In this document: positions 1-64,000 of the stretch, in pieces
Position numbering within the stretch: the first letter of the stretch is position 1
Layout: the number at the start of each line of letters is the position of its first letter
Origin: Amycolatopsis thermoflava N1165
GTDB lineage: Bacteria > Actinomycetota > Actinomycetes > Mycobacteriales > Pseudonocardiaceae
Assembly (NCBI RefSeq): GCF_000473265.1
Contig: NZ_KI421511.1
Span: 3,757,560 to 3,821,559 of the forward strand
Direction of reading: 5' to 3'
DNA length: 64,000 bases
Notes under the pieces: generated by a model
Told to the model about the DNA's origin: nothing
The model's database searches: none
What the model saw: only the letters and a program-made list of their open reading frames with translations
Program-made: the position numbers and the translations under genes

Positions 1-144
1 GCGGGCGCCGGGGCGGCCCATCCGGACCAGCCCCTCGGCGCGGGCCTTGGACACGGTGCTCACCGCCGCGTCGGCGGCCGCCAGCACCGCGCCGAGCAGC
101 ACCAGCGCCACGGCGATCACCAGGAGAGCGGCCGAACTCGCCAT
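1..144 (-). CDS. CNNM/hemolysin-family membrane protein (N-terminal part)
   Basis: Only the first 48 codons lie in the window; the gene runs off the left edge. The start is the ATG at 144, 11 nt after the ybeY stop. The peptide opens with a hydrophobic segment (about residues 5-25) followed by AAADAAVSTVSKARAE, the usual opening of DUF21/CNNM transporters (CorC/hemolysin family), which have 3-4 membrane helices followed by paired CBS domains. The family is linked to divalent-cation efflux. The position after phoH-ybeY matches the conserved actinobacterial order, where era normally follows. The C-terminal CBS part cannot be seen, so the call rests on the N-terminus and context. Confidence 0.75.
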   Translation of the reverse strand, partial: MASSAALLVIAVALVLLGAVLAAADAAVSTVSKARAEGLVRMGRPGAR

Positions 145-155
145 CTCCGGCCGCC

Positions 156-704
156 TCAGCTTTCGGCGTCGGCGGGGCCGTCCAGGCCCGCGGCCCCCAG
201 CAGCCGGTCGTCGGCCGTGCGCTGCGCGTCGCGGCGCCGCGCCTCGGCGACCGCGGCCTGGAAGTCGGCCAGGATCCGCTTCTGCAGCCCGAACATCTCG
301 CGCTCCTCGGCGGGCTCGGCGTGGTCGTAGCCGAGCAGGTGCAGCACGCCGTGCACGGTCAGCAGGTGCAGCTCGTCGAGCAGCGAGTGGCCGGCGGTGC
401 GGGCCTGGTCCCTGGCGAAGGCCGGGCACAGCACGATGTCGCCGAGCAGCGCGGGCGACGGGTCACCGGCGTCGGGGCGGCGGGCGGCGTCCAGCTCGTC
501 CATGGGGAAGGCCATGACGTCGGTGGGACCGGGCAGGTCCATCCACCGTTCGTGCAGGTCGGACATGACGTCCAGGGTCACAAGCACCACCGACAGCTCG
601 GCGAGCGGGCTGACCTCCATGCGGTCCAGCGCGAAGCGCGCGGCCGAGACGATCGACGTCTCGTCCACCGCGACGCCGGACTCGTTCGCGATCTCGATGG
701 TCAT
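156..704 (-). CDS. ybeY: rRNA maturation RNase YbeY
   Basis: Encodes 182 residues, of a normal length for the family. The metal-binding signature [11 protein letters not shown] (residues 118-128, His118/His122/His128) is intact; it holds the zinc of this single-strand endoribonuclease, which acts in 16S rRNA 3'-end processing and ribosome quality control. The start [10 protein letters not shown] at 704 was preferred over an upstream extension because it lies 2 nt after the phoH stop and matches the family N-terminus. Translational coupling with phoH is likely. Nothing unusual is seen. Confidence 0.95.
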
Positions 705-706
705 GC

Positions 707-1801
707 TCAGTGCCGGCCCCGCCAGCCGTTCCCGGTGCCGGTGCCGCGCTCGGCGTCCTGCTCGGCCTGCCACTTCTCGTAGGCGTCCACGATGTCCCCG
801 ACCAGCCGGTGGCGCACCACGTCGGAGCTGGTCAGCGTGGCGAAATGCAAGTCTTCCACGCCTTCCAGGATCTCACGCACCACCCGCAGGCCCGACTTCT
901 GCCCGGTCGGCAGGTCGACCTGCGTGATGTCGCCGGTCACCACGATCTTCGAGCCGAAGCCGAGCCGAGTGAGGAACATCTTCATCTGCTCGGGCGTGGT
1001 GTTCTGCGCCTCGTCGAGGATGATGAACGCGTCGTTGAGGGTGCGGCCGCGCATGTAGGCCAGCGGCGCGATCTCGATCGTGCCCGCCTGGATCAGGCGC
1101 GGGATCGAGTCCGGGTCGACCATGTCGTGCAGCGCGTCGTACAGCGGCCGCAGGTACGGGTCGATCTTCTCGGACAGCGTGCCCGGCAGGAAGCCGAGCC
1201 GCTCCCCGGCCTCGACCGCGGGGCGGGTGAGGATGATCCGGGTGATCGCCTTGGCCTGCAGCGCCTGCACGGCCTTCGCCATCGCCAGGTACGTCTTGCC
1301 GGTGCCGGCCGGGCCGACCCCGAACACGATCGTGTGCTTGTCGATGGCGTCGACGTAGCGCTTCTGGTTCAGCGTCTTCGGACGGATGGTGCGGCCGCGC
1401 CTGGACAGGATGTCCATGCTGAGCACCTCGGCAGGCGACTCCGCGCCGCCTGCCGACAGCATGCCGACGGTACGGCGGACGGTGTCCGGGCCGACCTGCT
1501 GGCCGCGCCCGGCCAGCGCGACCAGTTCGGCGAACACGCGCTCGCCGAACGCGACGTCCGCGGGCTCCCCGGTGAGGGTGACCTCGTTGCCCCGGACGTG
1601 GACGTCGGCGGCCAGCAGTTCCTCGGCCACCCGCAGGTTCTCGTCGCGGGATCCGAGCAGCGTCAGCACCGCGCCGTCCGGAATGGGGAACCGGGACTGG
1701 GCGCTGCGCGTGCTCCGTGCGGTTCCGGTGGTCTCAGTGACGTCCCCGGCGCTCTCGGGAACGTCCGATCGGGCGGCTCCACCCTGTGCGGTTCCGGCCA
1801 A
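707..1801 (-). CDS. phoH: PhoH-like P-loop ATPase
   Basis: Encodes 364 residues. An N-terminal KH-like region (about 40-110) is followed by the PhoH ATPase domain with Walker A GPAGTGKT (163-170) and Walker B FIILDEAQ (259-266). PhoH proteins are predicted RNA-binding ATPases/helicases and accompany ybeY in most actinomycetes. The start is a TTG at 1801 preceded by CGAGGA; the first 35 residues are low-complexity, so a later start is possible. It lies 2 nt upstream of ybeY, in one transcription unit. The precise cellular function of the family is not settled. Confidence 0.93.
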
Positions 1802-1891
1802 GTGTCCTCGGGCCTGCCTTCTGCGTTTCCGCTGCTCTCTTCCTGCTTACCCCATCGATGCTAGCGGGCCGGGCGGGGCGCGCGCAGTCGG

Positions 1892-2251
1892 TTACTTCGC
1901 GAGCCGCCCGAAGAACCCGAGCTGTTCCCCGCCCAGGACGTGCGCGTGCACGTGGAAGACCGTCTGGCCGGCGTCACTCTCCGTGTTGAAGACCACGCGG
2001 TACCCCGACTCGGCGATGCCCTCGAGTTCGGCGACCTTCGCGGCGGTCGTCAGCACGTCGGAGAGCAGTTGCGGATCGGCGGCGGCCAGCTCGGCGACAT
2101 TCCGGTAACGCTTCTTCGGCACCACGAGCACGTGCACGCGAGCCTGCGGCTGGATATCCCGAAACGCGAAAGTCGTTTCAGTTTCGTACACCTTCTCGCT
2201 CGGGATCTCACCGGCGATGATCCGCTCGAACAGCGTCTCGGCATCACTCAT
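1892..2251 (-). CDS. HIT-family (histidine triad) nucleotide-binding protein
   Basis: Encodes 119 residues ending in the histidine triad HVHAHVL (His100, His102, His104), typical of Hint/HIT nucleoside phosphoramidases that hydrolyse AMP-lysine or AMP-amine conjugates. The N-terminus LFERIIAGEIPSEKVYE is characteristic of the Hint branch. The ATG at 2251 has no Shine-Dalgarno sequence but lies 7 nt behind TAGGGT, so the mRNA may be leaderless. It sits between rsmE and phoH, a common place for this gene in actinobacteria. The cellular substrate is unknown. Confidence 0.93.
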   Translation of the reverse strand: MSDAETLFERIIAGEIPSEKVYETETTFAFRDIQPQARVHVLVVPKKRYRNVAELAAADPQLLSDVLTTAAKVAELEGIAESGYRVVFNTESDAGQTVFHVHAHVLGGEQLGFFGRLAK

Positions 2252-2258
2252 GCGGCGA

Positions 2259-2264
2259 ACCCTA
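2259..2264 (-). promoter_or_regulatory. Candidate -10 element for a leaderless HIT-protein mRNA
   Basis: On the minus strand TAGGGT lies 7 nt upstream of the HIT-protein ATG and no ribosome-binding site is present. This matches the TAnnnT-N6/7-start layout seen several times in the window. No convincing -35 element is visible. Confidence 0.4.
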
Positions 2265-2610
2265 TCGCGTGCGGGAAGTGCGGTGGCGCAAGGGAAGTCG
2301 CGACTCGCGGTAGACGCCGCGGGGCGGTGGAGCCTGGGGGTCGCTCCACCGCCTCCGCGGCTCCGCCGGACCGAGGGGGGAGGTGTCCGGCGGGCTTTGG
2401 GCACCCGGGGGCGACCCCAGGTGTCGTGTGGGTCAGGGTAATGGGTGCGATGCCCGGTGCGCCACAGTCGACACCCAATTTTTTCCAGGTTTCGAAGACG
2501 GGCGGTACGCGAATCAGCCGTTGAGCCGCTTGCGGTGCGGTTTCCGTGATGTTCCGCGGAGGTGACCGGCTCCACGGTTCGCCCGGTCCGGCGACGACAG
2601 CGCGTGACGG
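2265..2610. other. Intergenic region with a 10-bp stem hairpin
   Basis: About 350 bp between rsmE and the HIT gene with no ORF of convincing coding character. It holds a perfect inverted repeat, GCGGTGGAGC (2324-2333) and GCTCCACCGC (2343-2352), with a 9-nt loop. It lies downstream of rsmE on the minus strand and could terminate that transcript, although it has no T tract. An AT-rich patch (AATTTTTT, about 2478-2485) may belong to a promoter for the HIT-phoH unit. Confidence 0.4.
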
Positions 2611-3363
2611 TCAGTCCCAGCGGGAAGTCATCGCGCCGAGGGCGCCCAGGGCCACCGCGGCCGCGGTGGACGTGCGCAGCACCGTGGGGCCCAACCGGAC
2701 CCCGACCGCACCCGCCGATGTCAGCGCGTCCACCTCGCCGTCGGTGATGCCGCCTTCCGGGCCCACCACCAGCAGCAGATCACCGGCGGCGGGCAGCGAC
2801 AGCTCGGTCAGCCGCCGCGAAGCACTGCCCTCCAGCACCACCGCACACGCCGCTGTGGCCGCCACCGCCGCCAGCTCGGCCGTGCTCACCGGCTCGCGCA
2901 CGGGCGGCACCCACGCCCGCCGGGCCTGCTTGGCCGCCGCGCGCGCAGTGTTCTGCCAGCGGGCCAGCGCCTTCGCCCCGCGCGGGCCCTCCTCCCAGCG
3001 CACCACGCTGCGCTCGGCCCGCCACGGCAGGATCTCGTCCGCACCCGCCTCCGTCGCCAGTTCCACGGCCAGCTCGCCGCGGTCGCCCTTGGCCAGCGCC
3101 TGCGCCACCACGACCCGCAGCGCGGGCGCGGCCTCCGTCCACCGCCGGGAAACCTCCAGGTCCAGCACCGGTTCACGGCCCGGGCGGACCTCCGCGATCA
3201 CACACTCCGCGGCCGAACCGCGGCCGTCGGAGGCGACCAGCCGCTCCCCCGCGCGCATGCGCCGCACGGTCGCCGCGTGGCGGGCCTCCTCGCCGGACAA
3301 CACGAACCGCGGCCCCGCCGGCAGCTCCTCGACCAGGAAGACCGGCGGCGTGGTGGACGGCAT
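2611..3363 (-). CDS. rsmE: 16S rRNA (uracil-1498-N3)-methyltransferase RsmE
   Basis: Encodes 250 residues, the usual length. An N-terminal PUA-like domain (FVLSGEEARHAATVRRMRAG) precedes a SPOUT methyltransferase domain with the SAM-binding knot motif LLLVVGPEGGITDGEV and the C-terminal LRTSTAAAVALG loop. The enzyme methylates U1498 of 16S rRNA with S-adenosylmethionine. The start ATG at 3363 overlaps the dnaJ stop (TAATG), so the two genes are translationally coupled, and a much longer in-frame extension can be dismissed. The hrcA-dnaJ-rsmE order is conserved in actinomycetes. Confidence 0.95.
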   Translation of the reverse strand: MPSTTPPVFLVEELPAGPRFVLSGEEARHAATVRRMRAGERLVASDGRGSAAECVIAEVRPGREPVLDLEVSRRWTEAAPALRVVVAQALAKGDRGELAVELATEAGADEILPWRAERSVVRWEEGPRGAKALARWQNTARAAAKQARRAWVPPVREPVSTAELAAVAATAACAVVLEGSASRRLTELSLPAAGDLLLVVGPEGGITDGEVDALTSAGAVGVRLGPTVLRTSTAAAVALGALGAMTSRWD

Positions 3364-4526
3364 TACTTGTGGCTCTTGGCGCGCAGCTTCGAGAACAGCC
3401 CGCCCTGGTGCCGCCCGTTGGACGTCACCCCGGCCTCCTCGCCGCGCAGCTGGGCCAGCTGCTGCAACAGCTCGCGCTGAGCTTCGTCGATCTTGGTCGG
3501 CACCGTGACGTCCACGTGGACGTGCAGGTCGCCCCGCCCGTCGACCCGCCCGGACGAGCGCAGCCGCGGCATGCCCATCCCCGCCAGCACCAGCTCGGTG
3601 CCCGACTGGGTGCCCGGGTCCACCGACAGCTCGTACTCGCCGTCGATCAGGGTCTCCAACGGCACCGTCGCGCCCAGCGCGGCCGCCGTCATCGGGATCC
3701 GCAAGTTGCAGTGCAGGTCGTGGCCCTCGCGCACGAACACCTCGTGCGGCTCCTCGTCGACCTCGATGTAGAGGTCGCCCGCCGGGCCGCCACCGGGACC
3801 GACCTCGCCCTGGGCCGACAGCCGGATCCGCATCCCGTCGCCCACACCGGCCGGGATCTTCGCGGTCACCGAACGGCGGGCGCGCACCCGGCCGTCGCCA
3901 CCGCACTGGCGGCACGGGTCGGTGATGACCTCGCCGAAGCCGCGGCACACCGGGCACGGCCGCGAGGTGACGACCTGGCCGAGGAAGGACCGCTGCACGG
4001 ACTGGATCTCACCCTGCCCGCCACACGTGTCGCAGGTCTTCACGGTGCCGCCGGGAGCGGTGCCGTTGCCGTGGCACTGGTCGCACAGCACCGCGGTGTC
4101 GACGGTGATCTCCTTGTCGACCCCGGTCGCGCACTCTTCGAGGCTGAGGCTGATCCGGATCAGCGCGTCCGAGCCGGGCTGGACGCGGCTGCGCGGGCCG
4201 CGCCCGCGTCCGCCGCCGGTGGCCGCGCCGAAGAAGGCGTCCATGATGTCGCCGAGACCGCCGAACCCGCCGAACGGGTCGCCGCCGCCACCACCGGCGC
4301 GGGCCCCGTTGTCCAGCGGATCGCCGCCGAGGTCCACGATCTTGCGCTTCTGCGGGTCCGACAGGACCTCGTACGCCGTGGTGACCTCGCTGAACTTGTG
4401 CTGGGCGTCCTCGGACGGGTTGACGTCGGGGTGCAGCTCGCGGGCGAGCTTGCGGTAGGCGCGCTTGATCTCCTGATCACTCGCGTTCTTGGGCACCCCG
4501 AGGATGCCGTAGTAGTCCCTGGCCAC
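3363..4526 (-). CDS. dnaJ: Molecular chaperone DnaJ (DnaJ2 type)
   Basis: Encodes 387 residues: J domain (1-70) with the HPD tripeptide in ELHPDVN, a Gly/Phe-rich linker, a zinc-binding domain with four CxxCxGxG repeats ([32 protein letters not shown]) and C-terminal substrate-binding domains. It acts as Hsp40 co-chaperone, stimulating DnaK ATPase. The GTG at 4526 ([11 protein letters not shown]) was chosen because AGGAGG lies just upstream and the J domain starts there. It follows hrcA by 36 nt. As the copy next to hrcA it is the second DnaJ paralogue of actinobacteria rather than the dnaK-operon copy. Confidence 0.96.
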
Positions 4527-4562
4527 CTTCTGAACCGTCCTCCTAGACAAGCATCGCCCTGG

Positions 4563-5588
4563 CTAGCCGCCGGCCAGGATCTGCCCCACGTAGTTGGCCA
4601 CCGCGCGCACCGCGGCGATCGTGCCGGGGTAGTCCATCCGCGTCGGACCGACCACACCCATACCGCCGAGCAGCATGTCGTTCTTGCCGTAGCCGATCGA
4701 CACGACCGAGGTGCTGCGCATCTGCTCGTCTTCATTCTCTTCACCGATGCGAACGGTGACCGCACCGGGGTTGCGCGCCGCGGCGAGCAGCTTGAGCACC
4801 ACGACCTGTTCCTCGAGCGCCTCGAGCACCTGGCGCAGCGATCCGGGGAAGTCGGCGACGCTGCGGGTGAGGTTCGCCGTGCCGCCGAGGACCAGCCGCT
4901 CCTCGGGGTGCTCGACCAGGTGCTCGACCAGCAACGTGCAGATCCGCACGAGCGCGTCGCGCAGCTCGCCGGGCGCCTGGTCGGGCAGTTCGGTGACCCG
5001 GGTGGCCGCGTCGGTGAGGCGGCGGCCGGCCAGGGCCGCGTTGAGCATCTCGCGGATGCGGGCGACGTTCTCCTCGGTCATCACGTCACCGAGGTCGACG
5101 GTGCGCTGGTCGACCCGTCCGGAGTCGGTGATGATCACCAGCATCAGGCGGGCCGGTGTGAGCGGCACCACTTCCAGGTGGCGCAGCGAGGAGTTCGACA
5201 TCGTCGGGTACTGGATGACCGCGACCTGCCTGGTCAGCTGCGCGAGCAGCCGCACCGAGCGGCGCAGGACGTCGTCCAGGTCCAGCGCCCCGTCGAGGAA
5301 GCTGATGATGGCCCGCCGTTCGGCCGGGCTCAGCGGCTTGACCTCGGACAACTTGTCGACGAAGAGCCGGTAGCCCTTGTCGGTGGGAATGCGGCCGGCG
5401 CTGGTGTGGGGCTGGGTGATGTACCCCTCCTCCTCCAGCACCGCCATGTCGTTGCGCACCGTCGCGCTGGACACGCCGAGACTGTGCCGGTCCACGAGCG
5501 CCTTGGAGCCGACCGGCTCGTGGGTCGACACGTAGTCCGCGACGATGGCGCGCAGGACCTCGAAGCGACGCTCCTCCGAGCTGGGCAC
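4563..5588 (-). CDS. hrcA: Heat-inducible transcription repressor HrcA
   Basis: Encodes 341 residues. An N-terminal winged-helix domain ([20 protein letters not shown], then [19 protein letters not shown]) precedes the GAF-like HrcA domain. HrcA normally binds the CIRCE element and represses groE-type operons, with GroEL as modulator. The GTG start at 5588 has a good GGAGGTGAG ribosome-binding site. It heads the hrcA-dnaJ-rsmE unit. No CIRCE repeat is visible in the 200 bp upstream, so autoregulation is not supported here. Confidence 0.95.
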
Positions 5589-5806
5589 GCCTCACCTCCG
5601 AACTCCTACGGCGGGTATCTCACCCCGAGTTTACGGAAGACGAACCTGAAGCGCCCTCGCTTGTGACCGGCTCACGTGCCGGGCACCCGCGGGGCGACCA
5701 CCGCGCCGGCGACGGACAGGGGGGCGCCGTCGGCCAGCAGGCACGCTCCGGCCAGGATCGAGATGACGGGGCGCGACGCTCGTCTTCGTGGTGGACCTGG
5801 TCGACG

Positions 5807-6220
5807 TCAGCTGAGCCGGGACGCCACCCGCGCCAGCAGGCCGGCCACGGCCTCGACGTGCGCGGCCGGCCGGGGCCGGTGCACCGCGTACACCTCGCGG
5901 TCCAGCGCGCTCCCGGCCAGGTCGCGCATCACGATCCCGTCGGCGCCACGCAACACGCTCGCCGGCACCAGCGCCGCGCCCAGCCCGGCCCGGACCAGCG
6001 CGAGTATCGCCGCGTAGTCCCGGGTCTCGTAGGCGATCCGCGGCTCCACCCCGTCCTTGGCGGCCAGCAGGTCCAGGCACGGGCGGTCGGCCGAGATCCA
6101 GTCGTCGTCGGCGAGGTCGACCAGCTTCACCTCGGGCTTGCGCGCCGCCGGGTGGTGGGCGGGCAGCACCAGCCGCAGCCGGTCGGCGAGCAGCGGCATC
6201 CTCGTCAGCCCGCGTGACAG
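5807..6220 (-). pseudogene. LysR-family regulator, C-terminal fragment
   Basis: About 135 codons read as the second half of a LysR substrate-binding domain: RGLTRMPLLADRLRLVLPAH at the start, then LVRAGLGAALVPASVL, and a typical C-terminal helix. The N-terminal helix-turn-helix and the first half of the effector domain are absent; a stop lies just upstream in frame. No start with a ribosome-binding site exists. It is therefore a truncated remnant, probably from deletion of a larger locus. It lies between hrcA and mmsA and is unlikely to be functional. Confidence 0.7.
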
Positions 6221-6559
6221 GCCTCATGGCCCCGGTCCGGCCCTCGGCCAGGATCGACTTCGTCAGCCCGCCGCGCGTGCGGACGCTCCGGCGCGACCGC
6301 AGCGAGCCCAGCGACCACACCGCCGGGGGGCGGCGCGGCCAGCGCGAGCGCGATGACCACGCCCTGCGTCAGGTGGACCTCGGTCGCCTGCCGGATCGCC
6401 TGGTTCAGGTCGGCGGCCCAGTCCAGCGCGAACAGGCCCACCGCGGTCGGCACGGCGCCGAGCAGGGCCGGGATCGCGCCCCGGCCGGACAGGGTGAGCG
6501 GCTGCTCGCCTCAGGCCGGGGCGCGTGCGTCGGGAACTGCTGGCCAACCGAGTGGGCGC
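6221..6559. other. Gene-free stretch with a decayed coding remnant
   Basis: No intact gene. On the minus strand about 90 codons (roughly 6205-6510) have natural-looking composition with an amphipathic/hydrophobic stretch (AVGLFALDWAADLN, then GVVIALALAA), which then continues in another frame (VWSLGSLRSRRSVRTRGG). This looks like the broken C-terminus of a possible membrane protein; I cannot name the family. It joins directly to the LysR fragment, suggesting one deletion scar. Confidence 0.45.
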
Positions 6560-8046
6560 TCAGGAGTTGCGCGGGAAGCCCAAGTTCACCCCGCCCTGCG
6601 AGGGGTCCGGCCAGCGCGACGTGACGACCTTGGTCCGGGTGAAGAAGTGGAACCCTTCCGGCCCGTAGGCGTGGCTGTCGCCGAAAAGGGAGTCCTTCCA
6701 GCCGCCGAACGAGTAGTACCCGACGGGCACCGGGATGGGCACGTTGAGCCCGACCATCCCGACCTCGACCTCGTTCTGGAACCGCCGCGCGGCGCGGCCG
6801 TCGTTGGTGAAGATCGCCGTCCCGTTGCCGTAGGCGTTGGCGTTCACCAGCGCCAGCGCGTGGTCGTAGCTGCCGGCCCGGACGACCGACAGCACCGGGC
6901 CGAAGATCTCGTCCGTGTAGATCGACATGTCGGTGCGCACCTGGTCGAACAGCGTCGGCCCGAGCCAGAACCCGCCGCCGGGCACCGAAACCGACCGGCC
7001 GTCCACCACGAGCGACGCCCCCGCCGACACCCCGGCCTCCACATAGGACTGCACCCGGTCGCGGTGCGCCGCCGTCACCAGCGGGCCCATCTCCGAGTCC
7101 GGCGACCGCCCGTCGCCGACCGTCAGCGAGCCCATCCGGGACGCGATCTTCGACACCAGCTCGTCGCCGACCGGATCCACGGCGACCACCACGGACACCG
7201 CCATGCACCGCTCCCCCGCCGATCCGAACCCGGCCGACACGGCGGCGTCCGCGGCGAGGTCGAGGTCGGCGTCGGGCAGCACGACCATGTGGTTCTTCGC
7301 TCCGCCCAGCGCCTGCACCCGCTTGCCGTGCGCGGTGCCCGTCTCGTACACGTACCGCGCGATCGGCGTCGATCCGACGAACGAGATCGCCTTCACCACC
7401 GGATGGGTCAGCAGCCCGTCGACCGCGACCTTGTCCCCGTGCAGCACGTTGAGCGCCCCGTCCGGCAACCCGGCCTCGGCGAACAGCTCGGCGATGAACA
7501 GCGACGCCGACGGGTCCTTCTCGCTCGGCTTGAGCACGACCGTGTTGCCGCAGGCCAGCGCGTTGGGCACGAACCACAGCGGCACCATCGCCGGGAAGTT
7601 GAACGGCGAGATCACCCCGACCACGCCGAGCGGCTGCGCGATCGAGTACACGTCCACGCCGGTGGAGGCGTTCTCGCTGAACCCGCCCTTGAGCATCTGC
7701 GGCGCGCCGCAGGCGTACTCGACGTTCTCGATGGCGCGGGCGATCTCACCGGCCGCGTCGGAGAGGACCTTGCCGTGTTCCGCGGTGATGATCGCCGCCA
7801 GCTCATCCTTGCGCTCGGTGAGCAGCTCGCGGAAGCGGAACAGCACCCGCGACCGCGCCGCGAGCGAGGTGTCCCGCCAGCCGGGGAAGGCGCGCGCGGC
7901 CGCCGACACGGCCTCGTCCACCTGCCCGCCACCGGCGAAGTCCACGCGCGCGCGCACTTCACCGGTGGCGGGGTCGAACACCTCCCCGGTCCGGTCCGGA
8001 ACCCCAGCCCACGGCTTGCCGTCGATCCAGTGGCTGATCCGCGGCG

Positions 8047-8050
<4 letters not shown>
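6560..8050 (-). CDS. mmsA: CoA-acylating methylmalonate-semialdehyde dehydrogenase
   Basis: Encodes 496 residues of the aldehyde dehydrogenase superfamily. The MmsA/IolA branch is indicated by QALGGAKNHMVVLPDAD, the catalytic Cys in GSAGERCMA and the FGGWKDSLFGDSHAYGPEG region. These enzymes convert methylmalonate or malonate semialdehyde to propionyl- or acetyl-CoA with NAD+ and CoA, the last step of valine and of thymine/uracil breakdown. The GTG start overlaps the aminotransferase stop by 4 nt (GTGA), so the two are co-transcribed. Its place beside pyrimidine-catabolic genes suggests it handles semialdehydes made by the preceding transaminase. Confidence 0.93.
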
Positions 8051-9345
<1,295 letters not shown>

Positions 9346-9391
9346 GCCCGCCAGTCTCGGTGGCCGCCGCGCCCGCCCACCACACACAACA

Positions 9392-9419
9392 TGTACCCAA
9401 TGGCCGGATCGGCCGTACA
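9392..9419. promoter_or_regulatory. Candidate operator in the aminotransferase/pucR divergent promoter
   Basis: The 101-bp divergent intergenic region holds two overlapping inverted repeats: TGTAC (9392-9396) with GTACA (9415-9419), and GGCCG (9402-9406) with CGGCC (9410-9414). Such symmetry midway between a regulator and its divergent target is typical of an operator; the adjacent PucR protein is the obvious binder. This is inferred from symmetry alone. Confidence 0.45.
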
Positions 9420-9446
9420 GTCTGCTTTCTGCGGAGGTGGTGGCGC

Positions 9447-11063
9447 TTGTACCCGACGGTCGCGGACGTGCTGGCCCTGCCGGTGCTGCGGCACGGCCGC
9501 CCGAAGGTCGTGGCAGGCGGGCAGAAGCTGGACACCCGCGTGCGCTGGGTGCACGTCGCCGAGGTCGCCGACATCGGGCACCTGCTCAAGGGCGGCGAGC
9601 TGGTCCTCACCACCGGGATCGCGCTGCCGGACGACGCCGCGCAGCTGGCGAAGTACGTGGACGGGCTCGCCGAGGCCGGGGTCGCCGGGCTGGTGGTCGA
9701 GCTGGTCCGGCACTGGAGCGACGCGCTGCCGCGGGCGCTGGTCGACGCGGCCGCGCGGCACGAGCTGCCGTTGATCACGCTGTCCCGCGAGACGCGGTAC
9801 GTCGCGGTCACCGAGGCGGTGAACGGGCTGATCGTGGACGCCCAGGTCGCCGAGCTGCGCGCCGCCGAACACGTGCACCAGGTGTTCACGCAGCTCACCG
9901 TCGCGGGAGCGGAACCGGCCGAGGTGCTGCGCGAGGTCGCGCGCATGACCGAGTCGCCGGTGGTGCTGGAGACCCTGGCCCACGAGGTGCTCGCCTACGA
10001 CTCCGCGGGCGCCGATCCGGCCGAGCTGCTGACCGGCTGGCCGTCCCGCTCCCGCACCGTGCACCTGGGCGAGCGCACCGGCTACCACGCCGACGCCGGC
10101 TGGCTGGTCACCGTCGTCGGCGCGCGCGGGCACGACTGGGGACGGCTGGTGGTCGTGTGCGACGAGCCGCCGCCGGACCGGCACGTCGTGGTCGCCGAGC
10201 GGGCGGCGTCCGCGCTCGCGGTGCACCGGCTGGTCGCGCGCGAGGCGGACAGCCTGGAGCGGCAGGCGCACCGCGCGGTGCTGGCGGAGCTGATGACCTC
10301 GCCCGCCCCGTCCACCGAACTGCTGGCCCGCGCGGCCGCGCTGGGCTCGCCGTTGTCCGGGCGGCTGGTGGGCGTCGCGGTCCGGCCGCGGATGACCGCG
10401 TCGCAACGGCAGGCGGCGTCCGCGCCGACCGTGCTGCGGGACCTCGCCGAGACCGTCTCCCTGGCCACCCGCCGGGCGAAGGTCTCCGCGCTCGTGGCGG
10501 TCGTCGACGACGTCAGCGTGCGTGCGCTGCTGTCGCTGTCGCCGCAGGCCAACGTCGACGCGGTGCTGCGGCGGCTGTCCGCCGAGCTGCGGGCCCGCCC
10601 GACGTCGGTGCCCGTGGTCCTGGCGGTCGGCACGGTGGTGGACAGCGCCGCCGACGCCCGCCGCAGCCTGGTCGAGGCCGCCCACGTCGCCGCGGCGGCG
10701 CTGCGCTCGGACACCGACCGCGAGGTCCACCGGCTGCAGGACGTCCGCCTGCGCGGGCTGCTGCACCTGCTCGCCGACGACGAGCGCGTGCGGGCCTTCG
10801 CCGAGCGCGAGCTGGGCCCGCTGTTGTCGCGGGACGCGGCATCGGGCACCCGGCTGGTGCAGGCCCTGCGGCACTACTGCGAGCACGGCGGCAACAAGTC
10901 CGCCGCGGCCGCGGCCGCGCACACCTCCCGCACCGCCTACTACCAGCAGCTCGCCCGCATCGAGCAGGTGCTCGGCGTGCCGCTGGAGGACCCTGAATCG
11001 ATGCTGTCGCTCTACCTCGCGCTGCTGGCCCATGATCTTTTCGACGATCACCCGAACCGGTAA
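9447..11063 (+). CDS. PucR-family transcriptional regulator
   Basis: Encodes 538 residues. The N-terminal PucR domain (YPTVADVLALPVLRHGRPKV onward, with GGELVLTTG) is followed by a central GGDEF-like segment and a C-terminal helix-turn-helix (LRHYCEHGGNKSAAAAAAHT, then RTAYYQQLARIEQVLG). Family members control purine, pyrimidine and amine catabolism. The TTG at 9447 was chosen because GGAGGTGG lies 9 nt upstream and the PucR domain begins right there. It is divergent from the aminotransferase/mmsA pair and upstream of the NCS1-pyd genes, so it probably controls both arms. Confidence 0.92.
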   Translation: MYPTVADVLALPVLRHGRPKVVAGGQKLDTRVRWVHVAEVADIGHLLKGGELVLTTGIALPDDAAQLAKYVDGLAEAGVAGLVVELVRHWSDALPRALVDAAARHELPLITLSRETRYVAVTEAVNGLIVDAQVAELRAAEHVHQVFTQLTVAGAEPAEVLREVARMTESPVVLETLAHEVLAYDSAGADPAELLTGWPSRSRTVHLGERTGYHADAGWLVTVVGARGHDWGRLVVVCDEPPPDRHVVVAERAASALAVHRLVAREADSLERQAHRAVLAELMTSPAPSTELLARAAALGSPLSGRLVGVAVRPRMTASQRQAASAPTVLRDLAETVSLATRRAKVSALVAVVDDVSVRALLSLSPQANVDAVLRRLSAELRARPTSVPVVLAVGTVVDSAADARRSLVEAAHVAAAALRSDTDREVHRLQDVRLRGLLHLLADDERVRAFAERELGPLLSRDAASGTRLVQALRHYCEHGGNKSAAAAAAHTSRTAYYQQLARIEQVLGVPLEDPESMLSLYLALLAHDLFDDHPNR

Positions 11064-11098
11064 CACAGATCCGGGCTGGACCGGCCGATAGCCCCGAT

Positions 11099-11467
11099 AT
11101 GCCTTTTTCCGCCCTACTCCCCGCCGCGGCGTCGGTGCTGGCCCTGGCCGCCCCGCCCGCCCAGACCCCCGCGGCCAGCCTGATGCTCTCCCTGCAGGAC
11201 GGCGCGGGCCGGGTCGTCACCGTGAGCCTGGACTGCCACCCGGCGGGCGGCAGCCACCCCGGCAAGACCAAGGCCTGCGCCACGCTGACCACTGTGGACG
11301 GCGACATCGAGCGCATCCCCGGCGAGGCGACGGTGTGCCCGATGATCTACAGCCCGACCACGGCCACCGCCAAGGGCCACTGGCGCGGCAAGCCGGTGGT
11401 GTACACCCACACCTTCGGCAACAAGTGCGCCGCGGCCGCCGAGTCCGGCGGGGTCTTCGAATTCTGA
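11099..11467 (+). CDS. SSI-type secreted subtilisin inhibitor-like protein
   Basis: Encodes 122 residues. A signal peptide (1-26, ending near AQTPAAS) precedes a compact inhibitor domain with four cysteines (46, 60, 80, 110), enough for the two disulfides of Streptomyces subtilisin inhibitor. The reactive-site loop CPMIYSP is preserved; by analogy Met82 is P1 and cleavage would lie before Ile83, pointing to subtilisin/chymotrypsin-like targets. WRGKPVVYTHTFGNKC and the terminal GGVFEF are also SSI hallmarks. It follows pucR by 35 nt on the same strand but has no obvious metabolic link to it. Confidence 0.88.
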   Translation: MPFSALLPAAASVLALAAPPAQTPAASLMLSLQDGAGRVVTVSLDCHPAGGSHPGKTKACATLTTVDGDIERIPGEATVCPMIYSPTTATAKGHWRGKPVVYTHTFGNKCAAAAESGGVFEF

Positions 11468-11629
11468 ACCCGTGTTTCAACCAGGTTGACCGGCTGTCAC
11501 AACCGGCTTTCACATCCGGGTGATGCACCGGCCCGCGCCGGGCGCAATCGACACAATGCGTTCCGACGCGGGCAACGGTGAACACTCTGACAGTGCCTCC
11601 CCCGCGGCGGGGACGAGCAGGATTCCGCA

Positions 11630-13195
11630 ATGGAACCCACCTCGCAGATCACGCGACCGGACGGCCGGGTGGATCTCAGCGACACCGCGCCGATCCGGGG
11701 TAGCCGGTTCTTCAACGACGAGCTCGCTCCGGTGCCCGTCGAAAAACGCACCTGGAGCACCTACAACTATTTCGCCCTGTGGATGGGAATGGCGCACAAC
11801 ATTCCCAGCTACGCGCTCGCCGCGTCGTTGATCGCGCTGGGGATGAACTGGCTCCAGGCGCTCATCACGATCACCCTGGGCAATCTGATCGTGCTCGTTC
11901 CCATGTTGCTCAACAGCCACGCCGGCACCAAGTACGGAATCCCGTTCCCGGTGTTCGCGCGTGCCTTCTACGGAATCCGGGGCGCGAACCTGGCCGCGCT
12001 GCTCCGGGCGTTCATCGCGTGCGGCTGGTTCGGCATCCAGACCTGGGTCGGCGGCGAGGCGATCTACATCCTGGTCGGCAAGCTCACCGGGTCGGGGTGG
12101 CGCAACGCGGCCGAGGTGGGCGGCCAGCCGTGGACGCTGTGGCTGTCGTTCGGCGTCTTCTGGGTGGTCCAGATGCTGATCATCTGGCGCGGCATGGAGG
12201 CGGTGCGGCGGTTCGAGAACTGGACCGCGCCGCTGGTGTCGGTCGGGTTCCTGATCCTGCTCGCCTACGTGCTCATCAAGGCCGGCGGCCTCGGCCCGAT
12301 CCTGTCCGAACCGGCGAAGCTCGGCTGGGGCACCGGCTTCTGGAAGATCTTCGCGCCGTCGCTGATGGCGATGATCGCGTTCTGGTCGACGCTGTCGCTG
12401 AACATGCCGGACTTCACCCGCTTCGGCGGCAGCCAGCGCAAACAGGCCCGCGGCCAGGTGCTCGGCCTGCCGACCACGATGACGTTCATCGCGATCGTGG
12501 CGATCCTGACCACCTCCGGCGGCCAGGTGCTCTACGGCGAGGCGATCTGGGACCCGGCGCAGCTGGCCGACCGGTTCTCCAGCCCGGCGCTGGTGGTGGT
12601 CGCGCTGATCGCGCTGGTGCTCGCCACGATCTCGGCGAACCTCGCGGCGAACGTGGTCAGCCCGTCCTACGACTTCTCCAACGCCTTCCCCAAGCGCATC
12701 ACCTTCGCCGTCGGCGGCCTGATCACCGGCGTGATCGGCGTGGTGATCATGCCGTGGAAGCTCTACTCCGACCCCGACATCTACATCTTCGCCTGGCTTG
12801 GCTTCTACGGCGGCGTGCTCGGCGCGGTCGCCGGGGTGCTGGTGGCCGGGTACTGGGTCGTCAAGCGCACCAACCTGGACCTGGCCGGGCTCTACGCCGA
12901 GGGCGGGCGGTACTGGTTCCGCGCCGGGTGGAACTGGCGCGCGCTGGTGGCGACGGCCGTGGGCGGGGTGCTCGCGGTCGGCGGCGCCTACACCGCGCCG
13001 GGTTCGCAGGGTCCATTCCCCGCCGACGGGCTGATCCCGTTCCTCAAGCCCGTCTACGACTACAGCTGGGTGGCCGGTCTGGCCGGCGCCTTCGTCGTCT
13101 ACCTCGCGCTGTCCTGGGCGCACCGTCAACCGAAGGAGGAAACCCGTGAGCAATCTGGTCCGAGCCGCGTTGGTACAGCAGCGGTGGACGGGTGA
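11630..13195 (+). CDS. NCS1-family nucleobase/hydantoin permease
   Basis: Encodes 521 residues with about 12 predicted membrane helices. The N-terminus (WSTYNYFALWMGMAHNIPSY) is the NCS1 signature, and GIPFPVFARAFYGIRGANL and GWFGIQTWVGGEAIY match helices 2-3 of Mhp1/PucI/FurE-type carriers. These are sodium- or proton-coupled importers of uracil, cytosine, allantoin or hydantoins. It overlaps the 5' end of the beta-ureidopropionase gene by 50 nt, so the products are surely co-expressed. Neighbours favour a dihydropyrimidine, pyrimidine base or hydantoin as cargo; the exact substrate cannot be read from the sequence. Confidence 0.92.
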   Translation: MEPTSQITRPDGRVDLSDTAPIRGSRFFNDELAPVPVEKRTWSTYNYFALWMGMAHNIPSYALAASLIALGMNWLQALITITLGNLIVLVPMLLNSHAGTKYGIPFPVFARAFYGIRGANLAALLRAFIACGWFGIQTWVGGEAIYILVGKLTGSGWRNAAEVGGQPWTLWLSFGVFWVVQMLIIWRGMEAVRRFENWTAPLVSVGFLILLAYVLIKAGGLGPILSEPAKLGWGTGFWKIFAPSLMAMIAFWSTLSLNMPDFTRFGGSQRKQARGQVLGLPTTMTFIAIVAILTTSGGQVLYGEAIWDPAQLADRFSSPALVVVALIALVLATISANLAANVVSPSYDFSNAFPKRITFAVGGLITGVIGVVIMPWKLYSDPDIYIFAWLGFYGGVLGAVAGVLVAGYWVVKRTNLDLAGLYAEGGRYWFRAGWNWRALVATAVGGVLAVGGAYTAPGSQGPFPADGLIPFLKPVYDYSWVAGLAGAFVVYLALSWAHRQPKEETREQSGPSRVGTAAVDG

Positions 13196-13988
13196 CAAGG
13201 ACTCGATGATCGCCGGCGCGGTCGACGCGATCGGCACCGCCGCCTCCCAGGGCGCGCAGGTCGTGTGCCTGCAGGAGCTGTTCTACGGGCCGTACTTCTG
13301 CCAGGTGCAGGACGCCGACTACTACTCCTACACCGAGGGCATCCCGGACGGCCCGACGACCAAGCTGCTGCAGGAGGTCGCCGAGCGGCACGGCATCGTG
13401 ATCGTGGCGCCGATGTACGAGGAGGAGCAGGCCGGCGTCTACTACAACACCGCCGCCGTGATCGACGCCGACGGCAAGTACCTGGGCAAGTACCGCAAGA
13501 ACCACATCCCGCAGGTCAAGGGCTTCTGGGAGAAGTTCTACTTCCGGCCCGGCAACACCGGCTACCCGGTGTTCGACACCGCGGTCGGCCGCATCGGCGT
13601 CTACATCTGCTACGACCGGCACTTCCCGGAGGGCTGGCGCGCGCTGGGCCTGGCCGGGGCGAAGATCGTGTTCAACCCGTCGGCGACCAGCCGCGGCCTG
13701 TCGCAGTACCTGTGGCGGCTGGAGCAGCCCGCCGCGGCCGTGGCGAACGAGTACTACGTCGGCGCGATCAACCGGGTCGGCGTGGAACCGCTGGGCGACA
13801 ACGACTTCTACGGCCAGACCTACTTCGTCGACCCGCGCGGCGAACTGGTCGGCGACGCCGCATCCGACACCGAGGACGAGGTCGTGGTGCGGGACCTGGA
13901 CATGGACAAGCTGGGTGAGGTCCGGGACCTGTGGCAGTTCTACCGCGACCGCCGCCCGGACTCCTACGACTCGATCGTGGCGCCCTGA
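13146..13988 (+). CDS. Beta-ureidopropionase / N-carbamoyl-beta-amino acid amidohydrolase (nitrilase superfamily)
   Basis: Encodes 280 residues of the nitrilase superfamily with the Glu-Lys-Cys triad: Glu in VCLQELFYGPYF, Lys in KYRKNHIPQVKG, Cys in GVYICYDRHFPEG. The motif set fits N-carbamoyl-beta-alanine amidohydrolases and close N-carbamoylputrescine amidases, releasing CO2, ammonia and the free beta-amino acid. The GTG at 13146 follows GGAGGAAACCC and lies inside the end of the permease gene. Dihydropyrimidinase comes 10 nt later, which supports the pyrimidine role over polyamine metabolism. Confidence 0.9.
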   Translation: MSNLVRAALVQQRWTGDKDSMIAGAVDAIGTAASQGAQVVCLQELFYGPYFCQVQDADYYSYTEGIPDGPTTKLLQEVAERHGIVIVAPMYEEEQAGVYYNTAAVIDADGKYLGKYRKNHIPQVKGFWEKFYFRPGNTGYPVFDTAVGRIGVYICYDRHFPEGWRALGLAGAKIVFNPSATSRGLSQYLWRLEQPAAAVANEYYVGAINRVGVEPLGDNDFYGQTYFVDPRGELVGDAASDTEDEVVVRDLDMDKLGEVRDLWQFYRDRRPDSYDSIVAP

Positions 13989-13998
13989 GGGAGAACGC

Positions 13999-15384
13999 AT
14001 GCGCACGCTGATCAAGGGCGGCACCGTGCTGTCCACCACCGGGGCGAGCCGCGCGGACGTGCTTGTCGAGGGCGAGACGATCGCCGCGGTCGCCGCGCCG
14101 GGGCTGTTCGACACCGCCGACGAGGTGATCGACGCGACCGGGAAGTACGTGCTGCCCGGCGGGATCGACGCCCACACCCACATGGAGATGCCGTTCGGCG
14201 GCACGTTCTCGCACGACACCTTCGAAACCGGCACCACCGCGGCCGCGTGGGGCGGCACCACCACGATCATCGATTTCGCGGTGCAGCCCAAGGGTTCCAC
14301 GCTGCAGCCGACGCTGGACAAGTGGCACGAGAAGGCCGACGGCAACTGCGCCGTGGACTACGGGTTCCACATGATCCTGTCCGACGTCAACGACACCACG
14401 CTGAAGGAGATGGAGGCCTGCATCGACGCCGGGGTGTCCAGCTTCAAGATGTTCATGGCCTACCCGGGCGTGTTCTACTCCACCGACGGCGAGATCCTGC
14501 GCGCGATGCAGCAGGCGAGGCAGACCGGCGCCACGATCATGATGCACGCGGAGAACGGCATCGCGATCGACCAGCTGGTCGCGCAAGCGCTCGCCGAAGG
14601 CAAGGGCGATCCGGTGCAGCACGGGCTGACCCGGCCGCCGGAGCTGGAGGGCGAGGCGACGTCGCGGGCGATCCGGCTCGCGCAGGTGACCGGCGCGCCG
14701 CTCTACATCGTGCACCTGTCGGCGTCGCAAGCGCTTGCGGCCGTCGCGGAAGCGCGGAACACGGGGCAGAACGTGTTCGCCGAGACCTGCCCGCAGTACC
14801 TCTACCTGTCCATCGAGGACCTGGCCAAGCCGGACTTCGAGGGCGCGAAGTACGTCGCTTCCCCGCCGCTGCGGGAGAAGTGGCACCAGGGCGACCTGTG
14901 GCGCGGGCTGCGCACGAACGACCTGAGCGTGGTGTCGACCGACCATTGCCCGTTCTGCTTCAAGGACCAGAAGGAGCTCGGCCGCGGGGACTTCTCGAAG
15001 ATCCCCAACGGCATGCCGGGTGTCGAGCACCGGATGGACCTGCTGCACCAGGGTGTGGTGGCCGGCGAGATCTCGCTGGGCCGCTGGGTGGAGGCGTGCT
15101 CGACCACCCCGGCGCGCATGTTCGGCCTGTACCCGCGCAAGGGCGTGATCGCGCCCGGCTCGGACGCCGACATCGTGGTCTACGACCCGGCGGCGAAGCA
15201 GACCCTCTCGGCCGAGACGCACCACATGAACGTGGATTACTCGGCGTACGAGGGCTTCGAGATCACCGGGAAGGTCGAGACCGTGCTCTCGCGTGGCCGC
15301 GTGATCGTGTCGCCGTCCGGGTTCACCGGCAGCGCCGGGCACGGGAAGTTCCTGTCCCGGGACCTGTGCCAGTACCTGAACTAG
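13999..15384 (+). CDS. hydA: Dihydropyrimidinase (D-hydantoinase)
   Basis: Encodes 461 residues of the cyclic amidohydrolase family. The metal-binding GGIDAHTHMEMPFGG, the carbamylated Lys in SSFKMFMAYPG, the His ligands in MMHAEN and YIVHLSAS and the Asp in STDHCPF are all present. It opens 5,6-dihydrouracil, dihydrothymine or 5-substituted hydantoins to N-carbamoyl amino acids. The ATG at 13999 follows GGGAGAACGC. It lies between the ureidopropionase and the LLM oxidoreductase in one operon and supplies the substrate of the former. Dihydropyrimidine dehydrogenase itself is not in the window. Confidence 0.94.
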   Translation: MRTLIKGGTVLSTTGASRADVLVEGETIAAVAAPGLFDTADEVIDATGKYVLPGGIDAHTHMEMPFGGTFSHDTFETGTTAAAWGGTTTIIDFAVQPKGSTLQPTLDKWHEKADGNCAVDYGFHMILSDVNDTTLKEMEACIDAGVSSFKMFMAYPGVFYSTDGEILRAMQQARQTGATIMMHAENGIAIDQLVAQALAEGKGDPVQHGLTRPPELEGEATSRAIRLAQVTGAPLYIVHLSASQALAAVAEARNTGQNVFAETCPQYLYLSIEDLAKPDFEGAKYVASPPLREKWHQGDLWRGLRTNDLSVVSTDHCPFCFKDQKELGRGDFSKIPNGMPGVEHRMDLLHQGVVAGEISLGRWVEACSTTPARMFGLYPRKGVIAPGSDADIVVYDPAAKQTLSAETHHMNVDYSAYEGFEITGKVETVLSRGRVIVSPSGFTGSAGHGKFLSRDLCQYLN

Positions 15385-15393
15385 GGAGCCGTC

Positions 15394-16389
15394 ATGGACT
15401 TCGGTGTGGTGCTGCAGACGGATCCGCCCGCGCGTGAGGTGGTCCGGCTGATGAAGGCGGCAGAGGACTGCGGGTTCGGCTACGGCTGGACGTTCGACTC
15501 CGTGGTGCTGTGGCAGGAGCCGTTCGTCATCTACTCGCAGATCCTGGCCGCCACCTCGGCGATGACGGTCGGGCCGATGGTCACCAGCCCGGGCACCCGG
15601 GACTGGTCGGTGCTCGCGTCGTTGTTCGCCACGCTCAACGACATGTTCGGCAACCGCACTGTGTGCGGGATCGGGCGCGGCGACTCGGCGCACCGGGTGA
15701 TCGGCAAGCGACCGTCCACATTGGCCACGGTCCGGGACGCGATGCACGCGATCAAGGAGCTGGCCGAGGGCAGGGAGGTGGTGCTCGGCGACACCCCGGT
15801 GCGGATCCCGTGGGTGCGCGGCGGGCGGCTGGAGATGTGGATGGCCGGGTACGGGCCGAAGGCGCTGCAATTGGCGGGTGAGCACGCGGACGGGTTCATC
15901 CTGCAGTGCGCGGACCCGGCGATCGCGGAGTGGACCATCGGCTCGGTCCGCGAGGCGGCCAGGGCGGCGGGACGGGACCCGGCCGGCATCACGATCTGCG
16001 TCGCGGCGCCCGCGTACGTCGGGGACGACCTGCCGCACCAGCGCGACCAGCTGCGGTGGTTCGGCGGGATGGTCGGCAACCACGTCGCCGACCTGGTGGC
16101 CCGCTACGGCGAGTCCGGCCTGGTGCCGCACGAGCTGACCGACTACATCCGCGAGCGGCAGGGCTACGACTACGCCCACCACGGCAAGGCGGGCAACCCG
16201 TCGACCGACTTCGTCCCGGACGAGATCGTCGACCGGTTCTGCCTGACCGGCCCCGCGGGGGCGCACGTCGCGCGGCTGCAGGAACTGGCCGCCCTGGGGG
16301 TCGACCAGTTCGCCGTGTACCTGATGCACGACCAGCGCGAACAGACGCTGCACGCCTACGGCGAGCAGATCATCGGCAAGCTGGGATGA
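15394..16389 (+). CDS. LLM-class (F420/FMN-dependent) oxidoreductase of the hydantoin/pyrimidine operon
   Basis: Encodes 331 residues of the luciferase-like TIM-barrel family: MDFGVVLQTDPPAREVVRLM at the N-terminus, TVGPMVTSPGTRDWSVLASL, and VCGIGRGDSAHRVIGKRPST as the cofactor loop. It follows hydA by 9 nt and is the last gene before a strong hairpin. The close operon link suggests a redox step on the same substrates, for example reducing pyrimidines to dihydropyrimidines in place of an NADPH enzyme, or oxidising a side product. That role is inference; cofactor (F420 or FMN) cannot be fixed from the sequence. Confidence 0.82.
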   Translation: MDFGVVLQTDPPAREVVRLMKAAEDCGFGYGWTFDSVVLWQEPFVIYSQILAATSAMTVGPMVTSPGTRDWSVLASLFATLNDMFGNRTVCGIGRGDSAHRVIGKRPSTLATVRDAMHAIKELAEGREVVLGDTPVRIPWVRGGRLEMWMAGYGPKALQLAGEHADGFILQCADPAIAEWTIGSVREAARAAGRDPAGITICVAAPAYVGDDLPHQRDQLRWFGGMVGNHVADLVARYGESGLVPHELTDYIRERQGYDYAHHGKAGNPSTDFVPDEIVDRFCLTGPAGAHVARLQELAALGVDQFAVYLMHDQREQTLHAYGEQIIGKLG

Positions 16390-16394
16390 GCACC

Positions 16395-16427
16395 CGCCGG
16401 GTGGCGGGCAACATCCGCCACCCGGCG
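16395..16427 (+). terminator. Hairpin terminator of the pyrimidine operon
   Basis: A perfect 13-bp inverted repeat (CGCCGGGTGGCGG at 16395-16407, CCGCCACCCGGCG at 16415-16427) with a 7-nt loop lies 5 nt after the LLM-oxidoreductase stop. No U tract follows, as is common in high-GC actinomycetes. Confidence 0.75.
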
Positions 16428-16479
16428 CCTCCCGGCGGGGTCAGGATGGTGTTCCACACCGTCGTGACCAGGAGGCCCG

Positions 16480-17448
16480 ATGACCACCAGCACCCCGTAC
16501 GGCCCGCCACCGGCGTTCGACCCCGAAGCCGCGGCCATGCTCGACGTCATCGCCGAGCAGGTCCCGCCCGCGATCCTGCCGGACATGATCCCCGCGATGC
16601 GCGAGGGCATGGGCGCACGCCTGCTCTCCGACGACGAGCTGAGCCAGGACGGGCGCATCGAACTGGTGGACCGGCGGGTGTCGGACGAGGTGTCCGTGGT
16701 CGTCGGCCGCCCCACCGGGCTGCGCACACCCGCGCCCGGGATCTACTGGATCCACGGCGGCGGCATGGTCGTGGGCACCAACCGCGTCGGGCTCGACGAG
16801 CCGCTGGCCTGGGCGCTCGAGCTGGGGCTGGTCGTGGTGTCGGTGGAGTACCGGCTGGCGCCCGAGCACCCGCACCCGGTGCCGGTCGAGGACTGCTACG
16901 CCGGGCTGCGGTGGACCCGCGAGCACGCCGCCGAGCTGGGCATCGACCCGTCCCGGCTGGTCGTGGCCGGGGGCAGCGCGGGTGGTGGGCTGAGCGCGGC
17001 CGTCGCACTGATGGCCCGGGACCGCGGCGGACCGCGGCTGACGGGGCAGTTGCTGGTCGCGCCCATGCTGGACGACCGCAACGAGACCCCGTCGACGCAC
17101 CAGATGAAGGGGCTCGGCGTGTGGGACCGCACGTCGAACGACACCGGCTGGACGGCGCTGCTGGGCTCGGCGCGCGGCGGCCCGGACGTCTCGCCCTACG
17201 CCGCCCCGGCGCGGGCCACCGACCTGTCCGGGCTGCCGCCTGCGTTCATCGACGTCGGCTCGGCGGAGTCCTTCCGCGACGAGGACGTCGACTACGCGCG
17301 GCGGATCTGGCTGGCGGGCGGGTCCGCCGAGCTGCACGTGTGGCCGGGCGGCTACCACGGGTTCGACTCGTTCGCGCCGCAGGCGGAGATCTCCCGGGCC
17401 GCGAAGGCCGCGCGGTTGCGGTGGCTGCGGCGGATCCTCGCCGAGTGA
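16480..17448 (+). CDS. Alpha/beta hydrolase (HSL/carboxylesterase family)
   Basis: Encodes 322 residues. The hormone-sensitive-lipase signature is complete: oxyanion motif IHGGGMVVG, nucleophile elbow VVAGGSAGGG with Ser, a downstream acid in the SAESFRDEDVDYARRI region and the catalytic His in PGGYHGFD. Such enzymes are soluble esterases for short acyl esters. The start ATG follows CAGGAGGCCCG. It lies beyond the pyrimidine operon terminator, so it forms a separate unit, possibly with the next gene 12 nt on. No specific substrate is indicated. Confidence 0.9.
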   Translation: MTTSTPYGPPPAFDPEAAAMLDVIAEQVPPAILPDMIPAMREGMGARLLSDDELSQDGRIELVDRRVSDEVSVVVGRPTGLRTPAPGIYWIHGGGMVVGTNRVGLDEPLAWALELGLVVVSVEYRLAPEHPHPVPVEDCYAGLRWTREHAAELGIDPSRLVVAGGSAGGGLSAAVALMARDRGGPRLTGQLLVAPMLDDRNETPSTHQMKGLGVWDRTSNDTGWTALLGSARGGPDVSPYAAPARATDLSGLPPAFIDVGSAESFRDEDVDYARRIWLAGGSAELHVWPGGYHGFDSFAPQAEISRAAKAARLRWLRRILAE

Positions 17449-17460
17449 CACCATGGACCG

Positions 17461-18396
17461 GTGAGAGAGCTGGCAGGGCGGCTGGCCGCGCTCGACCCGG
17501 AGGCGGGCGCCGCGGTCAAGGTGATCGCCTACTTCGACCGCCTCGTCGACGGGCACGCCGGGCTGGAGGCGCTGGTCCGCGGCGCGGCCACCCTCGCCGG
17601 CTGCGCCGCGCGGCTGGAGGCGCCCGGCAGGCGGATCCGGGTTTCGGCCGACGGCCGCCGGTCGGACCTGGACACCCCGGTCGATCCGGCTTGGCCCGGT
17701 GTGGACGGGTTGTGGCTGGAGCGGCCGGGCCCGCCTTCCGCGGTGGATGCGATGGTCCTCGAACGCGCCGCCGCCGCGATCCGGCTCGTGCTGGAGCGGG
17801 ACCGGGTGCCGGAGCCCGTCGAGGTCGTGCTGGACGGCACCGCGGCCCCGCAGGCCAGGGAGAAGGCGGCGCGGCGGCTGGGCCTGGGGGCGACCGCGCG
17901 TGCCATCGCCTACGCCGACGGCACGGCCGGGGTGATGATCACCCCGCCGGCCGGGGCACGCGCGGGAATCGGCCCCGCGGTGCCCGTGCTGGACCTGCCG
18001 TCGTCCCTGGCCGCGGCCCGGACGGCGCTGCGGTTCACCGCCGAAGGCACCCCGGACGACCCGGGTCCGCGGGTGGTCCGCGCGGACGAGCTGGGCGGGC
18101 TGGCGGTGCTCGCGCAAGCCGTCGGGCCGGGTAGCGAACCGGTCCCGGACGTGCGTGCCCTGGAGCGCGCGGCCGCGTCGGCGCCGTGGATGCTCGCGAC
18201 GCTCGACGCCGTGGCCACCAGTGCGAGCCTGCGCGCGGCGGCCGCCGCGCTCACCGTGCACCACTCGACGCTGCAGGACCGGCTGGCCCACGCGGAAACC
18301 CTGCTGGGCTGGTCGGTGCACGACCCGTCCGGGCGCCTGCGCCTGCAGCTCGCACTGGCGCTGCGGCGGCTGCACCGTCAGTCGACGAGCGCCTGA
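17461..18396 (+). CDS. PucR/CdaR-like HTH regulator (C-terminal type)
   Basis: Encodes 311 residues without a recognisable PucR N-terminal domain. The end contains the PucR-type helix-turn-helix: LDAVATSASLRAAAAALTVH followed by HHSTLQDRLAHAETLLGWSV. The central part may be a degenerate GAF/GGDEF-like sensor. The GTG at 17461 is 12 nt after the esterase stop; no Shine-Dalgarno sequence is obvious. Its 3' end overlaps the convergent serine hydrolase gene by 19 nt. It could control the esterase; target unknown. Confidence 0.7.
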   Translation: MRELAGRLAALDPEAGAAVKVIAYFDRLVDGHAGLEALVRGAATLAGCAARLEAPGRRIRVSADGRRSDLDTPVDPAWPGVDGLWLERPGPPSAVDAMVLERAAAAIRLVLERDRVPEPVEVVLDGTAAPQAREKAARRLGLGATARAIAYADGTAGVMITPPAGARAGIGPAVPVLDLPSSLAAARTALRFTAEGTPDDPGPRVVRADELGGLAVLAQAVGPGSEPVPDVRALERAAASAPWMLATLDAVATSASLRAAAAALTVHHSTLQDRLAHAETLLGWSVHDPSGRLRLQLALALRRLHRQSTSA

Positions 18397-19610
18397 TACA
18401 CCAGCTGCCGCAGGTACTGCCGGATCGGGTGAGTGCTGGACGGCAGCAGCTGCGTGAAGAACAACGCGGTGATCTCCGCGGCGGGATCGACCCAGAACGC
18501 GGTGCTCGCCGCACCGCCCCAGGCGAACTCGCCCTCGCCGGACAGGGTTTTCGCCTTCACCGGGTCGGTCAGGACGGAGAAGCCGAGCCCGAACCCGAAA
18601 CCGTGGAAGGGCATTTCGGCGAACAGCGGCCTGCCATAGGCCTCCAGGTCCACACCGCCCGGCAGGTGGTTGCTCGTCATCAGGTCGACGGTGCGCGGGC
18701 CGAGCAGCCGGACCCCGTCGAGTTCGCCGCGGTTCAGCAGGAACTGGGTGAACCGGTGGTAGTCCGCGGCCGTGGACACGAGCCCGCCACCGCCCGATAG
18801 ACACGCGGCCTTCTCCAGCCCGGACCGCCCGAACGCGTCGTTGCGGACGGCCTTGCCGGTACTGGGATCGGGCACGTACAGCGCGGCGAACTTGTCCGTG
18901 GAGTCGGTGGCGAAACCCGTGTTGCCCATGCCGAGCGGTTCGAAGACGCGCTGTGCGAAGAACTCGTCCAGAGGCTGCCCGGACACCACTTCGACGAGCC
19001 GGCCGAGGACGTCCGTGGCGACCGAGTAGTTCCACTCCGCGCCGGGCTGGAAGACCAGCGGCAGCTCCGCCCACCGCCGCGTGCACTCGGCGAGGTCGGC
19101 GCCCGGCGGGGTCCCCCACTCGAAGCCGTTGGCGCGGTAGATCGCGTCGACCGGGTGGGCGTGGTGGAAGCCGTAGGTGAGCCCGGCGGTGTGGGTGAGC
19201 AGGTGCCACACGCGGATCGGCTCGGTGGCCGGTTCGGTGACCGGTTTGAGCGCGGAGCCCTTGACGAACACGCGCGGCTCGGCGAACTCCGGCAGCCAGC
19301 GGGCGATCGGGTCGGTGAGCTCGAAGGCGCCCTCCTCGTAGAGCACCATCGCGGCGACCGACGTGATCGGCTTGGTCATCGAGAAGATGCGCCAGCGGGT
19401 GTCCACTTCGACCGGAAGGCCCGCTTCGACGTCCCGGTGGCCCTGTCGCGCGACGTAGGCGATCTTGCCGCGCCGCGCGACCACGGCCAGGTACCCGGGA
19501 AGCAGGCCGTCGTCCACGTACCGGCCGAAGTGCCCGTCGATCCGGTCCAGCCGCCGCGCGTCGAACCCCACCTCGGCGGGGTCGGTGTCCACCTTCAGCT
19601 CCGTCGCCAT
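18378..19610 (-). CDS. Serine hydrolase, beta-lactamase class C / esterase fold
   Basis: Encodes 410 residues. The catalytic SxxK is present as FSMTKPITSVAAM, the Tyr motif as WNYSVATDVLGR, and HAHP/GGLVSTAADYHRF segments are typical of EstB/DD-peptidase-like proteins. No signal peptide is seen, so it is probably a cytoplasmic esterase or amidase rather than a beta-lactamase. The start MATELKVDTDP at 19610 follows a divergent gap of 60 bp to the LacI regulator. Its stop lies inside the convergent HTH gene. Confidence 0.88.
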   Translation of the reverse strand: MATELKVDTDPAEVGFDARRLDRIDGHFGRYVDDGLLPGYLAVVARRGKIAYVARQGHRDVEAGLPVEVDTRWRIFSMTKPITSVAAMVLYEEGAFELTDPIARWLPEFAEPRVFVKGSALKPVTEPATEPIRVWHLLTHTAGLTYGFHHAHPVDAIYRANGFEWGTPPGADLAECTRRWAELPLVFQPGAEWNYSVATDVLGRLVEVVSGQPLDEFFAQRVFEPLGMGNTGFATDSTDKFAALYVPDPSTGKAVRNDAFGRSGLEKAACLSGGGGLVSTAADYHRFTQFLLNRGELDGVRLLGPRTVDLMTSNHLPGGVDLEAYGRPLFAEMPFHGFGFGLGFSVLTDPVKAKTLSGEGEFAWGGAASTAFWVDPAAEITALFFTQLLPSSTHPIRQYLRQLVYQALVD

Positions 19611-19634
19611 GATCCCGTTCTACTCCAGCCGGCC

Positions 19635-19682
19635 TTGACAGACCAGATCCGCGGCTGACATCGTTTAGTTATGCGCATAACT
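19635..19682 (+). promoter_or_regulatory. Promoter/operator region of the LacI-ABC operon
   Basis: A -35-like TTGACA (19635-19640) is followed by a perfect 16-bp palindrome AGTTATGCGCATAACT (19667-19682) with the central CG pair typical of LacI-family operators. If the regulator starts at the ATG 19671 the palindrome covers its start codon; if it starts at GTG 19704 the palindrome sits 22 nt upstream, a classical operator. A clear -10 hexamer is not visible. Confidence 0.65.
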
Positions 19683-20663
19683 GGCCGGGGCAGGCCACGC
19701 CGGGTGTCGCAGGCCGACATCGCGCGCCGCGCCGGGGTGACCCAGGCGGCGGTGTCGCTGATCCTGCGCGACAAGGCGACGACGATCCCGGAGGAGACCC
19801 GGCAGCGGGTGCTCGCCATCGCACGGGAGATGGGCTACCGCGCCGACCCGCTCGCTCGCCGCCTCGCCAAGGGGCGCAGCCAGCTGCTCGGGATCTTCAC
19901 CTACGAGCGCGTCTTCGGCACCGCACAGCGCAGCCTCTACCACCCGTTCCTGCTGGGCATTGAGGAAGCCGCCGAGGAGTCCGGGAACGACCTGCTGCTG
20001 TTCACCAGCGCCGCGATGTCCGGGCCGGTGCGCAGCATCTACGCCGGCGGCGAGAACAAGCTCCGCCTGGTGGACGGCGCCGTGCTGCTCGGGCGGGACG
20101 AGATCCCCGCCGACCTGGAGCAACTGGTCGCCGAGGAGTACCCGTTCGTGTTCATCGGGCGGCGGTTCCTGGACGACGGGCGCGAGGTGCCCAACGTGTC
20201 GCCGGACTACCGGGGGGCGGGGCGGGCGCTGGCCGGCCGGATCGCCGCGCTCGGGCACCGCGAAATCCGCTATGTGGGCGCGAATTCCGGGCTGCCGGCC
20301 ACCGCGGACCGGCTCGCCGGGCTGCGCGACGGCGATCTCACGGTGTCGGAGTCCTTCCCGAAGCTCGACGAGATCTCCCCCGCCTTCGTTCGAGAACTGC
20401 GCGAAAGCGGGGCCACCGCGGTGGTCGCGGAGAACGTCGACTACGCCGAGGCGGTGCGCGCGGTGGCCGCGGACCTGCCGGTCGCCGTCGCCGGGATCTC
20501 CGAGGAGAGCGAAGACGACTTCTGGTCCGGCTACGGCATTCCCGGCCGCCTGGTCGGCCGCCGCGCGCTCGAACAACTGCTGGCCGCGCTGGACGGCGGC
20601 GGCGCTGCGATCAGCACCGTCGACTGCCCGCAGCGCGAGGGGACCACGCTCACCCGCGCCTGA
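19671..20663 (+). CDS. LacI-family transcriptional repressor
   Basis: Encodes up to 330 residues. The N-terminal DNA-binding helix-turn-helix VSQADIARRAGVTQAAVSLI and hinge (GYRADPLARRLAKGRSQLLG) are standard, followed by a periplasmic-binding-protein-like effector domain that is somewhat short. Two starts are possible: ATG 19671 with a basic MRITGRGRPRR extension, or GTG 19704 directly before the helix-turn-helix. It is 27 nt upstream of a sugar-type ABC operon and probably autoregulates the whole unit through the palindrome at its start. Confidence 0.92.
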   Translation: MRITGRGRPRRVSQADIARRAGVTQAAVSLILRDKATTIPEETRQRVLAIAREMGYRADPLARRLAKGRSQLLGIFTYERVFGTAQRSLYHPFLLGIEEAAEESGNDLLLFTSAAMSGPVRSIYAGGENKLRLVDGAVLLGRDEIPADLEQLVAEEYPFVFIGRRFLDDGREVPNVSPDYRGAGRALAGRIAALGHREIRYVGANSGLPATADRLAGLRDGDLTVSESFPKLDEISPAFVRELRESGATAVVAENVDYAEAVRAVAADLPVAVAGISEESEDDFWSGYGIPGRLVGRRALEQLLAALDGGGAAISTVDCPQREGTTLTRA

Positions 20664-20690
20664 CACTGCCGACCCCAACGGAGAGGTTGC

Positions 20691-21974
20691 ATGAGAAAGC
20701 GATGGGGGCGCCTGTTCGCCGTGTCCGCGGTCGCGCTGACCGCGGCCTGCGGGATCGGCGACCGCGCCGGCGCAGACACCGTCACCATGACGGTCTGGAC
20801 GTCAAACCAGGAACAGCTCGGCCTGCTCAACCGGCTCGCCGGGGAGTTCTCGGCGCAGCACGGCGGCACGCCGGTGCGGATCCAGACCGTGCCGCAGGCC
20901 GACTACACGACGAAGGTGTCCGTCCGGTTGGCCGGCGGCGACCCGCCGGACCTCGGCTGGCTCGGCGCGCCGGACGCGGTCGGCATGGCCGCCACCGAGG
21001 TGCTCGCCGACGTCGGGCCCGCCCTGCGAGCCGACCCCGCGTACCGGCTGGGCGACTTCGTGCCGAGCGCGTTCACCAACTGGCAGAACGGCGACGCGGT
21101 GTACGGAGTGCCGTTCTCCACCAGTCCGTTCTTCGTCGTCTACAACCGGGACTTCTTCTCCCGCGCCGGTCTGCCCGAGCCCGCCGAGCTGGCCGCGCGT
21201 GGCGAGTGGACGTGGGACCGGCTGGCCGCCCTCGCGCGGGACCTGCAACCGACGTTGCCGGGTGGCAGCTACGTGTTCCAGAGCAACGAAGGCAGCTTGT
21301 ACGGACCGCTGCCGGTGTCGTGGCCGACGCTGGACCCGCTGCTGCGGGCTCACGGCGCGCGCTTCGCATCCGGCGACCAGTGCACAATGGACTCGCCGCA
21401 AGCCGTACGGGCCATCGAGACCCTGCACCGCATGGCGTTCACCGACGGCACCGCGGTGCCGCCCGGCGCGCAGGCGGACTTCTACGCCGGCAACGCGGCA
21501 CTGACGATCACCCAGCTCTCCCGGTTGTCCCAGCTGAAGGGCGCGAAGTTCCAGTACGGCTTCGCCCCGCTCCCCGCCGGCCCCGGAGGTCAGCCGCAGG
21601 TGACCGGGCAGGCCGGGCTGGTCGTGTTCCAGCAGGCGCCGCATCGGGACCTGGCGATCGACTTCCTCAAGTTCCTCACCGGCGAACGCTCGATGCGTGA
21701 GCTCGCCCGGTTCTTCCCGCCGCCGCGCCAGTCCGTGCTCGCCGATGCCACACAGGTGTACGACGGCAACGCGCTGCCGCCGGACGCGATCAGGAACATC
21801 CTCGTGCCGGGCATCACCGAGGGGCAGGCGTTCCAGTACCCGCGGACGTGGCCGGAGATCAAGACCGCGGCGCAGCCGGTGTTCGACGAGCTGTGGTCAC
21901 CCGGCGCGAACGTGGCCGGAGCGCTGTCCGAGCTGTGCAGCGAGGTCGGCCCGCTGCTGCGCGAGAAGAGTTAG
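20691..21974 (+). CDS. ABC transporter sugar-type substrate-binding lipoprotein
   Basis: Encodes 427 residues of extracellular solute-binding protein family 1. A lipoprotein signal ends at Cys20 (VALTAAC). The mature part begins with TVTMTVWTSNQEQLGLLNRL, the typical first lobe of MalE/CebE-type proteins, and includes YGVPFSTSPFFVVYN. It would capture an oligosaccharide or sugar derivative outside the membrane and feed it to the two permeases that follow. The ATG follows GGAGAGGTTGC. Ligand unknown. Confidence 0.92.
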   Translation: MRKRWGRLFAVSAVALTAACGIGDRAGADTVTMTVWTSNQEQLGLLNRLAGEFSAQHGGTPVRIQTVPQADYTTKVSVRLAGGDPPDLGWLGAPDAVGMAATEVLADVGPALRADPAYRLGDFVPSAFTNWQNGDAVYGVPFSTSPFFVVYNRDFFSRAGLPEPAELAARGEWTWDRLAALARDLQPTLPGGSYVFQSNEGSLYGPLPVSWPTLDPLLRAHGARFASGDQCTMDSPQAVRAIETLHRMAFTDGTAVPPGAQADFYAGNAALTITQLSRLSQLKGAKFQYGFAPLPAGPGGQPQVTGQAGLVVFQQAPHRDLAIDFLKFLTGERSMRELARFFPPPRQSVLADATQVYDGNALPPDAIRNILVPGITEGQAFQYPRTWPEIKTAAQPVFDELWSPGANVAGALSELCSEVGPLLREKS

Positions 21975-21983
21975 GGGGAGGTC

Positions 21984-22871
21984 GTGGTCGCACGGCGCCG
22001 CGTCCGCGAGACGCTGACCGGTTACCTGCTCATCACCCCGCAGATGATCGGGTTCACGCTGTTCGTGCTGGTCCCGCTGGTGTCCGTCGTGGTCCTGTCG
22101 TTCACCCACACGGACCTGCGCTCGGGCGTGTCGAAACCGGCGGGGTGGGAGAACTACCGGGAACTGCTCACCGGGGACGCCACCTTCTGGCACTCGCTGG
22201 CGGTCACCGGGGTGTTCGCGCTCGGGCTCGTGGTGATCAACGTCGGGTTGTCGCTCGGGCTCGCGCTCGTGCTCCACCGCCGACCGCCGGGAGCCGAGGT
22301 GTTCCTCACGCTCGCCTTCCTGTCCGTCATCACCTCGCAGGCGGCGTGGGCGCTGGTGTGGCGGTTCCTGTTGCAGGGCAAGGGCGGCGGGGTCAACGAG
22401 TTCCTCTCGGTCTTCGGCATCACCGGCCCGAACTGGCTGTTCGAGGCCCAGCCGTCGCTGGTGGCGGTGACCGTGGTGGCGGCGCTGAAGACGGTCGGGC
22501 TGAAGGCCGTGATCTTCCTCGCCGCGCTGCGCAACATGCCGTCGGAGACCCTGGAAGCGGCGCGGCTGGACGGCGCGAGCGAGTGGCGCGTGACCAGGCA
22601 CATCGTGCTGCCGCTGATCGCGCCCACCACGCTGGTGGTCGTGCTGATCACGTTCATCGGGTCGTTCCAGGTGTTCGACTACATTCAGCTGATGACGCAC
22701 GGCGGGCCGGCGCACGCGACGTCCGTGCTCGCCTACTACCTCTACGAGCAGGCGTTCCAGCTGTTCCGGACCGGTTACGCGAGCGCGATCGCCGTCGTCC
22801 TCTTCGGACTGACGCTGCTCCTGGTGGCGGCGCAGTGGTGGGCGCGCAGGAAGTGGGTGCACAGTGAGTAG
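21984..22871 (+). CDS. ABC sugar transporter permease (MalF-like)
   Basis: Encodes 295 residues with about six membrane helices. The N-terminus LTGYLLITPQMIGFTLFVLV and the EAA loop (ETLEAARLDGASEWRVTRHI, with following IVLPLIAPT) identify the MalF-type inner-membrane subunit. The GTG start follows GGGGGAGGTC, 9 nt after the binding-protein gene; the 3' end overlaps the next permease by 8 nt. It would form a heterodimer with that protein. Confidence 0.93.
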   Translation: MVARRRVRETLTGYLLITPQMIGFTLFVLVPLVSVVVLSFTHTDLRSGVSKPAGWENYRELLTGDATFWHSLAVTGVFALGLVVINVGLSLGLALVLHRRPPGAEVFLTLAFLSVITSQAAWALVWRFLLQGKGGGVNEFLSVFGITGPNWLFEAQPSLVAVTVVAALKTVGLKAVIFLAALRNMPSETLEAARLDGASEWRVTRHIVLPLIAPTTLVVVLITFIGSFQVFDYIQLMTHGGPAHATSVLAYYLYEQAFQLFRTGYASAIAVVLFGLTLLLVAAQWWARRKWVHSE

Positions 22872-23685
22872 CCGGGTACTGCGGTACGCCTTCCTCGTGG
22901 TGCTGTGCGTGCCGCTGGTGTTCCCGTTCCTGTGGATGATCGCCAGCGCGCTGAAGCTGCCCGGGGACGTGCTCGCGTCGCCGCCGCAGCTCATCCCCCG
23001 CGACATCACGCTGGACAACATCCGGGACGTCTTCGCGTTCCAGCCGTTCGCCCGGCAGATCTACAACAGCCTGTACATCGCCGTGCTGGTCGCATTGTTC
23101 ACCTGCGCGCTGTCGCTGCTGTCCGGCTACGCCTTCGCGCGGCTGCGCTTCCCCGGGCGCAACGTGATCTTCTTCCTGTTCCTGAGCGCGCTGATGCTGC
23201 CGGTCGAGGTCACGCTGATCCCGAACTTCACGCTGATGAAGGACCTCGGGCTGGCCGACACGCACGTGCCACTGCTGGCGCTGCCGGTGTTCGGCGCGAC
23301 CGGGGTGACCGGGATCTTCCTGATGCGCCAGTTCATCCAGTCGATCCCGGTCGAGCTGGAGGAGGCGGCGATGATCGACGGGATGGGCCGCGCCCGGATC
23401 CTGTGGCACCTGGTCCTGCCGCTGACCCGCCCGATGCTCGGCACGATCGGCATCATCGCGTTCCTGTACAGCTGGAACTCGTTCCTGGAACCGCTGGTGT
23501 TCGTCAACCGCAGCGAGCTGTACACGGTGCCGCTCGCGCTGACCGCGCTCACCGACACCAGCGGAAACCCGTTGTGGGGACCGCAGATGGCGGCGACGGC
23601 GATCTCGACCGTGCCACTGGTGATCGCCTACCTGGTGGCCCGGCGGCAGATCACCGAAAGCCTCGCCCAGACGGGCGTGAAGTGA
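22864..23685 (+). CDS. ABC sugar transporter permease (MalG-like)
   Basis: Encodes 273 residues with six membrane helices. VPLVFPFLWMIASALKLPGD near the start and the EAA loop (VELEEAAMIDGMGRARILWH) are those of MalG-type subunits. It is translationally coupled to the preceding permease. No ATPase gene is present in this operon, so the transporter probably uses a shared MsiK-type ATPase encoded elsewhere, as is usual for actinomycete sugar importers. Confidence 0.93.
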   Translation: MSSRVLRYAFLVVLCVPLVFPFLWMIASALKLPGDVLASPPQLIPRDITLDNIRDVFAFQPFARQIYNSLYIAVLVALFTCALSLLSGYAFARLRFPGRNVIFFLFLSALMLPVEVTLIPNFTLMKDLGLADTHVPLLALPVFGATGVTGIFLMRQFIQSIPVELEEAAMIDGMGRARILWHLVLPLTRPMLGTIGIIAFLYSWNSFLEPLVFVNRSELYTVPLALTALTDTSGNPLWGPQMAATAISTVPLVIAYLVARRQITESLAQTGVK

Positions 23686-23696
23686 GGGAGAGGGCA

Positions 23697-25238
23697 ATGC
23701 GTTCCGACTGCGAGGTGCTGGTCGTCGGCGGCGGTTGCGGCGGGGTGGCCGCGGCCCTCTCGGCGGCGATGCTCGGCAGGCGGGTGGTGCTGACCGAGAC
23801 GACCGGGCGGCTCGGCGGCCAGTTGACCACACAGGCGGTGCCGCCCGACGAGAACGCGTGGGTGGAAACGTTCGGGGCCACCCAGTCGTACCGGCTGATG
23901 CGGTCCCGGGTGCGTGACCGGTACCGGGCGGACCCCCGGCTCAGCGCCGAGGCACGCGCGGTGCGGGAGCTGAACCCGGGCGAGGGCTGGGTGAGCGCGT
24001 TGTGCGCCGAGCCGGTGGTCGTGGGCGAGGTGCTGGACGAGCTGCTCGCGCCGCTGGTGCGGGCGGGGAACCTGGAGATCCGGTACCACCACACGCCGGT
24101 CGGCACCGTGACGATGGGCGACCGGGTGGACGCGGTGGAGTTCGCGTCACCGGAGGGTGCGGTGTCGCTGAGCGCGTCGTACGTGATCGACGCGACCGAA
24201 GAGGGCGACGTCCTGCCGCTGGCGGGGTGTGAGCACGTGCTCGGCTCGGAGAGCGCGGACGAGACGGGCGAGCCGCACGCGCTGGACGGGCCGGCCGACC
24301 CGTTCGACCAGCAGGCGCTCACCTGGTGCGCCGCGCTGGAGTGGGACCCGGACGGTTCGCACGTCGTGCCGCGCCCCGATGACTACGACTTCTGGCGTGG
24401 TTACCGGGCGCCGTTCTGGCCGGGCCCCCAGCTGGGGTGGACCACGCAGGAGCCGGAGACGGGCGAGCCGTTGAGCCGTCCGTTGTTCGGCGAGGGACAG
24501 GACCTGTGGCGCTTCCGGCGGATCCGGAGTGGACGGTTGTGGGAACCGCCGCGGCCGGACGTGACGCTGGTGAACTGGCCGCAGATCGACTACTGGCTGG
24601 CGCCGGTGACCGGAGTGGCGCCGGAGGAGCGGGCGGCGCGGCTGGCGCAGGCGCGGTCGCTGACCTTGTCTTTCGTGCACTGGCTGCAGACCGAGGCGGG
24701 GTACCCCGGTCTGCGTCTCACCGGGGAGCCGCTGGGGACCGCGGATGGGTTGGCGCTCGCGCCCTATGTGCGGGAGAGCCGCCGGATCCGGGCCGAGTTC
24801 ACCGTGCTGGAGCAGCACGTCGGGGTGGCGGCGCGCGCCGGGATCGGGCAGGCCGAGCAGTTCGCCGACAGCGTGGGGATCGGTTGCTACCGGATCGATC
24901 TGCACCCGAGCACCGGGGGCCGCGGGTACCTCGACATCGCCTGCCACCCGTTCCAGATCCCGCTCGGCGCGCTGCTGCCGGTGCGGGTGGAAAACCTGCT
25001 GGCGGGCGGAAAGTGCCTCGGGGTGACGCACGTGACGAACGGTTGCTACCGGCTGCACCCGGTGGAGTGGAACACCGGCGAGGCGGCCGGAGCGCTGGCG
25101 GCGTTCGCGCTGGAGAACGGGGTGCCCCCGCGGGCGGTGCGCGCGCGACCCGGTCTGCTGGCGGACTTCCAGGCCCGCCTGGCGAAGCTCGGAGTGCCGC
25201 TGGAGTGGCCGGAAGGGGTGCGCGGCGTGGTGCGGTGA
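23697..25238 (+). CDS. FAD-dependent oxidoreductase (FAD_oxidored family) of the ABC operon
   Basis: Encodes 513 residues. An N-terminal Rossmann fold binds FAD (CEVLVVGGGCGGVAAALSAA with acidic residue in VVLTETTGRLGGQ), and the body carries YVIDATEEGDVLPLAG and a C-terminal RVENLLAGGKCLGVTHVTNG motif typical of this family. It lies 11 nt after the permease gene, so it is expressed with the importer and likely oxidises or otherwise processes the imported compound. The reaction is unknown. The start at 23697 follows GGGAGAGGGCA. Confidence 0.85.
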   Translation: MRSDCEVLVVGGGCGGVAAALSAAMLGRRVVLTETTGRLGGQLTTQAVPPDENAWVETFGATQSYRLMRSRVRDRYRADPRLSAEARAVRELNPGEGWVSALCAEPVVVGEVLDELLAPLVRAGNLEIRYHHTPVGTVTMGDRVDAVEFASPEGAVSLSASYVIDATEEGDVLPLAGCEHVLGSESADETGEPHALDGPADPFDQQALTWCAALEWDPDGSHVVPRPDDYDFWRGYRAPFWPGPQLGWTTQEPETGEPLSRPLFGEGQDLWRFRRIRSGRLWEPPRPDVTLVNWPQIDYWLAPVTGVAPEERAARLAQARSLTLSFVHWLQTEAGYPGLRLTGEPLGTADGLALAPYVRESRRIRAEFTVLEQHVGVAARAGIGQAEQFADSVGIGCYRIDLHPSTGGRGYLDIACHPFQIPLGALLPVRVENLLAGGKCLGVTHVTNGCYRLHPVEWNTGEAAGALAAFALENGVPPRAVRARPGLLADFQARLAKLGVPLEWPEGVRGVVR

Positions 25239-25333
25239 GAGCCGGAAAATCTGTCTTTTGGTAGATGTGCGGTGGTTTTGCGCCTCCTAAACTGATCAGC
25301 AGAACCGAAGCCACAAAGGACAGAAGGAAGACC

Positions 25334-25406
25334 ATGGCCTCGCAGCAGTCCACGATCAGCCCGCGCCGCACCGGCAACCTTGGCAACCGCGCTCGGCCTG
25401 CGTCGC
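25334..25406 (+). pseudogene. Possible truncated gene start
   Basis: A well-placed ribosome-binding site (AGAAGGAAGACC) precedes ATG at 25334, and the first ~20 codons (MASQQSTISPRRTGNLGN) look like a real N-terminus. After that the sequence runs into the 3' end of the convergent TetR gene with loss of coding character, although the frame stays open to 25504. It may be the stump of a gene that lost its body when the TetR-GMC segment was acquired. Product unknown. Confidence 0.35.
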
Positions 25407-25967
25407 TCAGCGCGCCGGCGCCACCGCGAAGAACCCGTCCAGCACGACATCCACCACCCGCCGCACGGCGTCGTCCTGGTGCACCGCGGCCGATCCCGCC
25501 GTGACCGCCGCTTCCACCATTTCGAACACCAGCAACAGATCCGTCGGCCGAACATCCGCGCGCAACTGCCCATCGGTCTGCGCACGGCGGAAAGCCGGGG
25601 TAAGGATCGTGATCAGCGCGTTCGCCTTCTGCTGCTGGTAGCGCACCGGCAGCTCCCGGAACAGGCGGACCAGCGGGCGCCGGGAGACCTGCATGGCCAG
25701 CACCATCGCCAGCAGTTCGCGGAACGGGCGGGGCGCGGCCTCCTGCTGCTTCACCATCCTCCGCAGCGCCCGCAGTTGCTGCGCCGCCACAGCCAAGCCG
25801 AGCGCACGGCGGTCGGGGAAATGCCGGTAGACCGTCGCGCGGCCGAGGCGCGCCCGGCGGGCGATCTCCTCGAGCGGGACGACGTCCACGCCCTCCGCGA
25901 ACGCCTCGTCGGCCACGCGCAGGATCGTCTCGCGGTTGCGCAGGGCGTCGCTGCGGTGCGGGCTCAA
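25407..25967 (-). CDS. TetR-family transcriptional regulator
   Basis: Encodes 186 residues. The N-terminal helix-turn-helix is clear (ILRVADEAFAEGVDVVPLEE, then IARRARLGRATVYRHFPDRR). The C-terminal ligand-binding part is all-helical. The start is taken as TTG 25967, since no better codon with a ribosome-binding site is present. It is divergent from the GMC oxidoreductase gene with a 128-bp gap and is its likely repressor. Ligand unknown, perhaps a sterol or other lipophilic substrate of the oxidase. Confidence 0.88.
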   Translation of the reverse strand: MSPHRSDALRNRETILRVADEAFAEGVDVVPLEEIARRARLGRATVYRHFPDRRALGLAVAAQQLRALRRMVKQQEAAPRPFRELLAMVLAMQVSRRPLVRLFRELPVRYQQQKANALITILTPAFRRAQTDGQLRADVRPTDLLLVFEMVEAAVTAGSAAVHQDDAVRRVVDVVLDGFFAVAPAR

Positions 25968-25994
25968 CTCCGGCGACCTCGCATCCGCCGGATG

Positions 25995-26008
25995 CTACTG
26001 GCGAGTAG
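25995..26008. promoter_or_regulatory. Candidate TetR operator
   Basis: CTACT (25995-25999) and AGTAG (26004-26008) form an inverted repeat with a 4-nt spacer in the divergent TetR/GMC promoter region. Short palindromes of this kind close to a TetR start often are its operator. Evidence is symmetry and position only. Confidence 0.35.
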
Positions 26009-26095
26009 TGAGATCCGCAAATCGTTCCATGTCTCGGTTCACCTCCCTAAACTCCCGCCCGTCACCAAACCCGCACCGACCGCAACGGAGGACCC

Positions 26096-27664
26096 ATGCC
26101 CGCTCTGAGCCGCCGCACCGTGTTCAAGGGGGCGGCCGCCGCCACGGGCCTGACCCTCCTGCCGGGCGCCGCGTCCGCGAGCCGGGTGCCGGTCACCCGC
26201 GAGGAGCACCGGGTCGTGGTCATCGGCTCCGGCTTCGGCGGGGGCGTGACCGCCCTGCGGCTCGCGCAGGCCGGGGTGCCCGTGCACGTCCTCGAACGCG
26301 GCATCCGCTGGCCCACCGGCCCCAACGCCGAGACCTTCCCCCACCCCACCGCGCCGGACAAGCGGATCTTCTGGCTCGGCTCCGAGCCCAACCTGTTCGG
26401 GCTCGTGTCGTTCCCTTTCGAGCGCTACACCGGACTGCTGGAACGCGTGCCGGGCAACGGCATGGACATCATGTGCGCGGCCGGTGTCGGTGGCGGATCG
26501 CTGATCTACCAGGGCATGACGCTCCAGCCGACCGAGGAGGTGTTCAACGCCAACTTCCCCGAACAGCTCGACTACGCGCGGATGGACCAGGTGTACTACC
26601 GGCGCGTGGCGAGCATGCTGCGCATCGCCACCGCGCCCGACGAACTGATCGCCAGCCCGACCTACGCGGCGGCGCGCGTCTTCGCCCGCAACGCCCGCGC
26701 CGCCGGCCACTCGGTCGAGAAGATCCCGATGCCGATCGACTGGAGCTACGCCCTGCGCGAGCTGAGGGGCGAGATGAAACCGTCCTACACCAACGGCGAC
26801 TGCGCGTTCGGCGTCAACAACGGTGGCAAGCACTCGGTCGACGTCACCTACCTCGCGGCCGCCGAAGCCACCGGCCGCTGCACCGTCGCGCCCCTGCACA
26901 ACGTCACCGATGTGGCGATGGCGCCCGACGGGCGCTGGCTGATCCACGTGGACCGCATCAACACCGGCGGCGTCGTGCTCGAAAAGAAGGTCCTCACCGC
27001 GAGCGCCCTCGTGATGGCGGCCGGCACGGCGAACACCACGAAGCTGCTGATGCGGGCCGGCGCCACCGGCGGGATCCCCGACCTGCCGGACGGCCTCGGC
27101 ACGAACTGGGGTTCCAACGGCGACCAGATCTACACGTGGACCAGCCTCGCCGACGACTTCGGCTCCCCACAGGGCGGCCCGGTCATCTACGGCAGCAAGG
27201 AGTGGGACGACCCGGCGCTGGCCAACACGGTCATCCAGGCGTCCCTCCCGCCGCTGCCGAACCTGCGCACCACGATGCTCGTCGGCTACGGCGTGAGCGC
27301 GGGGCGCGGCCATTTCGTCTACGACCCGGCCAAGGACGACGCGGTGTTGCAGTGGCCAGGTGACGCGGACGCCAAGGTGGCGCAGCGCATCCACGAGCGG
27401 ATCACCGACATCGGCGGAGCCGCCGCCGTCAAGCTCAACACCACGACGCTCGTGCCGAGCACGTGGCACCCGCTCGGTGGCGCGTCCATGGGCACGGTCT
27501 GCGACCTCGCCGGCCGCGTCCTCGGCCACCGCGGGCTCTACGTGCTCGACGGCGCCCTCATGCCGGGCAACACCGCCGCGTGCAACCCGTCCATGACCAT
27601 CGCCGCCGTCGCCGAACGAGCCCTGGACGAAATCGTCGCCCAGGACGCAGGCACTGTCTTCTGA
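26096..27664 (+). CDS. Tat-exported GMC oxidoreductase, cholesterol-oxidase-like
   Basis: Encodes 522 residues. A twin-arginine signal (LSRRTVFKGAAAATGLTLLP, cleaved near GAASA) precedes a FAD-binding Rossmann motif VVVIGSGFGGGVTALRLA. MCAAGVGGGSLIYQGM, NNGGKHSVDVTYLAAA and the active-site His in TWHPLGGASMG with Asn in ACNPSMTIAA match class I cholesterol oxidases, which fold with FAD and are exported through Tat. The usual glutamate of the lid could not be assigned with confidence. The ATG follows GGAGGACCC. The last 80 codons are the template of a tandem repeat downstream. Confidence 0.9.
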   Translation: MPALSRRTVFKGAAAATGLTLLPGAASASRVPVTREEHRVVVIGSGFGGGVTALRLAQAGVPVHVLERGIRWPTGPNAETFPHPTAPDKRIFWLGSEPNLFGLVSFPFERYTGLLERVPGNGMDIMCAAGVGGGSLIYQGMTLQPTEEVFNANFPEQLDYARMDQVYYRRVASMLRIATAPDELIASPTYAAARVFARNARAAGHSVEKIPMPIDWSYALRELRGEMKPSYTNGDCAFGVNNGGKHSVDVTYLAAAEATGRCTVAPLHNVTDVAMAPDGRWLIHVDRINTGGVVLEKKVLTASALVMAAGTANTTKLLMRAGATGGIPDLPDGLGTNWGSNGDQIYTWTSLADDFGSPQGGPVIYGSKEWDDPALANTVIQASLPPLPNLRTTMLVGYGVSAGRGHFVYDPAKDDAVLQWPGDADAKVAQRIHERITDIGGAAAVKLNTTTLVPSTWHPLGGASMGTVCDLAGRVLGHRGLYVLDGALMPGNTAACNPSMTIAAVAERALDEIVAQDAGTVF

Positions 27665-28303
27665 GGAGACCAATGAAGCGTCCCGCCGCCCTGCCCGCCG
27701 CGGCAATGCTCGCCCGCGGCGTGCCCATGGACACGCCGCCGTCAAGCTCAACACCACGACGCTCGTGCCGAGCACGTGGCACCCGCTCGGTGGCGCGTCC
27801 ATGGGCACGGTCTGCGACCTCGCCGGCCGCGTCCTCGGCCACCGCGGGCTCTACGTGCTCGACGGCGCCCTCATGCCGGGCAACACCGCCGCGTGCAACC
27901 CGTCCATGACCATCGCCGCCGTCGCCGAACGAGCCCTGGACGAAATCGTCGCCCAGGACGCAGGCACTGTCTTCTGAGGAGACCAATGAAGCGTCCCGCC
28001 GCCCTGCCCGCCGCGGCAATGCTCGCCCGCGGCGTGCCCATGGACACGCCGCCGTCAAGCTCAACACCACGACGCTCGTGCCGAGCACGTGGCACCCGCT
28101 CGGTGGCGCGTCCATGGGCACGGTCTGCGACCTCGCCGGCCGCGTCCTCGGCCACCGCGGGCTCTACGTGCTCGACGGCGCCCTCATGCCGGGCAACACC
28201 GCCGCGTGCAACCCGTCCATGACCATCGCCGCCGTCGCCGAACGAGCCCTGGACGAAATCGTCGCCCAGGACGCAGGCACTGTCTTCTGAGGAGACCAAT
28301 GAA
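27421..28303 (+). repeat. 313-bp direct tandem repeat of the GMC gene 3' end (about 2.8 copies)
   Basis: Units start at 27421, 27734 and 28047; the third ends at 28303. Each unit holds the last 80 codons of the GMC gene including the TGA stop, the following ribosome-binding site GAGGAGACC, and the first codons of a next gene (MKRPAALPAAAMLARGVPMD) before jumping back to GMC sequence. Copies 1 and 2 appear identical base by base; copy 3 diverges after ATGAA. The junction lies at CGCCGCCGTC. Since 313 is not a multiple of 3, the frame shifts at each junction and only the first copy belongs to the intact enzyme. The body of the next gene is missing. Confidence 0.95.
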
Positions 28304-28350
28304 ACGTCAGGAGGTGCCTACCGAATCGGCCGCCGGTCCGGTGCCGCCGA

Positions 28351-29541
28351 TCAGTCCCAGGTGACCGGCAGCCGGTGGACGCCGTAGATGCTCATGTCGT
28401 GTCGCAGCGGCACCTCGTCGGCCGGGACCGCCAGGCGCAGCGTCGGGAACCGGGCGAAGAGCGCAGGGATGGCGACGCGCATTTCGACGCGGGCCAGCTG
28501 CTGCCCCAGGCACTGGTGGATGCCGTGGCCGAAAGCCAGGTGCCCGGCGGCGTGCCGGCGCAGGTCGAGCGTGTCCGGGTCCGGGAACCGCTCCGGGTCA
28601 CGGTTCGCGGCGTTCGCGGCGATGGTGACCGACTCGCCGGCCCGGATCACCTGACCATCCAGCTCGACGTCCTCCAGCGCGGCCCGGACACCGGTGTGGG
28701 CGATGGTCAGGTAGCGGAGCAGCTCTTCGACCGCGCTGTCCGCGAGGGCCGGGTCGTCGCGGAGCGCGGCGAGCTGGTCCGGGTGGCGCAGCAGGGCGAA
28801 GGCGCCCAGCGCGATCATGTTGGCGGTGGTGTCCAGGCCTGCCCCCAGCAGGAACGTGCCGATGCCGGACAGTTCCTCGTCGGTCAGGTCGCTCGTGGTG
28901 AGGTCGCCGAGCACGTCGTCGGTGGGCTCGGCGCGTTTGGCGCGCACCAGGTCGCGCAGGTAGTCCTGCAGCGCGCCGTACGCGGCGAACTGCTCGTCCG
29001 GCGTGCTCTGCGGGGTCATCAGCGCCGTCACCTGGGTGTGGAAGAACTCGCGGTCGGAGTACGGCACGCCGAGCAGCTCGCAGATCAGCACCGCGGGCAC
29101 CGGGCGCGCGTAGGCCTGCACCAGGTCCACCGAGGGGCCGTGCTTCGCCATCGCGTCCAGGTGCTCGGCGGCGACTTCCTCGACCCGCTCGGTGAGCTGA
29201 CGCATCCGGCGGACGGTGAACTTCCCGGCGAGCAGCTTGCGGTAGCGGGTGTGCTCGGGCGCGTCGATGCCGGTGAGGTCGCCGACCGGGGCCGGCGGGA
29301 TGTCGCCGTCCAGGCCGGGGAGCGGGTAGTGCATGAGCTCGTACCGCGAGGTGAACCGCGAGTCGCCGAGCACGGCGCGGGCCTGGGCGTGACCGGTGAC
29401 CAGCCAGCCGCGGTGCCCGTCCGGGTAGGACATACGCACGAGGGGCCGATGTGCCCGGATCTCGCCCAGCTCGGCGGGCGGGTCGAAGGGGCAGCCGGCG
29501 GGACGGGCGGTGGGCAGCGAGGCCAGTTCGTCTTGTTCCAT
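28351..29541 (-). CDS. Cytochrome P450 (CYP107-like class)
   Basis: Encodes 396 residues, a normal length for soluble bacterial P450s. The heme-binding loop [15 protein letters not shown] (Cys344), the I-helix oxygen-activation motif [10 protein letters not shown], the ExxR helix (VEELLRYL) and [17 protein letters not shown] are all intact. It needs an external ferredoxin and reductase, neither encoded here. The ATG at 29541 lacks a ribosome-binding site; CACGCT lies 6 nt upstream, so the mRNA may be leaderless. The stop at 28351 is just 48 bp from the repeat array. Substrate unknown. Confidence 0.93.
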
Positions 29542-29780
29542 GACCGCAGCGTGCGGGCGACCGGTTTCACCACGGCTTCAGCACGGTTTCGGCGCTCAAG
29601 TGATCCGGCCCAGGGGACCGGCCGGATTTTCGCGCGCATCACGGTGGACACCGCTCTGCGCCGGCTGCACAACGTGCCCCTGACGATCGCCCGGAGAAAC
29701 CGCGCTCCTGCCCGCGCCGCGGACCCGGCGGGCTGCCGTGGGCTTCACGACGGCCACGCCCGCGACCGGCTGAAACGGAA

Positions 29781-29812
29781 AACGGCTGCCGCGTTCAAGC
29801 GTGGCAGCCGTT
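29781..29812 (-). terminator. Terminator downstream of the tRNA genes
   Basis: On the minus strand a 13-bp stem with one mismatch (AACGGCTGCC... paired with GGCAGCCGTT, 29803-29812/29781-29790, plus two more pairs) and a 6-nt loop is followed by a T-rich tail (TTTTCCGTTTC). It lies 30 nt after the tRNA-Val 3' end and fits a Rho-independent terminator of the tRNA transcript. Confidence 0.8.
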
Positions 29813-29841
29813 CCGGAAAGATCAGTGTCCACAGAGGACGG

Positions 29842-29916
29842 TGGTGCGCGATACTGGGATTGAACCAGTGACCTCTACCGTGTCAAGGTAGCGCTCTCCC
29901 GCTGAGCTAATCGCGC
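29842..29916 (-). tRNA. tRNA-Val (GAC anticodon)
   Basis: Folds as a full cloverleaf on the minus strand: acceptor stem GCGCGAT/ATCGCGC, D-arm TTAGCTCAGCGGGAGAGC, anticodon loop TTGACAC (anticodon GAC), T-loop GGTTCAATCC. Discriminator A and CCA (29845-29842) are encoded in the DNA. Its 5' end is a single nucleotide from the encoded CCA of tRNA-Gly, so the two mature from one precursor. Confidence 0.96.
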
Positions 29917-29917
29917 G

Positions 29918-29993
29918 TGGAGCGGACGACGGGATTCGAACCCGCGACCCTCACCTTGGCAAGGTGATGCGCTACCAGCTGCGCTACGTCCGC
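29918..29993 (-). tRNA. tRNA-Gly (GCC anticodon)
   Basis: Cloverleaf on the minus strand: acceptor stem GCGGACG/CGTCCGC, D-arm TAGCGCAGCTGGTAGCGC, anticodon stem-loop CACCTTGCCAAGGTG (anticodon GCC), T-loop GGTTCGAATCC. Discriminator U and CCA (29921-29918) are encoded. It is the 5' member of a Gly-Val pair. In many actinomycetes a tRNA-Cys gene sits between the two; none is present here. Confidence 0.96.
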
Positions 29994-30074
29994 GTGTGGC
30001 GCCGGGTTCCGGCGCCGGGAAAGAGAATAGCCGACGGGCCTGCCGGCCTCGCAACCACCCGGCGTAACCGGCCC

Positions 30075-30490
30075 GCGCAGCCCGTCACGAACGGCAGGCG
30101 CAGCCCTCACGAACGGCAGGCGCACCCTCACGAGCGGCCCGGCGCAGCCCATCACGCGCGGTCCACGAAACCCGCCGCAAGCGGTCGGCGCAGCCCATCA
30201 CAAACGGCCGGCGCAGCCATCACAAGCGGCCCGCGCAGCCCGCCACAAGCAACGCGGGCTCAGCCCGTCACAAGCAACCCGGCACAGCCCGCCACAAGCA
30301 GCCCGCGCAGCCCGCCACAAGCAACCCGGGCTCAGCCCGCCACAAGCGGCCCGGCACAGCCCATCACAAGCAACCCGGGCTCAGCCCGCCACAAGCAGCC
30401 CGGCGCAGCCCATCACAAGCGCCCCGCACAGCCACAAGCGGCCGGCGCAGCCCGCCACAAGCGGTCGGCGCAGCCCGTCACGAACGGCCG
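30075..30490. repeat. Degenerate ~22-25-bp tandem array reaching into the siderophore-interacting protein gene
   Basis: About 17 imperfect units with the plus-strand core GCGCAGCCCRTCACAAGCGGCC fill the gap between tRNA-Gly and the siderophore-interacting protein gene. The last unit (30468-30490) contains the final codons Gly-Arg-Ser and TGA stop of that gene, so the array looks like serial copies of a gene end. Units vary in spacer (CGGCCG, CAACCCGG, CAGCCC). No palindromic, evenly spaced repeat structure and no cas genes are present, so it is not a CRISPR. Open frames across it are compositional. Confidence 0.9.
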
Positions 30491-31293
30491 GCGGCCTCCT
30501 CGGCGGCGCGCTCCGCGGCCTTCTCCGCTCGCCACTCCTCGTCCGTCTTGCCCCGGCGCCAGTAGCCCGAGATCGACAGCAGGTCCTTGCGCACCCCGCG
30601 CTCGCCCAGCAGGTGCCGGCGCAGCTCCCGGACGAAACCGGCCTCGCCGTGGACGAAGGCCTGCACGGTGCCCGGCAGGAACTCCAGCGCGCGCACGGCG
30701 GCCACCAGGTCGTCCCCGGCGGACCGGTGCAGCCACTGGATCTGCGCGTCCCCCTTGGTGGCGAGCGGCTGCTCCTCCGCGGGGTCCGCCACCTCGATGA
30801 ACGCCCGCACCGGCACACCGGCCGGCATCATCTCCAGCGCCACCGCGATCGCGGGCAGTGCGCTCTCGTCGCCGACCAGCAGGTGCCAGTCGGCCTCCTC
30901 GCCGGGGGCGTAGGCGCCGCCGGGGCCGGCCAGCAGCAGCTCGTCACCCGGCTGGGCGGACGCCGCCCACGGGCCGCCGAGCCCCTGGTCGCCGTGGTGC
31001 ACGAAGTCCAGCGCCAGCTCGCCGGCGCGCGGGTCGTAGTAGCGCACGGTGTAGGTCCGCATCACCGGCCACTGCTCGCGCGGCATCTCGGCGCGGATGA
31101 CGCCCATGTCGAACGGCGCCGGGTACTCCACGCCCTCCTGCGGGAACAGCATTTTCACATAGGCGTCGGCGAACTCGTTCGGCTGGAAATCGGCCAGCCC
31201 TGGCCCACCGGCGACAATGCGGATCATGTGCGGTGTCAGCCGCTGGGTGCGCAGCACCCGCAGCCGGACCGCCGGCCGGGACTTGCCTGCCAT
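30478..31293 (-). CDS. Siderophore-interacting protein (FAD-dependent ferric reductase)
   Basis: Encodes 271 residues of the ViuB/SIP family. The FAD-binding domain contains MRTYTVRYYDPRAGELALDF, the NAD(P)H-binding C-terminal domain has HLLVGDESALPAIAVALEMM, and VHGEAGFVRELRRHLLGERG with SGYWRRGKTDEEW ends the family core. These cytoplasmic enzymes reduce ferric siderophores to release iron. The ATG at 31293 has GGAGCGGCGT upstream, and an IdeR/DtxR-type box lies 33 bp before it, so iron repression is expected. The Ala/Glu-rich C-terminus runs into the tandem array. Confidence 0.94.
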   Translation of the reverse strand: MAGKSRPAVRLRVLRTQRLTPHMIRIVAGGPGLADFQPNEFADAYVKMLFPQEGVEYPAPFDMGVIRAEMPREQWPVMRTYTVRYYDPRAGELALDFVHHGDQGLGGPWAASAQPGDELLLAGPGGAYAPGEEADWHLLVGDESALPAIAVALEMMPAGVPVRAFIEVADPAEEQPLATKGDAQIQWLHRSAGDDLVAAVRALEFLPGTVQAFVHGEAGFVRELRRHLLGERGVRKDLLSISGYWRRGKTDEEWRAEKAAERAAEEAAGRS

Positions 31294-31326
31294 ACGCCGC
31301 TCCTCACTCGCGTTCAGCGTCTGCGG

Positions 31327-31340
31327 TTAGGCTACCCTAA
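31327..31340 (-). promoter_or_regulatory. Iron box (IdeR/DmdR/DtxR-type operator)
   Basis: TTAGGCTACCCTAA is a palindrome TTAGG-N4-CCTAA matching the core of the DtxR/IdeR consensus TTAGGTTAGSCTAACCTAA. It is placed to repress the siderophore-interacting protein gene when iron is sufficient. It overlaps the stop codon of the upstream VWA gene (TAG, 31339-31337), so the operator doubles as coding sequence. Confidence 0.85.
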
Positions 31341-32401
31341 TCCCGGCCGGAGCAACCGGCGATGGCGGTCAGCAGGTCTTCGATCGCATCCAGCCGGTGG
31401 GCGCTGACGACGGCGTCGCAGTATGGCCACGCCGCCGCCATCCCGCCGGTCGCCGGCCGGAACCGCGGGCTGGCCGTGCGCGGGTTGGCCCAGACGATCC
31501 GGTACGCGAGCCGCGACAGCCGGGCCATTTCGCGGCCCAGCCGCTCGGGGCTGCCGGTCTCCCACCCGTCGGACAGGACGACCACCACCGCTCCGCGCGC
31601 CATCCCCCGCGCGCCATGGGTATCCAGGAACTCGCCGAGCGAATCACCGATCTTCGTGCCGCCCGACCAGTCCGGCGCCTCCCGCCCCGCGTCGGCCAGC
31701 GCCTCGGACGGCGCGCGCTGCAGCACCCGGGTCAGCCGCGTGAGACGCGTCGCGAACGTGAACACCTCGGCCCGCGCGCCACCCGCGGCGCACACCAGCA
31801 GCTGCAGCAGGGCCCGCGCATAGGGCTCCATCGACCCCGAGATGTCGCACAGCACGACGAGCTTCCGCGGCTTCTCGCGCGACACCCAGCGCCGCAACCG
31901 GACCGGCTCGCCCCCGGTCCGCCGTGCCACGCGCAACGTCTCCCGCAGGTCGGCGCGGCGCCCGCCGGGCGAAACCCGCTTCCGCCGCGACCGCCGCAGC
32001 GGGGTCGCCAGCCGGAACTCGCTCATCGCGGCGCGCAGCAACGCCAGCTCCGCGGGTTCGAGCGTGCCGAAGTCGCGGGTCGCCAGCCGGTCGACTGCGC
32101 TGCCTGCCGTGGGCGCCCGCACCTCCCGGGACGGACCGGTCGATTCCCCAGCGCTGAAGGCCCCGCCGGCGCCGACGTCGGGCGCGTCGAAAACGGTGGC
32201 GAACACGCTGGCCAGGACCTGCGCGTCGGCCGGGGACGAGGTGAGGGTTGCCAGCGCGCACAGGTAGAGCTCGCGCGTGCGCTGCGGAGACACGAGCATC
32301 ACCGCCTGGGCGAAACGGGCAGCCCGGTCCGCGCCGACCGCCAGGCCGGCGGACCGCAGCCGCTCGCACAGCCGCGCCGCCAGCTCCGCCAGGTCACTCA
32401 C
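31337..32401 (-). CDS. coxE: VWA-domain protein, CoxE family
   Basis: Encodes 354 residues. The C-terminal half is a von Willebrand A domain with the MIDAS motif DISGSMEPYA and WSGGTKIGDSLGEF; the N-terminal half is helical and basic (LRRSRRKRVSPGGRR). CoxE works with the MoxR ATPase CoxD in inserting copper/sulfur into the Mo-Cu centre of CO dehydrogenase. The GTG start at 32401 is separated from moxR by a 336-bp repeat region, which is odd since the other cox genes here are fused end to end. Its stop overlaps the iron box. Confidence 0.88.
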   Translation of the reverse strand: MSDLAELAARLCERLRSAGLAVGADRAARFAQAVMLVSPQRTRELYLCALATLTSSPADAQVLASVFATVFDAPDVGAGGAFSAGESTGPSREVRAPTAGSAVDRLATRDFGTLEPAELALLRAAMSEFRLATPLRRSRRKRVSPGGRRADLRETLRVARRTGGEPVRLRRWVSREKPRKLVVLCDISGSMEPYARALLQLLVCAAGGARAEVFTFATRLTRLTRVLQRAPSEALADAGREAPDWSGGTKIGDSLGEFLDTHGARGMARGAVVVVLSDGWETGSPERLGREMARLSRLAYRIVWANPRTASPRFRPATGGMAAAWPYCDAVVSAHRLDAIEDLLTAIAGCSGRD

Positions 32402-32737
32402 CCGGCACCACCGGCGGCCTCAGCACCGACCACCTCCGCGACACGCTCCAGCACGCGGCGGGCAGGCCTACTCACTGACCACCTCCGCCAGCCACTCCAC
32501 CGCCACCGCGCCCGCCGGACATAGCCGCCGCCGGCACCGAGGACAACGCCCGCCCGATCCTCTCCACACGGCAACACCACACCGAACATCCGCACCACCG
32601 GACCGGGACTCACTCACCAACCACCTCCACCACCACGCCCACCGGACACGACCACCGCCGGCACCGAGAAGAAACGCCCGCCCGGTCCTCTCCACACGGC
32701 AACACCACGCCGAACATCCGCACCACCAGGCCGGGAC
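32402..32737 (-). repeat. Degenerate tandem copies of the moxR 3' end
   Basis: The gap between moxR and coxE is made of echoes of the moxR end. A ~128-bp unit (core TCTCCACACGGCAACACCAC at 32561 and 32689) occurs twice, each containing the complement of the moxR stop region. In translation the true end AVAVERLVEVVGE is echoed by AVAVEWLAEVVSE (stop at 32468) and by VLERVAEVVGAEA (about 32402-32440). Copies are diverged, so this is older than the 313-bp array. No separate gene is supported here. Confidence 0.75.
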
Positions 32738-33607
32738 TCACTCACCCACCACCTCCACCAGCCGCTCGACCGCCACCGCGCGGTCCTCTTCGTACTTGAG
32801 CACCGCGCTCAGCGTCCGCTCCACCGCCGGGCCGTCCAGTGCGGCCACACCGAGCACCTGCAGCGCCGAGGCCCACGAGATCGCCTCCGCGACCCCGGGC
32901 GGCTTGTAGAGCCCGAACCCGCGCATCCGCCCCACCGCCCGCGCCACACGGTCAGCGAGCCAGTCCGCCACGCCCGGCACCCGCAACCGGATGATGGCCG
33001 CCACCTGCGCCACCTCCGGGTGCGCGATCCAGTGGTACAGGCACCGCCGCTTGAGGGCATCGTGCAGTTCGCGGGTCCGGTTGGAGGTCAGCACGACCAC
33101 CGGCGGCACCACCGCGCGCCGCGTCCCCAGCTCCGGGATCGTCACCGCCGACTCGGCCAGCAGTTCGAGCAGGAACGCCTCGAACTCGTCGTCGGCGCGG
33201 TCGACCTCGTCGATCAGCAGCACCGCCGGGCGCGGTCCGGGGTGCGTGATCGCCGCCAGCAGCGGCCGCGCCAGCAGGTAGTCGTCGGCGAAGAGGTCCG
33301 CCTCCGCCAGCGACTCGCCCCGCGACTCGGCCAGCCGGATCCCGAGCAGCTGGCGCGGGTAGTTCCACTCGTACAGCGCGTCCGAAGAGGACAGTCCCTC
33401 GTAGCACTGCAACCGGATCAACGGCGTGTCCATGGCCGCCGCCAGCGACTTGGCCGCCTGGGTCTTGCCGACGCCGGGCTCACCTTCGAGCAGGATCGGC
33501 TGCCGCATCCGGACCGCGAGGAACAGGGCGGTGGCCAGTGCGTCGTCGGTGAGGTATCCGGCGGCGCCAAGGCGCTCGGCGAGATCGCCGACCGTCTCAG
33601 GCGTCAC
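32738..33607 (-). CDS. coxD: MoxR-family AAA+ ATPase, CoxD-type
   Basis: Encodes 289 residues. Walker A GEPGVGKTQ (about residues 42-50), Walker B AVLLIDEVDRADDEFE, sensor-1 VVLTSNRTRELHDAL and the arginine-finger region LKRRCLYHW are intact. MoxR/CoxD ATPases act as chaperones with VWA partners; in Oligotropha CoxD and CoxE mature the CuSMoO2 centre. The GTG start at 33607 lies inside the 3' end of the XdhC gene (11-nt overlap). Placement in the cox cluster supports the CoxD role. Confidence 0.9.
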   Translation of the reverse strand: MTPETVGDLAERLGAAGYLTDDALATALFLAVRMRQPILLEGEPGVGKTQAAKSLAAAMDTPLIRLQCYEGLSSSDALYEWNYPRQLLGIRLAESRGESLAEADLFADDYLLARPLLAAITHPGPRPAVLLIDEVDRADDEFEAFLLELLAESAVTIPELGTRRAVVPPVVVLTSNRTRELHDALKRRCLYHWIAHPEVAQVAAIIRLRVPGVADWLADRVARAVGRMRGFGLYKPPGVAEAISWASALQVLGVAALDGPAVERTLSAVLKYEEDRAVAVERLVEVVGE

Positions 33608-34478
33608 CGGTGTACCTGCCCGGCTCGTCGGCGAACGCGTGACGGCATCCGGTCCCGCAGAAGTAGTACCGCCGCCCGCCGTAGGGCAGCTGCACCGCTT
33701 CCGGCGTGATCGCGACGCTCATGCCGCACACCGGGTCGACCGCCTCGGCGGCCACCTCGACGTCCTCGGCCGGGCGCCGCGGCGGGTGCGGGCGGGTCGC
33801 GATCAGCTCCGCGTACACCGAAACCGCGACCTCGGCCGGCGTCCGCGCCCCGATCGGCAGGCCGGCCGGGGTGTGGATGCGGCCGGGCTCGGACAGCCCC
33901 AGCCGCTCCAGCACCGCCGCGCCGCGTTTCTCGCTGGCGATCAGCCCGATGTAGGCCACGTCCGCCCGCATCGCCGCCTCCAGCACGCGTTCCTCGTCCC
34001 GGCCGTGCGACGCCACGATCACCGCGAACGTGTCGTCGGACAGCTCGGCGCCCACCCGCGTTTCGTAGCCGAGCACGCGGCCGACCGACGCCAGCGCCCG
34101 CGCGATCGGCCCGTCGCCGTGGATCGCCACCAGCGGCGGCGGCATCTGCGCGTCGAGGAAGATCTCCAGCTCGCCGCCGGACAGGCACGGGTTCCCGACC
34201 GTCACCACCCCCTCCTCGACCTGCTCGCCCGCGCCGGGCTGGATCCGCAACAGCGCCGACTCGCCGGTCAGCAAGAGCCGGATCCCCTGCTGCCGCACGG
34301 TCGACTCGGCGCAGGACCCGCCGACGAAACCCTCGATGGTCCCGTCGGCGAGCACCAGCGCGCAGTCGCCGGGTTTCGCGCTGGTGGGGCGTTGCGCCCG
34401 CACCACCGTCGCCAGCACGAACGGCGTCCGGCCCGCACGCAGGGACTCCGCGTGCGCCCGCAACTCCTGCCCGTTCAT
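33597..34478 (-). CDS. XdhC/CoxF-type molybdenum cofactor maturation protein with C-terminal YHS domain
   Basis: Encodes 293 residues. The XdhC_CoxI N-terminal domain (FVLATVVRAQRPTSAKPGDC, FVGGSCAESTVRQQG) and Rossmann-like C-domain (FAVIVASHGRDEERVLEAAM, YIGLIASEKRGAAVLERLG) are followed by a YHS metal-binding domain at about 248-290 (DPVCGMSV, YYFCGTGC, HAFADEPGRY). XdhC proteins load sulfurated Mo-cofactor into hydroxylases. The YHS extension may handle a metal such as copper, attractive for a Mo-Cu enzyme but unproven. Start ATG 34478 overlaps the coxL stop by one base (TGATG). Confidence 0.9.
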   Translation of the reverse strand: MNGQELRAHAESLRAGRTPFVLATVVRAQRPTSAKPGDCALVLADGTIEGFVGGSCAESTVRQQGIRLLLTGESALLRIQPGAGEQVEEGVVTVGNPCLSGGELEIFLDAQMPPPLVAIHGDGPIARALASVGRVLGYETRVGAELSDDTFAVIVASHGRDEERVLEAAMRADVAYIGLIASEKRGAAVLERLGLSEPGRIHTPAGLPIGARTPAEVAVSVYAELIATRPHPPRRPAEDVEVAAEAVDPVCGMSVAITPEAVQLPYGGRRYYFCGTGCRHAFADEPGRYTGDA

Positions 34479-36859
34479 CACGTGATCGCCAAATCTGTCC
34501 GGAGTGGACGGTTCTGCATCGCGCGCCACACGGCTGCCGGGGTCAGCGGCATGTCCGCGTGCCGCACCCCGTACGGTTTGAGCGCGTCGAGCACCGCGTT
34601 GACCACAGCCGCGGGCGAGCCGACGGTCGCGGACTCGCCGATGCCCTTGGCGCCGATGGGGTGGTGCGGCGACGGGGTGACCGTCTCGCCCAGCTCCCAC
34701 GACGGACACTCCATCGACGTCGGGATCAGGTAGTCCATGAACGACCCGCCGAGGTGGTTGCCGTCCTCGTCGAACGCCATCACCTGCATCAGCGCCATCC
34801 CGATGCCCTCGGCCAGCCCGCCGTGCACCTGGCCCTCGACGATCGTCGGGTTGATCCGGACGCCGCAGTCGTCGACCGCGACGAACCGGCGCACCTTCAC
34901 CTGCCCGGTCTCCGGGTCGACGTCGACGACGCAGATGTAGGCGCCGAACGGGTAGGTCAGGTTCGGCGGGTTGTAGACGCAGGTCGCGTCCAGGTGCCCC
35001 TCGACGCCGTCGGGCAGTTCCAGGTCGGAGTGCGCGGCCAGCGCGATCTCCTGGATGGTCTTGCCGGAGTCCGGGTCCCCTTGGACGAACCAGCGGCCCT
35101 TCTCCCACTCCAGGTCGTCCGGGCTCACCTCCAGCATGGCCGAGGCGACGATCTTGGCCCGCTCGCGGACCCGCCGCGCCACCACCGCGGTCGCCCCGCC
35201 GGACACCGGCGTCGACCGGGACCCGTAGGTGCCCAGGCCGAACGGCGTCTGGTCGGTGTCGCCGTGCACGACCTCGATGTCGTCCGGCGAGATGCCCAGC
35301 TCCTCGGCCACGATCTGCGCGAACGTCGTCTCGTGCCCCTGACCCTGGCTCTGGCAGGACAGCCGCAGCACGGCCTTGCCGGTCGGGTGCACGCGCAGCT
35401 CGGCGCCGTCGGCCATGCCCAGCCCGAGGATGTCCATGTGCTTGCGCGGCCCGGCGCCGACGGCCTCGGTGAAGAAGCTGATGCCGATGCCCATCAGCGG
35501 ACCGTCCCCGCTCGCCGCGCGCCGCTTCTGCTCCTCCCGCAGTTCCGCGTAGCCGGCGATGTCCATCGCCTGGCTCAGCGCGCGCGGGTAGTCGCCGGAG
35601 TCGTACTCCCAGCCGGTCTTGCTGACGTACGGGAACTGCTCCGGCCTGAGCAGATTGCGCATCCGCAGCTCCGCCGGGTCCATCCCGAGGTCGTAGGCCA
35701 GCACGTCGACCAGCCGCTCGACCAGGTAGACCGCTTCGGTGATGCGGAACGAACACGCGTAGGCGACACCACCGGGCGCCTTGTTGGTGTAGACGCCGGT
35801 GACCGCGCAGTGCGCCGCCTCGATGTCGTAGGAACCGGTGAAGACGCCGAAGAACCCGGCGGGGAACTTCGTCGGCTGCGCGGTGCCGTTGAACGCGCCG
35901 TGGTCGGCGAGGACCTTGACCCGCACCCCGAGGATCTTCCCGTCGCTGGTGGCCGCGATCTCGCCGTGCATGTGGTAGTCGCGGGCGAAGGACGTGCTCA
36001 TCAGGTTCTCCGAGCGGTCCTCCATCCACTTCACCGGTTTGCCGGTGACGATCGAGCCGACCACCGCGCACACGTAACCCGGGTAGATGCCGACCTTGTT
36101 GCCGAACCCGCCGCCGATGTCCGGCGAGATGACCCGGATCTTGTGCTCGGGCAGGCCGGCCACCAGCGCGTACAGGGTGCGGTGCGCGTGCGGCGCCTGC
36201 GTGGTCGTCCACACGGTGAGCTTCCCGGTGATGGGGTCCATGTGGGCCACCGCGCCGCAGGTCTCCATCGGCGCCGGGTGCACCCGCGGGTACAGCATGT
36301 CCTGCGCGGACACCACGTCGGCGCGGGCGAACACCTCGTCGGTGCGCGCGGCGTCGCCTGCTTCCCAGTCGAAGATGTGGTTGTCCCGCTTGCCGTCGAT
36401 GTCGGTGCGGATCACGGGCGCGTCCGGCTCCAGCGCGCGGCGGGCGTCGACGACGGGCGGCAGCGCCTCGTACTCGACGTCGATCAGCTCCAGCGCGTCG
36501 CGTGCGGCGTAGCGGTCGTCGGCGACGACGAAGGCGACCTCCTGGCCCTGGAACCGCACCTTGTCGGTGGCCAGCACGGCCTGCACGTCGTGCGAGAGCG
36601 TCGGCATCCAGGCGAGGTTCAGCCCCTCCAGGGTCTGGCCGGTGATGACGGCCTTCACCTTCGGGTGTGCCTCCGCCGCGCTCGTGTCGATGGACACGAT
36701 GCGCGCATGGGCGTGCGGGCTGCGCAGCACCGCGCCGTGCAGCATCCCGGGCAGGTTCACGTCGTCGACGTACTGCCCGTGACCGCGGATGAACCGGGCG
36801 TCCTCCTTGCGGTGCATACGCCCGAACCCCATCGGGGTGTGTTTCTCGGTGGTGGTCAC
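34478..36859 (-). CDS. coxL: Aerobic CO dehydrogenase large (Mo-Cu) subunit, form I
   Basis: Encodes 793 residues of the xanthine-oxidase family. The active-site loop reads AYACSFR (366-372, Cys369), the AYxCSFR signature that marks true form I CO dehydrogenases; Cys369 corresponds to the copper-binding Cys388 of Oligotropha CoxL. GGGFGNKVGIYPG (Mo-cofactor) and the base catalyst Glu in GAKGIGESATVGSPAAVVNA are present. It oxidises CO with water to CO2, passing electrons to CoxS and CoxM. The GTG start (VTTTEKHTPMGFG) overlaps the coxS stop by 4 nt, so the longer in-frame extension is not used. Confidence 0.96.
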   Translation of the reverse strand: MTTTEKHTPMGFGRMHRKEDARFIRGHGQYVDDVNLPGMLHGAVLRSPHAHARIVSIDTSAAEAHPKVKAVITGQTLEGLNLAWMPTLSHDVQAVLATDKVRFQGQEVAFVVADDRYAARDALELIDVEYEALPPVVDARRALEPDAPVIRTDIDGKRDNHIFDWEAGDAARTDEVFARADVVSAQDMLYPRVHPAPMETCGAVAHMDPITGKLTVWTTTQAPHAHRTLYALVAGLPEHKIRVISPDIGGGFGNKVGIYPGYVCAVVGSIVTGKPVKWMEDRSENLMSTSFARDYHMHGEIAATSDGKILGVRVKVLADHGAFNGTAQPTKFPAGFFGVFTGSYDIEAAHCAVTGVYTNKAPGGVAYACSFRITEAVYLVERLVDVLAYDLGMDPAELRMRNLLRPEQFPYVSKTGWEYDSGDYPRALSQAMDIAGYAELREEQKRRAASGDGPLMGIGISFFTEAVGAGPRKHMDILGLGMADGAELRVHPTGKAVLRLSCQSQGQGHETTFAQIVAEELGISPDDIEVVHGDTDQTPFGLGTYGSRSTPVSGGATAVVARRVRERAKIVASAMLEVSPDDLEWEKGRWFVQGDPDSGKTIQEIALAAHSDLELPDGVEGHLDATCVYNPPNLTYPFGAYICVVDVDPETGQVKVRRFVAVDDCGVRINPTIVEGQVHGGLAEGIGMALMQVMAFDEDGNHLGGSFMDYLIPTSMECPSWELGETVTPSPHHPIGAKGIGESATVGSPAAVVNAVLDALKPYGVRHADMPLTPAAVWRAMQNRPLRTDLAIT

Positions 36860-37371
36860 GCGGACACCTCCGTACTGTCCACGGTGCTCTCCTCGGGGAC
36901 CGCCGCGGCGGCAGTGTCGTGCTCGGCGGCCCACCGGATGGACTTGACGATGTTCTCGTAGCCGGTGCACCGGCACAGCTGTCCGGAAATCGCCTCGCGG
37001 ATGTCCTCTTCGGACGGATCCGGCTGGTGGTCGAGCAGCCAGCGCGCGGTCAGCATCATGCCCGGCGTGCAGAACCCGCACTGCAGGCCGTGGCATTCGG
37101 TGAAGCCCTGCTGCACCGGGTCCAGCCGGGTGGAGTCGCCGAGTCCCTCGACGGTGCGCACGCGGCGGCCGTCGGCCATCACCGCGAGCACCGTGCACGA
37201 CTTGACCGGCGTCTCGTCCAGCCACACCACGCACGCGCCGCAGTTGGACGTGTCGCAGCCCCAGTGCGTGCCGGTCAGGCCCAGCTCGTCGCGCAGGAAG
37301 TGCACGAGCAGCAGGCGGGGTTCGACGTCCCGCGTGTGCTGCTGCCCGTTGACGGTAACCGTGATCTCCAT
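36856..37371 (-). CDS. coxS: CO dehydrogenase small (2x[2Fe-2S]) subunit
   Basis: Encodes 171 residues. The plant-type ferredoxin domain carries CDTSNCGACVVWLDETPVKSC and the C-terminal helical domain CGFCTPGMM with CRCTGYENIVKSI, together ligating two [2Fe-2S] clusters. It carries electrons from the Mo-Cu site in CoxL to FAD in CoxM. The ATG at 37371 follows the coxM stop by 4 nt. The C-terminus has about 15 extra Ala/Glu-rich residues. Confidence 0.95.
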   Translation of the reverse strand: MEITVTVNGQQHTRDVEPRLLLVHFLRDELGLTGTHWGCDTSNCGACVVWLDETPVKSCTVLAVMADGRRVRTVEGLGDSTRLDPVQQGFTECHGLQCGFCTPGMMLTARWLLDHQPDPSEEDIREAISGQLCRCTGYENIVKSIRWAAEHDTAAAAVPEESTVDSTEVSA

Positions 37372-37375
37372 GTCT

Positions 37376-38257
37376 TCACGCCTCCTGGCGGTGGTTGCCG
37401 TGCCAACGGGTGCGGGCCCGGCGCAGCGCGCGGACGGTGAGGACCTCCGCGAGGTGACGCTTGTAGTCGACGGGACCGCGCTGGTCCGGAACCGGTTCGC
37501 AGTGCCGGGCGGCGATCCGGCCCGCCTCGGCGAAGCGCTCGTCCACGGCCGGCCCGCCGAGCAGGTACTCCTCGGCCTCCGGCGCGTGGAAGTTCGGCGC
37601 ACCCAGCGCGGTGAGTCCGATGCCGACCGAAACCAGTTGCGTGCCTTCGATCCGCAGCTCCGCACCGGCCGCGGCGACCGCCCAGTCCCCCGCCCTGCGC
37701 TCGACCTTTTCGTAGGCCGACGCGGACGAGGAGATCGGCACGCGCAGCTGCACGAGCATTTCGTTGTCCCCCACCACGGTCTGGTAAGGACCGGTGAAGA
37801 ACTCACGGACCGGCACGACCCGGCGCCCGCCGGGTCCTTCGATCACCGCCTCGCCGCGCACCGCGGCGAACGCGGCCGACAGGTCCTCCGACGGATCGGC
37901 CTGGCACAGCGAACCGCCGACCGTTCCGCGGTTGCGCACCACGGGATCGGCGATCACCCGCTCGGCGTCGTGGAAGATCGGGAAGTGCTCCCCCACGACC
38001 GCCGAGGACAGCAGATCGGCGTGACGCACCATGGCGCCGACGCACAAAGTGCTGTCCTCGACGCTGATCCGGGCCAATTCGGACAGGTCGTTGATGTCGA
38101 TGAGCGCCTGTGGCTGGGCCAGGCGCAGCTTCATCATCGGAATGAGACTGTGCCCGCCCGCCACGATCCGGCTCTCCGGACCGAACTTCGTCAGCAGACT
38201 CAGCGCGTGGGCCACGCTCGTGGCTCGTTCGTACTGGAACTGCGCAGGTACTTGCAT
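37376..38257 (-). CDS. coxM: CO dehydrogenase medium (FAD) subunit
   Basis: Encodes 293 residues. FAD-binding motifs AGGHSLIPMMKLRLAQP (about 31-47) and TVGGSLCQADPSEDL (about 107-121) match CoxM. The protein hands electrons from CoxS to the quinone pool. MQVPAQFQYERAT at 38257 is the family N-terminus. It is the first gene of the order coxM-S-L-(xdhC-YHS)-D-E, divergent from a LysR gene across 115 bp. No coxG membrane-recruitment gene is seen nearby. Confidence 0.94.
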   Translation of the reverse strand: MQVPAQFQYERATSVAHALSLLTKFGPESRIVAGGHSLIPMMKLRLAQPQALIDINDLSELARISVEDSTLCVGAMVRHADLLSSAVVGEHFPIFHDAERVIADPVVRNRGTVGGSLCQADPSEDLSAAFAAVRGEAVIEGPGGRRVVPVREFFTGPYQTVVGDNEMLVQLRVPISSSASAYEKVERRAGDWAVAAAGAELRIEGTQLVSVGIGLTALGAPNFHAPEAEEYLLGGPAVDERFAEAGRIAARHCEPVPDQRGPVDYKRHLAEVLTVRALRRARTRWHGNHRQEA

Positions 38258-38323
38258 GCGCCCTCCCCGGGCATGGATTTTCGGCACAGGGTGCACCCGG
38301 TGGGGGAAACCGACAATGGCCGA

Positions 38324-38339
38324 TTAAGGGATCACTTAT
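38324..38339. promoter_or_regulatory. Candidate LysR operator in the coxM/lysR promoter
   Basis: TTAAG (38324-38328) and CTTAT (38335-38339) make a near-perfect inverted repeat with 6-nt spacer in the 115-bp divergent gap, consistent with the T-N11-A layout of LysR boxes. It would place the regulator over both promoters. Evidence is symmetry and position. Confidence 0.4.
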
Positions 38340-38372
38340 GTAGGCTGTTCAAGTGCTTCGGACCGGTGTGAG

Positions 38373-39308
38373 ATGACGCTCGGTCAGCTGAGCGCCTTCG
38401 TCCTCGTGGCCCGGCTCGGCTCGGTGACCGACGCGGCCCGGACCCTCGGCGTCAGCGAACCCGCGGTGTCGCAGGCACTCGCCGCGTTGCGGCAGCACCA
38501 CGGCGACAAGCTGATCGTGCGCACTGCCAACGGGATGACGCTGACGCCGGGCGGCAGCCGCCTGCTGCCGATCGCCACACAGATGGTAGCCCTCGGGGCG
38601 GATGCCGATGCCGCCGTTCGGGAGGCCAATGGCGTAGCCGAACGGATGCACGTCGTGGTCACGAGCACGATCGCGGAGTTCGTCGCGGATCCGTTGCTCG
38701 AAGCGTTCATGCGCCGAACGGGCCAGTCGGTGGACGCCTCGGCGGGGCTGGCCCAGGTGGCGGAAATGCCGGTGCTGGTCACGAACCGGCTCGCCGACGC
38801 CGCGCTCGGGCCGCGCCTGGAGGGCGATGTGGCGAGCGAGCCAATGTTCCGGTGCAACATCGTCGCCGTTGCGGCGCCTGGGTTCCGGCCCCGCGGCGGG
38901 CCTGCGCAGTGGCCGTGGCTGGTCGACCCGTCCGGCGCGGATCCGGGCAGCGGGACGGCACAACTGTTGCGCCGCATGGCCGTTCCGGAATCCGCCATCC
39001 GCGTCTTCCCCAACCAGACGGCGGCGTGGTCGGCGGCGGCCAACGGCAACGGGGTGTCGCTCGCTTTCGAGCACCTGGTGGCGCCGCAGCGGCGCAGGCA
39101 GGAACTGGTCGTGCTGCCGACGCCCGTCACCCCGCGAACGGAGTACTGGCACCTGACCACGTTGCCGCACAACCGGTGTTCCACCGCGGCGAACGCGCTG
39201 CGGCACTTCCTGGGCACCCCGGCGGCGATGCAGGTGATGCGCGCACCGGGCGCCGGGGTGCCGCCGTCCCGCTTCCGGCCACCGGTCTACGTGACCATCT
39301 GGAGCTGA
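38373..39308 (+). CDS. LysR-family transcriptional regulator
   Basis: Encodes 311 residues. The winged helix-turn-helix (LGQLSAFVLVARLGSVTDAA, TLGVSEPAVSQALAALRQHH) is followed by a LysR substrate-binding domain with the usual LFEAFMRRTG/FEHLVAPQRR-type segments. It is encoded divergently from the CO dehydrogenase operon and is its probable activator; LysR neighbours of form I cox operons are common. No strong ribosome-binding site precedes the ATG. Effector unknown. Confidence 0.9.
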   Translation: MTLGQLSAFVLVARLGSVTDAARTLGVSEPAVSQALAALRQHHGDKLIVRTANGMTLTPGGSRLLPIATQMVALGADADAAVREANGVAERMHVVVTSTIAEFVADPLLEAFMRRTGQSVDASAGLAQVAEMPVLVTNRLADAALGPRLEGDVASEPMFRCNIVAVAAPGFRPRGGPAQWPWLVDPSGADPGSGTAQLLRRMAVPESAIRVFPNQTAAWSAAANGNGVSLAFEHLVAPQRRRQELVVLPTPVTPRTEYWHLTTLPHNRCSTAANALRHFLGTPAAMQVMRAPGAGVPPSRFRPPVYVTIWS

Positions 39309-39320
39309 CGGCGGCCCCGG

Positions 39321-40217
39321 TCAGCCGGCGACCGCGGACGCCGCGATCGCCTCCACCACCGCCTGCTCGCCGTCCTCCGTGTCGACCATCAGAACCGTTC
39401 CGCCGTCGAGGATGCGGCGCACCGTCTTGACCGTGATCAGCGGAGCAGGCACGCTCGTCGACGTCGTGGCCCTGGTCGTGGTGGCGGGCACGGGGCCGGC
39501 CACGGAGACGCTGTAGCACCGCCCGTCCGGCCGGGCCGGCGACTGCGTCTGCACCTCGGGCGGGCACAGCGTCAGGTACTCGTACTCCGTCCCGCCGCTC
39601 CACTGCCGAACCGTCAGGTCCGCCGGCGCGCGGAGGCTGCGCAGCATCGAGTGCACCGGCGTCGGCACGAGGCGGACCGACCGCGCGATCCGCAGCACGC
39701 TGATGTCCGGGATCTGCCAGGCCTTGGTCAGCACCGAGACCACCCGGTCCGGCGCGATGCGGACCTTCGCCTGTGTCCCCCCGCCGGCCAGGTCCGTCAC
39801 CATGCCCGACTCCCCGACCTCGCGATCCGGGTAGTCGCTGACGCTGATCTCCAGGTAGTTGCCGGACGAGCCGTTGTACCGGCCGCTCGCGAAGCTGCCG
39901 GAGACGGTCCAGGTGCTCAGCTCGAACCCGGACGGCAGGTCGCCGACCGTGAACGGCAACGCGAGCGCGGGCAACGGGAGGTCGGCCGCCCCCGCGGCGG
40001 CCTCGATCGACTCCGGCTCGTCCGACGGCCGCAGCACGGTCATCCCGGCGGCGACCCCGGCGATCACCACCGCCACCGCGGCCGCCGCGCCGGCGATCCG
40101 CCGCTGGGCGCGCCTGCGCCGGATCCGGCCGTGCGCCCCGGCGAGCACCGCGTCCGGATCGGGGGCGAGCGCCTCCCGGGTCTTCAGCGCTTCCCGCAGA
40201 TTCCGCATTTCGGACAT
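39321..40217 (-). CDS. Membrane-anchored partner of the ECF sigma factor (putative anti-sigma protein)
   Basis: Encodes 298 residues: a short cytoplasmic N-terminus (1-39, LREALKTREALAPDPDAVL, then RIRRRRAQRR), one membrane helix (about 41-63) and an extracytoplasmic domain of about 230 residues without a recognised fold. It starts 2 nt after the sigma-factor stop. This topology and coupling fit the SigE-family arrangement where a single-pass protein follows the sigma gene and may restrain it. No zinc-binding anti-sigma motif (HxxxCxxC) is present, so the mode of action is open. Confidence 0.65.
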   Translation of the reverse strand: MSEMRNLREALKTREALAPDPDAVLAGAHGRIRRRRAQRRIAGAAAAVAVVIAGVAAGMTVLRPSDEPESIEAAAGAADLPLPALALPFTVGDLPSGFELSTWTVSGSFASGRYNGSSGNYLEISVSDYPDREVGESGMVTDLAGGGTQAKVRIAPDRVVSVLTKAWQIPDISVLRIARSVRLVPTPVHSMLRSLRAPADLTVRQWSGGTEYEYLTLCPPEVQTQSPARPDGRCYSVSVAGPVPATTTRATTSTSVPAPLITVKTVRRILDGGTVLMVDTEDGEQAVVEAIAASAVAG

Positions 40218-40219
40218 GG

Positions 40220-40714
40220 TCAGGCCACCTCCATCTCGGCGCCCAGGCGGACCCGCAGCACGGACAGGCCGCGGGAGATGTGACTGCGCACGGTGCCCAC
40301 CGCGCAGCCGAGTACCGACGCGATCTCGTCGTCGTCGCGGTCCTCGTAGAACCGCAGCACGATGGCGGCCTGCTGCGACCGGCTCAGCCCCGACAGCAGC
40401 TCCTTCAGCTGCGCGCCGTCAGCGATCCGGCCGGCCGGGTCGGCGGCGTGCGGCTCGCGGAACCACGCCGGGTCCGCCACCGTCCGCACCGCGCGCTGGT
40501 ACCAGCGGCGCCGCCACGACAGGTGCCCGTTGACGACCATCTTCCGCAGGTACAGGTCGGGCCGGTCGGTCTCGGCGACCCGGGCCCACTTCTCGTGGGC
40601 CCGCACCAGCGCCTCCTGCACGAGGTCCTGGGCCAGGTCCGGATCCCCGGTCAGGACCGCCGCGAACCGCACCAGCCCCGGCAGCTGCTCGCGGGCGAAA
40701 TCGTCGAAGTGCAC
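40220..40714 (-). CDS. SigE-family ECF RNA polymerase sigma factor
   Basis: Encodes about 164 residues. Region 2 (LPGLVRFAAVLTGDPDLAQD, LVQEALVRAHEKW) and region 4 (LSRSQQAAIVLRFYEDRDDD, ASVLGCAVGTVRSHISRGL) define an ECF sigma factor of the SigE-70 type widespread in actinobacteria. The GTG at 40714 (HFDDFAREQLPG) was preferred; the frame is open upstream to 40762, but that part overlaps a perfect 14-bp hairpin that ends the preceding gene. It is coupled to a membrane protein 2 nt downstream. Stimulus and targets are unknown. Confidence 0.88.
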   Translation of the reverse strand: MHFDDFAREQLPGLVRFAAVLTGDPDLAQDLVQEALVRAHEKWARVAETDRPDLYLRKMVVNGHLSWRRRWYQRAVRTVADPAWFREPHAADPAGRIADGAQLKELLSGLSRSQQAAIVLRFYEDRDDDEIASVLGCAVGTVRSHISRGLSVLRVRLGAEMEVA

Positions 40715-40750
40715 GAAGAGCAGATGCTCGCACCACGGGTGGCCGTTGCA

Positions 40751-40786
40751 CCCGGACCGCACTTTTTCCCGGAAGTGCGGTCCGGG
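40751..40786 (-). terminator. Strong hairpin after the azoreductase gene
   Basis: CCCGGACCGCACTT (40751-40764) and AAGTGCGGTCCGGG (40773-40786) form a perfect 14-bp stem with an 8-nt loop, 8 nt after the azoreductase stop on the minus strand. No U tract follows. It probably separates the azoreductase transcript from the sigma factor gene. Confidence 0.75.
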
Positions 40787-40794
40787 TCACACGA

Positions 40795-41436
40795 TCAGGC
40801 CGCGGCCGGCACCCACAGGGCGTCGATCTCCTTCTCCGCGGTGGCGAGGCTCTGCTCGAACAGCGGGATCAGGTCGGCCATGGCCGGGTTGTGCGGCGCG
40901 AGGGTCAGCTCGGCGGCGATCACGCGCGGTTCGAGACCGGTCAGGGACAGCCCGTGCGGCAGCCACGGCTCGGCGTGGTCCCAGCCCTCGCGCGGGGTGC
41001 CCGGGCCGTAGCCCCCGCCACGGCTGGCCAGCACGATGAGCTCGCGATCGCCGAGCAGCCCGCGCGCGGTCTCCGGGTCGAACGCCAGGCCGGGGACGAT
41101 CAGGTGGTCGACCCACGCCTTGACCTCGCTCGGCGGGCCGTAGTTGTAGAGCGGCAGGCCCAGCAGGACGGTGTCGGCCGCCTTGATCTCGCCGATCAGC
41201 TCCTGCATGCGCGCCCAGGCCGCGGCCTGGGCTTCGGTGTGCTGCGCGGGCGGAACCGTCCGTGCCGTGTTGCCTGCCTCGCCGAGGTGCGGAACCGGGT
41301 TCCGGGCGAGGTCGCGGTAGGTGACGGCGCCGTCCGGGTGCGCGGCCCGCCAGGCCGCCGCCGCACGAGCGGTCAGCCTGCGGCTGACGGACTCCTCGCC
41401 GCGGATGCTCGAGTCGATGTGCAATAGGTGCGCCAT
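40795..41436 (-). CDS. azoR: FMN-dependent NADH:quinone/azo oxidoreductase
   Basis: Encodes 213 residues of the flavodoxin-fold AzoR family: HLLHIDSSIRGEESVSRRLT (FMN phosphate loop), LGLPLYNYGPPSEVKAWVDH, and ASRGGGYGPGTPREGWDHAE. It reduces quinones and azo compounds by two-electron steps and helps against thiol or quinone stress. MAHLLHIDSS at 41436 is the family start. It is divergent from a MarR regulator 86 bp away, the standard arrangement for a quinone/redox-sensing pair. Confidence 0.93.
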   Translation of the reverse strand: MAHLLHIDSSIRGEESVSRRLTARAAAAWRAAHPDGAVTYRDLARNPVPHLGEAGNTARTVPPAQHTEAQAAAWARMQELIGEIKAADTVLLGLPLYNYGPPSEVKAWVDHLIVPGLAFDPETARGLLGDRELIVLASRGGGYGPGTPREGWDHAEPWLPHGLSLTGLEPRVIAAELTLAPHNPAMADLIPLFEQSLATAEKEIDALWVPAAA

Positions 41437-41460
41437 TGGTGGTTTGCCCTTCAAGATTGA

Positions 41461-41475
41461 TTTGTGTTACGCAAA
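41461..41475. promoter_or_regulatory. Candidate MarR operator
   Basis: TTTGTGTTACGCAAA is an imperfect 15-bp palindrome (six of seven pairs match) in the azoR/marR divergent gap. Its size and TTAC core fit MarR operators, and it would overlap the azoR promoter. Binding is inferred. Confidence 0.5.
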
Positions 41476-41510
41476 CTATCTATAGCACACCGATAGGCCT
41501 TTCCGTTGGG

Positions 41511-41516
41511 TAAAGT
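41511..41516 (+). promoter_or_regulatory. -10 element for a leaderless marR mRNA
   Basis: TAAAGT ends 6 nt before the GTG start of the MarR gene, with no ribosome-binding site between. Transcription would begin at or next to the start codon. Confidence 0.5.
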
Positions 41517-41522
41517 GACGAG

Positions 41523-41993
41523 GTGGCCTCCCTGCCGGTTGTGAACCAGCCCGCGCACCGGGTCGGCGCGTTGATCGACCACCTGGCGCGCCGGCTGCGG
41601 CTGCGCTCGGAAACCGTGCTGGAGCCACTGGGGCTGCGGCCGCGGCACCTGCTGGCCCTGACCCTGGTGCGGGACCGGGACGGGATCTCGCAGCAGACGC
41701 TGGCGAGCACGCTGGAGATGGACGGGACGAACGTCGTGGGCCTGCTCAACGACCTGGAGCGCGAGCAGCTGGTCGAGCGGCGGCGCTCGCCGGAGGACCG
41801 CAGGCGGCACACGGTCTCGCTGACCGAGGCCGGGGCGAAGACGCTGGCGAAGGCGGAGTTCGCGCTGGCGGCGGTGGAGGACGAGGTGTTCTGCGCGCTC
41901 GACACCGACCAGCGCGAGACGCTCTACCGGCTGCTGCAGACCGCGAGCAACGGCGAGCAGCCGATCTGCACCGAGACGATCCCCGACTGCTGA
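41523..41993 (+). CDS. MarR-family transcriptional regulator
   Basis: Encodes 156 residues with a central winged helix-turn-helix: GISQQTLASTLEMDGTNVVG, LLNDLEREQLVERRRSPEDR, RRHTVSLTEAG. The DxRxxxVxLT wing signature (DRRRHTVSLT) is intact. Single cysteines at 146 (EDEVFC region near 121) and in the C-terminal PDC could serve in redox sensing, as in quinone-sensing MarR proteins; that is inference. It is divergent from azoR and most likely represses it. Confidence 0.92.
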   Translation: MASLPVVNQPAHRVGALIDHLARRLRLRSETVLEPLGLRPRHLLALTLVRDRDGISQQTLASTLEMDGTNVVGLLNDLEREQLVERRRSPEDRRRHTVSLTEAGAKTLAKAEFALAAVEDEVFCALDTDQRETLYRLLQTASNGEQPICTETIPDC

Positions 41994-42068
41994 CCCCCGA
42001 CCAAGGTCGGAGCCGGTGTAGCCGCAAGCCCGACGCGCGTGGCGGGCTGCACCCAGGACCATCGGCAG

Positions 42069-42689
42069 GTGAGCAACCACGTCCGTTCCGTGGTGCTGGA
42101 CGTCGCCGCACCGCTCGCCCTCTTCTACGGACTCCGCTCGGCCACCGGCGACACGACGGCGCTCGTGGTGAGCATGACGCCACCCGCGCTCAACGCGGTC
42201 CTGACCGCGGTCCGGCAACGCCGGCTGGACGCGCTGGCGGTCGCAGTGCTCGCCGGCACCGCGCTCGGCGCCGTCGCGGCGCTGCTCGGCGGCGGCCCAC
42301 GCGAACTGCTCGCGCGCGGCGCCTGGTTCAGCGCGCCGGCCGGGCTCTGGACGCTCGCGACGCTGTTCCGGCGGCAACCGCTCACCTTCGAGGTGACCAG
42401 GACCCTGCTGCCGCACCGCGCGACGCTGATGGACCGCCTGTGGGCCACCGACGGACGGTTCCGGGCGGCCTGGCGGGCCATCACGATCTGCTGGGGCGGC
42501 GCGGCGCTCGCCGACAGCGCCCTGCGGATCGTGATGGCCTACACGCTGCCGGTCGCGGTGGTCCCCGCGCTCGACAGTGTGCTGACGATCGTGACGATCG
42601 TCGTCCTCCAGCTGCCGACCCACCTGCTGCTGCGGCGCTCCGGCCACTGGCGCAGCCTGTTCGGCCGCCCGGCCGCTACGACCGGCTGA
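42069..42689 (+). CDS. VC0807-family polytopic membrane protein
   Basis: Encodes about 206 residues with five or six membrane helices. PLALFYGLRSATGDTTALVV, TPPALNAVLTAVRQRRLDAL and the FEVTRTLLPHRATLMDRLW segment match the VC0807 (DUF3159-like) family of unknown function, frequent in actinomycetes. The start at GTG 42069 is preferred over GTG 42039 because the hydrophobic core then begins normally. Its 3' end overlaps the convergent acetyltransferase by 14 nt. Confidence 0.75.
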   Translation: MSNHVRSVVLDVAAPLALFYGLRSATGDTTALVVSMTPPALNAVLTAVRQRRLDALAVAVLAGTALGAVAALLGGGPRELLARGAWFSAPAGLWTLATLFRRQPLTFEVTRTLLPHRATLMDRLWATDGRFRAAWRAITICWGGAALADSALRIVMAYTLPVAVVPALDSVLTIVTIVVLQLPTHLLLRRSGHWRSLFGRPAATTG

Positions 42690-43143
42690 AGCGGAGCACC
42701 TCACCCTCGTCGGCGACGAACGTAAACCCGGCCGCTTCGAGCACTCGCACCGAAGCCGGGTTGGAACGCTCGACCTGGGCGGACACGCTACGCACGTCCG
42801 GCGAGGTGAGCGCGAACCCGGTCAGCGCGACGGTGGCCTCCGCGGCGTACCGCCGCCCGTGGCGGCTCGGCACGATGCCGTAGCCGATCTCCACGACGCC
42901 GTCCTCAGGCGGCCAGAACAGGCCGATCGAACCCACGACGAGCCGGGTGGCCCGCTCGACGACCAGGTGGTGCCCGAACGCGGTGAGCCAGTCCGGGCGC
43001 TCGGCGAGCAGCCCGGCGATCACGACGTCACCGTGGGCGGGGAAGTCACCGGCCCAGTCCGGGCGGCGATCGCCGGCGCGGACGGCGGCGGCCTCCGCCC
43101 CGGTCCACGGTCGCAGCAGAAGACGATCAGTGGTCAAGAACAA
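42676..43143 (-). CDS. GNAT-family N-acetyltransferase
   Basis: Encodes 155 residues of the RimJ-like GNAT group: TTDRLLLRPWTGAEAAAVRA at the start, VVGSIGLFWPPEDGVVEIGY, the acetyl-CoA loop region IVPSRHGRRYAAEATVALTG, and ERSNPASVRVLEAAGFTFVA. The TTG at 43143 was chosen because AGGAG lies 6 nt before it, giving a family-typical N-terminus. A short open frame with a better ribosome-binding site overlaps this start. The acceptor substrate is unknown. Confidence 0.85.
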   Translation of the reverse strand: MFLTTDRLLLRPWTGAEAAAVRAGDRRPDWAGDFPAHGDVVIAGLLAERPDWLTAFGHHLVVERATRLVVGSIGLFWPPEDGVVEIGYGIVPSRHGRRYAAEATVALTGFALTSPDVRSVSAQVERSNPASVRVLEAAGFTFVADEGEVLRFSRS

Positions 43144-43198
43144 GGAGAACTCCTGGTGAGAGAGAACGGGCAGGCGAAGGACGGCCGCTGACAGCCAT
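43127..43198 (-). CDS. Possible 23-codon upstream ORF overlapping the acetyltransferase start
   Basis: ATG at 43198 follows a strong GGGAGGTCGAGGG ribosome-binding site and reads MAVSGRPSPARSLSPGVLL... to a TGA at 43127, in a different frame from the acetyltransferase and overlapping its TTG start by 17 nt. Translation through it could re-initiate on the weak TTG. There is no similarity to known peptides; it may be coincidental. Confidence 0.3.
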   Translation of the reverse strand: MAVSGRPSPARSLSPGVLLVLDH

Positions 43199-43270
43199 AT
43201 CCCTCGACCTCCCGAAGTCACCAGGTGCCGCGAAGCTAGCAGCACGGCGATGGTCTCCGCGAACGAATAT

Positions 43271-44476
43271 TCAGGGAGCGAGCCGCCGCACGAGGCCGTC
43301 GGCCAGCAGGCGTCCACGGAAGGTCAGCACGCACCGCTGCTTGTCGGCGAGCGCGGCGGCGTCCAGCAGCCCCTCGGCGACCGCGGCCTCGGCCTCCAGC
43401 GCCCCGTCGGCGGTCAGCGCGGACACCGGCAGCCCCTCGGCGAGCCGCAGCTCCAGCATGATCCGCTCGAAGGCCTGCTCCTCGGGCGTCAGCACCTCGC
43501 GGTCCGCCTCCGGGGACCCGCCGTCGGCCAGCGCCGCGGCGTAGCGCGCCGGGTGCTTCACGTTCCACCACCGCACCCCGCCGACGTGGCTGTGCGCGCC
43601 CGGCCCCGCGCCCCACCAGTCGCCGCCCCGCCAGTAGCCCAGGTTGTGCCGGCACGCGGCCGCCTCCGAGGCCGCCCAGTTCGACACCTCGTACCAGCTC
43701 AGCCCGGCCGCCGACAGCACCGAGTCGATCAGCTCGTAGTCCGCCGCCAGCACGTCCTCGTCCGGCGCGGGCAGCTCACCTCGCCGCACCCGCCGGGCCA
43801 GCGCGGTGCCGTCCTCGACGATCAGCGAGTACGCCGACACGTGGTCGACCCCGGCCTCCAGCACCGCGTCGAGCGAGGCGCGCAGGTCCGCGGTCCGCTC
43901 CCCCGGCGTGCCGTAGATGACGTCGAGGTTCACGTGCTCGAACCCGGCGGCCCTCGCCTCCTTCGCGGCGGCCACCGGGCGGCCCGGCGTGTGCGTGCGG
44001 TCCAGGATCTTCAGCACGTGCGAGGCCGCCGACTGCATCCCCAGCGAGATCCGCGTGTACCCGGCCTCGCGAAGCCCGGAAAAGAACTCCGGCGACGTCG
44101 ACTCCGGGTTGGACTCGGTGGTGACCTCGGCCCCCGGCGCCAGCCCGAACGACTCGCGCACCGCGTCCAGCACGTCGGCCAGCCCGGAGGCGCCCAGCAA
44201 CGACGGGGTGCCGCCGCCGACGAAGACCGTCTCGGCCGCCGGCGCGTTGCCCAGCGCCCGCGCGCCGAGGTCCAGCTCGCGCCGCAACCCCTCCAGCCAC
44301 GACTCGGGCGACGCGCTCGTGCCCAGCTCACCGGCGGTGTAGGTGTTGAAGTCGCAGTAGCCGCACCGCGTCGCGCAGAAGGGCACGTGCACGTACACGC
44401 CGAAGGGCCGCGTCCCCAGCCCGGCCAGCGCGTGCTCCGGCAGTGCGAACGCCACCGGGGCGGAAGTCTCACTCAC
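43271..44476 (-). CDS. hemW: Radical SAM heme chaperone HemW (HemN-like)
   Basis: Encodes 401 residues. The radical SAM cluster motif is CATRCGYCDFN (CxxxCxxC, about residues 34-41), followed by VFVGGGTPSLL, TTESNPES and ISLGMQSAASHVLKILDRTH. The C-terminal HemN domain is present. The first Cys set lacks the extra CxxC cysteine of true coproporphyrinogen dehydrogenases, which fits HemW, a heme-binding chaperone. The GTG start at 44476 is on the same strand as hrcA far downstream, as in mycobacteria. The neighbouring sulfur operon is divergent. Confidence 0.92.
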   Translation of the reverse strand: MSETSAPVAFALPEHALAGLGTRPFGVYVHVPFCATRCGYCDFNTYTAGELGTSASPESWLEGLRRELDLGARALGNAPAAETVFVGGGTPSLLGASGLADVLDAVRESFGLAPGAEVTTESNPESTSPEFFSGLREAGYTRISLGMQSAASHVLKILDRTHTPGRPVAAAKEARAAGFEHVNLDVIYGTPGERTADLRASLDAVLEAGVDHVSAYSLIVEDGTALARRVRRGELPAPDEDVLAADYELIDSVLSAAGLSWYEVSNWAASEAAACRHNLGYWRGGDWWGAGPGAHSHVGGVRWWNVKHPARYAAALADGGSPEADREVLTPEEQAFERIMLELRLAEGLPVSALTADGALEAEAAVAEGLLDAAALADKQRCVLTFRGRLLADGLVRRLAP

Positions 44477-44598
44477 GCTTCCCAGTGTCCCTGATCCACT
44501 CCGCGCGACAGTCTGCCGGAGATTTTTTCAGCGTGATGCGTATCCCAGCATGCGGAGCGGGCTGGACCACATCGTGAGCAGCGTGGCACGCTGATGCG

Positions 44599-44685
44599 GT
44601 GACTTATGCCGGAGTGCTCCTCGTGGTGCGTCGCCACGTCGACTTCCGGCGTGTCGCCAGCGCCCTGTGCCGCGAGACGAACTGA
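44599..44685 (+). CDS. Short leader peptide of the sulfur-assimilation operon
   Basis: A 28-codon frame, GTG 44599 to TGA 44685, too short for usual ORF calls. The core LLVVRRHVDFRRVASALCRE is the recurring R-R-H-[VI]-D-[FL]-x-R-[VM]-x-S-A-x-C pattern of small peptides annotated as putative leader peptides upstream of sulfur and cysteine genes in actinomycetes. It lies 132 bp upstream of sulfite reductase. A Cys codon (TGC 44668) close to the end would allow ribosome stalling when cysteine is scarce. GTG 44614 is an alternative start. Confidence 0.8.
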   Translation: MTYAGVLLVVRRHVDFRRVASALCRETN

Positions 44686-44817
44686 CGCCGCCACCGCCAC
44701 CCAGCTAGGACCAGCGGGCGCCGTCACGCCGCGGACTGCCAAATCCCCACCACGGGCTTTGACCAGGGCATTTCCGTGTGCGCGGCGCCTTCGCGAGAGC
44801 CCCGGAAGGACTCGAAC
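44686..44817 (+). promoter_or_regulatory. Leader-sir intervening region (possible attenuator)
   Basis: 132 bp between the leader peptide and sir. GGCGCCG (44717-44723) can pair with CGGCGCC (44783-44789), which would form a large stem-loop enclosing TTGACC. No compact terminator with a U tract is evident, so a Rho-dependent or translational mechanism is as likely as classical attenuation. The sir ribosome-binding site GGAAGGACTCGAAC closes the region. Confidence 0.4.
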
Positions 44818-46518
44818 ATGGCTTCGCCGACGCGCGACAACCCCGCCGCCGCCCGAACCCCGCGCGCCCGGCAGCGTCGTGGTGAGGGCCAGTGGGCCCT
44901 CGGCTACCGGGAGCCGCTGAACCCGAACGAGCGCTCGAAGAAGGACGACCACCCGCTCAACGTTCGATCGCGGATCGAAAACATCTACGCGCGCGGCGGT
45001 TTCGACTCGATCGATCCGGGCGACCTCCGCGGCCGGTTCCGCTGGTACGGCCTCTACACCCAGCGCAAGCCCGGGATCGACGGCGGCCGCACCGCGACGC
45101 TGGAGCCGGAGGAGTTGGACGACGAGTTCTTCATGCTCCGCGTCCGCATCGACGGTGGCGCCCTGACCACCGAGCAGCTCGCGGTCATCGGCGAGATCTC
45201 GCAGACCTACGCCCGCGACAGCGCGGACATCACCGACCGGCAGAACGTCCAGTACCACTGGATCCGGATCGAGGACATGCCGACGATCTGGGAGAAGCTG
45301 GAGGGCGTCGGCCTGACCACGATGACCGCGTGCGGCGACAGCCCGCGCGTCATGCTCGGCTCCCCGGTCGCGGGGATCGCCGAGGACGAGATCATCGACG
45401 GCACCCCGGCGCTCGACGAGATCAAGCGCCGCTACCTGGGCAAGCCGGAGTACGCGAACCTGCCGCGCAAGTTCAAGACCGCGGTGTCCGGCCTGCCGGA
45501 CGTGGCTCACGAGATCCACGACGTCGCCTTCGTCGGCGTGCGGCACCCCGAGCACGGTCCCGGCTTCGACGTGCAGGTCGGCGGCGGCCTGTCCACCAAC
45601 CCGATGATCGCCCAGCGGCTGGGCGCGTGGGTGCCGCTCGACGAGGTGCCCGAGGTCTGGGAAGGCGTCATCAGCATCTTCCGCGACTACGGCTACCGCC
45701 GGCTGCGCTCGCGCGCTCGGTTGAAGTTCCTGGTCAAGGACTGGGGCGCGGAAAAGTTCCGCCAGGTGCTGGAGGACGAGTACCTGAAGCGCAAGCTGAT
45801 CGACGGCCCCGCGCCCGCGGCGCCCGCCGTGCAGCACGACCACGTGGGCGTGCACCGGCAGAAGGACGGCAAGTTCTACGTCGGCGCCGCGCCGATCGGC
45901 GGCCGGGTGTCCGGCTCGACGCTGATCAAGGTGGCGAAGGCCGCCGAGCGCGCCGGCTCGAACCGCGTGCGGCTCACCCCGCTGCAGAAGCTGCTGGTGC
46001 TCGACGTCGCCGAGGAGGACGTGCCCGGCCTGCAGGCGGAGCTGGCCGAGCTGGGCCTGCCCACGAACCCGAGCCCGTGGCGGCGCGGCGTGATGGCCTG
46101 CACCGGCATCGAGTTCTGCAAGCTCGCGATCGTGGAGACCAAGCAGCGCGCCAAGGACCTGGTGACCGCGCTCGAGGAGCGGCTGGCCGACATCCAGGAC
46201 CAGGTGGAGAACCCGGTCACGGTGCACATCAACGGCTGCCCGAACTCGTGCGCCCGCATCCAGACCGCGGACATCGGCCTCAAGGGCCAGATCGTGACCG
46301 ACGACGACGGCAACCAGGTCGAGGGCTTCCAGGTGCACCTGGGCGGCGGGCTGGGCCTGGACGCCGGGTTCGGCCGGAAGCTGCGCGGCCACAAGGTGAC
46401 CGGCGACGAGCTGATCGGCTACGTCGAGCGGGTCGTGCGCAACTACCTGGGCCAGCGGGAAGAGGGCGAGCGCTTCCCGCAGTGGGTGGCGCGCGCCGAC
46501 GAGGCCGATCTCCGATGA
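44818..46518 (+). CDS. sir: Ferredoxin-dependent sulfite reductase (NirA/Sir family)
   Basis: Encodes 566 residues with the two-fold repeated nitrite/sulfite reductase architecture. Siroheme/[4Fe-4S] cysteines are CTGIEFCK and CPNSCARIQ near residues 425-475; YGLYTQRKPG and DITDRQNVQYHWIRIEDMP line the active site, and TACGDSPRVMLG carries the Cys that in mycobacterial NirA crosslinks to a Tyr. It reduces sulfite to sulfide with six electrons from ferredoxin. Neighbours cysH-D-N and a sirohydrochlorin chelatase support sulfite over nitrite. The ATG at 44818 follows GGAAGG. Confidence 0.94.
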   Translation: MASPTRDNPAAARTPRARQRRGEGQWALGYREPLNPNERSKKDDHPLNVRSRIENIYARGGFDSIDPGDLRGRFRWYGLYTQRKPGIDGGRTATLEPEELDDEFFMLRVRIDGGALTTEQLAVIGEISQTYARDSADITDRQNVQYHWIRIEDMPTIWEKLEGVGLTTMTACGDSPRVMLGSPVAGIAEDEIIDGTPALDEIKRRYLGKPEYANLPRKFKTAVSGLPDVAHEIHDVAFVGVRHPEHGPGFDVQVGGGLSTNPMIAQRLGAWVPLDEVPEVWEGVISIFRDYGYRRLRSRARLKFLVKDWGAEKFRQVLEDEYLKRKLIDGPAPAAPAVQHDHVGVHRQKDGKFYVGAAPIGGRVSGSTLIKVAKAAERAGSNRVRLTPLQKLLVLDVAEEDVPGLQAELAELGLPTNPSPWRRGVMACTGIEFCKLAIVETKQRAKDLVTALEERLADIQDQVENPVTVHINGCPNSCARIQTADIGLKGQIVTDDDGNQVEGFQVHLGGGLGLDAGFGRKLRGHKVTGDELIGYVERVVRNYLGQREEGERFPQWVARADEADLR

Positions 46519-46727
46519 CGGCGCAGGAACGCGCGACGCCGTTCCACTGCCCGTACTGCGGGGACGAAGACCTCCGTCCTCAGGAAGACACAGCGGCGCG
46601 CAGCGCCACCGTTGAGGGTGGCGGTGGGCGACGGGAGGGCGAGGGCGCCTGGCTTTGCGGCGCCTGCCGCCGCGTCTTCACCGTCAAGTTCATCGGGCTG
46701 CGCTTTCCGGAAGGAGCGAGCAAGTGA
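46515..46727 (+). CDS. Small zinc-ribbon-like protein of the sulfur operon
   Basis: Encodes 70 residues with paired CxxC motifs: FHCPYCGDEDLR near the start and WLCGACRRVFTVKFIG near the end, separated by a Gly/Arg-rich linker. This is a rubredoxin-like zinc ribbon. It overlaps the sir stop (ATGA) and the cysH start (GTGA), so its synthesis is tied to both. Conserved placement between sir and cysH suggests a role with the reductase or its electron donor; none is established. Confidence 0.8.
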   Translation: MTAQERATPFHCPYCGDEDLRPQEDTAARSATVEGGGGRREGEGAWLCGACRRVFTVKFIGLRFPEGASK

Positions 46728-47428
46728 CCACCGCGACGAGGACCGAAGAACTGAAGGCACTGGCGGAGAAGGCGTCCGCCGAACTGGCCGACGCGACCGC
46801 GCTGGAGGCCCTGCGCTGGACCGCGGAGACCTTCGGCGACGACTTCATCGTCGCCTCCAACATGCAGGACGCGGTGCTCATCGACCTCGCCACCAAGGTG
46901 AAGTCCGATGTGGACATCCTGTTCCTGGAGACCGGCTACCACTTCGCCGAGACGATCGGCACCAGGGACGCGGTCGCGACCGTCTACCCGGACGTGAAGA
47001 TCGTGAACGCGGCCGCCGAGCAGACCGTGGCGCAGCAGGACGCCGAGTACGGCCCCAAGCTGCACGACCGGGACCCGAACCTGTGCTGCCACCTGCGCAA
47101 GGTGGTGCCGCTGCGCAAGACGCTGTCGAACTACTCCGCGTGGGTCACCGGCGTGCGCCGCGTGGACGCCCCGACGCGGGCGAACACCCCGATCGTCACC
47201 TGGGACGACCGCAACGGCCTTGTCAAGGTCAACCCGATCGCGCCGTGGACCGACGACGAGTTCAACGCCTACATCGACGAGCACGGCATCCTGCAGAACC
47301 CGCTGGTCGGCGAGGGCTACCTGTCGATCGGCTGCGCGCCGTGCACCGCGAAGGTGGCGCCGGGCGCCGATCCGCGCAGCGGCCGCTGGGCAGGCAAGTC
47401 CAAGACCGAGTGCGGCCTGCACGCGTAG
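46724..47428 (+). CDS. cysH: Assimilatory adenylyl-sulfate (APS) reductase
   Basis: Encodes 234 residues. The PAPS/APS reductase fold shows FIVASNMQDAVLIDLA (P-loop-like), LFLETGYHFAET and the catalytic C-terminal ECGLH. The cysteine pairs LCCHLRK and GCAPCTAKV ligate a [4Fe-4S] cluster, marking an APS rather than PAPS reductase, which fits the absence of an APS kinase (CysC) here. It produces sulfite for Sir with thioredoxin as donor. GTG 46724 overlaps the preceding stop. Confidence 0.95.
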   Translation: MTTATRTEELKALAEKASAELADATALEALRWTAETFGDDFIVASNMQDAVLIDLATKVKSDVDILFLETGYHFAETIGTRDAVATVYPDVKIVNAAAEQTVAQQDAEYGPKLHDRDPNLCCHLRKVVPLRKTLSNYSAWVTGVRRVDAPTRANTPIVTWDDRNGLVKVNPIAPWTDDEFNAYIDEHGILQNPLVGEGYLSIGCAPCTAKVAPGADPRSGRWAGKSKTECGLHA

Positions 47429-47437
47429 GGAGAGGAA

Positions 47438-48352
47438 ATGACGACAGCCGCGACCGACGCCGCGACCGACAACCTGGCGGCACTGGAATCCGAAGCCATC
47501 CACATCTTCCGGGAGGTGGCGGGCGAGTTCGACCGGCCGGTGATCCTGTTCTCCGGCGGCAAGGACTCAACCCTGCTGCTGCACCTGGCGATCAAGGCGT
47601 TCTGGCCGGCGCCGGTGCCGTTCCCGCTGCTGCACGTGGACACCGGGCACAACTTCGACGAGGTCATCGCGTTCCGCGACCACGTCGTGGCGAAGTACGG
47701 CCTGCGGCTGATCGTCGCGAACGTGCAGGACTGGATCGACGACGGCCGCCTCACCGAGCGTCCCGACGGCACCCGCAACCCGCTGCAGACGCAGCCGTTG
47801 CTGGACACCATCACCGAGCACAAGTTCGACGCGGTGTTCGGCGGCGGGCGCCGCGACGAGGAGCGCGCCCGGGCCAAGGAACGGATCTTCAGCCTGCGCA
47901 ACGCGTTCGGGCAGTGGGACCCGCGACGGCAGCGTCCCGAATTGTGGAACCTGTACAACGGACGGCACCGTCCGGGGGAACATGTGCGGGTGTTCCCGCT
48001 CTCCAACTGGACCGAAGCCGATGTGTGGAACTACATCGCGCGCGAGAAGGTGGAGCTGCCCTCGATCTACTACGCCCACCAGCGCAAGGTCTACAAGCGC
48101 GACGGCATGTGGCTGACCGAGGGACCGTGGGGCGGTCCGCGTGACGGCGAAGAGGTGAAGGAGCTGACGGTGCGGTACCGCACGGTCGGTGACGGCTCCT
48201 GCACCGGCGCCGTGGAATCCACAGCGTCGACGGTCGAGGAAGTGATCGCCGAGGTGATGGCGAGCCGGCTCACCGAGCGCGGCGCCACCCGGGCCGACGA
48301 CCGCCTGTCGGAGGCCGCCATGGAGGACCGCAAGCGGGAGGGGTACTTCTGA
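47438..48352 (+). CDS. cysD: Sulfate adenylyltransferase subunit 2
   Basis: Encodes 304 residues of the ATP pyrophosphatase family, with the PP-loop ILFSGGKDSTLLLHLA, HVDTGHNFDEVIAFRD, FGGGRRDEERARAKERIFS and SNWTEADVWNYI. With CysN it makes APS from sulfate and ATP. It follows cysH by 9 nt and overlaps cysN by one base (TGATG). The C-terminus KREGYF is the conserved family end. Confidence 0.97.
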   Translation: MTTAATDAATDNLAALESEAIHIFREVAGEFDRPVILFSGGKDSTLLLHLAIKAFWPAPVPFPLLHVDTGHNFDEVIAFRDHVVAKYGLRLIVANVQDWIDDGRLTERPDGTRNPLQTQPLLDTITEHKFDAVFGGGRRDEERARAKERIFSLRNAFGQWDPRRQRPELWNLYNGRHRPGEHVRVFPLSNWTEADVWNYIAREKVELPSIYYAHQRKVYKRDGMWLTEGPWGGPRDGEEVKELTVRYRTVGDGSCTGAVESTASTVEEVIAEVMASRLTERGATRADDRLSEAAMEDRKREGYF

Positions 48353-49653
48353 TGAGCTCGTTGCTGCGGCTCGCCACAGCCGGGAGCGTCGACGACGGCA
48401 AGTCGACGCTCGTCGGCCGTCTGCTCTACGACACCAAGTCGGTCCTGGCCGACCAGCTGGACGCGGTCACCCGCGCCAGCGTCGACCGCGGTCTGTCCAC
48501 TCCGGACCTGTCGCTGCTCGTCGACGGCCTGCGCTCGGAGCGTGAGCAGGGCATCACGATCGACGTGGCCTACCGCTACTTCGCGACGCCGAAGCGCTCG
48601 TTCGTGCTCGCCGACACCCCCGGCCACGTGCAGTACACCCGCAACACCGTCACCGGCGCCTCCACGGCGCAGCTGGCCGTGCTGTTGGTGGACGCGCGCA
48701 AGGGCGTCATCGAGCAGACCCGCCGCCACGCCGCGGTGCTCGCCCTGCTCGGCGTGCCGCGCCTGGTGCTCGCGGTGAACAAGGTCGACCTGGTCGACTA
48801 CGACGAGGAAACCTTCCGGGTCATCGCGAAGGAGTTCACCGACCACGCCACGTCGCTGGGTTACGCCGAAGGATCGGTGCTGGCGATCCCGGTGTCCGCA
48901 CTGGTGGGTGACAACGTGGTGGAGCGCTCGGCGCACACGCCGTGGTACTCCGGCCCGACGTTGCTGGAGCACCTGGAGACCGTGCCGGTCGCGCCCGACC
49001 CGCACGACGCGCCGTTCCGCTTCCCGGTGCAGTACGTGATCCGGCCGCGCACGCCCGAGTACCCGGACTACCGCGGCTACGCGGGCCAGGTCGCGGCGGG
49101 CACGGTGCGCCCCGGCGACGAGGTCGTGGTGCTTCCCGCGGGCCTGCGCACGACGGTCGAGCGGATCGACACGCCGGACGGCGAGCTGGCCGAGGCCGCC
49201 GCGGGCCGCTCGGTGACACTGGTGCTGGCCGACGACCTGGACATCGCGCGCGGTGACGTGATCGCGGCGGCGGGTTCGGCCCCGGTCGCGACCGACGAGC
49301 TGGACGCCACGCTCGCCTGGCTGTCGGAGAAGCCGCTGCGGCCGGGCGCCCGCGTGCTGGTCAAGCACGGCGCGCGCACGGTGCAGGCGTTCGTCGACGA
49401 GCTGGTCTCCCGCTTCGACGAGCAGAAGCTGTCCACTGTGGACTACCCGGAGACGCTGCAGCTCAACGAGATCGGTCGTGCGAAGGTCCGCGTCGCGGAG
49501 CCGCTGCCGGTCGACGAGTATGAGGTCAGCAGGCGCACCGGCGCCTTCCTGGTGATCGACCCGGCCGACGGCACCACGCTGGCGGCCGGGATGGTCGGTG
49601 CGCCGCTTCCCGTGCTGCGCAGCGACCGGGACGTGGTCTCCCCCGGCCCGTAA
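48352..49653 (+). CDS. cysN: Sulfate adenylyltransferase subunit 1 (GTPase)
   Basis: Encodes 433 residues of the EF-Tu-like GTPase class: G1 GSVDDGKSTLVGRLLYD, the GITIDVAYRYF switch region, G3 DTPGHVQYTRN, G4 NKVD and G5 PVSALVGDNV. GTP hydrolysis drives APS formation by CysD. There is no C-terminal APS kinase domain, unlike the CysNC fusion of mycobacteria, consistent with the direct APS-reductase route encoded upstream. Confidence 0.96.
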   Translation: MSSLLRLATAGSVDDGKSTLVGRLLYDTKSVLADQLDAVTRASVDRGLSTPDLSLLVDGLRSEREQGITIDVAYRYFATPKRSFVLADTPGHVQYTRNTVTGASTAQLAVLLVDARKGVIEQTRRHAAVLALLGVPRLVLAVNKVDLVDYDEETFRVIAKEFTDHATSLGYAEGSVLAIPVSALVGDNVVERSAHTPWYSGPTLLEHLETVPVAPDPHDAPFRFPVQYVIRPRTPEYPDYRGYAGQVAAGTVRPGDEVVVLPAGLRTTVERIDTPDGELAEAAAGRSVTLVLADDLDIARGDVIAAAGSAPVATDELDATLAWLSEKPLRPGARVLVKHGARTVQAFVDELVSRFDEQKLSTVDYPETLQLNEIGRAKVRVAEPLPVDEYEVSRRTGAFLVIDPADGTTLAAGMVGAPLPVLRSDRDVVSPGP

Positions 49654-49682
49654 CTCCCCATCCCCAACCGAAAGGTCCGTCC

Positions 49683-50738
49683 GTGAAAACTCGTGTTCTG
49701 GCTCTGGCAGCAGTGGCGTTGTCCGCATTGGCAGTAGTGACCGGGTGTTCACGGGCGGACCGATCGGAGGATTCGGCGACGGCGACCGATCAGGGCCCGG
49801 CGGCCGAGGTGCGGCTCGGGTACTTCCCGAACGTCACGCACGCGTCGGCGCTGATCGGGCTCGACCAGAACCTGTTCGCGCAGCACCTCGGGAACACCAA
49901 GCTGGTGCCGACCAAGTTCAACGCCGGCCCCGAGGAGGTCAACGCGCTCCTCGGCGGTTCGCTGGACATCGGGTTCATCGGCTCCGGCCCGGCGATCAAC
50001 GCCTACGCCCAGTCCGGCGGCGAGGCCGTGCGGCTGATCGCGGGCGCCACCTCGGGCGGCGCGCAGCTGGTCGTGCAGCCGTCGATCAACACGCCGCAGG
50101 ACCTGCAGGGCAAGACCGTGGCGTCGCCGCAGCTGGGCAACACGCAGGACGTGTCGCTGAAGAAGTGGATCGCCGACCAGAAGCTGAGCGACGTCAAGGT
50201 CCAGAACATCGACAACGCGCTGACCCTCGACCAGTTCAAGTCCGGCGCGATCCAGGCCGCGTGGCTGCCCGAGCCGTGGGCGTCCCGCCTGGTGCTGGAG
50301 GCCGGCGCGAAGGTCCTGGTCGACGAGAAGGACCTGTGGCCGGGCGGGCAGTTCCCGACCACCGTGCTGATCGTGCGCACCCAGTTCCTCAAGGAGCACC
50401 CGGCGACCGTGACCGCGATCCTGCAGGGCCTGCTCGACGCGAACACGCTCGCCGCGTCCGACCCGGCGAAGGCGAAGACCGCGGTGAACAACCAGCTGCA
50501 GCAGCTCACCGGCAAGGCGCTCGGGGCTGCGACGCTGGACCGCGCGTGGCAGGGCATCCAGCTCACCACCGACCCGCTGGCCGGGCAGTTCCCGCAGCTC
50601 GCCCAGGACCAGGTGACCGCAGGGGTGAAGGACAAGGCCCCGGACGTCGCCGGGTTCGCCGACCTGACCCTGCTCAACACCGTGCTCGCCCAGGCCGGGA
50701 AGCCGGCCGTCAGCGCGTCCGGCCTGGACAAGAAGTAG
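49683..50738 (+). CDS. ABC transporter substrate-binding lipoprotein (sulfonate/taurine/nitrate type)
   Basis: Encodes 351 residues. The lipoprotein signal ends in VVTGC (Cys22). The mature domain opens with EVRLGYFPNVTHASALIGLD and contains GSLDIGFIGSGPAINAY and AAWLPEPWASRLV, typical of SsuA/TauA/NrtA-like binding proteins. Its position after cysN points to sulfonates or sulfate esters rather than nitrate; ssuA-type is the best guess. GTG start at 49683; 29 nt after cysN. Confidence 0.88.
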   Translation: MKTRVLALAAVALSALAVVTGCSRADRSEDSATATDQGPAAEVRLGYFPNVTHASALIGLDQNLFAQHLGNTKLVPTKFNAGPEEVNALLGGSLDIGFIGSGPAINAYAQSGGEAVRLIAGATSGGAQLVVQPSINTPQDLQGKTVASPQLGNTQDVSLKKWIADQKLSDVKVQNIDNALTLDQFKSGAIQAAWLPEPWASRLVLEAGAKVLVDEKDLWPGGQFPTTVLIVRTQFLKEHPATVTAILQGLLDANTLAASDPAKAKTAVNNQLQQLTGKALGAATLDRAWQGIQLTTDPLAGQFPQLAQDQVTAGVKDKAPDVAGFADLTLLNTVLAQAGKPAVSASGLDKK

Positions 50739-50748
50739 GAGGCTGTTC

Positions 50749-51549
50749 ATGACCGCCACGCTGGGACGCCCGCCGGTGGAGCCCGCGACCGGGCACGCCG
50801 TGCGGTTGTCCGGGGTGCACAAGAACTTCGGGCAGGGTCGCGACGCCGTGACCGCGCTCGCCGGGGTCGACCTCGACGTCGCGCCGGGCGAGTTCGTCTG
50901 CCTGCTCGGCGCCTCGGGCTGCGGCAAGACCACCCTGCTGAACCTGATCGCGAACCTGGATCGGCCGAGCGCGGGTGAGATCGAGCTGACCACGTCCCGG
51001 CCGGCGGTCATGTTCCAGGAGGCGGCGCTCATGCCGTGGCTGACCGCCGCGGCGAACGTCGAGCTGCCGCTGAAGCTGGCCGGCATGGGCCGCACCGAGC
51101 GCAAGACCCGCACCGGCGAGCTGCTGGAGCTGGTGCGGCTGTCCGGGGCGGGCGCCAAGCGGCCGCACGAGCTGTCCGGTGGCATGCGCCAGCGCGTGGC
51201 GCTCGCCCGCGCGCTGGCCTCGGCCACCCACACCGAGGACGGCGAGGAACGGCCGTCGCTGCTGCTGATGGACGAGCCGTTCTCCGCGCTCGACGCCATC
51301 ACGCGCGACGTGCTGCAGGCCGAGCTGCTGCGCATCTGGGAAGCGACCGGCACCGCGGTGGTGTTCGTGACCCACGACGTGCGCGAAGCGGTCCGGCTCG
51401 GGCAGCGAGTGGTGCTGCTGTCGTCACGGCCGGGCAAGGTCGTGCAGCAGTGGCGCGTCGACGGCCTGGCCGGCCAGGACGAGGTGAACGCGGTGGACGT
51501 GATCAACCGCCGCCTGCGTGAGGTGATCAGCAGCCATGCCGCCGCTTGA
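50749..51549 (+). CDS. ABC transporter ATPase (SsuB/TauB type)
   Basis: Encodes 266 residues: Walker A LLGASGCGKTTLLN, Q-loop AVMFQEAALMPWLTA, signature ELSGGMRQRVALARAL, Walker B SLLLMDEPFSALDAIT, H-loop FVTHDVREA. This set is that of the nitrate/sulfonate/taurine importers. It starts 10 nt after the binding protein and overlaps the permease gene by 14 nt. Confidence 0.93.
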   Translation: MTATLGRPPVEPATGHAVRLSGVHKNFGQGRDAVTALAGVDLDVAPGEFVCLLGASGCGKTTLLNLIANLDRPSAGEIELTTSRPAVMFQEAALMPWLTAAANVELPLKLAGMGRTERKTRTGELLELVRLSGAGAKRPHELSGGMRQRVALARALASATHTEDGEERPSLLLMDEPFSALDAITRDVLQAELLRIWEATGTAVVFVTHDVREAVRLGQRVVLLSSRPGKVVQQWRVDGLAGQDEVNAVDVINRRLREVISSHAAA

Positions 51550-52423
51550 GGGCTCGACCACCGAACCGGACGCCGCGGCGGTCGAGGCGGGTCTGGACGC
51601 GCTCGACACGCCCGTCCGGCCTGCCGCGAAGAAGGGCGGCTGGGGCCGGTTCGTCCGGTCGGTGCTGCCGCCGGTGGTGTTCCTGGTCCTGGTGATCGCG
51701 GTCTGGCAGGCGTTGTGGGCGGCCGCGTTCTGGCCGGAGTACCAGCTGCCCTCGCCGCTCGCGGTGTGGAACGAGCTGTGGGCCCGGTTCACCAGCGGGG
51801 ACGCCTTCGGGTTCGTGTGGACGTCGGTGCACCGCGCGGTGCTCGGGTTCCTCGTCGCCATCCTGATCGCGACGCCGCTCGGGTTGCTGGTCGCGAAGGT
51901 CAAGCTCGTGCGGGCCGGGATCGGGCCGTTCCTGTCCGGTCTGCAGAGCCTGCCGTCGGTGGCCTGGGTGCCTGCCGCGGTGCTGTGGTTCGGCGTGGAG
52001 CCGGCCGCGATGTACGTGGTGCTGCTGCTGGGCAGCGTGCCGTCGATCGCGAACGGCCTGGTGGCGGGCATCGACCAAATCCCGCCGATCCTGCCGCGCG
52101 TCGGCAAGGTGATGGGCGCGGGACGGCTGGCGACCGCGCGGCACATCCTGCTGCCCGCGGCGCTGCCCGGCTACCTCGCCGGGTTGAAGCAGGGCTGGGC
52201 GTTCTCGTGGCGGTCGCTGATGGCGGCGGAGATCATCGCGACATCGCCGTTGCTGGGCAAGGGCTTGGGCGCTTACCTGGACGACGGCCGGTTCCTCAAC
52301 GACATGTCGACCGTGATCGCGGCGATCTTCCTGATCCTGCTGGTCGGCGTCGGCATCGAACTGCTGGTGTTCCGGCCGCTGGAGCGGGCCGTGCTGCGGG
52401 CGCGCGGGCTGGGGTCGCTGTGA
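51536..52423 (+). CDS. ABC transporter permease (SsuC/TauC type)
   Basis: Encodes 295 residues. A 35-residue cytoplasmic N-terminus precedes about six membrane helices; the EAA-like loop is GKVMGAGRLATARHILLPAA, and LKQGWAFSWRSLMAAEIIAT is the SsuC-type C-terminal helix. It completes a full importer with the two preceding genes. The final GTGA overlaps the chelatase start. Confidence 0.92.
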   Translation: MPPLEGSTTEPDAAAVEAGLDALDTPVRPAAKKGGWGRFVRSVLPPVVFLVLVIAVWQALWAAAFWPEYQLPSPLAVWNELWARFTSGDAFGFVWTSVHRAVLGFLVAILIATPLGLLVAKVKLVRAGIGPFLSGLQSLPSVAWVPAAVLWFGVEPAAMYVVLLLGSVPSIANGLVAGIDQIPPILPRVGKVMGAGRLATARHILLPAALPGYLAGLKQGWAFSWRSLMAAEIIATSPLLGKGLGAYLDDGRFLNDMSTVIAAIFLILLVGVGIELLVFRPLERAVLRARGLGSL

Positions 52424-53139
52424 TCCCGCTGGTCGCCGTCGCACACGGGAGCCGGGACCCGCGGTCCGCGGCGACCGTGCGGGCGCTGGTGGACCGGATC
52501 GCCGCGGCGGCGCCGGAACTGGACGTGCGGGTGTCGTTCCTGGACCTGTCCGAGCCGCTGGTGACGGACGTGCTGCGGGACCTGGTCGCGGAGGGGCACC
52601 GGGAGGCGGTCGTGGTGCCGCTGCTGCTGGGCAGCGCCTTCCACGCGCGGGTCGACCTGCCCGCGCTGGTGGCGGAGGTGCCCGCGCTGCGGGTGACGAT
52701 CGCCGACGTGCTGGGCGCGGACCTGGAGCCGGTGGCGTTCGACCGGCTGGCCGCGGTGGCGGACGTGTCCGATCCCGGGCTGGGCGTGGTGCTGGCGGCG
52801 GTCGGTTCGTCGCGCGCCGCGGCGAACGAAGCGGTCGCGGCGCTGGCCCGGCGGTGGCAGTCCCGGCACGGTTTCCGGGCGGTGGCGGCGTTCGCGAGCG
52901 CCGCGAAGCCGGATGTGCCCGCGGCGGTGGCGAAGCTGCGGGCCCGTGGGGCGTCGCGGATCGCGGTGGCGTCGTGGTTCCTCGCGCCCGGGTTGCTGCC
53001 CGACCGGATCGCCGCGCTGGCGCGGGAGGCCGAGCCGTCGGTGGTGCTGGCCGACTGCCTGGCCGGTGATCCGCGGGTGGTGTCGCTGGTGTTGGAGCGG
53101 TACGCCACCGCGTTGGCCGGTGCCGCCCGGTCGGCCTGA
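52420..53139 (+). CDS. Sirohydrochlorin ferrochelatase (CbiX/SirB-like)
   Basis: Encodes 239 residues made of two CbiX-like repeats. The first has LVAVAHGSRDPRSAATVRAL (metal-ligand His in AHGSRD) and VVVPLLLGSAFHARVDLP (second His); the second repeat (VVLAAVGSSRAAANEAVAAL, IAVASWFLAPGLLPDRI) has lost the His residues. It would insert iron into sirohydrochlorin, making siroheme for the sulfite reductase of this operon. GTG start overlaps the permease stop (GTGA). The same pairing sir-cysH-chelatase is found in Mycobacterium tuberculosis (nirA-cysH-che1). Confidence 0.92.
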   Translation: MIPLVAVAHGSRDPRSAATVRALVDRIAAAAPELDVRVSFLDLSEPLVTDVLRDLVAEGHREAVVVPLLLGSAFHARVDLPALVAEVPALRVTIADVLGADLEPVAFDRLAAVADVSDPGLGVVLAAVGSSRAAANEAVAALARRWQSRHGFRAVAAFASAAKPDVPAAVAKLRARGASRIAVASWFLAPGLLPDRIAALAREAEPSVVLADCLAGDPRVVSLVLERYATALAGAARSA

Positions 53140-53143
53140 CCCG

Positions 53144-53149
53144 TAACGT
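53144..53149 (+). promoter_or_regulatory. -10 element for a leaderless LLM-oxidoreductase mRNA
   Basis: TAACGT ends 7 nt before GTG 53157, with no Shine-Dalgarno sequence between; it sits in the 17-bp gap after the chelatase gene and would give an independent leaderless transcript. Confidence 0.5.
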
Positions 53150-53156
53150 GGGTGGC

Positions 53157-54035
53157 GTGAAGATCCGGATCGGGGTTGGGCTGGGGGCTGAGACCTCGCC
53201 CGTGGAGTTGCCGGGGATCGTCGACCGGCTGGAGGCTGCCGGGGTCGACTCGGTGTGGTTTTCCGAGCAGGTGTACTCGGACGCGGTGGACCCGTTCGTC
53301 GGGATGGCGCACGCGCTGGCGCGGACTTCGTCGCTGAAGGCGGGCAGTTCGGTGGCGGTGTTGCCCGGTCGGCACCCGGTGCTGGTGGCGAAGCAGATCG
53401 CGTCGCTGGCGGCGCTGGCGCCGAAGCGGGTGCTGCCGGTGTTCGGCCTGCGCCCCGCGCGCCGCAGCGAGTGGCCGCTGTTCGAGGTCCCAGCAGGCGC
53501 GAGGGCCGCGGTGTTCGACGAGTCGCTGCGGTTGCTGCGGGCGGCGCTGGCCGGTGCGGGCGATTTCGCGGGCGAGTTCTGGAAGCTGGAGGACGTCTCG
53601 CTGGGCCCGCGGCTCGAGCGCCCGGTGGACATCTGGCTCGGCGGGAGTGCGCCCGCGGCGTACCGGAGGATCGGCCAGTACGCCGACGGATGGCTGGGCA
53701 GCTTCCTGTCCCCGGCGGAAGCACGCCGGGCCCGCGAGGCGATCGAGACCGCCGCGGTTGCCGCGGGCCGCTCGATCGAGCCGGACCACTACGGGATGAG
53801 CCTGATGCTCGCCGAGGACGGCATCCCGGACGCCCTGGCCGCCACGGTGCGCTCCCGGCGCCCGGACACCGACCCGGCGGACGTGATCGCCACGGACTGG
53901 TCGTCGTTGCACCGCCTGCTGGACGGCCACCTGGAAGCCGGCCTGACGAAGTTCGTGGTCTACCACCGGGGCGGATCGTCGTACGAGGCGTTCCTGGAGC
54001 GGTTCGTGGAGGAACTGCTGCCGCGGCAGAACTGA
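53157..54035 (+). CDS. LLM-class flavin/F420-dependent oxidoreductase
   Basis: Encodes 292 residues of the luciferase-like TIM barrel: VKIRIGVGLGAETSPVELPG, VDSVWFSEQVYSDAVDPFVG, SSVAVLPGRHPVLVAKQIAS and WLGGSAPAAYRRIGQYADGW. The single-subunit form with this N-terminus is common in mycobacteria and relatives, usually F420-linked. GTG 53157 was chosen over 53148 because TAACGT lies 7 nt upstream. Its stop directly abuts the convergent DUF3558 gene (0 nt). Substrate unknown. Confidence 0.85.
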   Translation: MKIRIGVGLGAETSPVELPGIVDRLEAAGVDSVWFSEQVYSDAVDPFVGMAHALARTSSLKAGSSVAVLPGRHPVLVAKQIASLAALAPKRVLPVFGLRPARRSEWPLFEVPAGARAAVFDESLRLLRAALAGAGDFAGEFWKLEDVSLGPRLERPVDIWLGGSAPAAYRRIGQYADGWLGSFLSPAEARRAREAIETAAVAAGRSIEPDHYGMSLMLAEDGIPDALAATVRSRRPDTDPADVIATDWSSLHRLLDGHLEAGLTKFVVYHRGGSSYEAFLERFVEELLPRQN

Positions 54036-54548
54036 CTACGGCACCTTGGGCAGCAGGGGCTCAAGCTTCTCGGCGAGGGCTTGGGCGTCCACGCAAGCCT
54101 GCGGATCGCGCGGGCTAGTGACCAGTGCGACCTGCACCAAGGCGCGGGCGTGCTCCCCAACCTCGATGGCGATCGCGCACCCGCCGGTGGGGATGTCGGC
54201 CTGAAGGGCGTTCCGCCCGTTGACCGAAACGTCCGTCACGGCGTCGTTCGTCTCGCGGTACTCGCGGAGCCCCTGCACGGGATCCAGGGCAAGACCGTAC
54301 GATCCGAATCGGGATTTTGAAACGTCGCATTCATTGCGACGACTGATGTTCTCCCCAGGCCCGAATCCTTCCCCCGCTGTGAGTTGCTCCAGGACTCGGC
54401 AGGCGTTGAGGCCGGCGAAGACATCAGCGCTCGCGGTGGGACTCGCGCCGGATGCCGGTGATGCTGTACCCGCGACCGTGCTGGTGCAAGCGGCCGTGGT
54501 CAGCACCAGGCAAACACCGGTCACGACCCGCGTACTCCGACGGAACAT
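54036..54548 (-). CDS. DUF3558 lipoprotein (copy B)
   Basis: Encodes 170 residues. The lipoprotein signal ends at LTTAAC (Cys21); the mature part carries the DUF3558 core: VFAGLNACRVLEQLTAGEGF, NECDVSKSRFGSYGLALDP and a C-terminal AQALAEKLEPLLPKV. Three cysteines in the core could form a disulfide. It is a paralogue of the next gene upstream, with long identical stretches. DUF3558 proteins are abundant, surface-exposed and of unknown function in Pseudonocardiaceae. Confidence 0.85.
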   Translation of the reverse strand: MFRRSTRVVTGVCLVLTTAACTSTVAGTASPASGASPTASADVFAGLNACRVLEQLTAGEGFGPGENISRRNECDVSKSRFGSYGLALDPVQGLREYRETNDAVTDVSVNGRNALQADIPTGGCAIAIEVGEHARALVQVALVTSPRDPQACVDAQALAEKLEPLLPKVP

Positions 54549-54561
54549 CGCCTCCAGAACC

Positions 54562-55077
54562 TCACTGAACCTTGGGCAGGAGCGGCTCGAGCTCCTCGGC
54601 GAACGTCACGGCGTTCGGGCACGCCTGGGCGCCCTCGCTGGTCCGCGCCATCGACACCGTCACCATGGCACGAGCGTGCTCCGCGACCTCGACGGCAACG
54701 GCGCATCCGGCCGCCCCGAAGTTCGCCTGCATGGCATCCCGTCCGTTGATCGTCAACGTGACCACGCCGCTGTTGCTCGAAGCGAACTCGTCCAGGCCCT
54801 GTACCGGGTCCAGTGCAAGACCGTACGTCCCGAACTCGGGCTTGAGAACGTCACACTCGTTGCGGCGGCTGATGTTCTCCCCCGGCCCGAACCCTTCGCC
54901 CGCGGTGAGTCGTTCCAGGACCTGGCAGGCGTTGAGGCCGGCGAACACGTCGGCGCCCGGGTTGACTGACGTCGGGGCTGGCGAAGCCGTGCCCGCGACT
55001 GTGCTGTTGCAAGCGCCCGCGGCCAGCAACAGACACGCACCCGAGACGAGCTGGCCGATGCGAACGATGTTCGTCAC
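54562..55077 (-). CDS. DUF3558 lipoprotein (copy A)
   Basis: Encodes 171 residues. Lipobox LAAGAC (Cys23), then STVAGTASPAP and the same DUF3558 core as copy B (GEGFGPGENISRRNECDV is identical in both). The GTG start at 55077 overlaps the stop of the upstream helical protein (GTGA), and copy B follows 13 nt later, so three genes form one unit. The pair arose by local duplication; divergence is concentrated in the middle. Confidence 0.85.
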   Translation of the reverse strand: MTNIVRIGQLVSGACLLLAAGACNSTVAGTASPAPTSVNPGADVFAGLNACQVLERLTAGEGFGPGENISRRNECDVLKPEFGTYGLALDPVQGLDEFASSNSGVVTLTINGRDAMQANFGAAGCAVAVEVAEHARAMVTVSMARTSEGAQACPNAVTFAEELEPLLPKVQ

Positions 55078-55520
55078 TGGGCTTCCTGATCCTTGAACGT
55101 GGTCAATGCCTGGACCGCCGCCTCGTCCGAGGCGTCGTACTTGCTGATCGCGATCTCGATGGCTTGCCGGAGGCTCTCCAGGGTGTCCTGGGCCGCGCGA
55201 AAGACCCGGACGAGAGATCGGTCATCCGAGTCCATCGCGGTGAGGAAGTGCGCGGCGACTGTCGTGGCGTAGTCGTCGTTGCCGAGCTTCGGCGCTCGCT
55301 GCAGCCGGTAGATCCTGCCGTCCAGCCTCGCCAGCCGGTCCTGCATCTGCGTCACAGCCCGCCGCAGGTGTGACCCCGTCTCCTCGTCGACCGCCCACTT
55401 GCCTGCCTTCGCGTCCGCCAGCATGCGCTTCGCGTCGGCGTGCATGGCGTTCAGGTTCGCCTCGCCGCCGAACACGCCCGCCAGCTGCGCGGCCCCCGTC
55501 GTCGCACCGTCCTCAGCCAC
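55074..55520 (-). CDS. Uncharacterised helical protein co-transcribed with DUF3558 genes
   Basis: Encodes 148 residues, all predicted helical, without signal peptide or membrane segment. Features seen: ANLNAMHADAKRMLADAKAG, TQMQDRLARLDGRIYRLQRA and DTLESLRQAIEIAISKYDAS. The size and helix pattern resemble proteins that sit beside ESX/WXG100-type or DUF3558 genes in Pseudonocardiaceae, but no WxG motif is present (AGKWAVDEETG is the nearest). GTG 55520 follows GGGAGGGACGGCA. Function unknown. Confidence 0.7.
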   Translation of the reverse strand: MAEDGATTGAAQLAGVFGGEANLNAMHADAKRMLADAKAGKWAVDEETGSHLRRAVTQMQDRLARLDGRIYRLQRAPKLGNDDYATTVAAHFLTAMDSDDRSLVRVFRAAQDTLESLRQAIEIAISKYDASDEAAVQALTTFKDQEAQ

Positions 55521-55632
55521 TGCCGTCCCTCCCCGTCGCGTAGCACCGTAGCGTGCCCCCTGACGCGCTGTCACCGGATCGTCCCGATGCGCAGCCGCTC
55601 ACAACCACGCTCCCCCGCCGCACCGCCCGAAC

Positions 55633-55638
55633 TACAGT
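55633..55638 (+). promoter_or_regulatory. -10 element for a leaderless enoyl-CoA hydratase mRNA
   Basis: TACAGT ends 6 nt before GTG 55645, with no ribosome-binding site between. Confidence 0.5.
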
Positions 55639-55644
55639 GAGCCC

Positions 55645-56418
55645 GTGACTGATGAACTGGTGCATTACTCAGTGGCGAGTGGTGTCGCGACGATCACCCT
55701 CGACTCGCCGCACAACCGGAACGCCCTGTCGGCCCAGCTGCGCCGCGAATTGTCCGCCTCGCTGGCCAAGGCGAAGGACGACGACGCCGTCCGGGTGATC
55801 GTTCTCACCCACACCGGCAAGGTGTTCTGCGCCGGCATGGACCTGAAGGAAGCGCGCGGCGCCGGGGCGGGCGACCAGGGCGTCAACGAGTTCCCCCGCA
55901 TCCTCGAGCAGATCTGGACGAGCCCGAAGCCGGTCGTCGCCAAGTTGTCCGGGGTCGCCCGCGCCGGCGGGGTCGGCATGGTCGCGGCCGCGGACATCGT
56001 GGTCGCCGCCAAGGAGGTCACCTTCGCGTTCTCCGAGGTCCGCATCGGCGTCGTGCCCGCCGTCATCTCGCTCACGGTTCTGCCGCGCGTCAACCCGCGC
56101 GCCGCGCAGGAGCTGTTCCTCACCGGGGACGTGTTCGACGCCGAGCGCGCCGCCGAGATCGGCCTGATCAACAAGGCCGTCGACGCCGACCAGCTCGACG
56201 AGGCGACCGACGCCTACGTCCGCTCGCTCACACTCGGCGGCCCGGCCGCGCTCGCCGCGACCAAGGAACTGCTCGCCAGCCCGCGCCCGGCCACCCCCGC
56301 CGACGGCTTCCCCGACATGCTCAAGCTGTCCGCGCAGTTCTTCGCCGGCGAAGAGGGCCAGGAAGGCATCCGCGCGTTCGGCGAGAAGCGCAAGCCGAAC
56401 TGGGTCCCGCAGGACTAG
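55645..56418 (+). CDS. Enoyl-CoA hydratase/isomerase family protein
   Basis: Encodes 257 residues of the crotonase fold. Oxyanion-hole segments are KVFCAGMDLKEARG and GVARAGGVGMVAAADIVVA; the catalytic-Glu region reads AFSEVRIGVVPAVIS, where Glu in FSEVRIG aligns with the family acid. GEKRKPNW is the typical C-terminal end. It probably hydrates or isomerises an acyl-CoA in fatty or branched-chain catabolism; specificity cannot be told. Its stop codon TAG overlaps the stop of barstar on the other strand (CTAG). Confidence 0.9.
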   Translation: MTDELVHYSVASGVATITLDSPHNRNALSAQLRRELSASLAKAKDDDAVRVIVLTHTGKVFCAGMDLKEARGAGAGDQGVNEFPRILEQIWTSPKPVVAKLSGVARAGGVGMVAAADIVVAAKEVTFAFSEVRIGVVPAVISLTVLPRVNPRAAQELFLTGDVFDAERAAEIGLINKAVDADQLDEATDAYVRSLTLGGPAALAATKELLASPRPATPADGFPDMLKLSAQFFAGEEGQEGIRAFGEKRKPNWVPQD

Positions 56419-56771
56419 TCGTCGGTGAGGGCGACCGTCAGCCGGCGGCTGTCGGCGCGGTCGCCGCCCGGCGCCAAGGCGCGCTCGGCGTCGGACAGCA
56501 CGCTGCGGATCGCCAGGTACGCCTTCGGGTCGGCGTCCTTGAGCAGGTCCGATCCGGCCCACACCAGGACGTGCTCGCCGTAGGGCAACCACGACAGATC
56601 GGTGAGGCAGTCGTAGAGCGCGTCCAGGTTGCGGCCGAACCAGTCCGGAAAGGACAACGCGGACGCGATCGCGTCGAGGGCGGACATCTTGTCCGCCGGC
56701 CTGCTGCCGATGATGTGCGAGTAGGCGCCGCGGGCGCGGGCCTGCTCGACGATCGTCTGGGAAGAGGACAT
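56415..56771 (-). CDS. Barstar-family ribonuclease inhibitor
   Basis: Encodes 118 residues. The barstar motif is plain: ALSFPDWFGRNLDALYDCLT followed by DLSWLPYGEHVLVW. Asp and Glu residues of the inhibitory helix are preserved in the DALYDCL and DLS positions. It lies 10 nt downstream of an RNase gene of the Sa type, the arrangement of cognate RNase/inhibitor pairs. The ATG at 56771 was preferred to an upstream start inside the RNase gene. Confidence 0.92.
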   Translation of the reverse strand: MSSSQTIVEQARARGAYSHIIGSRPADKMSALDAIASALSFPDWFGRNLDALYDCLTDLSWLPYGEHVLVWAGSDLLKDADPKAYLAIRSVLSDAERALAPGGDRADSRRLTVALTDD

Positions 56772-56781
56772 GGGGTTCTCG

Positions 56782-57174
56782 CTACTTCGACGGGTCGACC
56801 TGGACGAAGGAAGCGTAGTGATCACCGGTGTAGTACAGCTCGGTCTGCGCCCCGGTGATCAGCCGCCGGGCCCCGCGATCCGCGCTCCCCGGCGTGGGCA
56901 CCGTGTATTCATGGTAGTAACCGCTCTCCTTGACGGGGAGCCGCTTTTCCCGGTTCTCGAACACCGTTCCGTCGCTGCGGTACGGGAACGGCCCGCCGGC
57001 CTGGATGAGACGCCACGTCTGGCCCGCCTCGGCGGGCAGGCTGGACAACGCCGTGAGCCCACTGGCCGGCTCGGTCGACGTGGTGGTTTCGCGCACGATC
57101 CAGCCACCGAACACGAGCACGATGAGCCCGACGAGCGCGACGGTGATCCGCCTCCTGCTTGACACCAGCGACAC
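56782..57174 (-). CDS. Membrane-anchored or secreted guanyl-specific ribonuclease (RNase Sa/barnase family)
   Basis: Encodes 130 residues. One hydrophobic helix (10-27) precedes a microbial RNase domain very like RNase Sa: GPFPYRSDGTVFENREKRLP, GYYHEYTVPTPGSADRGARR, YYTGDHYASFVQVDPS. Catalytic Glu89, Arg103/104 and His119 are retained. Unlike RNase Sa there is no cysteine, so the single disulfide is missing. No clear signal-peptidase site follows the helix, so the enzyme may stay tethered outside the membrane. GTG 57165 is an alternative start with a better AAGG site. Barstar follows directly. Confidence 0.92.
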   Translation of the reverse strand: MSLVSSRRRITVALVGLIVLVFGGWIVRETTTSTEPASGLTALSSLPAEAGQTWRLIQAGGPFPYRSDGTVFENREKRLPVKESGYYHEYTVPTPGSADRGARRLITGAQTELYYTGDHYASFVQVDPSK

Positions 57175-57175
57175 C

Positions 57176-57376
57176 TTAGGACCGGCTCGAAACGTCCTCG
57201 TCGCGGCCCGGCCGCAACCACGCGGCCACCCGGTCGACGATCCGGTCGATCAGCCACGCCGCACCGACGCACAGCGGCGCCAGCACGGCGATGACCAGCA
57301 GGAACTGCAACGGGAACCACAGCTGCGCAAGCCACAGCTCGGCGTTGTCCCACCAGGTCGCCAGGCCGTCGAACAC
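57176..57376 (-). CDS. Small membrane protein upstream of the RNase gene
   Basis: Encodes 66 residues with two hydrophobic segments (about 13-25 and 26-44: WFPLQFLLVIAVLAPLCVGA), then an amphipathic DRIVDRVAAWLRPGRDED tail. Its stop is 1 nt from the RNase start, so it is translated with that gene. Related short proteins sit next to such RNases in other actinomycetes. A role in anchoring or export of the RNase is possible but unsupported. Confidence 0.65.
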   Translation of the reverse strand: MFDGLATWWDNAELWLAQLWFPLQFLLVIAVLAPLCVGAAWLIDRIVDRVAAWLRPGRDEDVSSRS

Positions 57377-57408
57377 CTGACCAGGGTACGCCAGGGGGCC
57401 CGGCGAGG

Positions 57409-57414
57409 TACGTT
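57409..57414 (+). promoter_or_regulatory. -10 element for a leaderless dehydrogenase mRNA
   Basis: TACGTT ends 6 nt before ATG 57421; no ribosome-binding site is present. It faces the divergent small membrane-protein gene 44 bp away. Confidence 0.5.
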
Positions 57415-57420
57415 GCAGGC

Positions 57421-58385
57421 ATGTTCGCCGTCTACGCCAGTGAACCGAACCCCGAAAACCCGCTCGACGCCCTCACCGTCGGCGAGCGACCGGAGCCGGA
57501 GGTGCCGTCCGGCTGGGTGAAGGTCGCCGTGAAGGCCGCCAGCCTCAACATGCACGACATCTGGACCCTGCGCGGGGTCGGGATCAAGCCGGACCAGTTC
57601 CCGATGATCCTCGGCTGCGACGGGGCGGGCGTGCTGGAGGACGGGACGGAGGTCGTCCTGCACTCGGTGATCAACGCCCCCGGCTGGCAGGGTGACGACA
57701 CCCTCGACCCGAAGCGCACCCTGCTCACCGAGAAGTACCAGGGCACCTTCGCCGACTACGTGGTCGTGCCCGCCCGCAACGCCGTGCCGAAGCCCGCCGG
57801 GCTGTCCTTCGCCGAAGCCGCCACGATGGGCACGGCGTGGCTGACCGCGTACCGGATGCTGTTCGTGAAGTCGGGCCTGCGGCCCGGGCAGACGATGCTC
57901 GTGCAGGGCGCCTCGGGTGGCGTCTCGACCGCGCTGATCCAGCTCGGCCGGGCCGCGGGCCTGCGGGTGTGGGTGACCGGCCGGTCCGAGGAGAAGCGGG
58001 CGCTGGCCGAGCAGCTGGGCGCGCACCAGACGTTCGAGTCGGGCGCGCGGCTGCCGGAGGGGTGGACGGCGCGTTCGAGACCGTCGGGAAGGCGACCTGG
58101 GGCCACTCGCTCAAGTCGCTGAAGCCGGGCGGGATCGTCGTGGTGTCCGGTTCGACGAGTGGTCCGGATCCGAGCGCGGACCTGCAGCGGGTGTTCTTCC
58201 TGCAGTTGCGGGTCGTCGGGTCCACGATGGGCACCCGGGACGAGCTGGAGGACCTGCTCCGCTACCTCGACCTGACGGGCATCAAGCCGCAGATCGGCAA
58301 GGAGCTGCCGCTGTCGGAGGCCGCCGAAGGGTTCCGGCTGATGCAGGAGGGCGAGACCGCGGGCAAGGTCGTTTTCACCCGCTGA
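57421..58385 (+). pseudogene. Zinc-type alcohol dehydrogenase/quinone oxidoreductase (MDR), frameshifted
   Basis: The MDR protein is encoded in two frames. Frame 1 (57421 to about 58060) has the GroES-like domain and the Rossmann start MLVQGASGGVSTALIQLGRA; after LPEG it turns to nonsense. The rest (VDGAFETVGKATWGHSLKSL to GKVVFTR, ending 58385) continues one base over. Adding one G to the GGGG run at 58059-58062 restores one 322-residue enzyme. A homopolymer change of this kind can be a real mutation or a sequencing error. No zinc-ligand set is complete, as in zinc-free quinone oxidoreductases. Confidence 0.88.
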
Positions 58386-58413
58386 TAACGCTCTGACCTG
58401 CATAGACGCCTTG

Positions 58414-58442
58414 TTGACATGGCGCCGATACCGGTTTGTTAT
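58414..58442 (+). promoter_or_regulatory. Sigma-70-like promoter upstream of the alpha/beta hydrolase
   Basis: TTGACA (58414-58419), a 17-nt spacer and TGTTAT (58437-58442) form a good consensus promoter in the 104-bp gap before the hydrolase gene. A second -10 for a leaderless start lies further down (58478-58483). Confidence 0.6.
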
Positions 58443-58477
58443 CCCCGTCTACTGAGCGGAACCCGAGATTTACTCGC

Positions 58478-58483
58478 TAATCT
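58478..58483 (+). promoter_or_regulatory. -10 element for a leaderless hydrolase mRNA
   Basis: TAATCT ends 6 nt before ATG 58490, with no ribosome-binding site between. Confidence 0.5.
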
Positions 58484-58489
58484 GGGTAC

Positions 58490-59461
58490 ATGACCGCAGT
58501 GCAGCGGGAGATCGAGGCGGCGCCGGGCTCACGGCTCGCCGGCCCGGAAGTCGTCCGGGCCGGCCACCGGAGCTTCGCAGGCGTGCGCACCAGGGTGCTC
58601 GAAGTCGGCCCCAAACCGAAGCGCGGCACCGGAAGACTCGTCCTCCTGCACGGCTACTGCGACAGCGCCGACACCTGGCGCCCGGCGCTGGCCGAACTCG
58701 CCGCGGCCGGGATCCCCGCGGTCGCGGTCGACCTGCCCGGTTTCGGTGAGGCCGATCCCCTGCGCCCCGGCGCGATGCTGGCGCAGCTCGACGCGTTCGT
58801 GGCCGAGGTGGTCCGGTTCTATTCGGACCGCGGCAAGGTCGTGCTGGGCGGCAACTCGCTCGGCGGCACCATGAGCCTGCGTGCCGCGTGCCGCGACGAG
58901 CTGCCGATCGCGGGTGTGGTGTCGATCGCCGCGCCCGGTTTCGTCGACTCCTGGCTGGTCCGGACCGTCGGGAAGTACCCGCTGCCACTGCGGCTGGCCG
59001 CGTCGCTGCCGTTGCCGGTGCCCGGGTTCGTGGTGCGGACCATCGCGGAGTTCGTGGTGCCGCGGCTGCTCTACGCCGACCGCGCCGCCGCCGACGTCGC
59101 CCACGTCGCCCGGTTCACCGGGCTGTTCCCGGACTTCCGCTCGACCACCACTCGTCTGGACCAGGCGCGCCAGCTGGTCGCCGAGCTTGCCGAGGCGTAC
59201 GAGGGGCTGGACGGCATCACCGTCCCGCTGCTGGTCGTCGCGTGCGGCAAGGACCGCCTGGTGACCGCCGCCGCCGGGCGGCGCCTGCACGCGCTGGTGC
59301 CGCACAGCCGGCTGATGCTGCGCGAGGAGTGGGGCCACTGCCCGCAGCTGGACGACCCGGTCGCGATCGCCGACCTGCTGAGCTACTTCCGGGCCGGGGT
59401 GCTGCACAAGAAGCCGCGCCGCCGCTCGGCCACGCTCACGCAGAAGGCCGCCGCGGGCTGA
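58490..59461 (+). CDS. Alpha/beta-fold hydrolase
   Basis: Encodes 323 residues. LVLLHGYCDSADTWRPALAE (oxyanion HGY), nucleophile elbow LGGNSLGGTMSL (Ser of GNSLGG), acid in LLVVACGKDRLV and the catalytic His in EEWGHCPQLDDP make a complete triad. The length and a long lid region (SWLVRTVGKYPLPLRLAASL) suggest an esterase, lipase or epoxide-hydrolase-like enzyme. No signal peptide. Two promoter signals lie upstream, one fit for a leaderless mRNA. Function unknown. Confidence 0.88.
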   Translation: MTAVQREIEAAPGSRLAGPEVVRAGHRSFAGVRTRVLEVGPKPKRGTGRLVLLHGYCDSADTWRPALAELAAAGIPAVAVDLPGFGEADPLRPGAMLAQLDAFVAEVVRFYSDRGKVVLGGNSLGGTMSLRAACRDELPIAGVVSIAAPGFVDSWLVRTVGKYPLPLRLAASLPLPVPGFVVRTIAEFVVPRLLYADRAAADVAHVARFTGLFPDFRSTTTRLDQARQLVAELAEAYEGLDGITVPLLVVACGKDRLVTAAAGRRLHALVPHSRLMLREEWGHCPQLDDPVAIADLLSYFRAGVLHKKPRRRSATLTQKAAAG

Positions 59462-59528
59462 GGCTGTCACATCTCGGCGCGCTGTTCCGTCAAGGAGGCA
59501 GAAACCCCGAACGGAACAGGAGTTCACC

Positions 59529-60002
59529 GTGGACGCTCGTCTGAACATCTTCACCAGCCCCACCGCGGGCAAGTTCGTCAAGCACCTCTTCGGTGCGGGC
59601 AAGGTGCTCGCCGAGTCGACGTTGCCCGCCCGGACACAGGAACTGGTGAAGCTGCGCGCCAGTCAGATCAACGGCTGCGGTTACTGCACGGACATGCACT
59701 TCAAGGACGCCGTGGCAGCGGGCGAGGAGCCGACACGGCTCAACCTGGTCGCGGCGTGGCGGGAAGCCACCGTGTTCACCGAGGCCGAGCGCGCCGCACT
59801 GGAGCTGACGGAGGAGGGCACCCGCCTCGCCGACGCCGCGGGCGGGGTCAGCGACGAGGTGTGGGCCAACGCGGCCAAGCACTACGACGAGGAGCAGCTC
59901 GCCGCGCTGGTCGCCGCGATCGCGCTCATCAACACGTGGAACCGCATCAACGTCATCGTCCGGAACCCCGCGGGCGACTACCAGCCGGGCCAGTTCGGCT
60001 GA
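59529..60002 (+). CDS. AhpD-like carboxymuconolactone decarboxylase-family protein
   Basis: Encodes 157 residues. The redox CxxC motif is in NGCGYCTDMHFKDAVAAGEE, with the catalytic His two residues after Cys as in AhpD alkylhydroperoxidases; EELVKLRASQ and ALINTWNRINVIVRN complete the family pattern. It likely reduces peroxides or handles reactive aldehydes. GTG start follows CAGGAGTTCACC. A perfect hairpin terminator lies 9 nt beyond the stop, so it is monocistronic. Confidence 0.92.
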   Translation: MDARLNIFTSPTAGKFVKHLFGAGKVLAESTLPARTQELVKLRASQINGCGYCTDMHFKDAVAAGEEPTRLNLVAAWREATVFTEAERAALELTEEGTRLADAAGGVSDEVWANAAKHYDEEQLAALVAAIALINTWNRINVIVRNPAGDYQPGQFG

Positions 60003-60010
60003 TCCCCCAC

Positions 60011-60040
60011 CGCCCCGGGACCTTCGTGGGTCCCGGGGCG
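60011..60040 (+). terminator. Hairpin terminator after the AhpD-like gene
   Basis: CGCCCCGGGACC (60011-60022) and GGTCCCGGGGCG (60029-60040) form a perfect 12-bp stem with the loop TTCGTG, starting 8 nt after the stop codon. It ends with CCCTTCCC, a weak pyrimidine tail. Confidence 0.85.
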
Positions 60041-60096
60041 AGCCCTTCCCTAGTAACGTGATCCGGTCATACCCGAACGAGTGATTGGGGAGATCG

Positions 60097-61515
60097 GTGG
60101 CCGTACACGAGCTGTTCCGGCGCAAACCCGTCGAGCAGATCGAGGCCGTGGAAGGCGGCGGGCTCCAGCGGACCCTGGGCCTGTGGCAGCTGACCGCGAT
60201 CGGCGTTGGCGGGATCATCGGCGCGGGCATCTTCTCGCTCGCCGGCGCGGTGGCGAACGAGACCGCCGGACCGGCCGTGCTCATTTCGTTCCTGGTGGCC
60301 GGGATCGCGAGCGCGGCGGCGGCGTTCTCCTACGCCGAGTTCGCCGGGCTGATCCCGCGCGCCGGATCGGCCTACACCTACGGTTACGCGGTCCTCGGCG
60401 AGCTGGTCGGCTGGTTCATCGGCTGGGACCTGCTGCTGGAGTACACCGCGATCGTCGCGGTGGTCGCGATCGGCATCTCCGGCTACTTCAACGACCTGCT
60501 GGGCTTCCTGGACATCCACCTGCCACTGTGGATGTCCGGCGCGCCGGGCACCGAACCGGAGGGCGTCGCGGCGGGTTCGTACAAGGTGAACCTGTTCGCG
60601 GTGCTGCTGTGCCTGCTGATCGCGTTCGTGCTGAACCAGGGCATGCGCTCCGCGGCGCGGTTCGAGACGCTGCTGGTGTACCTCAAGGTCGCGCTCGTGG
60701 TGCTGGTGATCGTGGTCGGCGCGTTCCACGTCAACACCGGCAACTGGTCCGACTTCTTCCCGTTCGGTGTCAGCGGCGCGTTCACCGGCGCGGCGACGGT
60801 GTTCTTCGCGGTGTTCGGCTACGACGCGATGTCCACCGCGGCCGAGGAGTCGCGCGACTCGCAGAAGCACATGCCCAAGGCGATCCTGTACTCGCTCGGG
60901 ATCTCGATGGTGCTGTACGTGCTGGCGTGCCTGGTGCTGACCGGGATGGTGCCCTACACCGACATCGACTCGGAAGCCGCGTTCTCCAGCGCCTTCGAAT
61001 CGGTCGGGTTGCGGTGGCTCGGCGGCGTGATCGCGGTCGGCGCGATCCTCGGCATCCTCACCGTGCTGTTCACGTTCCTGCTGGGCGCGACGCGCGTCGG
61101 GTACGCGATGAGCCGCGACGGGTTGCTGCCCAAGTGGTTCTCCGGCACGCACCCGGTGAAGAAGGTGCCGAGCCGGATGACGTGGATCCTCGGCGTGGCG
61201 GCGGCGGTGATCGCTGGGCTGCTGCCGATCGGGGAGGCCGCGGAGCTGACGAACATCGGGATCCTGCTGGCGTTCGTGGTGGTGTGCGTGGCGGTCGTGG
61301 TGCTGCGGTACCGCCGTCCGGACCTGCCGCGCACGTTCCGCTGCCCGGGGATGCCGGTGGTGCCGGCGATCGGCGTGGCGTTCTCCATCTGGCTGATCAC
61401 GTTCCTGCAGCCGGAGACGTGGCTGCGGTTCGCGATCTGGTTCGTCATCGGGCTGGTGGTGTACTTCGGCTACAGCAGGCGGCATTCGAAGCTGGCGGAT
61501 CACCACCAGAAGTAG
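60097..61515 (+). CDS. APC-family amino acid permease
   Basis: Encodes 472 residues with about 12 membrane helices. LGLWQLTAIGVGGIIGAGIF is the APC helix-1 signature, and AFSYAEFAGLIPRAGSAYTY follows in helix 2-3. The closest-looking branch is the cationic amino acid transporters (YhdG/CAT type). The GTG at 60097 follows GGGGAGATCG; upstream TAACGT (60055-60060) may be its -10. The 3' end overlaps the convergent glycine-rich gene by 16 nt. Substrate unknown. Confidence 0.9.
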   Translation: MAVHELFRRKPVEQIEAVEGGGLQRTLGLWQLTAIGVGGIIGAGIFSLAGAVANETAGPAVLISFLVAGIASAAAAFSYAEFAGLIPRAGSAYTYGYAVLGELVGWFIGWDLLLEYTAIVAVVAIGISGYFNDLLGFLDIHLPLWMSGAPGTEPEGVAAGSYKVNLFAVLLCLLIAFVLNQGMRSAARFETLLVYLKVALVVLVIVVGAFHVNTGNWSDFFPFGVSGAFTGAATVFFAVFGYDAMSTAAEESRDSQKHMPKAILYSLGISMVLYVLACLVLTGMVPYTDIDSEAAFSSAFESVGLRWLGGVIAVGAILGILTVLFTFLLGATRVGYAMSRDGLLPKWFSGTHPVKKVPSRMTWILGVAAAVIAGLLPIGEAAELTNIGILLAFVVVCVAVVVLRYRRPDLPRTFRCPGMPVVPAIGVAFSIWLITFLQPETWLRFAIWFVIGLVVYFGYSRRHSKLADHHQK

Positions 61516-62072
61516 ACGTACCCGGGCGCGCCGGGCATCCCGGCCGCGCCGCCGGCGCCGATCCCGCCCGGCGGCGCGCTCGGGATCACGCCCGCCTCGC
61601 CGGGCCGGTCGGCGGTGCCGTCGCTGCCGGGCGCGGCGAGGCCGGGCGAGGTGCCGCAGTCGGCGGCGCCGCCCCGGCCCGGCGCGTCGGCTGACCCGGC
61701 CGCGCCCCCGTGCGCCACGACGAGCGCCGGGCTTCCCGCGACACCCACGGTGGAGTCGCTGCCCGGCGCCCCGGCCTGCCCGCCCGCGCCGACGGTGACG
61801 GTGTACTCGGCGGCCGGGGTGACCGCGACGGAACACCACGCCGCTCCCCCACCGCCGCCGGGGTTCGCCTCGCCACCCCCGCCACCGGCGCCCCACACGG
61901 CGACGAACACCGAGGTGATCCCCTCGGGCGCGGTGAACGTGCCGTCAACGGTGAAGGCCAGCTCGCCGTGGGCGGGTTCGGCCCCGGCCACCGGCGCGGC
62001 AGCCGTGATCAGGACAGCCGCCACGGCGGCGGCTTTTCCGAACGCCATGGACGAAAGGGTGCGCCGCCGCAC
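61500..62072 (-). CDS. Secreted glycine-rich protein
   Basis: Encodes about 190 residues. A Sec signal peptide (hydrophobic AAAVAAVLITAAAPVAGA, cleaved near AGA-EPA) precedes a beta-rich N-terminal half (VDGTFTAPEGITSVFVAVWG) and then long Gly/Ala/Pro-rich stretches (AGGGGGEANPGGGGG). This pattern is shared with actinobacterial surface or phage-tail-like glycine-rich proteins; exact family not identified. The start is taken as GTG 62072, with GTG 62084 and ATG 62048 as alternatives. Confidence 0.7.
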   Translation of the reverse strand: MRRRTLSSMAFGKAAAVAAVLITAAAPVAGAEPAHGELAFTVDGTFTAPEGITSVFVAVWGAGGGGGEANPGGGGGAAWCSVAVTPAAEYTVTVGAGGQAGAPGSDSTVGVAGSPALVVAHGGAAGSADAPGRGGAADCGTSPGLAAPGSDGTADRPGEAGVIPSAPPGGIGAGGAAGMPGAPGYVYFWW

Positions 62073-62089
62073 GCGGCCGCGCACCTCTT

Positions 62090-62941
62090 TCAGCCGAAGG
62101 AGTGATCCGGCGCGGGTGCCGGCAGGGCGGCGGAGGCGAGGAGCGCGAGCTTGTCGGCGTCGTCGCTGCCCGCGTCGGCGTGGTACACGACCAGCATCAT
62201 CCCTTCGGTGCTGCTGGTGGTGATCACGAGCTTTTCCCGGTGCAGCACCAGCCGCCCGACCTGGGGGTGGTCGAACCGCACCCGCGCGCCCTGCCGCGGC
62301 TGCACGTCGTGGCGGGCCCAGAGCCGCCGGAACCGGGGGCTGGCGAGGGACAGCTCGCCGACGAGCTCGACGAAGCGGGGGTTGTCGATGTCGGTGCCCA
62401 CCGACTGGCGGAAGCCCGCGATCAGCTCCTCGGTGGCGGTCTCCCAGTCGGGGAAGAGCGCCCGCTCTCCGGCATCCAGGAACACGTCCCGCAGCCGGTT
62501 GCCGCCCGGCGCCAGGCGTGGGGACAACGCCGTGGCCAGCGGGTTGGCGGCGAGGACGTCGAAGTAGCGCCCCTCGACGAACGCGGGCAGCGGGAGCGTC
62601 CCGATGAGTTTGACGGTGCCGGCGGGCACCGTCTCCCTGGGCGGCCGCCGCCTGCGCCGGGGCTTCTCGGCGGCGAGCCCGACCAGGTAGGCGGTCATTT
62701 CCTCGTCGAGCTGGAGCGCACGGGCGATCGACTCGAGGACCTGGACCGACGGCCTGCGGTCGCGGCCCTGTTCGAGGCGCAGGTAGTAGTCGGCGCTGAT
62801 GCCGGCGAGCATCGCGACCTCTTCGCGGCGCAGGCCGGGAACCCGCCGCACGCCGTGGACGGGGATCCCGGCCTGTTCGGGGGTGACGAGTTCGCGGCGG
62901 GCGCGCAGGAAGTCGCCAAGCAGGTTCGGTTCGTCGGCCAC
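62090..62941 (-). CDS. XRE-family regulator with MmyB-like ligand domain
   Basis: Encodes 283 residues. The helix-turn-helix (LGDFLRARRELVTPEQAGIP, GLRREEVAMLAGISADYYLR, LEQGRDRRPSVQVLESIARA) is followed by an MmyB-like ligand-binding domain (AFVEGRYFDVLAANPLATAL, LFPDWETATEELIAGFR, FDHPQVGRLVLHREKL). These regulators are very common in actinomycetes; the ligand-binding domain probably senses a fatty acid or similar metabolite. GTG 62941 starts the family N-terminus. It follows the glycosyltransferase by 53 nt on the same strand. Confidence 0.93.
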   Translation of the reverse strand: MADEPNLLGDFLRARRELVTPEQAGIPVHGVRRVPGLRREEVAMLAGISADYYLRLEQGRDRRPSVQVLESIARALQLDEEMTAYLVGLAAEKPRRRRRPPRETVPAGTVKLIGTLPLPAFVEGRYFDVLAANPLATALSPRLAPGGNRLRDVFLDAGERALFPDWETATEELIAGFRQSVGTDIDNPRFVELVGELSLASPRFRRLWARHDVQPRQGARVRFDHPQVGRLVLHREKLVITTSSTEGMMLVVYHADAGSDDADKLALLASAALPAPAPDHSFG

Positions 62942-62994
62942 GTTCCCACGGTAATCCGCGGCACGGCCGGCTCGCCTGGTCCTGCCACCCCCAG

Positions 62995-64000
62995 TCAGGC
63001 GGCTTCCGACAGGAGCAGTTTCGCTGCCACCGCCGCGCCGTCGCCGCGGACCTGGCCGGCCACCTCGGTCGCCCTGGCGCGCGTCCCGGGTGCCAGGGCG
63101 GCGGCGATCGCGGCGGACAGGGAGTCGACGGTCGGCGCCGGGCCGTCGTGCGTCGCGCCGATGCCCAGCTCGGTCACGCGCCCGGCCCAGAACGGCTGGT
63201 CTGCGATGCGGGGCACGATGACCTGGGGCGCACCCGCGCGGGCGGCGGTCGTGGTGGTGCCCGCGCCGCCGTGGTGCACGACGGCGGCCACCCGGCGGAA
63301 CAGCGCCTGCTGGTTGACCTCGCCAATGACGAAGCAGTCGCCGCCGTCCGGGGTCAGCCCGGCCCAGCCGCGGGCGAGCAGGACGCGGCGGCCCTGCGCG
63401 CGGACCGCTTCGACAGCCACCCGCGCGGCCTCCCGCGCGACGTGCGGGGACATGCTGCCGAACCCGACGTACACCGGTGGCGCGCCGTCGTCCAGGAACG
63501 CCTCCAGGTCGTGCGGGAGCGGGCGTTCGTCGGGCAGGATCCACGCCCCGGTCTGCACGACGTCGAGTTCCGTCCGGCCCTCCGACGGGCACAGCACCGG
63601 GTCCGCGGCCAGCCAGGGCCGTCCGGTCAGGACGTGGTCGCGGACGTTGGCGACCGGTGGCAGGCCGATCGCCGCGCGGTGGCTGTTGAGCACTTCGCCG
63701 TACAGGTCGTTCACCCGCTGGGCGTCCTGCTCCCACAACGCCCGGTTGTCGGTTTCCTCCCGCGGGGAGGGTTTGCCCGGCCGCCGCCCCGGCGGGAAGT
63801 GCCGCGACGGCAGCCCGAGGAGGTGGAAGCAGGCGAGCACGTAGTGGATGCCGAGCTTTTCGGCCACGTCCCGGGCGCCGGCGGGCATCAGGCCGGTCGC
63901 CACGAGCGCGTCACAATCCTCGGCGGCGGCGGTGAGCGTTTCGAACCGCGCGGTGACCAGCTCGCGGGCGAGCCGGAAGGCGTCCTCCACCGTCGGCGGC
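62995..64000 (-). CDS. GT1-family glycosyltransferase (5'-truncated by the window edge)
   Basis: 335 codons remain; the first ~70-80 residues lie outside. The donor-binding C-terminal domain is plain: VYVGFGSMSPHVAREAARVA, VVHHGGAGTTTTAARAGAPQ and IVPRIADQPFWAGRVTELGI, the signature of the macrolide/glycopeptide-type glycosyltransferases (UGT fold) that use nucleotide sugars. The visible N-terminal part has VATGLMPAGARDVAEKLGIH. It may glycosylate a natural product or inactivate a macrolide. The neighbouring regulator may control it. The start cannot be seen. Confidence 0.9.
   Translation of the reverse strand, partial: PPTVEDAFRLARELVTARFETLTAAAEDCDALVATGLMPAGARDVAEKLGIHYVLACFHLLGLPSRHFPPGRRPGKPSPREETDNRALWEQDAQRVNDLYGEVLNSHRAAIGLPPVANVRDHVLTGRPWLAADPVLCPSEGRTELDVVQTGAWILPDERPLPHDLEAFLDDGAPPVYVGFGSMSPHVAREAARVAVEAVRAQGRRVLLARGWAGLTPDGGDCFVIGEVNQQALFRRVAAVVHHGGAGTTTTAARAGAPQVIVPRIADQPFWAGRVTELGIGATHDGPAPTVDSLSAAIAAALAPGTRARATEVAGQVRGDGAAVAAKLLLSEAA

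Follow-up and report, generated by a model that had tools for sequence, protein, structure and literature searches.

How does an intact bacterial gene come to have its end in almost three head-to-tail copies, each joined to the first codons of a neighbour that seems to have gone? Is such an array real, how old is it, and does it serve any purpose? These questions are raised by a short region of the window, the whole 64,000-nucleotide stretch of the Amycolatopsis thermoflava N1165 genome analysed here, in which the end of an oxidase gene is repeated ahead of a convergent cytochrome P450 gene. On the evidence set out below, the most likely reading is that of a scar whose copy number is unstable, and not of a working element.

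Anatomy of the array

The genes and repeat units concerned are the following.

26096 to 27664, plus strand: intact GMC-family oxidase gene, 522 amino acids, cholesterol-oxidase-like (open reading frame, Pfam and PDB matches); its 3′ end is the duplicated part
27421 to 27733, plus strand: unit copy 1 (313 bp), with the last 80 oxidase codons and stop, a ribosome-binding site and the start of the lost gene (TRF and shift comparison)
27734 to 28046, plus strand: unit copy 2, identical to copy 1 (TRF and shift comparison)
28047 to 28303, plus strand: unit copy 3, 257 bp, truncated inside the start of the lost gene (TRF and shift comparison)
28351 to 29541, minus strand: convergent cytochrome P450 gene, the right-hand neighbour (open reading frame, Pfam)

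The oxidase carries both GMC_oxred_N and GMC_oxred_C (Pfam) above cut-off, and its nearest PDB sequences are cholesterol oxidases (E 2e-72), while it reaches 113.1 bits against a cut-off of 850 for the cholesterol oxidase equivalog NCBIfam NF058674; judged by these matches, the predicted enzyme is a GMC-family relative outside that equivalog. The best-matching named relative of the gene is that of Amycolatopsis tucumanensis, with 98% protein identity.

TRF run on the window gives a 313-bp unit in 2.8 copies at 27421-28308, with 99% matches and a score of 1769, the highest among the 17 TRF rows of the window, and direct comparison places the array at 27421-28303. Comparison of the sequence with itself at a 313-bp shift shows no difference from 27421 to 27990, as expected from the original prediction that the first two of 2.8 copies are identical. 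Copies 1 and 2 agree over all 313 bp, and copy 3, which is 257 bp long, matches them throughout, to ...ATGAA; the sole site differing among the aligned copies is 27678, where copies 1 and 2 have G and copy 3 has A, and after this base copy 3 gives way to other sequence. Because the copies are exactly identical, a chance origin of the repeat is excluded. Within the unit, the last 80 oxidase codons and stop (27421-27664) are followed by GAGGAG overlapping the stop, an ATG at 27673 and 20 codons to 27733, after which oxidase sequence restarts out of frame, an anatomy that reads as it had been described. Adjacent direct copies with a novel join, together with a single-copy state in genome G009 and in A. 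acidicola, make this a tandem segmental duplication, and the earlier reading of a duplication bridging two genes, the downstream one lost, is borne out.

How exceptional is such an array? When units of 60 bp or longer and matches of 95% or higher were required, a baseline of 20 stretches of 20 kb from the same genome (400 kb of 8.69 Mb) contained two arrays (161 bp x 2.7, 97%; 80 bp x 4.0, 95%), so the 313-bp array is a strong example and not a class of its own. The 161-bp array, large and near-identical, lies at L177 5231-5670 (G000:C1:7105231-7105670). Among other repeats, TRF finds in the window a 128-bp unit in two tandem copies at 32503-32760 (89% matches) and about 23-bp units in 18 copies at 30069-30493 (77% matches), the latter beside two minus-strand tRNA genes at 29845-29916 and 29921-29993 (Rfam).

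The lost downstream gene

Three short stretches appear to remain of the gene that once followed the oxidase.

27673 to 27733, plus strand: remnant of the 5′ end of the lost gene, about 20 codons, signal-peptide-like by eye, repeated at 27986-28046 (alignment with the A. acidicola gene start, 6/1000 shuffles)
28299 to 28308, plus strand: start of the lost gene after copy 3, codons 1-3 kept, cut at codon 4 by a deletion whose edge is ambiguous by 2 bases
28322 to 28354, plus strand: probable 3′ remnant of the lost peptidase gene, overlapping the end of the convergent P450 gene (1/1000 shuffles)

The candidate identity comes from A. acidicola (L039), in which a gene running from an ATG at 7599 to 9572 starts 26 bp past the oxidase stop; its scanned part (7620-9569, 650 amino acids) contains the Pfam domains Peptidase_S15 and PepX_C. 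The tail of the window unit aligns with the 5′ end of this peptidase gene at a score reached by 6 of 1000 shuffles, and the sequence right of the array aligns with its last codons, only one shuffle in 1000 being as good. The corresponding right-hand stretches of A. tucumanensis (3/1000) and G009 (0/1000) also match the 3′ end of the gene; these 3′-end alignments are short, 22-36 bp, but lie at the expected places. The A. tucumanensis tail gives no significant match to the A. acidicola peptidase start (154/1000). These short alignments support an S15/PepX-type peptidase as the most likely identity of the lost gene, of which just the two ends would be left. When the A. acidicola peptidase protein was searched for in the window genome, G009 and G017, only distant partial matches (29-46% identity) were returned. 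A secretory lipase (LIP), which is the neighbour found in that place in A. eburnea (L046), was also considered as the lost gene and rejected, with no significant match to either the unit tail (623/1000 shuffles) or the G009 spacer (233/1000).

The join in relatives

Is the join between units peculiar to this genome? Downstream of the oxidase stop, A. tucumanensis (L035) has the same tail, then the join in the same register, a decayed piece of oxidase, a probable peptidase 3′ end and the P450 gene, the join reading ATGGACACGCCGCCGTCAAGCTCAACACC in the window and ATGGAAACGCCACCCTCGAGCTCAACACC in A. tucumanensis. The second-copy piece differs from the species' own oxidase at 15 of 60 sites, with an alignment score of 54 that none of 2000 shuffles reaches (maximum 33). 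This decay (25% of 60 sites) exceeds the synonymous difference between the oxidase genes of the window and A. tucumanensis (Ks 0.17), and the piece thus fits an old, freely decaying copy, the dating of the duplication resting on those 60 bp. Genome G009 has one copy, followed by a spacer of 287 bp before the P450 end that contains a 36-nt match to the 3′ part of the peptidase gene; no significant oxidase remnant was found in this spacer by alignment (281/1000 shuffles score as well). The G009 oxidase orthologue itself (L116, G009:C1:1958900-1962600) lacks 2 bases opposite about 27568-27570 of the window and is frameshifted near its 3′ end.

Wider searches covered collections with one genome per species. 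A 430-bp query run against 390 genomes of the family, with two candidates scored per genome, found some match in 291, and among the matches listed only those of the window genome and G017 extend past the join. Across 80 named oxidase loci, three of which had less than 300 bp downstream, a second piece directly after the oxidase gene occurs in A. tucumanensis only. Weak matches of 20-59 bp, starting 205 to 1396 bases past the gene end, were rejected as tandem copies at four of the 80 loci (L041, L053, L068 and L072).

The shared join also bears on the assembly. Assembly errors are known to arise at tandem repeats (PMC6868369), and either the copy number or the whole array could in principle be wrong. 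Against this stand an assembly of 8.69 Mb in only 2 contigs, a third copy with its own right flank and one base differing from copies 1 and 2, and the presence of the join in the assembly of another species, which leave an assembly error very unlikely. An assembly artefact, earlier offered as a possible reason for the identity of the copies, is not supported as the source of the join, since that second assembly has it too. The flank and variant base of copy 3, together with the A. tucumanensis join, mean that at least two units are well supported; the three units as assembled are not proven.

Age of the join and identity of the copies

Since A. tucumanensis has the same join plus a decayed second copy, the join is probably older than the species, and the identity of the copies is probably more recent than the join. 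The suggestion of a recent event or gene conversion therefore holds for the copy identity and probably not for the join. At 27559, 27631, 27649, 27669 and 27672, A. tucumanensis agrees with G009 and both differ from the window, and all five window-specific bases are present in all three copies. Given an old join likely common to A. tucumanensis, the occurrence of these window-derived bases in every copy makes it likely that the copies were homogenised or re-amplified after the species split.

Which of the relatives is closest to the window genome? Shared derived sites were counted at five loci for the pairings window plus G009, window plus A. tucumanensis, and A. tucumanensis plus G009, respectively: 33/26/16 at the locus around 34.5-37.2 kb with 1.5-kb flanks, 25/10/4 in gyrB, 26/6/6 in parE (29/3/4 with the other outgroup), 15/10/5 in the oxidase gene and 14/5/0 in the P450 gene. 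All five favour the window and G009 as probable sisters with A. tucumanensis outside, the 34.5-37.2 kb locus only weakly. If the join is a single event and this grouping is correct, the duplication would predate the split of the three species and would have been lost in G009.

This ancestral duplication has a counterpoint: if G009 is the sister, it must have lost the extra copy, and no oxidase remnant shows in its spacer. Could the window lineage and A. tucumanensis each have duplicated the segment at the same microhomology, with a young array that needs no homogenisation? The CGCCGCCG-type microhomology at the join, the single copy of the probable sister G009 and the identity of the copies all speak for independent duplications, but the join stands in the same register in both species, and the adjoining stretch CGTGCCCATGGA is common to them and was not observed at the equivalent position of the G009 spacer, so that two separate events seem unlikely.

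A possible origin of the join

A second feature of the join concerns its possible origin.

27475 to 27496, plus strand: oxidase stretch matching the join in inverted orientation, the proposed template
27720 to 27741, minus strand: join of copies 1 and 2, 22 nt, 20/22 matching the reverse complement of 27475-27496, with the last 8 nt inside copy 2
28033 to 28054, minus strand: join of copies 2 and 3, with the same inverted match

In a 400-kb genome sample, 6 of 20,000 randomly placed controls reach the inverted-match score of a 42-nt stretch around the join; when only the part ahead of the join is scored, 54 of 20,000 such controls and 9 of 2000 shuffles are as high. The A. tucumanensis join scores 34 against the window oxidase gene, equal to the score of the window itself, and 29 against its own oxidase. 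A template switch may have copied a short inverted stretch and returned to the direct strand near CGCCGCCG, with about even odds against plain microhomology joining at CGCCGCCG, because the match was noticed post hoc and the tail can be read as plain peptidase sequence: the unit tail has a collinear alignment to the start of the A. acidicola peptidase gene as well (6/1000 shuffles), a reading that needs no template switch.

Does the array do anything?

Two kinds of activity can be imagined, through peptides or through RNA. The start codon of the lost gene does run out of frame into oxidase sequence, as originally predicted, and opens the following frame.

27673 to 27909, plus strand: 78-aa hybrid frame that opens with the lost-gene codons and continues through oxidase sequence out of frame; a second instance lies at 27986-28222 (no family match)

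This frame sits inside a longer mechanical open reading frame starting at GTG 27463 and has no Pfam and no NCBIfam match at E 0.001; the peptides read from this ATG in A. tucumanensis and G009 differ from that of the window, and the proposal that short hybrid peptides could be made thus finds no support. In copy 2, a predicted GTG frame of 70 amino acids (27765-27977) matches GMC_oxred_C with 52.2 bits, as expected of a duplicated oxidase terminus.

As RNA, each join between units would fold into a long hairpin (27700-27830, 131 nt, -78.2 kcal/mol, z -4.84, 0/200 shuffles), and the whole 313-nt unit also folds strongly (z -4.85, 0/100 shuffles). This folding speaks for a functional array, which might use such hairpins for stabilising or processing the oxidase mRNA, or make peptides from its extra frames. 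However, folds at least this strong occur in 17 of 1500 random 131-mers of the same genome, the A. tucumanensis counterpart has no strong fold (z 0.95), the hybrid frame matches no family and differs in relatives, and 27300-28500 contains no promoter-like site, no terminator-like site and no Rfam family at the gathering threshold (the window gave only the two tRNAs at 29845-29993). PADLOC families returned nothing bearing on the array. With neither a function nor a conserved hybrid peptide found for the array in these searches, a functional array appears highly improbable. No more credible is an array that is kept and not merely tolerated, in which silent 3′ copies would act as conversion partners holding or resetting the C-terminal stretch of the oxidase, or join hairpins would tune the mRNA, and copy number would set the level from strain to strain.

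A proposed history

Taken together, sequence comparison makes it probable that an ancestral duplication was followed by loss of the peptidase gene, with copies kept identical or re-amplified in the window lineage and decayed in A. tucumanensis. In an ancestor shared by this group of Amycolatopsis, faulty replication or recombination would have duplicated 313 bp bridging the oxidase end and the start of the downstream gene. Such a tandem copy across a gene boundary should leave both genes whole, the first copy completing the oxidase and the last beginning the next gene. The downstream gene would later have been deleted down to its two ends. Recombination between copies may then have kept the units identical in the window lineage, or re-amplified them from two to three, while in A. 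tucumanensis the second copy would have decayed and then been cut. The single copy of G009 would reflect a collapse, or a genome that never had more. Unequal crossing-over should make the copy number unstable.

Comparison with known systems

The array is an ordinary kind of event, and a literature search found no description of this particular one; no wider claim is made. What is added here is the likely identity of the lost gene, a common join that clears this assembly of the charge of artefact, and evidence for homogenisation. The locus is a compact, natural illustration of how a tandem duplication that spans a gene boundary can arise, remain identical in one lineage and decay in another while the gene next to it is lost; it can serve as an example and perhaps to mark strains, with no pointer to a new system.

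Bacterial VNTR or minisatellite loci consist of identical head-to-tail units whose copy number is expected to vary; the window units are likewise head-to-tail and identical, but the unit is long and built of two gene ends. Quasipalindrome or template-switch mutations leave a short inverted match to nearby sequence, as found at the window join, which differs in that the match lies where direct tandem copies meet and in that its template-switch origin has about even odds. In Acinetobacter baylyi, as described in PMC9997567, a first join with little or no homology is followed by recombination between repeats that expands or collapses the array. The window resembles this duplication-amplification in the little homology at its first join and the probable later recombination between copies. 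Unlike the A. baylyi units of 12-290 kb given there (PMC9997567), the window unit measures 313 bp and shows no sign of selected gene dosage, and, in a further difference, its join is probably old and the identity of its copies recent.
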